DNA of 37,181 bases from the IMG/VR virus record IMGVR_UViG_3300046703_000009, positions 1-37,181 of that record. One strand, 5' to 3'. The stretch's first letter is position 1. Every line of letters begins with the position of its first letter. Shown piece by piece: positions 1 to 37,181 of this stretch. The stretch is from a virus. The translations under genes were made by a program, and so were the position numbers. The notes under the pieces were generated by a model. That model did no database searches, was not told where the DNA came from, and worked only from the letters and a program-made list of their open reading frames with translations.

Positions 1-2
1 AT

Positions 3-902
3 GGGGAAGATGTCTACGCCAACGGAAGTATGTATTATCGTCCTAGGGGTATGTGCGACGCTAATTATAACGAGTGTTATCATAAAGGTATCAACTACCT
101 GGCGGCGCTTAAATCAGCTAATCAATCGACACCTAACGCAATGGGCCTAACCCTTATGCTATACACCACCGCGTCGTTAGAGATGGATACCGCCGCGATG
201 ATAGCCGCGATACAGAATTACATAGCTAACGGCGTAAGGATACAAACTATTCACTTTTGGGCCGGGGTTAACGACTGTCCTACTAAGGGTTTGGACGGGG
301 TTTTTAACGCGTTATTTAAAGCATTAGATAGTAAGTTCGGCTTCGTCATAGACGGGGTGGTTAAACCCACGGGTATGAGTATTAGCGCGGATAAGATGAA
401 TATTAAAGTTAATGATAAAGTAACGTTTACAGGCAAACTTATGACAGACAATAAACCATTAGCAGGTAAAAAGGTAACTATAGACGACATGGCCGCTACG
501 ACAGACGCGAACGGCCAGGCAGTAGTTAGTAAATCGTTTACGAGCGCAGGGACTAAGACAATTTACGCGAAGTTTGCGGGAGATAATGAGTATATGGCAT
601 CAACGAGTAATAGGATGGATATTACGGTACAAGACGCACCAATAGACGAGGTAGGGCCGGTTTACACGTTTGCGCGGGGCTCGGATAGCGCCCTATGGTA
701 TAGGAAGTTAGGGAATGACGCGTGGGGCCCTTGGACGCCATTAGGTGGCACACTAACCGCACCACCATGGACAGCAATAGGCGCTAAAGGTAACGTATAC
801 GTATTTGCGCGCGGGTCGGATAAGGCGGTATGGTATCGTTACGTTACCCCCGAAGGTGTATGGTCTGCGTGGGCGTCATTAGGCGGGAACGTGCAAATAT
901 AG
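3..902 (+). CDS. Partial surface/lytic protein: Ig-like domain plus lectin-propeller repeats
   Basis: The frame is open to the left edge, so the 5' end is missing; the first ATG at 30 is probably internal. The first ~115 residues contain no motif I can name with certainty; the layout (short conserved strands, then GVRIQTIHFWAG) would fit the end of a TIM-barrel or polysaccharide deacetylase domain. Next comes one Ig-like domain (ISADKMNIKVNDKVTFTG to about MDITVQ), of the bacterial/archaeal surface type. The last ~80 residues hold two copies of a repeat with FARGSDxAxWYR and W-x2-W-x3-GG, as in PLL-like beta-propeller lectins, which normally have several more blades. Its Ig domain resembles the cut-off one at the end of the peptidase at 5574-6470. 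Likely a secreted or virion-associated cell-envelope binding or degrading protein; the catalytic type is uncertain. Confidence 0.7.
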   Translation, partial: GEDVYANGSMYYRPRGMCDANYNECYHKGINYLAALKSANQSTPNAMGLTLMLYTTASLEMDTAAMIAAIQNYIANGVRIQTIHFWAGVNDCPTKGLDGVFNALFKALDSKFGFVIDGVVKPTGMSISADKMNIKVNDKVTFTGKLMTDNKPLAGKKVTIDDMAATTDANGQAVVSKSFTSAGTKTIYAKFAGDNEYMASTSNRMDITVQDAPIDEVGPVYTFARGSDSALWYRKLGNDAWGPWTPLGGTLTAPPWTAIGAKGNVYVFARGSDKAVWYRYVTPEGVWSAWASLGGNVQI

Positions 903-927
903 ATAACGAACTAAAAGTGTCGCTAAA

Positions 928-1071
928 ATGGAAAACCCAAAATGTAAAACGTGTAATAAGCCGTTACTTGAGCGGCAAAATAGCACGTTTACGATTAATA
1001 ACGGCGAAACCGAATTACAGTGCGGATCGTGTGGAACCGTTAATAAATACCAGTTTAGACGATCGGACTAG
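928..1071 (+). CDS. Com-like zinc-ribbon microprotein (47 aa)
   Basis: The protein begins MENPKCKTCNKPL and has a second knuckle CGSC about 25 residues later, followed by an aromatic/basic tail. Two CxxC pairs at this spacing are the pattern of the Mu Com family and related small zinc ribbons, which bind RNA or DNA or accompany methyltransferase genes in bacterial phages. Here no mom-like gene is adjacent. It starts 25 bases after the preceding gene and its end overlaps the next frame by about 41 bases. Zinc binding is well supported by the motif; the biological role is not known. Confidence 0.75.
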   Translation: MENPKCKTCNKPLLERQNSTFTINNGETELQCGSCGTVNKYQFRRSD

Positions 1072-1297
1072 TCCTAGTAGATGGGTTCGAGGTAGTACAT
1101 ACTGTGAGTATTGCATGCGGGTAGATCGTACGAGGTTATTGGTATCGGAAGATGGTAAGGACGAATTGCGTGAATGTACCTTTGAGCATCATACTTCGGC
1201 ATCAATACCTGAAGGCGCAGTTATAGGCAACGAAGGCGGGATATATATTAGCCCCTATGGGCATACCTGCCATTATTTTTTATCTAACGCGGGGTAA
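1031..1297 (+). CDS. Hypothetical Cys/His-containing protein
   Basis: This frame encodes a believable protein in its second part: CEYC, then ECTFEHH and GHTCHYF at the C-terminus, possible metal ligands. The frame is open much further upstream, but that part is antisense or out-of-frame shadow of its neighbours. No ATG precedes CEYC in the non-shadow part; GTG at 1031 is the best available start and makes a 41-base overlap with the Com-like gene. The only downstream ATG (1115) would cut off CEYC. No ribosome site decides the start. It ends three bases before the next gene. Function unknown. Confidence 0.55.
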   Translation: MEPLINTSLDDRTSPSRWVRGSTYCEYCMRVDRTRLLVSEDGKDELRECTFEHHTSASIPEGAVIGNEGGIYISPYGHTCHYFLSNAG

Positions 1298-1299
1298 TT

Positions 1300-1632
1300 A
1301 TGCTATCCAAAACACTAGGAATATACAAGCGCACGAATAAAAAAAAGTCAATAGTTAAAGTATGCCCTATGTGTAATACCGAGTTCGAGGTAACGGTATG
1401 GGAACAGCACGGTATCTCTAAGGATAGTAATAAAGGGTGGCATAAACGAATATATTGTGATATCTGCGCCCCGCAACGCCCCATAATATTGGGTAAGGAA
1501 CGCCAGGCTAGACGATATAATAAAAGTAAAAAACTAGAATGGGATTTAGAACAGATAATAACTATAAAACCTGCCCCCAATGCGGCGCACGATGGAAGTA
1601 TAACTATTCCCGTCGAGAGGGCAGACAGATAA
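1300..1632 (+). CDS. Zinc-ribbon protein, first of a tandem pair
   Basis: Residues 22-25 (CPMC) and a second pair CDIC about 30 residues later form a zinc ribbon, followed by a very basic segment (KERQARRYNKSKK). The next gene repeats the same plan (CPQC, then CDKC, then a basic Arg/Tyr tail), so the two look like tandem duplicates. The last ~30 residues here, after EWD, overlap the next gene by 94 bases and are low in similarity to anything; the ancestral stop probably lay near 1540. Basic tail and zinc ribbon suggest nucleic-acid binding, by inference only. Confidence 0.7.
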   Translation: MLSKTLGIYKRTNKKKSIVKVCPMCNTEFEVTVWEQHGISKDSNKGWHKRIYCDICAPQRPIILGKERQARRYNKSKKLEWDLEQIITIKPAPNAAHDGSITIPVERADR

Positions 1633-1772
1633 TACGCGCCGCAGGTAATCCAAGTATAAGACTAAGGTGCGATAAATGTATAACAAAAGAGAAACGAGAC
1701 CGGCAGGTGAAGATACAAATACGTATACGCCGCAGGTACCAAAAATATGCGAAGGATGCGCCACAGGAGTAA
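1539..1772 (+). CDS. Zinc-ribbon protein, second of a tandem pair
   Basis: Starts MGFRTDNNYKTCPQCG and carries CDKC near residue 50, then an Arg/Lys-rich tail (KEKRDRQVKIQIRIRRRYQK). The plan matches the preceding gene. ATG 1539 is the only canonical start before CPQC, so a 94-base overlap with the upstream frame is forced unless that frame is broken. The 3' end in turn overlaps the next Cys-rich frame by 97 bases. Likely small nucleic-acid binding protein; not characterised. Confidence 0.7.
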   Translation: MGFRTDNNYKTCPQCGARWKYNYSRREGRQIIRAAGNPSIRLRCDKCITKEKRDRQVKIQIRIRRRYQKYAKDAPQE

Positions 1773-1903
1773 TAGAATACATTCAAACTAAAGATAATAA
1801 AAGATGGCGCGCGTCACCGTGTTCTATAGTTAAACGCATCGGGAAGATGAACGAAGCCCGCGTAAATTATTGTTATAACTGGTATATGAGATATGGAGAG
1901 TGA
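1676..1903 (+). CDS. Small Cys-containing hypothetical protein
   Basis: Contains ICEGCATG near residue 25, then ASPC and NYCYNWY near the C-terminus, again possible metal ligands. The first ~23 residues overlap the previous gene by 97 bases; ATG 1676 is the only canonical start in the frame before CEGC. An AGGTGA sequence lies inside the overlap (about 1705), so initiation at a rare codon further in is possible. The 3' end overlaps the next gene by 11 bases, which suggests translational coupling. Function unknown. Confidence 0.55.
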   Translation: MYNKRETRPAGEDTNTYTPQVPKICEGCATGVIEYIQTKDNKRWRASPCSIVKRIGKMNEARVNYCYNWYMRYGE

Positions 1904-2150
1904 TCTTATCGATTCTGTATGTCAGGTAGAACCCTACCGGTGGAAAAAATTAGAGTTATTCCATACTGTATATCCTGACGACGAGTTTGAATATAATAAC
2001 CTAGATCCGTTATTCCCGGGTAAAGTGGGTACTATTTTTATGCGCGACGATGGCACGATAGAGAAAATAATTATCTCTAGAGTATGGCCGCATAAACTAG
2101 GTAACGGCGACGACGACGAAACCGCATTATATGGGCCCAATGACCAATAA
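1893..2150 (+). CDS. Hypothetical acidic protein (85 aa)
   Basis: An 85-residue soluble protein with no Cys cluster beyond one residue near the start. The middle (GKVGTIFMRDDGTIEKIIISRVW) looks like a small beta barrel, and the C-terminus is acidic (GNGDDDE). Start overlaps the previous stop by 11 bases and the end overlaps the next start by 20 bases, so the gene belongs to a tightly coupled string that runs into the small terminase. Not recognised. Confidence 0.65.
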   Translation: MESDLIDSVCQVEPYRWKKLELFHTVYPDDEFEYNNLDPLFPGKVGTIFMRDDGTIEKIIISRVWPHKLGNGDDDETALYGPNDQ

Positions 2151-2340
2151 AGAAGATGACTACCTAAAAGGCTACGGTATGGCCCTCGTTACGTTAGTTA
2201 ATCGTATTAATGAGTTAGAAGTTAAGTTAGCGGAGATAGAAGAGGTAGTATTAGATATATCTGAGAATATAGACGCGGCTACATTCCTACTTAAAACGTT
2301 TATGGACTCGCAGGGACATACTAAGGCGGCGGATAATTAA
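2131..2340 (+). CDS. Small coiled-coil protein
   Basis: A 69-residue acidic helical protein; residues ~18-45 (LVNRINELEVKLAEIEEVV) show a heptad pattern expected for a short coiled coil. ATG 2131 is used here, but ATG 2140 (MTNKEDD) is an equally good start that reduces the overlap with the previous gene. It lies directly before the small terminase gene, with two bases between. Could be a terminase-associated or packaging accessory factor by position only. Confidence 0.6.
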   Translation: MGPMTNKEDDYLKGYGMALVTLVNRINELEVKLAEIEEVVLDISENIDAATFLLKTFMDSQGHTKAADN

Positions 2341-2342
2341 TT

Positions 2343-2810
2343 ATGGTAGGTGGTAGACCAACTAAATTTAATAAAGACCGCGCAGATACGATTATAGATT
2401 TAGTAAGTAAAGGTAATTTTAAAACAACGGCTGCGCGTGCCGCAGGCGTCGCACCATACACGCTACAACGTTGGATAGATGCAGGTAGAGAAGGTAAAAA
2501 TAAAGCGTTACGCGAGTTTTGTGTCGCACTAGATAAAGCGGAAGCGGATGCGGAATTAAACGCAGTATCTAAGATAAACACTAAAATGAATGATAGTTCA
2601 ATACCCGCATTACTTGATTATATGCGTAGGCGCTTCCCGGATTGGAATGTAGCAGATAAAAAAGAATCAACCGTTACCTATGTTAATAAAAACGAAGAGG
2701 TGATTGACCTTAGATTGGAAAACCTACTTGCCCGATATAACACCCGAGGACGAAAGGTACTTAAGAACGGTAGCGGCGAATCCGTGGATACCGATACAAC
2801 CGCACGCTAA
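2343..2810 (+). CDS. Terminase small subunit
   Basis: The N-terminus GGRPTKFN followed by a helix-turn-helix at residues ~25-47 (TTAARAAGVAPYTLQRWID) is the DNA-binding head of the phBC6A51/homeodomain-like small terminase type. The middle (FCVALDKAEADAELNAVSKI) is helical and typical for oligomerisation, and YMRRRFPDWN fits the conserved segment of this family. It would recognise the packaging site and load the large subunit. Its last ~107 bases overlap the large terminase frame. The assignment is supported by motif and by position directly upstream of terL. Confidence 0.85.
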   Translation: MVGGRPTKFNKDRADTIIDLVSKGNFKTTAARAAGVAPYTLQRWIDAGREGKNKALREFCVALDKAEADAELNAVSKINTKMNDSSIPALLDYMRRRFPDWNVADKKESTVTYVNKNEEVIDLRLENLLARYNTRGRKVLKNGSGESVDTDTTAR

Positions 2811-4020
2811 ACAAGAGGAGTTCTTACGCTGCGATGAAACCGAGGTATTATATGGTGGGGCTGCTGGGCCTGGTAAATCAATTGGGTTACTTGCTGCTTC
2901 CCTTGCTTATGTCGATTACACTAATTATAATGCTCTTCTATTACGGCGGAGTTATAAAGATCTAGCGTTGCCCGAAGCGATAATGTCCGTTAGTCATACG
3001 TGGCTAGACGACTGCTACGTAGACGGTAAACGCGCTAAGTGGAATGATATGGAAAAGCAATGGACGTTTCCCAGTGGTGCGACGCTAACGTTTGGCTATA
3101 TGTCCGCCGAACGTGATAAGGACCAATACCAGGGTAGTGCATACACGTTTATTGGCGTTGACGAGTTAACGCAGTTTAACGAAGATCAGTATTTATGGTT
3201 AATGTCCAGGTTGCGTAAAAAGGAGGACGAACCAATACCCCTTAGAATGTGGTCAGCATCGAATCCGGGTAGTAGGGGGCACGAATGGGTAAAACAGCGC
3301 TTCTTAATAGAAGGTCCGGAGCATAACCGTATGTTTATACGTGCTACGTTAGACGATAACCCATATCTTGCGCGCGAAGAATATACAAAGACGCTATCGA
3401 ACTTAAACCCTATAACGCGTAGGCAATTATTATTAGGCGATTGGGATGCAGTAGCTGGTGGTGGATACTTTCAGCGCGAGTGGTTCCCTATTATTGCGGA
3501 AGCGCCTTCCGATGCTATAAAGGTTAGGAGTTGGGATTTAGCAGCGACGCCGCCAACGCCAACTAACAGCGACCCCGATTATACAGTAGGCGCTAAAGTT
3601 GCTATCAAGGACGGGATATATTACATACTCGATATTCAGCGAACGCGGGATACGCCGCAGCAAGTAGAGCAGTTAATACGCCAAACCGCACAGATAGACG
3701 GGCAACGTATACCGATAGTATTAGAGCAGGAACCCGGCTCGAGCGGAGTACAGACTATTGATTATTACCGCCGGGTAGCATTACCGCAATATATCTTTAG
3801 GGGCATTAAACCAACGGGACCGAAAGAGACTAGGATAGCGATAGTATCAACGCATGCCGAAGCAGGGAATGTTAGGTTAGTAGAAGGTACCTGGATAAAT
3901 GCGTTCTTAGATGAGGCGGAGTTATACCCCGAGGGGCACGATGATATTATGGATAGTGTAGCGCAGGCCGTGCTATTTTTGCAACAAAAAGGCCCACGCG
4001 ATAAGGTAAGATGGATATGA
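2704..4020 (+). CDS. terL: Terminase large subunit
   Basis: ATP-driven DNA packaging motor with nuclease. Walker A is GGAAGPGKS (residues 51-59), Walker B is TFIGVDEL with D153/E154, and the coupling motif is SASNPG (184-189). The RNase H-like nuclease domain starts near VRSWDLA with D278, followed by VLEQEPG (E341) and GHDDIMDSVA (411-420) as further acidic ligands. 438 residues is a normal length. The start is uncertain: TTG 2704 has GAGGTGA immediately next to it, which is too close for normal initiation; TTG 2728 is an alternative. Either way it overlaps the small subunit by 80-107 bases, suggesting coupled translation. Confidence 0.97.
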   Translation: MTLDWKTYLPDITPEDERYLRTVAANPWIPIQPHAKQEEFLRCDETEVLYGGAAGPGKSIGLLAASLAYVDYTNYNALLLRRSYKDLALPEAIMSVSHTWLDDCYVDGKRAKWNDMEKQWTFPSGATLTFGYMSAERDKDQYQGSAYTFIGVDELTQFNEDQYLWLMSRLRKKEDEPIPLRMWSASNPGSRGHEWVKQRFLIEGPEHNRMFIRATLDDNPYLAREEYTKTLSNLNPITRRQLLLGDWDAVAGGGYFQREWFPIIAEAPSDAIKVRSWDLAATPPTPTNSDPDYTVGAKVAIKDGIYYILDIQRTRDTPQQVEQLIRQTAQIDGQRIPIVLEQEPGSSGVQTIDYYRRVALPQYIFRGIKPTGPKETRIAIVSTHAEAGNVRLVEGTWINAFLDEAELYPEGHDDIMDSVAQAVLFLQQKGPRDKVRWI

Positions 4021-4760
4021 GCGGCTACTCAGCGGCAACATATGATTGTAACGGTAAAACATACGCGCGCGTATCTAGCATCCTGGGTATCTTAGATAAA
4101 GGATATGGCCTCGATAAATGGAAGCAGGATACTATTAAGAGTAAACTAAGCGACGATTATTATAAACTATTATCCAAAGGCCACGATATAGATATAGAAC
4201 TATTAGCCGATGCGGCGCTTAAACACCCCAATACCGTGCGCGATGCCCGGGGTACTCAGGGTACGCAGATACACGACGCACTCGAGGCATTACTAGATAA
4301 AGATAAAGACCAGAGCGGCTTTATGCCCCAATATTCTATACTTTACGATAACGCCCAACAGTGGATACTAGAAGCGAAGTTAGAGCCGATAGCAATAGAA
4401 GCTAGATTATGCAGCCACGAATATGAATATGGCGGCACCGTTGACCTAATAGCATATCAAGAATACCAGGATCGTAAACAGGTAGTTATTATAGATTTCA
4501 AGACGGGAAGTAGTGTATATGACACTAGCACACTACAACTCGCTGCATACGCCAACGCCTGGGAAGAGATGCACGATGATAAATCGGATATGTGGCCGGA
4601 ACTATGTTATATAATGCACGTCGATAGGGACACCTATAAGTTTAAAGAAACTAAACACATACACAGGTATAATATAAAGACTAAAGAGTTCGAGATAGAT
4701 AAAACGTTCGCGGCGTTTAAGGCCGTTAGAGACGCTTATAGGTGGCGGCATCATAAATGA
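4011..4760 (+). CDS. PD-(D/E)XK superfamily nuclease (Cas4/RecB-like)
   Basis: Active-site residues line up in family order: E130 (AIEARL), D145 in GGTVDLIA, D162-x-K164 in IIDFKTG, and the QLAAY motif with Q176. This is the RecB-type exonuclease arrangement found in Cas4, AddB and many phage nucleases. No iron-sulphur Cys cluster is present, so it is not a classic Cas4. The start overlaps the large terminase stop by 10 bases. A link to packaging, end processing or recombination is inferred from position. No CRISPR features are nearby. Confidence 0.88.
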   Translation: MDMSGYSAATYDCNGKTYARVSSILGILDKGYGLDKWKQDTIKSKLSDDYYKLLSKGHDIDIELLADAALKHPNTVRDARGTQGTQIHDALEALLDKDKDQSGFMPQYSILYDNAQQWILEAKLEPIAIEARLCSHEYEYGGTVDLIAYQEYQDRKQVVIIDFKTGSSVYDTSTLQLAAYANAWEEMHDDKSDMWPELCYIMHVDRDTYKFKETKHIHRYNIKTKEFEIDKTFAAFKAVRDAYRWRHHK

Positions 4761-4903
4761 ACTGGTGCGAACTATGTATCAACTATCACGACGAAGGGCA
4801 TCTTGTTAACTGTAAACTACGCGGCACCATACTATTCGATAATAAGGATTGCCCCGCATATAAATTCGAACGAAATATAAGAGGTATAATAAAACAAACA
4901 TGA
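4757..4903 (+). CDS. Cys-rich microprotein (48 aa)
   Basis: Begins MNWCELC and has further Cys at NCK and KDCPAYKF, giving a four-Cys set suited to one zinc ion. It starts in an ATGA overlap with the nuclease stop and ends in an ATGA overlap with the next gene, so it is part of a coupled chain. Similar small CxxC...C proteins sit at 5109 and 7684. The KDCPAYKF-type ending is frequent in short phage-encoded zinc proteins. Function unknown. Confidence 0.7.
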   Translation: MNWCELCINYHDEGHLVNCKLRGTILFDNKDCPAYKFERNIRGIIKQT

Positions 4904-5103
4904 CAAAACTAACAAACGCAGATATGGAAGATAAGATACAAGAACTAGAGGCGCGAATAGCTAAACTAGAACTAGCGCATATAGAGGATAAACACATATT
5001 AGATACCTCGAAACCTACTAAGTTTAAAGGCTTTGAGTCTGAATGGTCTATCCCGGTAGTAGACGCAGGCCCGCTTAATAAAGTGGTAAAAGAGTACAAG
5101 TAG
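4900..5103 (+). CDS. Small coiled-coil protein
   Basis: Residues ~5-30 (NADMEDKIQELEARIAKLEL) form a clear heptad pattern, followed by a more polar tail without a recognised fold. ATG lies in an ATGA overlap with the previous stop. No Cys. It may be an adaptor or oligomerisation factor; the sequence supports nothing more specific. Confidence 0.65.
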   Translation: MTKLTNADMEDKIQELEARIAKLELAHIEDKHILDTSKPTKFKGFESEWSIPVVDAGPLNKVVKEYK

Positions 5104-5108
5104 AAAAA

Positions 5109-5234
5109 ATGATAGAAGTATGCAGCCAGTGTTTTAAGACCATTAATACAAATCGCGATACTTACTATACCGGTGTTCGCTCTGGCGAACGCTATTATGT
5201 ACATCCGGGGTGTTACGAGGCATGGAACCATTAG
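5109..5234 (+). CDS. Zinc-finger microprotein (41 aa)
   Basis: Sequence MIEVCSQCFKTI, then VHPGCYEAW near the C-terminus: a CxxC ... HxxC arrangement typical of a single LIM- or treble-clef-like zinc site. The gene starts 6 bases after the previous stop; the first 13 codons contain the only ATG. It overlaps the next gene by 13 bases. Metal binding is likely; role unknown. Confidence 0.7.
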   Translation: MIEVCSQCFKTINTNRDTYYTGVRSGERYYVHPGCYEAWNH

Positions 5235-5407
5235 CTAAAACTATAGAACTATCATCTACAAGCGTAGCAGTAATAAATCTCGCGCGTAGAAGGCGGCCCG
5301 AATGGATAGAGGAACCGGACGATTATATCATATTTAGCGTATTAACGGAGTGGCTATCAAAGGATGGCGAACAGGGATTAAACGAATGGATAAGGGAGTT
5401 TTTTTAG
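5222..5407 (+). CDS. Hypothetical small protein (61 aa)
   Basis: The protein starts MEPLAKTIEL and contains an Arg-rich patch (ARRRRPEW) and a Trp-containing helical C-terminus (EWLSKDGEQGLNEWIREFF). I chose ATG 5222 over GTG 5210 because GGGGTG at 5207-5212 then lies at proper ribosome-site distance. The C-terminal amphipathic helix could mediate membrane or protein contact. Not recognised. Confidence 0.6.
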   Translation: MEPLAKTIELSSTSVAVINLARRRRPEWIEEPDDYIIFSVLTEWLSKDGEQGLNEWIREFF

Positions 5408-5409
5408 AC

Positions 5410-5577
5410 ATGGTACAACCCGCATTTATCGAGGATATTACCGAAACTAACTATTTAGGTTTAGCATGTAAACGTTGTTGGGGGTATCCTTCGTGTTTAG
5501 TTAAAACAAAATATAACGATTCGATATCCTGCCACTATGTTAGTAATGTAATAAATGTAAAAGGACGTAAAAAATGA
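5410..5577 (+). CDS. Cys-rich microprotein (55 aa)
   Basis: From ATG 5410 the product starts MVQPAFIEDI and carries ACKRCWGYPSC followed by ISCHYV, a four-Cys set. The frame is open upstream to 5350, but that part lies inside the preceding gene and is probably not translated. The last codons (VKGRKK) overlap the peptidase start by ATGA. Likely metal-binding; no function assigned. Confidence 0.65.
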   Translation: MVQPAFIEDITETNYLGLACKRCWGYPSCLVKTKYNDSISCHYVSNVINVKGRKK

Positions 5578-6470
5578 TAGATAAATCAAAAATAAAGTTC
5601 GGGTGGTTAAAAGATAAACCCGATAGTAGGGATTACAAATATACAGCGAAGCCGGAAGTAATAGCGGTATTGCCCGCGAGTGCAGACCTGCGTAGCTCAG
5701 ATACCCCAATACTTGACCAGGGTTCGATGGGTAGTTGCGCGGCACACGCAGCCGTTGGCGTATTCGAGTGGTTACAGAAATTTAAAACCGGTAAGTATGT
5801 CGCTGGTTCGCGTATGTTCATATATAAAGAAGCGCGGGATATAGATGGTAGCACCGGCGACGTAGGCACGTACCTTCGTAGTGTTGCGGCAGTAATGGCA
5901 AACGAGGGAGTGCCGCCCGAGTCGATATGGGGGTACTCGTCGTCGTTGTTAGATACCGAACCCACAACCGCAGTTAAGACCGAGGCTATTAAATCGCACG
6001 TCGATAGTTATTGGCGTTTAGACGGGGGCACGCAAACCGAAACTAATAACAACATAAAAGCGGCGTTAGCGACAAACGGACTACCCCCTATGTTCGGTTG
6101 TACTGTATATGATAGTATCTTTAATACCGGCAGCGATGGTATGGTCCCCAGTCCCGGCGGCAGTGTAGCAGGCGGGCACGCTATGGATATTTTGGGTTAT
6201 GACGATGCTAAACAACGGTTCCTTATAAAGAATAGTTGGGGTACATCGTGGGGGGGTAAATGCCCGACTGTTCAGTTACCGAACGGCGCACCAACTTCGG
6301 GGTATGGCTGGCTAGGTTATAACTATGATATAAGCGACGTTTGGATAGTTGCTAAAGAATCGCAAATCCAAGATACAATATTAACACCCACATACATAAA
6401 GATTGTAGCAGATAAAACAACGGCTAAGGTAAATGATAGTGTTAAGTTTACGGCAACGTTGAGTACTTAA
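5574..6470 (+). CDS. Papain-family (C1) cysteine peptidase with cut-off Ig domain
   Basis: The N-terminus GWLKDKPDSRDYKY is typical for mature-type prokaryotic C1 peptidases. The active site is complete: oxyanion Q49 in LDQGSMGSC, nucleophile C55, H202 in GGHAMDILGYD and N220 in IKNSWGTSWGG. After residue ~275 an Ig-like domain begins (IVADKTTAKVNDSVKFTA), but the protein stops after about 25 residues of it, so the domain cannot fold; compare the full one in the gene at 3-902. No signal peptide is visible. A role in degrading host envelope protein at lysis or entry is plausible, since methanogen walls and S-layers lack peptidoglycan; this is inference. Confidence 0.92.
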   Translation: MIDKSKIKFGWLKDKPDSRDYKYTAKPEVIAVLPASADLRSSDTPILDQGSMGSCAAHAAVGVFEWLQKFKTGKYVAGSRMFIYKEARDIDGSTGDVGTYLRSVAAVMANEGVPPESIWGYSSSLLDTEPTTAVKTEAIKSHVDSYWRLDGGTQTETNNNIKAALATNGLPPMFGCTVYDSIFNTGSDGMVPSPGGSVAGGHAMDILGYDDAKQRFLIKNSWGTSWGGKCPTVQLPNGAPTSGYGWLGYNYDISDVWIVAKESQIQDTILTPTYIKIVADKTTAKVNDSVKFTATLST

Positions 6471-6481
6471 CGAGGTAGGAT

Positions 6482-6664
6482 ATGGTAGACCACTGGGATA
6501 ATAAAGAACCTATGCACGCGGTTATAGTCCCGTCACTAGCAGACGAAGAACCCGAAGTTAATAATAAACTAGGCGCTCTTATGTTCTTACTCTGGAGCGC
6601 CTTTATGATGTCGCTAGGGTTTATGATCGCGATGATGGTGCAGGGGCATATCGTGATAAAATGA
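6482..6664 (+). CDS. Small single-pass membrane protein
   Basis: 60 residues: a polar acidic N-terminus (LADEEPEVNNK) followed by one hydrophobic Met-rich helix at residues ~31-53 (ALMFLLWSAFMMSLGFMIAM). Located directly after the peptidase, with an AGGATATG context at its start. Size, topology and place next to a lytic enzyme would fit a holin or spanin-like partner, but no family is recognised. Confidence 0.65.
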   Translation: MVDHWDNKEPMHAVIVPSLADEEPEVNNKLGALMFLLWSAFMMSLGFMIAMMVQGHIVIK

Positions 6665-6762
6665 AATATGAATTAATAGATTTAGAGATACCTGCTAAAT
6701 ACGCTACAAAGTATATGTTGAGGTTCATTAACTGGTATCTATATAAAAGAGATAAACAATAA
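6661..6762 (+). CDS. Basic microprotein (33 aa)
   Basis: MKYELIDLEIPAKYATK start, ending WYLYKRDKQ. Begins in an ATGA overlap with the previous stop and ends in a TAATG overlap with the next start, which supports expression. Short amphipathic helix likely; function unknown. Confidence 0.5.
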   Translation: MKYELIDLEIPAKYATKYMLRFINWYLYKRDKQ

Positions 6763-6881
6763 TGCCGTTTCGATCCGCAGCACAGCGCGCTTATCTATTC
6801 GCGAATAAACCTAAACTTGCGCGTAGATGGGCTAGTAAATATGGGAGTAAGATTAAACCAAGACGAAGAGGTAAAAGATAA
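6762..6881 (+). CDS. Short basic phage protein (39 aa)
   Basis: MPFRSAAQRAYLFANKP with the ending KIKPRRRGKR. Proteins of this plan (MPFRS-x-AQ-x-x-Y[ML]FA-x2-P, Trp and basic tail) are common small genes in tailed phage and plasmid regions; their role is not established. It is too short for default gene callers. The strong positive charge suggests nucleic-acid contact. The start overlaps the previous stop by one base. Confidence 0.7.
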   Translation: MPFRSAAQRAYLFANKPKLARRWASKYGSKIKPRRRGKR

Positions 6882-6883
6882 TT

Positions 6884-7276
6884 ATGAAAGGATTAACGAA
6901 ACTTAAAATAAAGATAGAATCGCCACCGATCTCGATATTCGAATGTAAGAAAGGCGAGAAAGATATTGATAGAACTGGATACTTTGAGCACGCGATGTCG
7001 AGGCAGAATACTATGTATTGGATGGTGCCCGATGGTACTTACTTAGTTACCCAGGGGAATAAACCTTGTATCTATATAGTAGATAAAGGCGAGATAACGC
7101 AGAAGCCCGTAGGTAAAGAATTTAAAGGCGGAGACGGCAGCGCAGACGGGCCTGTAAAGTTCGAAGATACGACCGAACCCGGTATTAAACCGAAAGAAGT
7201 TATGAAACCGGTTAAAGGCGTTACACTATCGGAGATAATGCACACGTCTAGTAGTTCTAAAGATAAGAAAAAATAA
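6884..7276 (+). CDS. Hypothetical protein (130 aa)
   Basis: A soluble protein with a compact N-terminal part (residues 1-75; ISIFECKKGEKD, YWMVPDGTYLV, CIYIVDKGEI) that looks all-beta, and a low-complexity Gly/Pro/Lys-rich tail ending SSSSKDKKK. It starts two bases after the previous stop and is followed after one base by the methyltransferase remnant. No family recognised. Confidence 0.65.
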   Translation: MKGLTKLKIKIESPPISIFECKKGEKDIDRTGYFEHAMSRQNTMYWMVPDGTYLVTQGNKPCIYIVDKGEITQKPVGKEFKGGDGSADGPVKFEDTTEPGIKPKEVMKPVKGVTLSEIMHTSSSSKDKKK

Positions 7277-7277
7277 C

Positions 7278-7460
7278 TTGACGTTACCCCTAAACCAAAT
7301 TATTAACGGCGATACTCTCACCGAGTTACGCAAACTACCCAACGAATCAATAGACTGCGTTATCACGTCGCCGCCTTATTGGGGTTTACGGGATTATGGT
7401 ATTGATTTACAACCCGATTATTGTAAGATGGCCGAGAAGCGATTAGCGGAGATGTTATAA
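7278..7460 (+). CDS. Internally deleted beta-class DNA methyltransferase
   Basis: The first ~40 residues are the N-terminus of an N4-cytosine/N6-adenine methyltransferase: NQIINGDTLTELRKLPNESI and catalytic motif IV TSPPYW. Then, in the same frame, the sequence jumps to the C-terminal GIDLQPDYCKMAEKRL, which in complete enzymes follows the SAM-binding DPFxGSG motif. The target-recognition region and SAM motif, roughly 150-200 residues, are missing. The reading frame across the junction (RDYGIDLQ) is clean. Start is TTG 7278 without a clear ribosome site. As a methyltransferase it should be inactive; a remnant, though the preserved frame is noteworthy. Confidence 0.8.
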   Translation: MTLPLNQIINGDTLTELRKLPNESIDCVITSPPYWGLRDYGIDLQPDYCKMAEKRLAEML

Positions 7461-7493
7461 TCTATTAAGTTATGTATATACCGGGGGTAAAAA

Positions 7494-7637
7494 ATGGTGT
7501 TAACTAAAGAAAAAATAAAGGCGATGGTAATTGAATTTATGGAAATTGATAAAATCGAAGAATGTAGAAGGCGATTCGATAGAAAAACGGGTCGAATAAT
7601 AATAGACGAACCTGCTGCCATAATTTGCGAACGATAA
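7494..7637 (+). CDS. Hypothetical microprotein (47 aa)
   Basis: MVLTKEKIKAMVIEFMEIDKI start and an Arg-rich middle (ECRRRFDRKTGR). A strong GGGGGT ribosome site sits seven bases before ATG 7494. Mostly helical; two Cys only. Function unknown. Confidence 0.55.
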   Translation: MVLTKEKIKAMVIEFMEIDKIEECRRRFDRKTGRIIIDEPAAIICER

Positions 7638-7683
7638 AAGAATATTTACGAACATTAGGGGATAAAAAAGAAGGTGAATAAAA

Positions 7684-7818
7684 ATGACTATCTGCCAATG
7701 GTGTCGCAAAACATTTGATATAGATATTGGCTGGTTAACATATATTTGCGACTCTCGATATTGTAGCGATAAATGCCAGAAAGCCGAGAGATTACATGAA
7801 CGATTAAGTAAGAAGTAA
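7684..7818 (+). CDS. Zinc-finger microprotein (44 aa)
   Basis: MTICQWCRKTF, then YICDSRYCSDKCQKAE: CxxC followed by CSDKC, a familiar layout of short treble-clef/MYND-like fingers in phage microproteins. GGTGA lies at proper distance before ATG 7684. The next gene's ATG follows the stop codon directly. Metal binding likely; role unknown. Confidence 0.7.
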   Translation: MTICQWCRKTFDIDIGWLTYICDSRYCSDKCQKAERLHERLSKK

Positions 7819-8019
7819 ATGTCGTGCCTATTAGCCCCTTATCCGGCGATAATAGAAACCGCGCACCCCACAACTGTAGGAATAATGACATATAAAGACG
7901 AAAAGATAGGTTTATTCTCGCGGGTATTAACTCAATGCGGTTTAGACGCTAGCCCTATGCCCGATGGTGTATCTAGACTATCTGTATCAGACACTTTAAT
8001 ATTTATTTACGAACATTAG
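7819..8019 (+). CDS. Hypothetical small protein (66 aa)
   Basis: Begins immediately after the preceding TAA, suggesting translational coupling; no ribosome site of its own is seen. The protein contains MPDGVSRLSVSDTLIFIYEH at its C-terminus. The last 15 bases of the gene (8005-8019) occur identically at 7644-7658, where no gene is evident. Not recognised, moderate likelihood of being real. Confidence 0.5.
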   Translation: MSCLLAPYPAIIETAHPTTVGIMTYKDEKIGLFSRVLTQCGLDASPMPDGVSRLSVSDTLIFIYEH

Positions 8020-8024
8020 TAAAA

Positions 8025-8120
8025 ATGGCTAAACCAAATAAACATAGTTGTAGGTATTGTGGGTATTTCAACGGAATTACATGTAAAGAAGATATGGTAA
8101 CTATTGGGGTTAAAAAATGA
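8025..8120 (+). CDS. Cys-containing microprotein (31 aa)
   Basis: MAKPNKHSCRYCGYFNGITC: a CxxC followed by a third Cys eight residues on, with His nearby. Ends in an ATGA overlap with the next gene. One of a run of five tiny + strand genes between 7494 and 8370. Function unknown. Confidence 0.55.
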   Translation: MAKPNKHSCRYCGYFNGITCKEDMVTIGVKK

Positions 8121-8257
8121 CTAACGAAGTATTAAAAATAGAATCTAAGCACTATATAACCACGCTTATAAGTGCAAATACAAAGGCATCTTGGTACTTA
8201 TCGAAAGAATGGGTAAAAGCGTTTGAAGTTAGGAAAGAAGAAAAAGAAGATAACTAA
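8117..8257 (+). CDS. Hypothetical microprotein (46 aa)
   Basis: Starts MTNEVLKIESKHYITTLISA and ends in a charged Lys/Glu helix (VRKEEKEDN). Begins in an ATGA overlap with the previous stop; GGGGTT upstream can serve as ribosome site. No similarity recognised. Confidence 0.5.
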   Translation: MTNEVLKIESKHYITTLISANTKASWYLSKEWVKAFEVRKEEKEDN

Positions 8258-8259
8258 AA

Positions 8260-8370
8260 ATGACTATTGAATTTATAAACGCATTTATTCTCGTTTCCGG
8301 TGCGTATTGGATATGGGTATATATAATCTATAAAGAACTTGAAAAGCGTGGGCGGTTTAAAGAAGGCTAA
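8260..8370 (+). CDS. Tiny membrane protein (36 aa)
   Basis: One hydrophobic helix at residues ~4-24 (EFINAFILVSGAYWIWVYII) followed by a positive tail (KELEKRGRFKEG), so an N-out/C-in single-pass topology is likely. Last gene before a promoter-like gap. Function unknown. Confidence 0.5.
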   Translation: MTIEFINAFILVSGAYWIWVYIIYKELEKRGRFKEG

Positions 8371-8381
8371 AAAGTAATAAC

Positions 8382-8391
8382 CTATATAAAG
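8382..8391 (+). promoter_or_regulatory. Archaeal TATA-like box before the portal gene
   Basis: CTATATAAAG preceded by an A-rich BRE-like stretch (AATAAC). Initiation about 26 bases downstream would be near 8413, giving a ~67-base leader before the portal start at 8480. This is the only gap of >100 bases between 928 and 14970, which supports a new transcription unit here. Confidence 0.5.
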
Positions 8392-8479
8392 ATAACTAAC
8401 GCACAATAACACATATACGAATGTATGGGTAAGGGGTTTAAACGAGAGACATGGTAGCGACTAGGTGGTTACATGCCAA

Positions 8480-9916
8480 ATGGCTAAACAACGATATAAA
8501 AATAAACGATCCCTTACTCAGCGATTTAAAGACGTTCTTTCTACCCTAATATCCCGCGAAGTTAATCAAAGCGGCTGGCCCGCCACGCCGCGAATAACGA
8601 TTATCGAAGGGCAGCCCCTTACTATTTCTAAACAGTTTATCGACTACGCTACCGAAGGCTATGGCGGTAACGTATGGGTATACCGCGCTATACGCAAGAT
8701 AGTTGATACAGCATCAGAGATAGAATGGAAGTTAGTTACCGAGGATGCGCAGGGCGAAGAAACCGATGTTACATCCTCACCGTTAATTGATAGAATGAAA
8801 CATCCTAACGGTACCGATAGTAATAAGGATGTATGGACGTGGCACGACTTTATAGAAACTATCATCCTACACCTCGAGTTGTGCGGCAACGCCTTTATAC
8901 ATCGCGCGATGCCGCTTAACGAACTTAATATCCTACGTCCCGATTTAGTAGAGATAATACCGGGGCCGCGTAGGACTATACAGCGTTACGACTACACGAT
9001 AGACGAGGCTAAGGGTATTAAAGAGCCATACAAACCCGAAGAAGTACTACACATTATGTTCGTCGATCCCGTTAACGAACTAGACGGGGTAGCGCCAGCG
9101 GAAGCGGCAGCACGTTCGATAGACCTTAACAACGTATCGCGGCAATGGAATTTCGCTAAGTTACAAAATACAGTAGGCTTATCGCACGTATTCTTAACAG
9201 GCGACCAGCCGTTTACCGAAACGCAGATAGAGCAAACGAAGGATATTATAGACGAGCAATATCGAGGCGCTGGTAACGCTGGTAAAATGGCGGTAGTCGA
9301 GGCTAACTCAATAGAATCGTTATCAGATACACCCAAAGATATGGATTGGGCGGCGATAATGGATATCTCCGCTATTGAGGTATCGGTTGCGTTCGGCGTT
9401 CCCTATGTATTACTGCATCCCGAAGGCGCGACCTACGAGAACTTAGACCACGCTAAGCGCCAACTATGGACGGAAACTATATTCCCATTATTAGACAAGA
9501 TAAAAGATTCGCTCAATAACTGGCTAGTTCCGTTATATGGTGACGATCTCGAGTTAACGTTTGATAAAGATAGTGTGAGCGCATTACAGGAAGATATCGA
9601 GTCTAAAGCAGTATGGGTGTTATCATTAGCAACTAATCATATTATCGACGTTAACGAAGCCCGCGAGATGCTTAACCTGGAGACGCGACCGGATTGCGAT
9701 ATGTGGTTAGAACCGTCGTCGCTATTAACATCGCCTACGGGTGGTGAGGTTATAGATACAGTTACGCCGCCGCCGGAACCACCAGCGCCGGTAATACAGC
9801 CGGTGTTACCTTTAGGACAAGCGCCTGGGGCAATACAACCCGCGGCAGATCAACAACAGCAACTATCACGATTAATCGGCGAGATTAGAAAAAAGTATAA
9901 TAATAAAAAGGAGTAA
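8480..9916 (+). CDS. Portal protein (HK97-type)
   Basis: Forms the dodecameric ring at the capsid vertex through which DNA passes. Recognisable segments are GNVWVYRAIRKIVDTASEIE in the N-terminal domain, LCGNAFIHRAM, the stem region around IDLNNVSRQWN, and SVAFGVPYVLLHPEGATYEN near residues 300-320, all typical of the HK97/SPP1-like portal family. The C-terminus is Pro/Gln-rich. 478 residues is a usual length. I prefer ATG 8480 over GTG 8465 because AGGTGG at 8463-8468 then serves as ribosome site. The minor head gene, normally next, is displaced by 3.8 kb of other genes. Confidence 0.93.
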   Translation: MAKQRYKNKRSLTQRFKDVLSTLISREVNQSGWPATPRITIIEGQPLTISKQFIDYATEGYGGNVWVYRAIRKIVDTASEIEWKLVTEDAQGEETDVTSSPLIDRMKHPNGTDSNKDVWTWHDFIETIILHLELCGNAFIHRAMPLNELNILRPDLVEIIPGPRRTIQRYDYTIDEAKGIKEPYKPEEVLHIMFVDPVNELDGVAPAEAAARSIDLNNVSRQWNFAKLQNTVGLSHVFLTGDQPFTETQIEQTKDIIDEQYRGAGNAGKMAVVEANSIESLSDTPKDMDWAAIMDISAIEVSVAFGVPYVLLHPEGATYENLDHAKRQLWTETIFPLLDKIKDSLNNWLVPLYGDDLELTFDKDSVSALQEDIESKAVWVLSLATNHIIDVNEAREMLNLETRPDCDMWLEPSSLLTSPTGGEVIDTVTPPPEPPAPVIQPVLPLGQAPGAIQPAADQQQQLSRLIGEIRKKYNNKKE

Positions 9917-9920
9917 ATAA

Positions 9921-10406
9921 ATGGCGACATCAGGATATTGGTTTGAGGCCGGACCCATACATATGACTAATGAGTATGTAGCGGCTACGAGCATAAATTG
10001 GATAGACGATATAACAGCCGGGGATATATACGCGGTATTGACGTATACTAACTCACCGGATACACACTATACAGATTGGGAGTTTTACGACGACGTAACC
10101 GGCGAACTAGGCACCGCTGGCGGGTATACCGCGGGCGGTCTGGCATTAACGTCCGGCACCGTCGCGATGGTTACTGATACTGACCGCTACGTAAGATACG
10201 ACGCAGGCGACTTAGTATGGTCGTCACCGTTTACCGCTGGACCCTTCCGGTGGATTATATTCTTTAAAGATTCGGGAACCGCGAGCACGTCTCCGCTTAT
10301 AGGGTGGCATAACATGGGTGCCGATACTACGGGCGCGGGTGGCGCGTTTACCTATACGTTCGACTCAAACGGCGGAGTATTCAGAAGCAAGGTACCTCAT
10401 CCATAA
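9921..10406 (+). CDS. Phage decoration-like structural protein, copy 1
   Basis: Shares its plan with the gene at 10842: a central Y-T-A-G-G segment (GGYTAGGLAL), YDAGDLVW and FRWIIFFKDSGTASTSPLIGW. This is a widespread tailed-virus structural family of ~150 residues, all-beta, often encoded near head genes and presumed to decorate the capsid or tail. The C-terminus (GGVFRSKVPHP) departs from the family ending. A ribosome site AAAGGAG precedes ATG 9921 at good distance. Confidence 0.7.
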   Translation: MATSGYWFEAGPIHMTNEYVAATSINWIDDITAGDIYAVLTYTNSPDTHYTDWEFYDDVTGELGTAGGYTAGGLALTSGTVAMVTDTDRYVRYDAGDLVWSSPFTAGPFRWIIFFKDSGTASTSPLIGWHNMGADTTGAGGAFTYTFDSNGGVFRSKVPHP

Positions 10407-10416
10407 GGCCATAACG

Positions 10417-10842
10417 ATGGCCGAGTATAAGGAGTGCGAATCCTGTCCAGGGTATTGCTGTATATCTAACAGCGAATTACATACCCCGCTAACAAACGCG
10501 GACATAATCAGGATAGCTAAGTATCTAAAGGTACCGCTAGAACGCTTTGTACGCGATTATGTAGTCCTTACCCTCGGTAGAATAATATATAACAGCGCAC
10601 CAGGGGCTATAGCGCATTTTAAAACCCTTGGGCCGTGTCCCTTTTTAAGTTCGGGATTATGCGCCATTAACGAAGTTAAACCGCAGGCGTGTAGCGATGC
10701 TAAACCTATACACATTGATAATAGGGTATCGTGCGCGGAGTGGTATAAATCGCGGTTAGGTTTTAAGATGACGACAGAAAAAAAGAAAGATACGATAGAT
10801 ATTTTCCCTACGTGCGGGGAAGCAATATTCGGCGGTGAATAA
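10417..10842 (+). CDS. YkgJ-like Cys-cluster protein
   Basis: MAEYKECESCPGYCC gives C7, C10, C14 and C15, followed by GPCPFLSSGLC (C74, C82), C92, C106 and C133. This CxxC...CC plus C-x7-C pattern is that of the YkgJ/UPF0153 family, proposed zinc- or iron-chelating proteins of unknown reaction, common in methanogens and many bacteria. The frame is open upstream to 10318 but that part lies over the preceding gene; ATG 10417 with TAAGG before it is the natural start. It sits between two paralogous structural genes, so it looks like an inserted cargo gene (moron) rather than part of the capsid machinery. Confidence 0.85.
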   Translation: MAEYKECESCPGYCCISNSELHTPLTNADIIRIAKYLKVPLERFVRDYVVLTLGRIIYNSAPGAIAHFKTLGPCPFLSSGLCAINEVKPQACSDAKPIHIDNRVSCAEWYKSRLGFKMTTEKKKDTIDIFPTCGEAIFGGE

Positions 10843-11306
10843 TGACCACTACCTATACTACCCACTGGTACGCACTAGCATTCGCGCACGCATTCGGCGG
10901 ACTTACTGAAAACGAGGCGGTTTACAATATTGATTATCTAACGGACACGATTAAGGTTGCGTTAACCACGTCATCATATACGCCAAATCAGGATACTGAC
11001 GCGTTTTGGTCAACCCCCCAAGCGTATGAGATAGGTAACACCGGGTCATACGCAGCCGGTGGCGCGACGCTCGGCACTAAGACGATGACCGAAGCATCGA
11101 AGGTCGTTACGTTCGATGCCGCAGATGTGCAATGGACGACCATGACAACGACGTTTCGTAATATCGTTATCTATAAAGTAGGCGATACCGCCGCGCACTC
11201 ACCGCTTCTAGCGTATGTGGTAATTAGCGCAGATCAATCCCCATCGAATCAAACCGTCAACATTGCGTGGTATTCAACAGGAATAATAAAGGTAACAGTA
11301 GCATAA
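10842..11306 (+). CDS. Phage decoration-like structural protein, copy 2
   Basis: All-beta protein of 154 residues with the family hallmarks DTIKVALTTSSYTPNQDTD, YAAGGATL, FDAADVQWT and SPLLAYV. It resembles copy 1 at 9921 over its whole length, and is closer to the family consensus. ATG overlaps the stop of the YkgJ-like gene (TAATG), so the three genes are co-translated or at least co-transcribed. Expected to be a virion surface component; direct evidence is lacking. Confidence 0.72.
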   Translation: MTTTYTTHWYALAFAHAFGGLTENEAVYNIDYLTDTIKVALTTSSYTPNQDTDAFWSTPQAYEIGNTGSYAAGGATLGTKTMTEASKVVTFDAADVQWTTMTTTFRNIVIYKVGDTAAHSPLLAYVVISADQSPSNQTVNIAWYSTGIIKVTVA

Positions 11307-11307
11307 A

Positions 11308-13737
11308 ATGACAGTAGTTACGGTTTCACCGACGTTAGCAAACGCCGCCGCAGCTACAGTCGGTGCCCCGTCGGTATTGATGCTTGACCTTACCGACCCA
11401 GATGCTGCGGTACTTACTAATTGTCAGGTCGATTTTGTAACGTGGCCTGCCTCGGGGGTTATCAAAAATAAAGGTCAGGGGGGTAATTCCTACGATGGGA
11501 CGGCTGTTAATAACGCGCTTGTTACGTTACCGAGTAATGCGACGGCGTTTAAATTTGTCACTACCGCCACCGACACGGTAGCGATACCTGCCGGGACGGC
11601 TATTAATAATTTTAGTACCGTTACGTGGGAAATTCTATTCCGCCCCGATGCCGCGATTGGCACTGGTAACATAGCACTACTTACTACTTCAGATGGCGAA
11701 TGGTTTGTTTATGTTACTAATACAACATTACTAATAAGGCGTTTCGATACCGGCTGGTCGGCGTATCGTCAATACTTATTTAGCAATACATTTACGTCCG
11801 GCACGTGGTATTATATTCAGATAACGTGGGACTGTACCGGCTACGCCGCGACCCCGACGGTTAAGGTTAATAATAGCGCGTTAAGCGCGCCCACGAATCA
11901 ATCAAACGGGACGACGACTGCGTGGGCGAGTGATAGTAGTTATACTAAGAATATTTTTTATCCCTCTACCGCTCCCGCAATTACTATCGCACTCTATCGG
12001 TGGCATAACGTTATTCTTTCGGACGCAAATCAACAGACGAATTATAACGCGTCAATATGGCGGGCAAGTAATACGTATACCGTTTATGGCCCGAAGATAT
12101 CGGCGTTAGACTATTCAGTAGTCGGCGGCACTATAGATAATCAAGTAGGCGGAGATCCGTTAGATATAACGGGCCCGAAGATAGCGGCTATCGAGTATTC
12201 TACCGTTGGCGGCACTTCCACTATTAACCTCGGTATTATTGGGCCTAAGTTAATAGCTATTGAATACTCGGTTAAAGCCGGCACTATCCTAAACGGCGTA
12301 ACTATCGCAGGCGCTAAGGTAGTGGCCGTAGACTATTCAGTTAAAGCCGGGGTTATCAAGAATGGCGTAACGATAGCCGGACCTAAGATAACAGCGCTTG
12401 ATTATAACGTCAAAAGCGGGGCTGCGTTTGTTAGTCTTACTATCGCTGGTCCAAAACTAACAGCTATAGAATATTCTGTAACCGGCGGCACTAAAACTAT
12501 TAACTTAGGGTTATCAGGCCCCAAGATAACGGCTATCGAGTATTCAGTATTAGGCGGCACAAAGGTTGTTAATCTCGGCATCGCTGGCGCTAAGGTATCT
12601 GCATTAGACTACTCAGTATCCGGCGGCGCTATTATACTTAACCTGGGTATAGTAGGTGCTAAGGTATCCTCGATAGAATATAGCGCAGTAGGTGGCGCTT
12701 TAACTATTAACTTAGGCATCGCTGGCGCTAAGATAATAGCTATTGAATATTCAATCAAAGGCGGCGCTTTAACTATCGACTTGGGTATTACAGGGCCCAA
12801 GATACAAGCGATAGATTATTCAGTTTTAGGCGGTTCTTATATTGGCGACGTTGCAATATCTGGCGCTAAAGTAGAAGCCGTAGAATACTCTGCTATAGGT
12901 GGTGTAGTTGGGGCTGTAGTAGTAGGCCCGAAGGTAGCTGCGATAGACTATTCAGTAATCGGCGGTTCTATAACACTTAACCTGGGGATTATAGGGCCGA
13001 AAGTATCTGCGATTGATTACTCTGTGATTGGCGGCACTAGACAAACAGGGATAACAATATCAGGGCCCAAAGTAGTAGCCGCTGAGTATGACACTGTTGG
13101 CGGAACTATAACTAACGACCTACCTGGGATGCAAACCGTTTACGGGCCTAAAGTAGAGGCGTTAGACTATTCAGTATTAGGCGGCGCTAGACAAATAGGG
13201 ATAACGGTAGCGGGCCCAAAGATATTTGCATTAGACTACTCGGTTCAAAGCGGAGTTACCCAAATAGGCATTACCCGCGCGGGCCCGAAAGTAACAGCGC
13301 TAGGTTACTCAGTAGTCGGCGGCATGGGGGTTCTTAATCTCGCCATTAATGCCCCCAAGATAATCGCTATTGAGTATTCAGTTACCGGCGGCGCTATTGA
13401 GGTAGGGATAACGATAAACGGTGCTAAAGTAGCCGCCTTAGTTTATGATACAGTCGGCGGCATATTAACCGGCTCCGATGTAACTATAATAGGGGCAAAG
13501 GTAGGCGCTTTAATATATGACGTAGTTAGCGGCGCTATCGAGGTAGATATACCCGGGGCATCTGTTAACGCTGTAGAGTATTCAGTCATTGGCGGCACGC
13601 TTATACTTATTAGTGTAGTATATCGGGCCCCGCTAATAGACCATCTACAACGCAGTAATAAACGATGGGTTAAAGCGGGTAGGCCGATAGCTAATCATAC
13701 TCCCCGAACGCTAACGGGGGGCCGTCGCTATTTATAA
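11308..13737 (+). CDS. LamG-like domain plus 22-repeat adhesin-like protein
   Basis: Residues ~95-245 form a concanavalin/LamG-like sandwich (FSTVTWEILFRPDAAIGTGN, GTWYYIQITWD, ALYRWHNVILSD), a carbohydrate-binding or adhesive fold often found on phage fibres. Residues ~259-771 are 22 tandem copies of a ~23-residue unit with consensus I-x-GPKI-x-AIEYSV-x-GG-(x)5-G, which predicts a repetitive beta rod. The last ~30 residues are basic and end beside a run of six G, where the frame of the minor head gene begins. It probably projects from the virion to contact the host; which part of the particle carries it is unknown. Confidence 0.8.
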   Translation: MTVVTVSPTLANAAAATVGAPSVLMLDLTDPDAAVLTNCQVDFVTWPASGVIKNKGQGGNSYDGTAVNNALVTLPSNATAFKFVTTATDTVAIPAGTAINNFSTVTWEILFRPDAAIGTGNIALLTTSDGEWFVYVTNTTLLIRRFDTGWSAYRQYLFSNTFTSGTWYYIQITWDCTGYAATPTVKVNNSALSAPTNQSNGTTTAWASDSSYTKNIFYPSTAPAITIALYRWHNVILSDANQQTNYNASIWRASNTYTVYGPKISALDYSVVGGTIDNQVGGDPLDITGPKIAAIEYSTVGGTSTINLGIIGPKLIAIEYSVKAGTILNGVTIAGAKVVAVDYSVKAGVIKNGVTIAGPKITALDYNVKSGAAFVSLTIAGPKLTAIEYSVTGGTKTINLGLSGPKITAIEYSVLGGTKVVNLGIAGAKVSALDYSVSGGAIILNLGIVGAKVSSIEYSAVGGALTINLGIAGAKIIAIEYSIKGGALTIDLGITGPKIQAIDYSVLGGSYIGDVAISGAKVEAVEYSAIGGVVGAVVVGPKVAAIDYSVIGGSITLNLGIIGPKVSAIDYSVIGGTRQTGITISGPKVVAAEYDTVGGTITNDLPGMQTVYGPKVEALDYSVLGGARQIGITVAGPKIFALDYSVQSGVTQIGITRAGPKVTALGYSVVGGMGVLNLAINAPKIIAIEYSVTGGAIEVGITINGAKVAALVYDTVGGILTGSDVTIIGAKVGALIYDVVSGAIEVDIPGASVNAVEYSVIGGTLILISVVYRAPLIDHLQRSNKRWVKAGRPIANHTPRTLTGGRRYL
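12082..13620 (+). repeat. 22 tandem protein-level repeats (~69-base unit)
   Basis: Each unit encodes G[PA]K[IVL]-x-A-[IL]-[ED]-Y-[SD]-x-x-x-GG and a variable strand, most often 23 residues; a few units are one residue shorter or up to seven longer. Unit identity is much higher in protein than in DNA (synonymous codons vary freely), so the array is old and under selection for the protein, not a recent DNA expansion. Confidence 0.9.
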
Positions 13738-14497
13738 CCTGCATAAGCCGCGGGATCGCGCACGCTATCTACGGGCGACGAGTAAACGTAGGGATAGTAA
13801 CTTTGCCGCAGCGGAACGTATCATCCGACGGGTATTTAGCGCCGAACGTAAAACGATGCTCGCTGCGGTACCCAAAGTTGGCAAGGTAGATAGAGCCGCC
13901 TGGGAACTAGCGTTTAAACGTATCTGGTTACTATCCGGCGAGAATAGTTGGAAGTATAATACGGAGACGTGGGGGGTAGCTCAGAATAGGGCAGCCGGTA
14001 AACCTACTACTAAACCGAAAGCCTTAACGGCTATGTATCTACATTATAAGCAGATACCTGCGTGGATGCAGTATGTCCAGGATTACCTAGATACCAACGG
14101 CGCCGAGAAGATAACCGAGATAGGCAACGTAACTAAACAACGTATTAAAGCAGCGTTGGCGGAAGGCATCGCTAACGAAGAGTCGATACCGGATCTAGCA
14201 GGTAGACTTAAGGAATTATATGCCGGTTTCGATGCTAGTCGCGCGGTTATGATAGCTAGATCAGAGACGGTAGAAGCGTTCAATAGGGGTAGTCAAGCGC
14301 AGGCGCAAGAGGCTGGTAGTACACTAGATAACGTCTGGGTAGCCACGATGGATGATAGAACCCGTGAAGAGCACGCAGATATGGACGGCGTTACCGTTCC
14401 GTATGACCAGGAGTTCGATTGCGCAGACGGTACTACGTGGCCCGGTGATGCCCCTAATTGTAGATGCACGAATGGATTTGCGATACCTGAAAAATGA
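13730..14497 (+). CDS. gpF/SPP1 gp7-like minor head protein, start unclear
   Basis: The C-terminal half carries the Mu gpF (PF04233-type) signature: ARSETVEAFNRGSQAQAQEA, VWVATMDDRTREEHADMDG and the ending PGDAPNCRCTNG. It is a minor capsid protein that normally follows the portal gene. The first ATG is 13856, but the frame is clearly coding upstream to 13715 (IYNLHKPRDRARYLRATSKR and on), and contains no ATG, GTG or TTG. ATT 13730, eight bases after a GGGGGG run, is given here as a tentative start. Alternatives are +1 slippage on that run from the preceding frame, CTG 13739, or a sequencing indel. Confidence 0.8.
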   Translation: MYNLHKPRDRARYLRATSKRRDSNFAAAERIIRRVFSAERKTMLAAVPKVGKVDRAAWELAFKRIWLLSGENSWKYNTETWGVAQNRAAGKPTTKPKALTAMYLHYKQIPAWMQYVQDYLDTNGAEKITEIGNVTKQRIKAALAEGIANEESIPDLAGRLKELYAGFDASRAVMIARSETVEAFNRGSQAQAQEAGSTLDNVWVATMDDRTREEHADMDGVTVPYDQEFDCADGTTWPGDAPNCRCTNGFAIPEK

Positions 14498-14970
14498 GAA
14501 ATAACTTCGAGTCCTTATTAGTCCGTAGTTTACGCCACTATTATACAGATAATCATATTAACGCCTTCGTAGAGCGCAGACCGCAAACGCGCTATAGAAA
14601 GCAATACATAGATATTATCGTAGATAGCGCCGAAGCGGGTTATTTAGCTATCGAATGTAAATCTACCAGCGGTAAATACCTTAACTTCTTATCTAATTTC
14701 CATACCGTCGAGGACGGTCTTAATCACGTACACCAAGTAGAGACAATATCCTACTATCTAAATAAAACCGGGCGCGTAGGTTATTTAGCCGTTGAACTAA
14801 AGATGAAGGGGCGCGAAGGTAATAAGTGTTATTTCCTACCGTGGGGTGACGTCCTTGCTAGATTTAATAATGGTAGTAAGGGGTATAACGTTAAGGAAAT
14901 AAAGCAGTACCCCCGATGTGTAAAGGATAAGCAGACTAAGTTATATGACGTCGCTGCTATTTTTGCATGA
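14494..14970 (+). CDS. Hjc-like Holliday-junction resolvase family nuclease
   Basis: The active-site order E6, D40 in QYIDIIVD, and E54-x-K56 in LAIECKST is that of archaeal Hjc and related PD-(D/E)XK resolvases; the later strands (VGYLAVELK, KCYFLPWGD) match the family core. 158 residues is a little longer than typical Hjc (~120-140). It starts in an ATGA overlap with the minor head stop. Function would be cutting branched DNA before packaging. Its 3' end overlaps a minus-strand gene by 30 bases, tail to tail. Confidence 0.82.
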   Translation: MRNNFESLLVRSLRHYYTDNHINAFVERRPQTRYRKQYIDIIVDSAEAGYLAIECKSTSGKYLNFLSNFHTVEDGLNHVHQVETISYYLNKTGRVGYLAVELKMKGREGNKCYFLPWGDVLARFNNGSKGYNVKEIKQYPRCVKDKQTKLYDVAAIFA

Positions 14971-15111
14971 CTGAATATTCCACGCCGCCAATGTGCTATT
15001 ATCATCGGTAGATAAACAGATAGACTGCCGCTCACAACACCACGGGCAAAAGATATAATCTAGATTAGTTACCATTACCGGCTTATTACAGTGGCGGCAT
15101 TTACGAATCAA
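14941..15111 (-). CDS. Minus-strand zinc-ribbon protein (56 aa)
   Basis: Read on the minus strand from TTG 15111: LIRKCRHCNKPVMV then YIFCPWCCERQS, that is CxxC...CxxCC, a clear zinc ribbon, and a Trp-containing C-terminus. The + strand here has no credible reading. A TATA-like box at 15137-15146 stands about 26 bases before 15115, so the message would be nearly leaderless. Its product could be a regulator acting on the divergent promoter next to it; that is inference. One of only two complete minus-strand genes seen. Confidence 0.72.
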   Translation of the reverse strand: MIRKCRHCNKPVMVTNLDYIFCPWCCERQSICLSTDDNSTLAAWNIQSCKNSSDVI

Positions 15112-15136
15112 TCTGTTAATTAATTAAGCGGCTAAC

Positions 15137-15146
15137 TTTTTATACT
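15137..15146 (-). promoter_or_regulatory. TATA-like box for the minus-strand zinc-ribbon gene
   Basis: On the minus strand this reads AGTATAAAAA with a GGATAA BRE-like stretch before it. The distance of ~26 bases to position 15115 fits archaeal promoter geometry and an almost leaderless TTG start at 15111. Confidence 0.45.
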
Positions 15147-15153
15147 TTATCCG

Positions 15154-15169
15154 TATATCTATAGATATA
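15154..15169. promoter_or_regulatory. 16-base perfect palindrome between divergent promoters
   Basis: TATATCTATAGATATA is a perfect palindrome. It lies between the minus-strand TATA box (15137-15146) and the + strand one (15179-15187), where a dimeric repressor could control both directions. Its AT-richness makes chance occurrence possible. Confidence 0.4.
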
Positions 15170-15178
15170 TTGCGTAAC

Positions 15179-15187
15179 ATATTTAAA
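15179..15187 (+). promoter_or_regulatory. TATA-like box for the protease-capsid operon
   Basis: ATATTTAAA preceded by GCGTAAC. Transcription would begin near 15209 and give a ~59-base leader that holds an imperfect hairpin (ACTGC/GCAGT, 15224-15239) and a perfect AGGAGGTGA ribosome site at 15255-15263. High expression is expected for the capsid operon. Confidence 0.45.
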
Positions 15188-15267
15188 GATAAGAACTAAT
15201 TCAGGTGTAGTGTACACGTTAATACTGCTTACGGGCAGTTATTCTTATTTTATTAGGAGGTGACTCC

Positions 15268-15966
15268 TTGGAATTATTATACAAGGACAGTAGTATCTCC
15301 GTAGAACCGCCTGACGAAAAGGGATTCTTAGAAGGTTATGCGAGCGTATACGGCGTCGTTGATCATCAGAACGAACGCACGATGCCGGGGGCGTTCTCGC
15401 GGGCGTTAAAGAATCCTAAACGTGTTAAGCTTTTATGGCAACATAAGTTCGATAAACCGATTGGTAGAATTACCAAGATATGGGAAGACGAACGCGGGCT
15501 ACGGTTTAGAGGCAAGTTAAATATTAAAACCGATTGGGGCCGCAACGCGTATGAAGCGTTGTTAGCTGGCGATGTAAGCGCTAACTCGATTGGGTATACA
15601 GAAGTAAAAGGTAAAAACGCGATTAACGACGAGGACGGCGTTAAGGATCTTAACGAACTAGATTTAATGGAAATATCAACCGTAAGTTTCCCGTCCAACG
15701 AGGCGGCCACTGTGGAAGAAGTTAAATCAGACGTAGAAATAGAACCGGAACCGGAGCTAGAAGTTAAAGCCGGTCGCACTATAAGCAGCGCTACCCGCAC
15801 GCAACTAGTAGCGGCACGCGATGTATTAAATATACTTATAGGGGAAGCGCCTGCGGATGCGCAAGCGGCAACTCCGCCGGGTAAATCCGATGAACCCGAG
15901 ACGATCGCCGCGAACGACGAATTACTCATTAAAAGATTAGAACATATTAAGGAGATATTAGAATAA
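15268..15966 (+). CDS. HK97-type prohead protease (S78)
   Basis: Cleaves scaffold and capsid N-termini during prohead maturation. Family motifs are present: EGYASVYGVVDHQNERTMPG, H59 in LLWQHKFDKPIG, S107 in SANSIGY and the ELDLMEISTVSFPSNEAA strand, in the usual order and spacing. Residues after ~150 form an acidic, Ala/Pro-rich tail with a C-terminal helix, possibly a scaffold-like extension. TTG 15268 is preceded by a full AGGAGGTGA ribosome site with four bases between. The stop overlaps the capsid gene start by one base. Confidence 0.95.
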   Translation: MELLYKDSSISVEPPDEKGFLEGYASVYGVVDHQNERTMPGAFSRALKNPKRVKLLWQHKFDKPIGRITKIWEDERGLRFRGKLNIKTDWGRNAYEALLAGDVSANSIGYTEVKGKNAINDEDGVKDLNELDLMEISTVSFPSNEAATVEEVKSDVEIEPEPELEVKAGRTISSATRTQLVAARDVLNILIGEAPADAQAATPPGKSDEPETIAANDELLIKRLEHIKEILE

Positions 15967-17162
15967 TGACTGAAGAGACTAAATCAGTAGAACAGTATCT
16001 AGAGGATTTGGAGAAAGGTATTGAATCGTTTAATACCAAGTTCGAACCCGTCGAGATGCAGTTCAAGACGATGACCGAGCGTATAGACGCGCTTGAGACG
16101 AAGATTAATACACCGGAGACGGGAGCGGCACCGGTGGTTAAAGACGCCGAGGCCGAATGGACGAAGGCGTATTGTGATTACCTACATACCGGTAAACAGT
16201 TCGACCAGGAATATTTTGTCGGTCAGGTAAAGGACGCGAACCCGGCGAAATATAAGACGCTGGCTAGTGACGACCTTACCACGGGCGGCTACTTTATGCC
16301 GGTTACTATGTCAAACCGGATTATAGAAGCGCTTGTTAACGTAGACCCATTTAGAGGCGAGTGCGCAGTCGAGACGCTACGCGTCGGTGACACGCTAGAG
16401 ATGCTCGGTGAGGTTGGCGCAACGCTGGCCGCGTGGACTAGCGAGCGCGCAACGAGAAGCGCAACCGCAAACCTAACGCTTAACAAAGTAAGTATACCAA
16501 CGCACCCGATGTATGCTATGCCGGTATTAACACAGAAGATGGCACGTATGTCGTCATTCGATGTTGAAGCATGGATGGTCCGCAAGGTAACTGAATATAT
16601 GGGATACCTTGAGGGTGTCGCATTCCTAACCGGTACCGGTGTCGGGCAACCAGAAGGACTTATTACCTACGCTAAATCGCTAGCAGAAGGTTCGACCGCC
16701 GATGAGCGAGCAATCGACAGCGGCGCAACTACGTCGATACCAGATACAGACTGCCTTATCAGCGTCCAGGATTTGCTAGATACGCGATTCCAGGGTAACG
16801 CTAAATGGTATATGGCGCGCAAGACTAAGACGGTGCTTCGCAAGTTCACCGACGGTGAAGGGCGTTATATCCTACAAGAGAATATAACCCTTGGACAGCC
16901 GGACACGCTATTCGGTAAACCTATTGTTTACTGTGATAGTATGAACACGGTTAGCAGCGGTAGCACGTTTACGCAGGAAGATATCCCGATTATTTACGGT
17001 GATATGCGGCAAGCGTACCAAATCGTTGATGTACCCAATATGATTAGTATCCGGGATGAGATAACCACGAAGGGCGCGGTTTCACTATATACTGAGCGTA
17101 TGGGCGTCGGCGGCCAAGTAGTTAATAAACTAGCCTACATGGCGCTTGAGATTGACACATAA
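15966..17162 (+). CDS. Major capsid protein (HK97 fold)
   Basis: 398 residues, normal for the family. The N-terminus (residues ~8-45, EDLEKGIESFNTKFEP to TERIDALETK) is a coiled-coil delta domain acting as internal scaffold and expected to be removed by the protease encoded just upstream. The mature shell domain starts around ASDDLTTGGYFMPVTMSNRI and includes the typical EVGATLAAWTSE, AFLTGTGVGQPEGLITY and LFGKPIVYCDSM segments. The start overlaps the protease stop. Confidence 0.95.
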   Translation: MTEETKSVEQYLEDLEKGIESFNTKFEPVEMQFKTMTERIDALETKINTPETGAAPVVKDAEAEWTKAYCDYLHTGKQFDQEYFVGQVKDANPAKYKTLASDDLTTGGYFMPVTMSNRIIEALVNVDPFRGECAVETLRVGDTLEMLGEVGATLAAWTSERATRSATANLTLNKVSIPTHPMYAMPVLTQKMARMSSFDVEAWMVRKVTEYMGYLEGVAFLTGTGVGQPEGLITYAKSLAEGSTADERAIDSGATTSIPDTDCLISVQDLLDTRFQGNAKWYMARKTKTVLRKFTDGEGRYILQENITLGQPDTLFGKPIVYCDSMNTVSSGSTFTQEDIPIIYGDMRQAYQIVDVPNMISIRDEITTKGAVSLYTERMGVGGQVVNKLAYMALEIDT

Positions 17163-17193
17163 TTCTAGACAGTAGGCGGATGGAGGATAAAAG

Positions 17194-17940
17194 ATGTCTA
17201 GATATATACAACGTAGTAATACGGGTTTAGAAGTTAAAGACGGCGGGAATATCACCGTCGATAGTGGCGGCACGTTCACTCTCGCTAGTGGCGCTACGTT
17301 CACCTATACGGGTGGGACGTACGCACCAGACACTATTGCAGCTACTGGCGACGTTCACTGCGCTACTACGTTAGAAGTACACGGTATCGCAGGATTCGGT
17401 ACTACAGCGCAAACGACGATTAGTGCTGCGGGGGCTATTGCTACAACGGCGACGGCTAAATTCCACGGTATAACATCGTTCGGCTCAACCGGATCAGAAG
17501 AAACGACTATTAGCGCAACGGGTGTTTTTGCATCCTCAGCGGCGTTATCTTGCGGTGTGGCTACAGTTACATCCCTAGTAATAGGCGCAGGCGCGGCTAC
17601 GATTACCGATGCTTCGGCGGAGACGTTGACGATAACCGAGACTAACATTACGTTAGTCGGTGCTATAACCCACACGGGCGCGACCACGCTTACGGGCGCG
17701 GTAACAATTACTGGCGCTGCTACGGTTAGTACAACCCTCGGCGTTACTGGTAAAACAACGCTTAACGGTGGCGGATCATATCCGGCGGTAGACTTTACCG
17801 GCGCGGGTTCCCTCGCAGGTACAACCTTCGGCTTGGCATGGGCCGGCGGCGCACCACCGGTTAATATCATCGACCAGAAATATTTAAAAATATACGTTGG
17901 CGGCGTGATATACCGGGTATTACTGTGGGCAGACAGTTAA
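17194..17940 (+). CDS. Fibre-like head or tail decoration protein
   Basis: 248 residues, Thr/Ala/Gly-rich with irregular repeats (TGATTLTGAVTITGAATVST; TTISAAGAIA and TTISATGVFA). Such repetitive T-x-T/G-A sequences are usual in trimeric beta-helical fibres. It opens MSRYIQRSNTGLEVKDGGN and ends with a hydrophobic strand-like patch (KYLKIYVGGVIYRVLLWADS) that resembles a phage beta-sandwich cap. Ribosome site GGAGG precedes ATG at proper distance. Position after the capsid gene suggests a head fibre; unproven. Confidence 0.65.
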   Translation: MSRYIQRSNTGLEVKDGGNITVDSGGTFTLASGATFTYTGGTYAPDTIAATGDVHCATTLEVHGIAGFGTTAQTTISAAGAIATTATAKFHGITSFGSTGSEETTISATGVFASSAALSCGVATVTSLVIGAGAATITDASAETLTITETNITLVGAITHTGATTLTGAVTITGAATVSTTLGVTGKTTLNGGGSYPAVDFTGAGSLAGTTFGLAWAGGAPPVNIIDQKYLKIYVGGVIYRVLLWADS

Positions 17941-17955
17941 TCGGAGTGTAAGAAT

Positions 17956-18117
17956 ATGATAACGAAAGCAGATATCGAAAAACGTATAGCGGAGTTAAAA
18001 GTCGAAGGCGAGCGCGTGGTAGCACAAACCGCCGGAACATATAACGGCGCGGTACAAGAACTCGAAAGGCTGCTTTCGCTTTTCGATTCACCAGAAGATA
18101 ACAAGGAGAAAAAATAA
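17956..18117 (+). CDS. Small helical protein (53 aa)
   Basis: MITKADIEKRIAELKVEGER: charged coiled-coil-like helix, Ala-Gly kink, then a second helix (QELERLLSLFDS) and a Lys-rich tail. Bacterial phages often carry a similar short helical protein after the capsid cluster; its role is not settled. One base separates it from the next gene. Confidence 0.65.
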   Translation: MITKADIEKRIAELKVEGERVVAQTAGTYNGAVQELERLLSLFDSPEDNKEKK

Positions 18118-18118
18118 T

Positions 18119-18535
18119 ATGGCAAAAGATATAGCGCACGAGTATAAGTTCTCGCAAGGGATGATACCCGCGCACACACTTAGCACGCCATCGCCTACCG
18201 CTACCGATACCGCCGGATTTGAAAGTACAATGTTTGTATTTGATATCGGCGCTATCGGATCGAGTGCGACGTTGCGCGTGCATTTCCATGACGGTGCTAG
18301 CAGCTCACCTACAACGGATGTAGTAGCCGCAGACCTAGAAATATATAACTGGACAACGCCGGTAGCAGTTACGACGGCGTATTTCGACGCCGACGACGGG
18401 GCAGATAGTACGATAGTGACAGTTCAGTATAAGGGTACGGCACGATATGTTGTACCAGTACCGACTATTGGCGTAGAACACTATGATATGGGTTACGTGA
18501 CCGTACAAGGATTCGCACGGCATCCGATGAGGTAA
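18119..18535 (+). CDS. Structural protein, paralogue pair A copy 1
   Basis: MAKDIAHEYKFSQGMIP start, with DTAGFESTMFVFDIG, VTVQYKGTARYVVPV and the ending VQGFARHPMR. The next gene repeats all three segments nearly word for word (TAGFESTMFVF, TVQYKGSKRYVVP, VQSFARHPPR). All-beta; a capsid decoration or spike role is likely from position behind the major capsid gene. Ribosome site AAGGAG at good distance. Confidence 0.7.
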   Translation: MAKDIAHEYKFSQGMIPAHTLSTPSPTATDTAGFESTMFVFDIGAIGSSATLRVHFHDGASSSPTTDVVAADLEIYNWTTPVAVTTAYFDADDGADSTIVTVQYKGTARYVVPVPTIGVEHYDMGYVTVQGFARHPMR

Positions 18536-18540
18536 TCAAA

Positions 18541-18960
18541 ATGGCTAAAGATATTTCACACGAATTAAAAGTAACGCAGAGCCAGATACCCGTCGCTATC
18601 GCGGGCGCTAAAACGTTCACGACGATAGACACCGCAGGATTCGAGAGTACGATGTTTGTATTCAATATCGGCGACTGCGATGGTAGCGCCTCGGCGGCGT
18701 TTCATTTCCACGCGGGCAACACAACGGCTGACGTAGACGTAGACGACGCTGATTTGGAAACGAACGGGCTTATAGGAACTACGAATACTGCGCGAACAGC
18801 GCAACCGTATACGCTTGGGGTTTCGGATGATAACCAGATTATCACCGTTCAGTATAAAGGTAGCAAGCGGTATGTAGTCCCTATTTGGGCATACAGCGCA
18901 GGTACTATCTATCTGGGTTGCTTCGCAGTACAATCGTTCGCACGGCACCCGCCACGTTAA
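18541..18960 (+). CDS. Structural protein, paralogue pair A copy 2
   Basis: 139 residues, 1 longer than copy 1, with the same start (MAKDISHEL), core TAGFESTMFVFNIG and end FARHPPR. The middle differs most (AGNTTADVDVDDADLETNG), which suggests a surface loop that has diverged while the fold is kept. Its stop codon lies inside a terminator hairpin (18948-18970). Confidence 0.7.
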   Translation: MAKDISHELKVTQSQIPVAIAGAKTFTTIDTAGFESTMFVFNIGDCDGSASAAFHFHAGNTTADVDVDDADLETNGLIGTTNTARTAQPYTLGVSDDNQIITVQYKGSKRYVVPIWAYSAGTIYLGCFAVQSFARHPPR

Positions 18961-18985
18961 ACGTGACGGGGTTTTCTTTCTTTTT
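18948..18985 (+). terminator. Hairpin plus T-tract terminator
   Basis: Stem of ten positions with one C/A mismatch (left 18948-18957, right 18961-18970); the three-base loop TAA is the stop codon of the upstream gene. It is followed by TTTTCTTTCTTTTT. Such T-rich tracts end transcription in archaea, and the hairpin would also act in bacteria. It may lower expression of downstream genes relative to the capsid group. Confidence 0.75.
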
Positions 18986-19008
18986 AACTAAAGGAGAAGA
19001 TAAAAAAT

Positions 19009-19377
19009 ATGGCTTATAAATGGACGGTATCGGTAACGATTACTAAAGATGACGCTACCGGATTATCTGACGCGAAGGACTTCGGGGGTGGCGCTACACG
19101 TATGGGTATTATAATGCCCGCTGCGTGGGATGCCGCTAACCTATCGTTTCAAGTATGTGATACCGCTGGTGGGACGTTCGCGGATTTATATACCGAGGCT
19201 GGGGCAGAGGCCGCACCCGCATCAACGCCCGCGCAGGGTAAAGCATATTCATTAGCTACCTTACAGCCAACGCTCGCACCCTGGCGATGGGTTAAAGTTC
19301 GATCAGGATTAACCGGCGCGGCAGTTACGCAGACTAGCGCAACGCCAGCGACGATTACGTTTGTATTCCAGCGGTGA
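19009..19377 (+). CDS. Structural protein, paralogue pair B copy 1
   Basis: 122 residues, all-beta: DAKDFGGGATRMGIIMPAAW, LSFQVCDTAGGTFADLYTEA and RWVKVRSG, ending ITFVFQR. The following gene has each of these (YDFGGGAKDIAVVMPATW, ITFQVSTAIDGTFVNLYNEA, RYVKVRSG, LQFIFER). Folds like this are common in small tailed-virus structural proteins. AAAGGAG lies 12 bases before ATG. It follows the terminator. Confidence 0.7.
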   Translation: MAYKWTVSVTITKDDATGLSDAKDFGGGATRMGIIMPAAWDAANLSFQVCDTAGGTFADLYTEAGAEAAPASTPAQGKAYSLATLQPTLAPWRWVKVRSGLTGAAVTQTSATPATITFVFQR

Positions 19378-19384
19378 TAGATAG

Positions 19385-19738
19385 ATGCCACAACGATGGG
19401 ACCAAACCGTAGTAATACCAACCGGCGCAGCCGGACTATCACCAGCCTATGACTTCGGCGGCGGTGCTAAAGATATAGCCGTGGTTATGCCGGCAACGTG
19501 GTCGGCTGCCGCGATAACTTTCCAGGTATCTACCGCAATCGATGGCACGTTCGTTAACCTATATAACGAAGCCGGAACCGAAATAAGCGCGGCGGTAGCG
19601 CAGGGGTTAACGCAATCACTAGCGACAGCGGCACCGCATATATCACAGTTTAGATACGTGAAAGTTAGGAGCGGAACGCTAACCGTACCAGTTAATCAGG
19701 GCGCATCGCGAACTTTACAGTTTATATTCGAGAGATAA
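19385..19738 (+). CDS. Structural protein, paralogue pair B copy 2
   Basis: 117 residues; aligned with copy 1 at nearly every strand (see there), slightly shorter in the loop before RYVKVRSG. Eight bases separate the copies; one base separates this gene from the next. Role is probably on the virion surface. Confidence 0.7.
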   Translation: MPQRWDQTVVIPTGAAGLSPAYDFGGGAKDIAVVMPATWSAAAITFQVSTAIDGTFVNLYNEAGTEISAAVAQGLTQSLATAAPHISQFRYVKVRSGTLTVPVNQGASRTLQFIFER

Positions 19739-19739
19739 A

Positions 19740-20936
19740 ATGGCGATAACAGTAACAGGCGGCCCCGCTTATGGACTTGCGTGGAATAAAACAACGGATG
19801 CTTACACCCGCGTCGCTTCCGCTGCCGGCTTAACGGCAGGCGCTAACTTCAATTCCCCGTCAGGCGGCGCTTGGGGATTAAGACGCTGTAACCTTTGGGA
19901 TGACGGCACCCCTACCGCTTATTATGGTGATAGGTGCTATACAGATACCGACGTAGATAATATGGGCCAAGCAATGGTTCAGATTCCTAAGTTCTATTAT
20001 TATATGGAATATGACGCCGGAACGACTACTTATTATTGGTTTGTTACAACGGTAGCGGCAACGACGATAGACGTTGGTTTAGGTGTAGGCGCGAAAACGG
20101 TTAAAATACATCCGGCGTTTACACGCGACGGGGCAACGCGAAATAATATCTATTTAGGCGCATATGAAGCGTATGGTAACCCCGTAACGACGTTAGTAGA
20201 ATCTAAGGCGGGAGTACAACCGACCGTTAGTGCCACGCTGGCAGCGTTCCGCGTTTGCGCTCGACTACGCGCGGGGGCGATAGCAAATAAATGGGAGGTA
20301 CAAGATTATCTAAGTACAACTGCCGTTGAGTTGTTATACTTGATAGAATATGGTGGTTTTAATTCCCAAGCACTCCTTAGTGCGGGGATAACAAACATGC
20401 ATGACGATGCCAACCACAACCAAGCATCGAACACGGGGCATACTACAACGTTAGGAAACGCAAGCGGGCAAGTGTTGCATACCTTCGATCATGTACCCGA
20501 TAGTGGCGACACGACTGGGTATGCGATGAGTTACCGGGGGATTGAAAACTTTTACGGTAACATATTTACGCGTATCGACGGGATAAAACTCAAACCAGAT
20601 TACAAACCGTGGGTCGCCGACCACGATTTCAACGACAGTATCACCTATGAACACCCATATATCGATACTACCTTAACACTTTCATCCACTAGTGATTATG
20701 CGGTAGATATCTCTATAAGTGCGAATCATGATTATGGCTTTTTGGCGTCAGCGGTCGGGGGGTCTTCAACAACTAAACTTTGCGATATGTATGTCAGATA
20801 TACCGGCGACAGGACGGCCCAGTTCGGGGGTGCGTGGCCGTATGGTGCCGAAGCAGGCGCGTTCTACTGGTACGTGGCTTCGGCAGCGGCAGACGGGGGG
20901 GTTATGAGTGGTGGGCGATTAATGTACATAGGTTAA
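19740..20936 (+). CDS. C-type-lectin-fold protein resembling retroelement variable proteins (head cluster)
   Basis: 398 residues. The core has AVELLYLIEYGGFNSQ and GYAMSYRGIENFYGNIFTRI, both found also in the gene at 34473. The C-terminus FGGAWPYGAEAGAFYWYVAS then GGRLMYIG follows, position by position, the pattern GG-x-W-x-x-G-x-x-AG-x-F-x-W ... G-x-R-L of C-type-lectin variable domains that are targets of diversity-generating retroelements (also related to formylglycine-generating enzyme). Tyr, Trp and Pro stand at sites that vary in such proteins. It probably binds ligands on the host surface. Unusually it is encoded among head genes. No template repeat or reverse transcriptase was found in the window. 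Confidence 0.78.
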   Translation: MAITVTGGPAYGLAWNKTTDAYTRVASAAGLTAGANFNSPSGGAWGLRRCNLWDDGTPTAYYGDRCYTDTDVDNMGQAMVQIPKFYYYMEYDAGTTTYYWFVTTVAATTIDVGLGVGAKTVKIHPAFTRDGATRNNIYLGAYEAYGNPVTTLVESKAGVQPTVSATLAAFRVCARLRAGAIANKWEVQDYLSTTAVELLYLIEYGGFNSQALLSAGITNMHDDANHNQASNTGHTTTLGNASGQVLHTFDHVPDSGDTTGYAMSYRGIENFYGNIFTRIDGIKLKPDYKPWVADHDFNDSITYEHPYIDTTLTLSSTSDYAVDISISANHDYGFLASAVGGSSTTKLCDMYVRYTGDRTAQFGGAWPYGAEAGAFYWYVASAAADGGVMSGGRLMYIG

Positions 20937-20938
20937 AA

Positions 20939-22090
20939 ATGACTGCAATCCCGAAAATTTGGTTTTCTAATCTTGGCATGCCCATGACACCGGATATCCT
21001 TGAATATTGTGCGGAAAACGAATGGGATGTATGTCTATCTATCACAACTGGTAATTTAATAGATGACGCGGCAGATATAATAGAAAATTGGATAGACCTA
21101 TTTGAGGGCGAGGGAATATCAACTTGGGTAGCATGTCAGTTTGCCGATATTAATATGTCAGTAGATGATTATGATGCCCTATACGGCGCAGGACTAGATG
21201 TATTTAACGCTAGTGCGACTAAAGGGTATGGTTTCGAAGGCGGATACAAAAACGGAATAACTTGGATAAAAGCGAATACCTCTAAACAGTTAGTACACTG
21301 GTGGATGGCTAATTATTACCTCCCCGATATCGGCGGCGAAACTTGGGAGACATGGTGGGGGGATGAGGGGACCTATCATGATATATATGGGACATTCGAC
21401 TGGCGCATTGACCAGTTCGATTTGATACTTCAAGAGATGTACTGGCAACAAGACATATTACAATGTATAGAATTAGGGGGGTATATCCACGAAAATCACC
21501 CAGACACCCCCTACGGTGTAATATCCTGTTTAAACGCGACGCCCGGTGGGGAGATTTGGTGGGGCGAGACTATTCACGACACCGACCCGACGCATTTGCG
21601 AACATTCGCAGGGCAACAACTCCTCGCGCACCATGCTTGTTATACCGTCCAAGCCGCTACCGGAAACTTTGATATTTTTGGTTGTATGTGTGGTACCCCG
21701 GACGCATATAACCCCTCATATATTGACTCGCTAACGTGGTGGGATGGTTGTAAGGGTTTATGGGGGGTACCCCTAGATATGTGCCAATATGGACTAATCC
21801 CTCATTATGTGGGCGCTTCCTATTGCGGTCACGATGATACACCCATACCAGATACCTTCGTAAATACTGGTAGCGAACTACTCCTACTAAAAAATTATGG
21901 GACCGGTTGCACCGTACACGATATAACCATTACCGGAACAGATGAAACAATAGATTATACCCTCGCGGTATCTCCGGATCGCGGAACGCCTATCGGCCCG
22001 TTCCCGCTTGAACAGTTCGGGGCGCTTCCAACTATCACCTATGATAATACAAATTTATACATCTCAATATTAAAGGACGTGCCGGCATGA
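20939..22090 (+). CDS. Putative glycosidase-like virion protein with C-terminal beta-sandwich
   Basis: Start ATG 20939, two bases after the previous stop; the open frame before it lies over the lectin gene and is ignored. Residues 1-300 are rich in Trp, Asp and aromatic motifs (DVCLSITTGN, ISTWVACQFADINMSVDDY, QLVHWWMANYYLPD, FDLILQEMYW) in alternating pattern, as in TIM-barrel glycoside hydrolases; I cannot name the family or its acids. Residues ~305-383 form a beta-sandwich (LLLLKNYGTG, IGPFPLEQFG, NTNLYISIL) that is homologous to the middle of the next gene. Likely a surface-polysaccharide degrading or binding protein. Confidence 0.6.
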   Translation: MTAIPKIWFSNLGMPMTPDILEYCAENEWDVCLSITTGNLIDDAADIIENWIDLFEGEGISTWVACQFADINMSVDDYDALYGAGLDVFNASATKGYGFEGGYKNGITWIKANTSKQLVHWWMANYYLPDIGGETWETWWGDEGTYHDIYGTFDWRIDQFDLILQEMYWQQDILQCIELGGYIHENHPDTPYGVISCLNATPGGEIWWGETIHDTDPTHLRTFAGQQLLAHHACYTVQAATGNFDIFGCMCGTPDAYNPSYIDSLTWWDGCKGLWGVPLDMCQYGLIPHYVGASYCGHDDTPIPDTFVNTGSELLLLKNYGTGCTVHDITITGTDETIDYTLAVSPDRGTPIGPFPLEQFGALPTITYDNTNLYISILKDVPA

Positions 22091-22635
22091 CTATTTTAGC
22101 ACCGCAACATACCGGCGTCGGTTTACCATTACCTACCTATTACCCGGTTAACTCGCCGGAGTATATCGCTTTAGAATCAACGGTGTTTTTACATCTTTAT
22201 AATGATTCGGTAGTTGATGATACTATCACCGTTGTAGCAACGTTACCGGCTGATACGTTTACATGTATCTTGCCTGCGGGCGAGGAAATAATACTCGGCC
22301 CGTTCGATTTATTAAAATTCGGCCCTACGGTAGAACTACAACATTCGCATACCGCCGACGTAACGATGGCCGCGCTCGTACCCTATAATATTTATGAAAC
22401 TGGGGGATATGCAACAGCAATAGTATTATACGCCACGTTGGTCGAAACCAAGTCAAGGGAAATATACCCTTCTATGGAAACGGCTTCAACGGTAACTTAT
22501 CCTATAACAGTAACGCATGAGCACGTTACTTATGTGGATAACACCGCAGCCACGGTAACCTATCCTGATGACACCGCTTCGGCGGTAACATATCCCGACC
22601 ATACAGATAGTACAGAATCATGGAGTACTAGATAA
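22087..22635 (+). CDS. Virion beta-sandwich protein with TYPD-like repeats
   Basis: Residues ~28-100 (VFLHLYNDSVVDDTITV, EEIILGPFDLLKFG) repeat the C-terminal domain of the previous protein. The C-terminal ~50 residues are four degenerate copies of a ~12-residue unit, (T/S)A-x-x-VTYP-D-x-x (for example AATVTYPDD, ASAVTYPDH). ATGA overlap with the previous stop. A short fibre or assembly adapter is likely. Confidence 0.6.
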   Translation: MTILAPQHTGVGLPLPTYYPVNSPEYIALESTVFLHLYNDSVVDDTITVVATLPADTFTCILPAGEEIILGPFDLLKFGPTVELQHSHTADVTMAALVPYNIYETGGYATAIVLYATLVETKSREIYPSMETASTVTYPITVTHEHVTYVDNTAATVTYPDDTASAVTYPDHTDSTESWSTR

Positions 22636-22964
22636 TGACTTTAGCAGTTAACATACCACGCGGAACGACGCACGATATTAAAGTAACCGTTACCGCGAAG
22701 AATCTTGCGGGGGCAACGGCTGTATGCACGTTCGTAACCGCGCATGGGGAAACGGCGACCCTGGTTAAACTATCAAGCGATGGCGGTATCACGGTTACGG
22801 GCGCAACTAATAGCCTCGTTACCGTTCACCTATTACCAGCGGACGCCGAGACGTTAACCGGCCCGGTATACCTCTACCAATTACGCACGACGCTATCGAC
22901 AGTACAGGAAATTATCGAAGAGGGTGTATTAACGCTAACGGATAACGATACTTATGGGCTATAG
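22635..22964 (+). CDS. Small beta-sandwich tail/baseplate-like protein
   Basis: 109 residues with RGTTHDIKVTVTAKNLAGA, then VHLLPADAETLTGPVYLYQLR and EEGVLTL. This is the layout of small phage beta-sandwich domains resembling the N-terminal part of BppU-like baseplate proteins. Start overlaps the previous stop by one base. Function inferred only from fold and position before the connectors. Confidence 0.6.
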   Translation: MTLAVNIPRGTTHDIKVTVTAKNLAGATAVCTFVTAHGETATLVKLSSDGGITVTGATNSLVTVHLLPADAETLTGPVYLYQLRTTLSTVQEIIEEGVLTLTDNDTYGL

Positions 22965-22972
22965 GTGACAAA

Positions 22973-23521
22973 ATGTTAAAGATACACATCGCGCCAGTAG
23001 TTGAACCCGTTCTTAATACCGGTATCCAGGCGTATCTCCGCCTCGATAGCACCGCGTATAATACCACGTTAACGAACTACGCGATTATGGCACGTAGGCA
23101 GGCGGAGGATTACACGCGCAGGGCGTTTATAAATCAAACGTGGTATCTAATGCTCGACGGGTGGGAAATATCAGAGGTTATCAAGATACCCCGGCCGCCG
23201 TTACAAAGCGCTACGATAATAACATATGACGATAACGGAACGCCATCAACGCAAGCACCGGCGAGTTATACAGTTGATACTTATTCAGAACCCGGGCGTA
23301 TATTCCTTAACCCCGGCTACGCGTGGAATTACACGCGCGACCTTAATGGTATGTTAATAGAATTCGTGGCCGGTTACGGTGCCGCGTCAACTAACGTGCC
23401 GGTAGATATTATTATGGCTATTACTGAGGCCGCTGCGATGTATTATAACAGCGGCGAATTAGGCTCTTTACCCCGTAAGGTAACACAGAGGTTAAAACCG
23501 TATCAGGTGAAAATGTTTTGA
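22973..23521 (+). CDS. Head-tail connector (gp6/gp15-like adaptor)
   Basis: Residues ~20-60 (QAYLRLDSTAYNTTLTNY; ARRQAEDYTRRAFINQTW) are the helical start of the HK97 gp6/SPP1 gp15 adaptor family, LPRPPL-like KIPRPPLQSATIITY is its conserved strand, and FVAGYG near residue 132 plus VPVDIIMAITEAAAMYYN is the closing helix. It docks beneath the portal. ATG is preceded by GGTGA. Confidence 0.88.
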   Translation: MLKIHIAPVVEPVLNTGIQAYLRLDSTAYNTTLTNYAIMARRQAEDYTRRAFINQTWYLMLDGWEISEVIKIPRPPLQSATIITYDDNGTPSTQAPASYTVDTYSEPGRIFLNPGYAWNYTRDLNGMLIEFVAGYGAASTNVPVDIIMAITEAAAMYYNSGELGSLPRKVTQRLKPYQVKMF

Positions 23522-23880
23522 GTCCGTCCCAGTTAGTTACCCCGTTTCCTACCTTCCGCGAACGTATAACCCTTTACTCGCTAACCGAAAGCGCAGACGG
23601 TTACGGTGGCGAAACCGTTACCGAAGTTAGTTTAGGCAGCGCATGGGCGGCAGTAGATAAAGCGGTAAGTAGCGGAACGACTGCGGCTGGCGCTGAGATA
23701 TTCCGCGCTGGCGGTATCGTAACCGAAGCCAATATCCTGATAACAATGTGGTATAATGCGTCAGTAACGGCGAAGTGTATTGTAAAACTAGGGACGCGAA
23801 CGTTTGATATCATAGACGTAAACGATATCGAGAATAAACATCAGTATACGCAGTTATTTTGTAAGGAGCGGAAGGCGTAA
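23518..23880 (+). CDS. Head-tail joining/stopper protein (gp16-like)
   Basis: 120 residues with RERITLYSLTESADGYGGET, GSAWAAVDKAVSSG, and the closing strand FDIIDVNDIENKHQYTQLFC, which is the standard plan of the SPP1 gp16/phage head-tail joining family. It would close the connector. TTG 23518 overlaps the previous stop and has GGTGA seven bases before it. Confidence 0.85.
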   Translation: MSPSQLVTPFPTFRERITLYSLTESADGYGGETVTEVSLGSAWAAVDKAVSSGTTAAGAEIFRAGGIVTEANILITMWYNASVTAKCIVKLGTRTFDIIDVNDIENKHQYTQLFCKERKA

Positions 23881-23899
23881 ATGATCGCCGTGGCGAACA

Positions 23900-24046
23900 T
23901 CAATCAATTCTTACCATACGGTTACAACCGATATGCGCGCAATCCATACCAGGGCCGTACCAATAACAGCCGTTGCACTCATTACCCACGGGATATCGGT
24001 AGTATGCCCTCTTCGGTTCGCAATTACATTCTTCGTTATCAAACAT
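23900..24046 (-). CDS. Minus-strand Cys-rich microprotein (48 aa)
   Basis: Read from ATG 24046 on the minus strand: MFDNEECNCEPKRAYYRYPV then NECNGCYWYGPGMDC and HIGC, six Cys. It has a strong ribosome site (GAGGGGT, 24052-24058) six bases before ATG. The + strand alternative in this stretch lacks a ribosome site, has unlike codon use and no family sense. Sits between head-tail joining and gp10-like genes that are read the other way. Small Cys-rich proteins of this plan are probably metal-binding; function unknown. Confidence 0.72.
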   Translation of the reverse strand: MFDNEECNCEPKRAYYRYPVGNECNGCYWYGPGMDCAHIGCNRMVRID

Positions 24047-24078
24047 ATTTTACCCCTCGATACATACACGACATAATA

Positions 24079-24088
24079 GTATAAAAGG
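24079..24088 (-). promoter_or_regulatory. TATA-like box for the minus-strand Cys-rich gene
   Basis: On the minus strand this reads CTTTTATACT. Archaeal spacing puts initiation near 24057, just in front of or inside the ribosome site, so the exact start point is uncertain. On the + strand it is too close to ATG 24093 to serve that gene. Confidence 0.3.
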
Positions 24089-24092
24089 CTTT

Positions 24093-24476
24093 ATGAAGAT
24101 ATCAATGGAAGTTAAAGGCATAGAAGAACTTAATAAGCGCCTATTCGCGTTAGATAAAGACATATCTGATAAAATGGGTAACGCGCTCCTAGAAGGCGGG
24201 AAACTAATAGAAACGGATTGTAAACAGTCAGCGACCGCGATGGAAGCGGTAGATACCGGGCGCATGCGCGCGAGTATATCTACAGATTTAATATCAAATA
24301 AAGAGGTACACGTAGCCCCCCACGTTGATTATGCAAAATATGTCGAGTATGGTACCTCTAGGATGCCCTATGCGCGCCCGTTTATGAAATCGGGGTTTGA
24401 ACACGCCAGGCCTAAGGCTATCGAATATATCCGTAAAAAACTAGGCGAAGAGGTAAAAATGGGGTTTAGTGGTTAA
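24093..24476 (+). CDS. HK97 gp10-like tail/connector protein
   Basis: 127 residues: KGIEELNKRLFALDKDI, then TGRMRASIST and the diagnostic YAKYVEYGTSRMPYARPFM near residues 80-98. This is the HK97 gp10/tail completion family that sits between head-tail joining and the tail terminator. The stop is followed directly by the next ATG. Confidence 0.92.
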   Translation: MKISMEVKGIEELNKRLFALDKDISDKMGNALLEGGKLIETDCKQSATAMEAVDTGRMRASISTDLISNKEVHVAPHVDYAKYVEYGTSRMPYARPFMKSGFEHARPKAIEYIRKKLGEEVKMGFSG

Positions 24477-24902
24477 ATGGTAGTTGCCCGCTCCTCGTCA
24501 TTACTTCCGATACAATACGCGATATTTACCGCGTTAACTGGTAATGCCGGCTTGCATACCCACGTTGAAGATAGGGTATATGACTATGTGCCGGAGAATC
24601 CAACGCTGCCTTACTTAGTAGTAACAACGCCAACGGAGGTACCGTTCGATTGTTTATGCACGCACTTAGGACAGCGGGTAACGTTCACGATTCATATATG
24701 GTCTACCTACCGGGGGAGTAAAGAGACTAAGGAGATAGCAGCGCACATAAATAACATATTAGACACGCAGGCGCTAACCCTATCGGGAACGGGATATAGC
24801 CATATAACCACGTATAATACGATGACGACCGATATGCGCGACCCCGATGGGATACATTGGCACGGCGTGATGTATTTTACGTTTTATGTTATGCAAACTT
24901 AG
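24477..24902 (+). CDS. Tail terminator/completion protein (DUF3168-like)
   Basis: 141 residues with SLLPIQYAIFTALTGNAGL, ENPTLPYLVV, VTFTIHIWSTYRGSKETKEI and MRDPDGIHWHGVMYFTFYV, the plan of the DUF3168/gp17-like tail terminator. It ends tail tube growth and joins the tail to the head. It starts at the base after the previous stop. Confidence 0.88.
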   Translation: MVVARSSSLLPIQYAIFTALTGNAGLHTHVEDRVYDYVPENPTLPYLVVTTPTEVPFDCLCTHLGQRVTFTIHIWSTYRGSKETKEIAAHINNILDTQALTLSGTGYSHITTYNTMTTDMRDPDGIHWHGVMYFTFYVMQT

Positions 24903-24918
24903 AGGTAAGGATTAAAAA

Positions 24919-25359
24919 ATGACATCAGGCACAGGGATAGAAACTACAGCGAATAGTATGCTTTACGCGTCCGTTGTAGTAGGTGGCGCCAACGGTTATA
25001 CGTGTATTAACTTACTCGATACCCTGGGCGTTAACCTAACAAGTAAAGCCGCCGACGCCGCCCGTTTGGGCGATACGTGGGCGTATTCAAAGGGCACCTT
25101 AATGGGTATGTCCTATAGCGGCTCCGGTAGTTTTGATTACTACGCGGATACTACGGGGCAAAAATACGTAGTAGACCAAGCGATAAACGGTACCGAAACG
25201 TGGTTTAAACACCGGTATGGTTCGGGTACCGATTGGATAAAATCGCAGGTAGAGGTTACGGGAGTAACGATTAAAACTACGACGGCGGGTATGGTAGACT
25301 TTAGTTTCACCGCCGATAGTACGGGTACGATCTCGGAAGGATCGGACGAGATAGTATAA
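24919..25359 (+). CDS. Tail tube protein, copy 1
   Basis: 146 residues. MTSGTGIETTANSMLYASV start, SYSGSGSFDYYADTTGQ and TWFKHRYGSG in the middle, MVDFSFTADSTGTISE end. It shares the MTS[GD]TGI start, a W-TQ/YSK-K-T segment and the V-x-[FV]-[ST]-F/Y-T-x-S-[TN]G ending with the next gene. This is the two-sheet tail tube fold of siphoviruses. RAGG-type ribosome site AGAGGTAAG upstream. Confidence 0.75.
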   Translation: MTSGTGIETTANSMLYASVVVGGANGYTCINLLDTLGVNLTSKAADAARLGDTWAYSKGTLMGMSYSGSGSFDYYADTTGQKYVVDQAINGTETWFKHRYGSGTDWIKSQVEVTGVTIKTTTAGMVDFSFTADSTGTISEGSDEIV

Positions 25360-25378
25360 TTAAGAGGTAAATAGAAAA

Positions 25379-25816
25379 ATGACATCAGATACAGGCATAC
25401 AAAGTGCAGCGAATATAGACATATTTGCGGGGACAGCGAATCCGCCAACAGACTGCGTTAACTTTATAACATCGGCAGACGTCACGATGGACGGTAAAAA
25501 CGTAGATATAACTTCGTTTAACTGCGCGAATCCGCCAACGTGGACGCAAAGTAAACAGACTATCAAGAGCGCTAAGATGACGCTTAAAGGTTTCTTCGCG
25601 CGCGACGACACCGGGCAGGGTAAGTTATGGACTGAGTGGCTTGGTAACTTAGGTACTCTTCGTATTAAGTTAACCTTCGGACTTAACGGCACATATTTCT
25701 TCCATGGTCCGATGGCCGTTGATAGTATAGCGGTTTCGGAAAAGGCGAGCGGCGGACTTGTAGAAGTTACCTATACTTTGAGTAGTAACGGACCGGCTAC
25801 CGTTGACACGGCATAA
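25379..25816 (+). CDS. Tail tube protein, copy 2
   Basis: 145 residues; starts MTSDTGIQSAANIDIFAG, has DGKNVDITSFNCANPPTWTQ, MTLKGFFARDDTGQ and the conserved ending EVTYTLSSNGP. This one is closest to the standard TP901-1-like major tail protein (insertion at each strand turn, VDITSF motif), so it may be the main tube subunit. AAGAGGTAAA ribosome site. Copy 1 and the next gene may make hetero-oligomers or tube ends. Confidence 0.8.
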   Translation: MTSDTGIQSAANIDIFAGTANPPTDCVNFITSADVTMDGKNVDITSFNCANPPTWTQSKQTIKSAKMTLKGFFARDDTGQGKLWTEWLGNLGTLRIKLTFGLNGTYFFHGPMAVDSIAVSEKASGGLVEVTYTLSSNGPATVDTA

Positions 25817-25825
25817 GGTGCTATA

Positions 25826-26482
25826 ATGGTAGTAACACCTTCAGTTACCGCAGGTAGCAGTTGTATACTATACGTTAGCGGCGCGAGTACGGCGACCGGT
25901 GGCACGGAAGCGATGACGGTAGTTACCGCCAATACAGTATTTCAGATAACCGCCGCTGCTAAACGCGTGTTAGATCCGACGAAGGCGATAACCACGACCG
26001 GCACCGGTGCGTATACCGTTAACCGTTTAACTGGCACGTTCACGTTTGCGGATGCGCAGACGCCGCCTATAACTATGTCGGGATTTTATCTACCGATGGC
26101 AGAAGTAATAAAGGCTAAGGACTTTACCCTCAATATAAAGCCTAAAGTAGTTGATACCACGGCGATATGTGACGTCGGACTATTTGAATCGAAAACGCCA
26201 ACGATACGTGATTTAAGCGGCACTATTGGCGGGTTCTATACAAGCGAAGGCGCTGCCGTATTCGACCCCGTAATACCCAACTATTACCTTACGAATTTAA
26301 CTTCGGATGTGGTATTCGCAATCAAGTTCTACATAAGCACGCACTATGAGCTATTGGCGTGGGTACACGTCGATACCGATGCGATTAAGGCAGCAGTGGG
26401 TAGTTTACTAGATGAAACGGTTTCGTTTAGCGGACGCCCAGATGCAGATGGTAGGGTATTGACGCAGGTAGTTACGGCGTAA
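25826..26482 (+). CDS. Third tail-tube-like protein
   Basis: 218 residues. N-terminal part resembles a fibronectin/Ig-like sandwich (ILYVSGASTATGGTEAMTVV); TGTFTFADAQTPPITMSGFY and VAIKFYISTHYELLAWVHVD to SVSFSGRPDADGR-like FSGRPDADGRVLTQ match tail tube proteins with added domain. It starts nine bases after copy 2. Possibly an accessory tube or tail-terminator partner. Confidence 0.65.
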   Translation: MVVTPSVTAGSSCILYVSGASTATGGTEAMTVVTANTVFQITAAAKRVLDPTKAITTTGTGAYTVNRLTGTFTFADAQTPPITMSGFYLPMAEVIKAKDFTLNIKPKVVDTTAICDVGLFESKTPTIRDLSGTIGGFYTSEGAAVFDPVIPNYYLTNLTSDVVFAIKFYISTHYELLAWVHVDTDAIKAAVGSLLDETVSFSGRPDADGRVLTQVVTA

Positions 26483-26529
26483 AACACATAAATTATAATC
26501 ATCTCTTTGGATGATATAGGTGATACAAT

Positions 26530-26931
26530 TTGGGAAAAGACGGCGATAAACAACCGACAGTAGAGACAGCTATGAATAGTATGAAACTACGCGACAGAAT
26601 ACTGAACGCAAACGACACGCGTGAAGAGATAGTAGACGTTTCCGAGTGGGGATGGGGTAATGTATTGTGCCGCAACCTAACCGGACTCGAACGCGCTGCG
26701 CTTAGTAAACTAAGTACGTTTCGGGTTAATGGTATGATGACGAGTAAGCAGACAGCGGCAGATACCGTTATACTTGGCGCATACGATCCCGATACTAAGG
26801 AAAAGCTATTTCGCGAGACAGATAGAGAAGCGTTGTTACTACATAACGCAGCACCGCTCGATAAATTAGCCGGCGTGATTAATGAGTTAAGCGGCATGGC
26901 GATTGAATCCGAGGACGAGGCAAAAAACTAA
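26530..26931 (+). CDS. Tail assembly chaperone, short form (G-like)
   Basis: 133 residues. DVSEWGWGNVLCRNLTGLER and QTAADTVILGAYDPDTKEKL followed by FRETDREALLLHNAAPLDKLA are typical for the tail assembly chaperone family that coats the tape measure. TTG 26530 has GGTGA six bases before. The gene ends GCA AAA AAC TAA, so a canonical slippery heptamer stands directly before the stop; a fraction of ribosomes would make the 219-residue GT-like form. Confidence 0.9.
   Translation: MGKDGDKQPTVETAMNSMKLRDRILNANDTREEIVDVSEWGWGNVLCRNLTGLERAALSKLSTFRVNGMMTSKQTAADTVILGAYDPDTKEKLFRETDREALLLHNAAPLDKLAGVINELSGMAIESEDEAKN
26922..26928 (+). promoter_or_regulatory. Programmed -1 frameshift site A_AAA_AAC
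   Basis: In the upstream frame the codons are GCA AAA AAC TAA, so the heptamer A AAA AAC is in the right register for simultaneous slippage of both tRNAs. After -1 slip the reading continues CTA ATA ACG GAT GAT without stop into the conserved downstream frame. A weak stem (CGCCA 26949-26953 with TGGCG 26968-26972) lies 21 bases after it. Confidence 0.85.
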
Positions 26932-27188
26932 TAACGGATGATAAGTTTCGCCAGTTTTGTTTTTCGATGGCGCGGCATGTATTCCATATGCCAGTAAAAG
27001 AGATGCTAACACGGATAGATTCATACGAATTAACCGAGTGGATGGCATACTTTACTATCGAGAAGAAAGAGCGCGAAAAGGAAGATAAACGACGTGAAGC
27101 GGAATCGAAGGGTAATGCAGGGCCAAAACCGGGCGGAAGTAAAGAAATTAAACCGGATATCCCCCCTATGTTTAGCGAAAATAAATAG
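26928..27188 (+). CDS. Tail assembly chaperone, frameshift extension (T-like)
   Basis: The -1 frame is open from 26907 to 27188. Its conserved start DDKFRQFCFSMARHVFHMPVKEM is upstream of the only ATG (26967), so the natural product is a fusion: 133 residues of the short form plus 86 residues here. HMPVKEMLTRIDSYELTEWMAYF matches the T part of tail chaperones, which recruits tube subunits. The tail is Lys/Glu-rich (KKEREKEDKRREAESK). Independent translation from 26967 would lack the first conserved segment. Confidence 0.85.
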   Translation, partial: LITDDKFRQFCFSMARHVFHMPVKEMLTRIDSYELTEWMAYFTIEKKEREKEDKRREAESKGNAGPKPGGSKEIKPDIPPMFSENK

Positions 27189-27201
27189 TGATAGGTAGAT
27201 A

Positions 27202-30200
27202 ATGGCGGATGAAATAGCCCAGTTAATGGTTAAAATCGGGGGGGATACTGGCGACCTTAAAAAGGCGCTAGACGACGCTCAAGGTAGTATCAAATCCTTC
27301 GGCAGCGGTATTACGAGCGTCGGTATGGCGCTTACCGCAGGTATAACCGTACCGCTCGTAGCCCTCGGCGCCGCGGCCCTTAAAGCCTCTGCCGATGTTA
27401 ACGGCGCGCTGCGTCAGATACAGCGCGAAACGGGGTTAACCGGCGAAGGTTTGGATAACGCGAAACAACAGTTTAAGGATCTATTTTCTACCGTACCCGC
27501 TTCCGCCGGCGAGGTAGCTACCGCGCTTAGTAGGGTAATACAACAATTAGATGTATCCTCCACCGCCGCAGAGGGTTTAGCCAAACAGTTCCTTAATTTA
27601 TCCCGTATGACGGGTACCGATTTAACTACTAATATAGATGGGGTAACACAATCGTTTAATGCCTGGTCGTTATCCGCGGCAGATATGAAAACGGACCTAG
27701 ATGCACTATATACGATATCTCAAAATACGGGGCAGGGGGTATCGGATATATCGGATATAACCGCGCGCGCCGCTGGACCAGCACAAGCGATGGGGTTATC
27801 ATATCAAGAAACGGCAATACTGGTCGCGCAGTTAGGGCAGGCAGGGGTACCCACTAAACAAATAGTATCTTCATTAAATGCGGTTATTAAAGACGCGACT
27901 AAAGATAACGTAAGCGCGGGCGTTGAGTGGCAAAATTTAATAAATAAGTTTAAAGACCCCTCATATAAGGCAACTGCCGACGATATGGCGATATTGGGTA
28001 ATAATACCACTAATTTCGCCGCAGCGGCTAGACGTGGGGATCTCGATTACGGGCCATTATTACAAAAGATAAAAGATAGCCCAAACGCCATTAATGATAT
28101 GGCGAATAAGACTACAACGCTAAGCGAGGCATTACAGTTAATGCGTAACCGTTTAGAGTTAGCGCTAACGCCGCTAGGTACCGCTATAGGCACCGCTGCG
28201 CGGGGTGCGGTCGATAGTATGGACCCCTTGATGAAAATTGTCGAGTCGTTAGGCGTTGCGTTCTCAGCGTTACCCGCACCGGTACAACAGGCTATCGTTA
28301 TATTTGGCGCTCTTGCGTCCGCCGTTGGTCCGGCGTTAATATCGTTTGGTTCCTTTGCGTCCGCTATGACGCAGATGGGTGCTATACTTCTCGGGCCTAT
28401 AATAGCGGGATTAAGCGGTGCGGCCCCTCTATTTATAGCCTTAGCGGTAGGTATCGCCGCTGTTGTAGCTATAGTCGGCCCCCTCGTCGCCGGTTTCGCT
28501 ATCGCTTATACTATGTCTAATACGCTGCGCGGGGTAATTGGTACCCTCGGGGCTGCGTTTAAGGACTTTGGCGGCCATTTACTAACCGCTGTTAACTTAA
28601 TGATAGGTGGTAAATTCCAGGAAGGATTAAAAGAAATTACAAAGGGATTTACCGATTTATTAACCGCGCTAAAAACTATTGACTGGAAGTCCGTTGGCGA
28701 TAAGATAATCACCGAGATTAAAGACCAATTTACTAATAAGAAAAGCGCGTTTAACGCCATCGCGCAGGATTTAGCTAATTGGTTTAAATCCATAAATTGG
28801 TCAGACGTTGGTAAAACTATTGGCGATTTATTAGTACAGGGGATAAAAACCTTTTTCCAGACTAATACCCTCGTAGGCGACGAGTTATTTAAATCTTCGG
28901 CAGATAATACCGGGTGGGATAACCTAAAAACCGCTGCTAAAAACGCATGGGAGGCGTTTAAAAAAGCGTTTACCGATGCACTAGGTGCTTATTATGATAG
29001 TGGGCAATTTAATACAGATTTAACTAACGCCATAAAAGCGGTAACGATACCAGTACTAGAGATAACCGCCGCCGTAATCTTAACTATTACGGACATAACC
29101 CTTAAGATGTCCCATGATGCGCTCAAGAACGCGACGGCTAATTTTACTAAAGACTTATTTGGTGGCGATTGGTTAGGCGCGGCTGGGAATTTAGTTATAA
29201 TGGTCGCTCTCCATTTATCCGGGTTAGAATACTTAGAGGGGATTAAAGAAATAATAGAAGCCGCTAAATGGATATGGGACCATCGGAATGTTAATATCGG
29301 GTTTAATATTACTATAGGGGGTATGTTTACTGAACTTATTTATACCCTAGTCCCACCGTTGCGCTGGATAGTGGAAAACTTTAGCGTTAAAGAGGTAGGC
29401 TTTAATATTACCCTGGGTGGTCTATGGGAAACCCTCGTTAATATCGTGTATCCTGCGTTACAGTGGTTTGTGCAACATCTATCTACGATCTGTACTCTTA
29501 CTATGAACGTTGTCGATAACGGTATAGCCGCGGCTAAATCGTTATGGGATTCCTTCGTAGATAAAGTGGTAACACTTACTCAAAACGTTGTGCAAACGGC
29601 GGCGTCGCAAGTAAACCCCGCTAACGCGAACCCTAACTTTAACCCTAACCCCGTTAACGCGCCTGCGGCAACACCGGGGTCTAGTAGCCCCGAAACATAT
29701 AACCCGCAGGGATTCCAACACGGCGGTATCGTTTTAGCACCAACGTTGGGGGTGGTCGCTGAGGCGGGACCTGAAGCCGTATTCCCGTTAAAAATATTAA
29801 CGGATTCGTTTGGGGATATGATTACTTGGTTAAGTAAACTTCCATCACTACTTAATGGCATTAACTCAGTTTTAGATGATGTTAAAAAATTATTAGTTAC
29901 GTCAAACATGCAACGGGTGGCGGCTAATACTTCGTTATCAAATACTGTAAATAATACATCTACCTTACCGATTACGAATACTAACACCGGAATATCGGCG
30001 GCTAATACGGGCGCCATCGCTAACTCTTCGGCGGCGGCGGCTAATTGTAGTTGTAGTGGCGGGGCAGGCAGCACCTATGGCGGCAGCGCTGGCGGTACGG
30101 GATCGTGCGCGAACGGGCAATGTGGCGGCGTGGGCAGTTCGGGCGGTGGGTATACCAGCGCGTCCGGCGGGTCATCGTGCGCGAACGGGCAATGTGGTGG

Positions 30201-32220
30201 TACTAATTATGTGGGCGCCGCGCAGGGTGCTGCATCCGCAGCATCGCCAGCTACCGTGTCGGCGGCGCCCGTTTCGACTGCTACTATTAAAGCGGGGGGT
30301 AAAGTAATTGTACACGTCGACCCGGGTATACCGGATTGCCCCCATTGTAAAGATGCCGAACAGTACTTAAGAGATAATAAGATCCCTTATGAGGTAGTAT
30401 CGGATATTCACGGCACCGGTGCCCCTGTTTTAACAGTAGTTGACGGTAGCGGTACTACTATTTATCAACAGCCAGGATTTGACCCTAACGATGTATCACA
30501 TTTAGTAAACGCGGCTAACGCTGCGGTACAAGGTAGAGCTGTTACCACGCCAGCGTCTACAACGCCAACGATAACACCCTCCGCCGCGCCATCGTTAACC
30601 GTAAGTAATATGTGCCTTCCTGGCCAGCCATGTAGCCTGGGGAGTGAGTTTAAAGGTTCCGCCTCGACATTTACACCCGCCGCCGCGTCTAAGGAAATAT
30701 TCAACGCTAATGCGGGTATTTATGACTTTATACGCAATAATAATGCTTATCAGCCCCTAAACGAGGACGCGTTAGGTACGATGCTCTATAACTTTAGGGC
30801 CGCTAATAGTGGTATGCCCGAAGAGTACATAGCTAGTGGGCAAAAGGCACTGATAGATAACTATAACCAACATATGCCCGCGGAGATAAGGGCTAAGGGG
30901 TTAACTAACCCTATGGTAATAACTGCGCTTGCACCATCATCGCCTACGATTCAGAAGGCAGTATATAACGCAAAAGTAGCGGCTATGGGTCCCGGGGCGA
31001 TGAGTTCTATAATTACGGGTATCCCTGATTCCGAAGCACCCGCCCGCGCCGTGGCGTTACAGGATCTACTTAACGCACCCCCGAGTAAAGGCTTTTCGGG
31101 CGCGCAAGACGCGGCCACGATAAAGGGATTAACTACGGCTATACAACCCGCGGTTGGGGGTATAGAGCGCTTATTTGACGTTATGCACCCCGAACTCCAA
31201 GGAATATCTAAAGACGCTGCCGGGATGTTAAAGTCGGCGGGGCAACTTAATACCACGTTTAAAGCGGATATGGTATACACTAAAGAATCCCTAGCATTTA
31301 TGGACCAGTTAGGGGTACATTGGGAAACGCTTGTACAAGATGGTAAAGCACTAAATGTCCTAATGGACGATTTCGGCAATATAATAGTACGTGCGGGCGA
31401 ATCCGTTAACGCCACTATAGTAGCGGAACGCGTGCAGTTAGCGACTGCGCAACGCAATATAGATACTATAAACGCGCAGAACGCCGCTACGGCCGCGGCA
31501 ATAGCCGCAGGAACGCCTAGCGAGTATCAAGCAACCGGTAGCGGGTCCGTCGTTCCTGGCGCCTCGCAAAGCGATTTAATGGCCGCATATGTGGCAGGCA
31601 CGCCATACGCAGCGCCTAGCGAGTATCAACAAACCGGCAGCGGGTCCGTCGTTCCTGGCGCATCGCAGAGCGATCTTATGGCGGCATATCTCGCCGGTAC
31701 TCCGTATCACCGGGGCGGCCTAGCAGGTATACAATATTTCCACGCGGGCGCAGGCGGCGCTTACGCAAACGCTGGTAACTGGTTAGGTAACGACGAGATA
31801 TTATCAGTATTACAAAAGGGCGAGCGCATATTTAGCGTAGCAGATACCAGCGCGCTAGATAATATCATTAATAGTCAATCGGCTACTATTAATCAAACCG
31901 GTGGCGGGTCGCAGCGAATAATACAGACGAGCGGTAGCGGCGGCGATAGGGACTGGGATAAATGGGCTACCGATTTTAGTAAATCACTACACGATGAATT
32001 AGACGCATTATTTAAAGACATATTTGGGGATAAACATAAGAAAACGGAGGACGAACACAGTTTAGGATGGATAACACCGCCGGATAATAAACCGATAAAC
32101 GTACCGAGCCCCACAAAGCCGCAACCGATTATTATAAACGTCGGCGATAAAACGCTAGCAAATATCATGGTTAAAACATTACGCAAGTCCGCATTTCTAG
32201 AAGGTGATTATTATTACTAA
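27202..32220 (+). CDS. Tape measure protein with embedded glutaredoxin-like domain
   Basis: 1672 residues, setting the tail length (~250 nm at 1.5 A per residue). The N-terminus (IGGDTGDLKKALDDAQGSIK, LTAGITVPLVALGAAALKAS) and GVPTKQIVSSLNAV are standard for TMPs. Residues ~365-440 are hydrophobic membrane-active segments. GGIVLAPTLGVVAEAGPEAV and GGLAGIQYFHAG near 840 and 1510 are the usual small TMP motifs. At ~965-1000 are two copies of SCANGQCGG; at 1034-1110 lies a glutaredoxin-like fold, KVIVHVDPGIPDCPHC with active site C1046-C1049 and a cis-Pro strand GAPVLTVVDG. Two 33-residue duplicate units lie at ~1439-1504. The glutaredoxin domain is not part of normal TMPs. Confidence 0.93.
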   Translation: MADEIAQLMVKIGGDTGDLKKALDDAQGSIKSFGSGITSVGMALTAGITVPLVALGAAALKASADVNGALRQIQRETGLTGEGLDNAKQQFKDLFSTVPASAGEVATALSRVIQQLDVSSTAAEGLAKQFLNLSRMTGTDLTTNIDGVTQSFNAWSLSAADMKTDLDALYTISQNTGQGVSDISDITARAAGPAQAMGLSYQETAILVAQLGQAGVPTKQIVSSLNAVIKDATKDNVSAGVEWQNLINKFKDPSYKATADDMAILGNNTTNFAAAARRGDLDYGPLLQKIKDSPNAINDMANKTTTLSEALQLMRNRLELALTPLGTAIGTAARGAVDSMDPLMKIVESLGVAFSALPAPVQQAIVIFGALASAVGPALISFGSFASAMTQMGAILLGPIIAGLSGAAPLFIALAVGIAAVVAIVGPLVAGFAIAYTMSNTLRGVIGTLGAAFKDFGGHLLTAVNLMIGGKFQEGLKEITKGFTDLLTALKTIDWKSVGDKIITEIKDQFTNKKSAFNAIAQDLANWFKSINWSDVGKTIGDLLVQGIKTFFQTNTLVGDELFKSSADNTGWDNLKTAAKNAWEAFKKAFTDALGAYYDSGQFNTDLTNAIKAVTIPVLEITAAVILTITDITLKMSHDALKNATANFTKDLFGGDWLGAAGNLVIMVALHLSGLEYLEGIKEIIEAAKWIWDHRNVNIGFNITIGGMFTELIYTLVPPLRWIVENFSVKEVGFNITLGGLWETLVNIVYPALQWFVQHLSTICTLTMNVVDNGIAAAKSLWDSFVDKVVTLTQNVVQTAASQVNPANANPNFNPNPVNAPAATPGSSSPETYNPQGFQHGGIVLAPTLGVVAEAGPEAVFPLKILTDSFGDMITWLSKLPSLLNGINSVLDDVKKLLVTSNMQRVAANTSLSNTVNNTSTLPITNTNTGISAANTGAIANSSAAAANCSCSGGAGSTYGGSAGGTGSCANGQCGGVGSSGGGYTSASGGSSCANGQCGGTNYVGAAQGAASAASPATVSAAPVSTATIKAGGKVIVHVDPGIPDCPHCKDAEQYLRDNKIPYEVVSDIHGTGAPVLTVVDGSGTTIYQQPGFDPNDVSHLVNAANAAVQGRAVTTPASTTPTITPSAAPSLTVSNMCLPGQPCSLGSEFKGSASTFTPAAASKEIFNANAGIYDFIRNNNAYQPLNEDALGTMLYNFRAANSGMPEEYIASGQKALIDNYNQHMPAEIRAKGLTNPMVITALAPSSPTIQKAVYNAKVAAMGPGAMSSIITGIPDSEAPARAVALQDLLNAPPSKGFSGAQDAATIKGLTTAIQPAVGGIERLFDVMHPELQGISKDAAGMLKSAGQLNTTFKADMVYTKESLAFMDQLGVHWETLVQDGKALNVLMDDFGNIIVRAGESVNATIVAERVQLATAQRNIDTINAQNAATAAAIAAGTPSEYQATGSGSVVPGASQSDLMAAYVAGTPYAAPSEYQQTGSGSVVPGASQSDLMAAYLAGTPYHRGGLAGIQYFHAGAGGAYANAGNWLGNDEILSVLQKGERIFSVADTSALDNIINSQSATINQTGGGSQRIIQTSGSGGDRDWDKWATDFSKSLHDELDALFKDIFGDKHKKTEDEHSLGWITPPDNKPINVPSPTKPQPIIINVGDKTLANIMVKTLRKSAFLEGDYYY
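31516..31713 (+). repeat. 99-base tandem duplication in the tape measure gene
   Basis: Two units (31516-31614 and 31615-31713) each encode PSEYQ-x-TGSGSVVPGASQ and SDLMAAY-x-AGTPY. The DNA of the copies is closely similar with mostly synonymous differences, a fairly recent in-frame duplication that adds 33 residues. Confidence 0.85.
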
Positions 32221-33052
32221 CGAGGATATTTATTGGATAGACGCGGACGGTGGCGCACTTTACCTAACTGATGGCGTTAAGTATAGTGTACTCGCGGGCG
32301 TCGACGGTCGGTGGATGCCGCCGTTTGAAATGATAACCGACGAAACATATGCAAAACCGGGCGATAGTGTACGGTTGCGTAAGACGAAGGCGCGCGATGT
32401 TACCCTGCCGTTAGCCGTGTACGGCGCGACCACATCAGACTTCCGGGCAAATATGCGTATGTTAACCGACGCGTTTGACCCATCGAAAGGCGACGGGTTC
32501 TTAAAGGTTATCACGCCGGATGATAGGACATTACTTCTGAAATGTCATTATCTGGACGGTATGACGATGCCCGAAAGTTACGACACCGGTAATTGTAAAT
32601 TCCGGATATTCGTGGCTACCTTCCAGGCACATAATCCATACTGGTTTAACGCACTCGAAAACGAGAAGATATGGACAGCCGGATATACCGCAAGTCACGC
32701 GATAACAGTCTTTAATGCCGGCGATGTCGACACGTATCCGTTATGGGTAATTACCGGCGGCTATCCGTATACTGGTTTTACGCTTGAGAACTACACGACG
32801 GGGAAAATGATTACGATGAGCGGTATTTCGTTAACCGATAACTCATATGCTATTTATATAGATACCAGGATCGGGAAGTCCTACGTATACCATAATTTCA
32901 CCACAAATTATTTTAAGTATCTCAGCGGAACATCGGAACTATTCTCGCTCGCCCCGGGGATGAATCAGATACGAGTTAATTATATCGGCGCCGCGCCGGA
33001 CCCGGATTGTTACGTTAAATGCCGGTGGGTAGACCAGTACTACGGGATATAG
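32204..33052 (+). CDS. Distal tail protein (Dit)
   Basis: ~280 residues with GGRWMPPFEMITDET-like start, RLRKTKARDVTLPLAVYGA, FRANMRMLTDAFDPSKGDG and the closing FQAHNPYWFN, typical for the siphovirus Dit family which forms the hub below the tail tube. It overlaps the tape measure by 17 bases. The only canonical start before the conserved part is GTG 32204, but GGTGA at 32203-32207 covers that codon; initiation at ATT 32213, five bases after GGTGA, is possible. Confidence 0.9.
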   Translation: MIIITNEDIYWIDADGGALYLTDGVKYSVLAGVDGRWMPPFEMITDETYAKPGDSVRLRKTKARDVTLPLAVYGATTSDFRANMRMLTDAFDPSKGDGFLKVITPDDRTLLLKCHYLDGMTMPESYDTGNCKFRIFVATFQAHNPYWFNALENEKIWTAGYTASHAITVFNAGDVDTYPLWVITGGYPYTGFTLENYTTGKMITMSGISLTDNSYAIYIDTRIGKSYVYHNFTTNYFKYLSGTSELFSLAPGMNQIRVNYIGAAPDPDCYVKCRWVDQYYGI

Positions 33053-33068
33053 AACAGCAGGTAACCAA

Positions 33069-34472
33069 ATGGCGATAGCAGATTATAAGATATGGTCGCG
33101 CGGAACAACGCCGGCGAAACTTGAGCAGGTAGACTTATGGGATAGTTTAAAGGTATGTTTATACTGGTGCGATATTGCTACATGGGAACTCGTATTACCA
33201 ACTAAAGAATACTTTGAACGCTGGGAACTAGCACCTACGGGCCTACCGGGGCTAGTTAACGGCGGCATCCGGATTTATAGAAATAATCAACTATTAATAT
33301 CTGGCCAGGTTGTTAGCGCTAACCGCGTAGCCGCGGGCGACGACGATATGATAACACTGTCCGGTATGAGCGATGCGTACTGGTTAAAGACGCGGATTAT
33401 ATGGCCGCGCGCGGATCGCCCATATAATCAACCAAATTATAATGACCCTCTTGATTACGTGCCGCGGTGGAAAGATACCGGCGGGCACTACTACGTTGCT
33501 ACCGAGGATAATATGTCGTATCCATATGCCGATAAGGCCGGAACAATAATGTGGGGGTATGCCAAAGCGGCATTAGCGGGTGTTATGGGTGGCGCGTGGA
33601 GTGGCAGGATGTATAACGTTAATTATGATTTTAACTACCCGCGCGGTTTGGCGTGGACGTATAACGATATCGCGCACGAAATTTATTTCCCGTCGCAAAC
33701 GGCATACGGGGCTGATACTATATACCAGGGACGGTTTGAAACAGTATATGACGCGTGTAAAACCCTTAGTCACGCCAACGGGGCCTCAATCGCCGAGGAG
33801 TGCCATTTTGATATTATAACCGACGAAACTAACCCGTGTCACTGGTGCGGCGACTACGAGGGGAACCTAGTATTCTATCAGTATGGGTATACAGACCATA
33901 CCGGCGAGGCATTATTCGGCGACAAACTAGGTACCATACGGTCATATGAGATTACCGAGACGCGACCGCAATATAATACATTAATGGTGGGTGGCCAAGA
34001 ATACCCGCGGGAGAGTTTCCCCGATGGACCGCAGATGCGTTTGTATCAATGCTGTCAACCGGCGATGGCTGCGGCGTCCAAAGAGACGTACGGCGTCATC
34101 GAGGGATTTATGGATTATTCTGGCACGGATACCGGAAAGACGTACCAGCAGATTGCCGCAGATATGACAAACGCGGGGGACACCGACTTGGCCGATAAGT
34201 GTTTCGATATCACGGTAAAAATAACACTCGATAGTACCGAGAACGCGGACTTTATGCCCGATTATAGTATCGGCAGCCTAGTAGACGTACAACTCGGCGA
34301 TATTATTTATACTGACCTAATACGCGAGATAGATTATACCGTTGACGCGTCCGGTGGCGAGTTGATCGAACCCACGGTATCATCGAATAAACGATGGAAA
34401 ACGCAATTACCGACGAATAAGTCATCGGCGGACGCGCGGCAGCGGGCGCTTGATTTAGCGAGGATGAAATAG
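33069..34472 (+). CDS. Gp37-like tail protein (Tal-type)
   Basis: 467 residues. KLEQVDLWDSLKVCLYWCD and ATWELVLPT, LVNGGIRIYRNNQLLISGQV, the middle FETVYDACKTLSHANG and DIITDETNP, and GTIRSYEITETRPQYNTLMV are the plan of the ReqiPepy6 Gp37-like family, a tail tip/Tal protein that follows Dit. GFMDYSGTDTGKT is typical of its inserted part. GGTAA-type site before ATG; ends one base before the next ATG. Confidence 0.88.
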   Translation: MAIADYKIWSRGTTPAKLEQVDLWDSLKVCLYWCDIATWELVLPTKEYFERWELAPTGLPGLVNGGIRIYRNNQLLISGQVVSANRVAAGDDDMITLSGMSDAYWLKTRIIWPRADRPYNQPNYNDPLDYVPRWKDTGGHYYVATEDNMSYPYADKAGTIMWGYAKAALAGVMGGAWSGRMYNVNYDFNYPRGLAWTYNDIAHEIYFPSQTAYGADTIYQGRFETVYDACKTLSHANGASIAEECHFDIITDETNPCHWCGDYEGNLVFYQYGYTDHTGEALFGDKLGTIRSYEITETRPQYNTLMVGGQEYPRESFPDGPQMRLYQCCQPAMAAASKETYGVIEGFMDYSGTDTGKTYQQIAADMTNAGDTDLADKCFDITVKITLDSTENADFMPDYSIGSLVDVQLGDIIYTDLIREIDYTVDASGGELIEPTVSSNKRWKTQLPTNKSSADARQRALDLARMK

Positions 34473-35795
34473 ATGGTAGTAGATTATATCGCCCTACGGC
34501 ATAACGACCTCGATTCTGACCGGTTGCCGTATGCGTTCGGCGTGCGGTGGGACCCTACAGATGACCCGCCGGAATGCGCGCGCCTCGGCGACGCGGAAGA
34601 TTTAACAGTGGATACTGCAACGTCTCCATATGTGTCGGACTTCGACGATTATATGCCGTGGATGGGTATCAAACGGTGCGTACTTACCGAACGCGCCGGC
34701 GATTTATTTGCCTACCCTGGCGAGACGGACGAACTCGACGTAATATCCCTCTATGATGATACGTCGGCGAAGGTAATGGTAGAGATACCGAAGTTTTGGG
34801 TTAAATTCGATAACACAAACCCCCCATATTATGATTACTGGATATCCCCGTACCCGTTGAAAGGTTATAGATTACACCCCGCATTTAACCGATATGGTAT
34901 AACCGTTGATAAAATATACGTGGGCGCGTATGAAGGATACGTAACCGGTAGTAAGCTATATTCAATAGCGAACGTAACGCCGACGGTATCAACATCGCGC
35001 ACGGCATTCCGCGCCGACGCGCAAGCGTGGAATTCTTCGACTATCGCCGGTTTCGGCTGGACGATGATAGATTACGCTGTATGGTCGGCGATTCAGTTAC
35101 TTTATTTAGTTGAATATGCCTCCTTTAACTCCCAAGTACCTAGTGGATCAACGGATATCGGTGGTCTCGGCGAGGGGATTAGTCACGCTTCTAATGTTAT
35201 AGGTACCGGGTTTACGGGTAGCGGCACCCCCGGCGGTACTGATTTAGGTAGCGCCAGCGGCCAGGTAAAAATAGATTGCACACACTGGAACCCTCTCGAC
35301 GTCAACACGGACGATTACGCGATGTCATACCGCGGGATAGAAAACTTATGGGGTAATACGTGGACGCTATTAGACGGCGTTACGGTATCAAACACCGCCG
35401 ATGGCGGCACCGTCGGGGAACCGTGCGTCGCTAATTACAGCGCGGTATTTAGCGACCACTCGTCAGGGGAGATTGATACCTACCGGTCCGGTTCCGTGAT
35501 GCCCACGGCTTCCGGACGGATAAAAAACCCCTACTTCGGTGACGCGTTTAGTGGTATATGCCAGTTCGCACCGAAAACCGTCGGTGGGTCGAGTACTACC
35601 AATATGTGCGACTATTTTTATTACACAGACTACACCGTGGCGCGTGTTTTAGGCGTCGGCGGTTGTTATACCGCCGACACGAATGCCGGGATATTCTGTT
35701 TATCCGCGCAACTGGCAGTCACCGGCACCTCTGCCACAGCGGGGTCGCGGTTACAGTACGTACCCTATGATTATATGGGGTGGACGCGGTACTAA
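34473..35795 (+). CDS. C-type-lectin-fold variable-like protein (tail tip)
   Basis: 440 residues. IQLLYLVEYASFNSQVPSG and DDYAMSYRGIENLWGNTWTL correspond to the gene at 19740. The C-terminal part VARVLGVGGCYTADTNAGIF then TSATAGSRLQYV follows the GG-x-W/Y-x5-AG-x-F ... G-x-R-L pattern of the variable C-type-lectin domains of diversity-generating retroelements; ten further residues (PYDYMGWTRY) follow. Position directly after the Gp37-like gene makes it the receptor-binding protein candidate. Several codons at predicted variable positions end in C or T (TGT, TAT, ACC, GCC, GAC), as if derived from AAY codons. Confidence 0.8.
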   Translation: MVVDYIALRHNDLDSDRLPYAFGVRWDPTDDPPECARLGDAEDLTVDTATSPYVSDFDDYMPWMGIKRCVLTERAGDLFAYPGETDELDVISLYDDTSAKVMVEIPKFWVKFDNTNPPYYDYWISPYPLKGYRLHPAFNRYGITVDKIYVGAYEGYVTGSKLYSIANVTPTVSTSRTAFRADAQAWNSSTIAGFGWTMIDYAVWSAIQLLYLVEYASFNSQVPSGSTDIGGLGEGISHASNVIGTGFTGSGTPGGTDLGSASGQVKIDCTHWNPLDVNTDDYAMSYRGIENLWGNTWTLLDGVTVSNTADGGTVGEPCVANYSAVFSDHSSGEIDTYRSGSVMPTASGRIKNPYFGDAFSGICQFAPKTVGGSSTTNMCDYFYYTDYTVARVLGVGGCYTADTNAGIFCLSAQLAVTGTSATAGSRLQYVPYDYMGWTRY

Positions 35796-35815
35796 TAGGC
35801 GTAAATATTAATAGG

Positions 35816-35824
35816 CTATAAAAC
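35816..35824 (+). promoter_or_regulatory. TATA-like box for the thioredoxin gene
   Basis: CTATAAAAC with AATAGG before it as BRE-like element. The expected initiation point 26 bases downstream of its centre is at ATG 35846, which points to a leaderless message and a separate transcription unit for the thioredoxin and the lysis-type genes. Confidence 0.5.
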
Positions 35825-35845
35825 TAATACATATACGTGACACGG

Positions 35846-36322
35846 ATGCAAAAAAGCTACATTGCGGTATTAATTGCGCTTGTTATTCTATTCGCGGGGT
35901 TGGGGGTCGTCGCGATGAATATGCATCCGCAACCGGCGGCATGTAAGAACTGCACGGTTAATAATACTACCGTTAAAGCGATAAGCGCACCCAAGATAAT
36001 TAACGTTACTACGTCACAAGCAACGGTTAATGCTACAGAACGCGACCGGCTTAATACTAAGATGATATATTTCTATCAGCACGACTGCCCGTATTGTACG
36101 CAAATGGAGCCAACGATGCAGCAATTAGCACGCGAGAATTATAGTATTACGTATGTTAATCTTACTTTGGACCCGAATGGTAAAGCGTTAGTAGCTCAAT
36201 ATGGGATTACGAGCACGCCGACGCTTATAATAGAAAACAGCGTAACGCATAAGAATGTTACTCTTGCCGGTGTTTATACGCACGGTATGATAGTTGAGGA
36301 TATTTTGCAGATAGGTGGATAA
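35846..36322 (+). CDS. Membrane-anchored thioredoxin-like protein (CPYC)
   Basis: I use ATG 35846 (leaderless) rather than GTG 35837. Residues ~6-26 are one membrane helix, so the rest lies outside or at the membrane. The thioredoxin fold starts at TKMIYFYQHDCPYC with C81/C84, has helix TQMEPTMQQL and cis-Pro P125 in ITSTPTLII; it ends GVYTHGMIVEDILQIGG. Cys33 and Cys36 before the fold (ACKNC) could form a second redox pair. Eight N-x-[ST] sequons (N35, N39, N40, N53, N62, N98, N105, N137) fit an archaeal surface glycoprotein. It would reduce or exchange disulphides on the outer face; the glutaredoxin domain in the tape measure may be a partner. Confidence 0.88.
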   Translation: MQKSYIAVLIALVILFAGLGVVAMNMHPQPAACKNCTVNNTTVKAISAPKIINVTTSQATVNATERDRLNTKMIYFYQHDCPYCTQMEPTMQQLARENYSITYVNLTLDPNGKALVAQYGITSTPTLIIENSVTHKNVTLAGVYTHGMIVEDILQIGG

Positions 36323-36330
36323 ATGATTAG

Positions 36331-36819
36331 ATGACGGACGAAGAGAATAATAATAATGATTTACCTAGCCACGGCGTTAAGTTAGTTAATCGAAATAACC
36401 TAAGTTATCGCGTTACTCAGCTCGAGAAATGGATGGAAAAGCACGACATGGATAACTGCCGACGGATAGAGCAGTTAGACGAGCGGGTAGATAAACAGGA
36501 TGCGCGCACTTCGCGGTACTACTCGGTTATTACCCCGGAAGAGATTAAGGATATATTAGAAGTTACGCACCGTAACGAGATAGATATTAAAGGCGTATCC
36601 GAACGATTTAACGATTTCCAACAGGATAGGCTTAAACGGTTAGAAGTAGCGAACGAAAAGATAGACACTTTAAAAGACGAGATAAGAGACGCGGAGAACC
36701 GCATTAACGCGAAGGTAGATAAAAATAAAATTAAATCACAGCAATATGTAATAGGGGTTGTAGTGGGGTTAATTGTAACGTTTATCGCTAGCGGCGTTAT
36801 TGCATTTTTGAAGTTTTAG
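36331..36819 (+). CDS. Coiled-coil protein with C-terminal membrane anchor (XhlA-like)
   Basis: 162 residues: charged helical part with heptads (VTQLEKWMEKHD; RLKRLEVANEKIDTLKDEIR) and a C-terminal helix at ~140-160 (VIGVVVGLIVTFIASGVIAF). This topology is that of haemolysin XhlA and similar phage lysis accessory proteins, which work with a holin; the next gene has the holin shape. No lytic enzyme is encoded between here and the edge, so this is inferred. Confidence 0.7.
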   Translation: MTDEENNNNDLPSHGVKLVNRNNLSYRVTQLEKWMEKHDMDNCRRIEQLDERVDKQDARTSRYYSVITPEEIKDILEVTHRNEIDIKGVSERFNDFQQDRLKRLEVANEKIDTLKDEIRDAENRINAKVDKNKIKSQQYVIGVVVGLIVTFIASGVIAFLKF

Positions 36820-36845
36820 GTTTATTATAATAGGAGGTGATATAA

Positions 36846-37043
36846 ATGGTCCTTAGATTTGACGCTAGTAGTTATATTCCTAATTCGGCGCAGTGGATTT
36901 TAATAGCCGTATTCTTCGTGGGCGCTATTGCATTAATACCGCAGTATATTACGCTTACTGAGGTACAGGTAGGATATCTTTCGCTAGCCGGTGCGCTTTT
37001 GGCACTTGCATTAAAGGTGTTTACGACCGAACCCGCAGCGTAA
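36846..37043 (+). CDS. Holin-like small membrane protein
   Basis: 65 residues with two predicted membrane helices (~17-35, SAQWILIAVFFVGAIALI; ~42-60, VGYLSLAGALLALALKVF). Strong ribosome site AGGAGGTGA at 36832-36840, five bases before ATG, so high expression is expected. Size and two-helix topology fit class II holins, but no family motif is recognised. Confidence 0.65.
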   Translation: MVLRFDASSYIPNSAQWILIAVFFVGAIALIPQYITLTEVQVGYLSLAGALLALALKVFTTEPAA

Positions 37044-37059
37044 AGGTGAGGTGTTTAGC

Positions 37060-37102
37060 GACGGTTCTATAATGGGGCCGTCTACGCCTTTATTTTTCTA
37101 TT
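37060..37102. terminator. Possible hairpin/T-tract terminator between convergent genes
   Basis: A five-base stem (GACGG 37060-37064 with CCGTC 37078-37082) is followed by a T-rich stretch to ~37102. It lies between the + strand holin-like gene and the minus-strand gene at the edge, where termination is needed. The stem is short, so confidence is low. Nothing else was recognised between 37044 and 37135. Confidence 0.35.
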
Positions 37103-37135
37103 TTGAGCATCCGTATATATAGTTGAGCGGTGCGT

Positions 37136-37181
37136 TTAGCCAATAGCAGCGATATATGCTTCTAGTTCGGGGGTAAGGTGG
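37136..37181 (-). CDS. 3' end of a convergent minus-strand gene (partial)
   Basis: Read on the minus strand the edge encodes HLTPELEAYIAAIG and a TAA stop (37136-37138). Only 14 codons are in the window. Composition and the placement opposite the + strand operon suggest a real gene end, which would mark the boundary of the structural region, but a second minus frame (stop near 37103) is also open. Confidence 0.4.
   Translation of the reverse strand, partial: HLTPELEAYIAAIG

Follow-up and report, generated by a model that had tools for sequence, protein, structure and literature searches.

The question raised by this locus is whether the tape measure protein of a tailed virus contains a thiol-disulphide redoxin, and what such a domain would do there. 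The window, meaning the whole analysed stretch of 37,181 nt (positions 1 to 37,181 of IMG/VR record IMGVR_UViG_3300046703_000009), probably belongs to a tailed virus of a methane-producing archaeon. Tape measure proteins (TMPs) set the length of the tail and are normally expelled on infection. The entry of archaeal tailed viruses through peptidoglycan-free protein surface layers and sheaths is poorly known.

Tape measure protein, tail genes and host

The tail genes considered here are as follows.

27202..32220, + strand: tape measure protein, 1672 aa, open reading frame uninterrupted throughout, 11 cysteines
32204..33052, + strand: distal tail protein (Dit), adjoining the TMP
33069..34472, + strand: Gp37-like tail protein (PF14594, 3.3e-21)
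34473..35795, + strand: putative tail-fibre-like protein, named by its position, upstream of a thioredoxin gene

The reading frame at 27202-32220 is a tape measure gene, as it is long, possesses an N-terminal TMP domain scoring above cut-off and is followed by the Dit gene at 32204. It matched Pfam PhageMin_Tail (3e-15, 57.1 bits against a cut-off of 33.2), NCBIfam TIGR01760 (1.4e-12, 47.4 bits against 28.8) and many tape-measure PHROGs, the best at 1.9e-52. Structure prediction of its residues 1150-1345 was too poor for use (pLDDT 47). A capsid-protein scan of IMG/VR returned 33 loci, and the nearest was G001 (IMGVR_UViG_3300047586_000013), with a 64% identical capsid. The Dit protein matched SPP1_Dit at the cut-off and is 50% identical in G001. 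The putative fibre protein gave no Pfam match, and its homologues at the same place are 42% identical in G001 and 36-38% in the loci G012 and G006/G007. It is paralogous to another fibre-like protein of the window at 19740-20936 (33% identical, E 2e-37), and G001 also has two such proteins. No reverse transcriptase was found in the window or the G001 record, so there is no sign of a diversity-generating retroelement. Elsewhere in the window, a repeat of the GPKVxAIDYSVxGG type occurs at least 14 times, often at a spacing of 23 residues, in an 809-aa protein (11308-13737). A papain-like C1 protease is encoded at 5571-6467 and also in G001, there with a DUF346 repeat; it is possibly a lytic or envelope protease which replaces a pseudomurein endopeptidase.

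The archaeal host proposed in the preliminary description gains indirect support from the large terminase subunit, which is nearest to those of psiM100/psiM2 of Methanothermobacter (46-48%; PhiF3 38%), and a methanogen-like host appears likely from this similarity. In the phage collection, the portal is nearest to Geobacillus-type phages and the capsid to bacterial phages. A capsid scan of genome contigs for the host gave one distant match only (Xenorhabdus, 27%).

A glutaredoxin-like domain in the tape measure protein

The domain and its active-site motif lie in the C-terminal part of the TMP.

30301..30540, + strand: glutaredoxin-like domain, aa 1034-1113 (about 1030-1113), beta-alpha-beta-beta-beta-alpha, helix alpha2 absent
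30337..30348, + strand: active-site motif CPHC, aa 1046-1049, matched in position by CEYC in G001

The preliminary description had read here a complete glutaredoxin/thioredoxin fold with CPHC at residues 1046-1049. The motif is at that position, and the domain is borne out by Pfam, NCBIfam and PHROG matches and by an AlphaFold2 model. When isolated, the domain matched Pfam Glutaredoxin (PF00462) at 5.5e-5 with 23.7 bits, just over the cut-off of 22.9; in the whole TMP the same profile scored 19.1 bits, under that cut-off. The match spans positions 7-29 of the 60 in the profile, which is the first half only. The NCBIfam YruB-glutaredoxin model matched at 1e-4, and PHROG_22 thioredoxin at 2.3e-4 over 64 aa with the second half included. 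Taken together, the profiles suggest a redoxin signal that is modest and above chance.

The AlphaFold2 model, built on an alignment of two sequences, is composed of a strand (11-16), a helix (24-35), three strands (40-44, 53-57 and 63-68) and a final helix (76-87), with pLDDT 77 and pTM 0.64. Nearly all of its PDB neighbours have the thioredoxin fold (Spx, Grx 2khp, NrdH 1h75, thioredoxins and CcmG). Their Z scores reach 7.3, below 8, and no Foldseek E-value was under 1e-3, so the assignment of the fold depends on the sequence profiles and the model jointly. The core of the thioredoxin-fold superfamily, strand-helix-strand followed by strand-strand-helix with the active site as expected, is present in the model, and CPHC occupies the N-terminus of helix 1, the helix being predicted from inside the motif onward. 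The full beta-alpha-beta-alpha-beta-beta-alpha pattern of glutaredoxins is not attained, as just a few residues separate strand 2 from the cis-Pro strand and leave no room for helix alpha2. Thus a thioredoxin-type fold is predicted, and the word complete was too strong. Zinc binding by CPHC alone is disfavoured, as the domain has no second pair.

G001 possesses a TMP of 1623 aa with its own redoxin in the same part of the protein, so that a CxxC accompanies the domain where the latter is retained. The G001 copy has the sequence for helix alpha2 and, when isolated, matched PF00462 more fully than the window copy (25.2 bits, profile 1-53). The N-termini of the two TMPs are 39% identical over aa 1-375. 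The two redoxins are only weakly alike (no BLAST match, local alignment z 4.4); CxxC is conserved in both, with about 25-29% identity elsewhere, and they may represent separate gains. The G001 redoxin is closer to the viral thioredoxin (E 6e-5) than to the window domain, and an origin by copying from that thioredoxin was considered. It is not claimed, since stand-alone phage redoxins score equal or higher (up to 42 bits).

A profile scan with the TMP N-terminus returned 9 loci, of which 5 were close (four at 61-64% and G001 at 39%). One of them, L055, has a complete TMP of 1173 aa with a 63% identical N-terminus; it keeps a cysteine-rich stretch and has no redoxin, hence the domain is accessory and not essential across the group. 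Single-sequence scans of viral contigs with the redoxin domain and with the whole TMP found no relative, and profile scans of viral contigs with the membrane thioredoxin, Dit and a combined redoxin pattern returned G001 alone. When the phage collection was queried with the domain, the matches listed were redoxins that either stand alone or are linked to a reductase, and no annotation among them was that of a tape measure. A limited literature search of titles and abstracts, covering few subscription journals, turned up no account of a redoxin fused into a tape measure, in agreement with the earlier remark that such an arrangement was not known as described.

Another TMP, that of G010 (L050:4015-9567, 1851 aa), was considered as a redoxin carrier and rejected, its CxxC motifs belonging to two short strand-CxWC repeats (VDLxKGxCxWCDQIGLFxG) and not to a full redoxin. 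The C-terminus of this protein shows an array of cysteines about 7 residues apart (SCAATAG...). The TMP gene at L054:4160-5391 (IMGVR_UViG_3300022818_000039) contains an internal repeat with a broken frame, probably an assembly fault.

Cysteine pairs and a membrane-anchored thioredoxin

The best functional clues are a cysteine-pair arm next to the domain and a membrane thioredoxin encoded downstream.

30046..30195, + strand: glycine-rich arm with CSC, CANGQC and CANGQC, aa 949-998, before the domain
30613..30633, + strand: cysteine pair CLPGQPC, aa 1138-1144, after the domain
35837..36322, + strand: membrane-anchored thioredoxin with CPYC, 161 aa, hydrophobic N-terminal segment by hydropathy
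36331..36819, + strand: hydrophilic protein, likely a coiled coil, with a hydrophobic segment at its C-terminus by hydropathy, adjoining the thioredoxin
36846..37043, + strand: holin-like protein (by size and topology only), 65 aa, two hydrophobic segments

The CPHC pair aside, eight of the nine cysteines of the window TMP fall inside 196 of its 1672 residues (1.5e-5 under random placement). In the G001 TMP, all six lie inside 271 of 1623 residues (6e-4 under random placement), as CGC and CSGGSC in a glycine-rich arm before the domain and CWIC after it. The arms of the two proteins have a common layout, CxC followed after 17-18 residues by CxxxxC. A CxxxxC on a flexible tail is the shuttle pair type of ribonucleotide reductase, which is reduced by redoxins; the CxxxxC of the TMP arm may be likened to it as a lead only.

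The product of 35837..36322 matched Pfam Thioredoxin_2 (1.2e-9) and Thioredoxin (7.3e-8), and a homologue is present at the same place in G001 (41% over 70 aa). In both viruses the order is putative fibre, thioredoxin, C-terminal-hydrophobic protein and two-segment holin-like protein, which places the thioredoxin two genes ahead of the holin-like gene. Proteins laid out and placed like the 36331..36819 product are found in G001, G012 and G006, and homologues of the holin-like protein are 58-61% identical in G012 and G006/G007. Over 35837-37043, the last two genes are syntenic in G001, G012 and G006/G007, and the thioredoxin is found in G001 only.

In the remaining tail modules that were read completely, those of G012 (TMP 908 aa) and G006/G007 (750 aa; both carry the same tail module), synteny is kept and neither cysteine nor redoxin occurs in the TMP, nor is there a thioredoxin. 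TMP redoxin, TMP cysteines and thioredoxin thus occur jointly in the window and G001 and are all missing from G012 and G006/G007, the sample being two virus lineages with them and two without.

Possible working of the two redoxins

What the analysis shows is a domain with a predicted fold, cysteine pairs beside it, a second redoxin, and that these features are present or absent together in the few relatives read; from this we infer catalysis by the redoxin module, its direction, its target and its time of action. Our tentatively preferred reading, which may well be right although we stop short of expecting it, is that the two redoxins form a viral thiol-disulphide module acting at the host envelope, the TMP domain during entry and the anchored thioredoxin in the late phase of infection. 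The first part would travel in the virion: the shortened glutaredoxin-like domain of the C-terminal TMP region, beside the flexible glycine-rich arm. At entry, the TMP would leave the tail and CPHC would exchange disulphides with surface-layer or sheath proteins of the host. The neighbouring cysteine pairs could store or pass on thiols (or disulphides) for a single use, proposed because no NADPH system is available outside the cell. The second part would be made in the infected cell as an N-terminally anchored thioredoxin, facing outward by the positive-inside expectation. Late in infection, it would do the matching chemistry from inside and aid assembly or release.

Action on the envelope at entry is favoured because HFTV1, an archaeal siphovirus, loses its TMP when it ejects its DNA (PMC12494034) and other TMPs carry wall-digesting domains. 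A host with a disulphide-linked envelope is an assumption of this reading. The sheath hoops of Methanospirillum are held by disulphides, and dissolving them needs DTT plus NaOH (PMC6242892); if the host had a sheath of this kind, a thiol-disulphide module would make sense. As to direction, CPHC is the motif of the oxidising DsbA and of AfTrx1 (-32 mV), and when placed into the archaeal thioredoxin AfTrx3 it gave -221 mV (PMC4395160). With such different potentials for one motif, redox direction is unreadable from sequence, and the CPHC domain may oxidise rather than reduce. The preliminary description took disulphides of the host surface layer, or of the virion itself, to be reduced during entry; both the reduction and the host-surface target are possible readings. 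The most specific version seems doubtful: a pre-charged thiol-disulphide enzyme in the TMP, with its own store of cysteine pairs, would break or rearrange the disulphide-linked surface layer of an archaeal host on the way in and, through the membrane thioredoxin, once more on the way out, by redox chemistry and not by hydrolysis.

The chief competing explanation, to which a lesser but real probability is given, is a thiol switch internal to the virion. Here the domain would form, shuffle or open disulphides among the TMP's own cysteine pairs, and between the TMP copies of the tail, locking the TMP in storage and freeing it at ejection, and the host envelope would not be the target. The crowding of nearly all TMP cysteines beside the domain in the window and G001, and the lack of any cysteine in the relatives' TMPs without redoxins, are consistent with it. 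The cysteine-rich stretch of L055, which has no domain, and the cysteine-rich repeats of G010 also hint at a structural role of the cysteines themselves. A switch alone leaves the membrane thioredoxin near the holin-like gene unexplained, unless that thioredoxin charges the virion during assembly.

An unlikely explanation is that the redoxin was captured by recombination and now acts without catalysis, as a spacer or fold at the tail tip. The loss of helix alpha2, the weak conservation of the second half, the TMP of L055 without the domain and the strong divergence of the two known copies would fit such a relic; the retention of CxxC in both copies despite this divergence, and the co-occurrence of the domain with a second viral redoxin and with cysteine pairs, argue against it. 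Injection of the domain with the TMP into the cytosol as cargo, for example for nucleotide reduction or redox defence, is very improbable. Ribonucleotide reduction is the usual role of phage redoxins that stand alone (NrdH/NrdC matches), but the few copies in a virion could hardly cover a metabolic demand, the other redoxin is anchored in the membrane, and no gene for a ribonucleotide reductase was seen in the part of the genome that was looked at.

If action at the host envelope is true, thiol-disulphide exchange joins the hydrolases known in TMPs, and the two cysteines in one protein offer a testable handle. Among known families, the domain shares with the glutaredoxin/NrdH/mycoredoxin/YruB type (PF00462, TIGR02196, TIGR02200) the CxxC at the start of helix 1, the strand-helix-strand, the position of the cis-Pro strand and the final helix, and Grx 2khp, NrdH 1h75 and Mrx1 2lqo are among its PDB neighbours. 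It differs from them in being embedded in a 1672-aa TMP, in the missing helix alpha2 and in whole-protein scores below the trusted cut-offs. CPHC is common to the domain, DsbA and AfTrx1, whereas the helical insertion of DsbA is absent from its roughly 80 aa and DsbA profiles give no match. The anchored thioredoxin resembles the TrbB/TraF envelope thioredoxins of F-type conjugation plasmids, which are likewise membrane-linked and encoded with a trans-envelope machine; it matches the TraF and TrbB profiles, the latter below the family cut-off, and differs in being viral and linked to tail and holin-like genes. The TMPs of psiM2 and psiM100 have one cysteine and no CxxC, and the 1542-aa reading frame of PhiF3 contains 5 cysteines and a single CSTC, with no redoxin recognised in it. 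A pseudomurein endoisopeptidase is encoded by psiM2/psiM100, in contrast to the papain-like protease of the window. A parallel in arrangement is offered by TMPs that likewise carry an accessory enzyme-like domain, a peptidoglycan hydrolase motif in mycobacteriophage TM4 and a muramidase in phiIPLA35 (cited in PMC12494034). Those domains attack bonds of peptidoglycan, whereas that of the window is a predicted thiol-disulphide redoxin with adjacent cysteine pairs.
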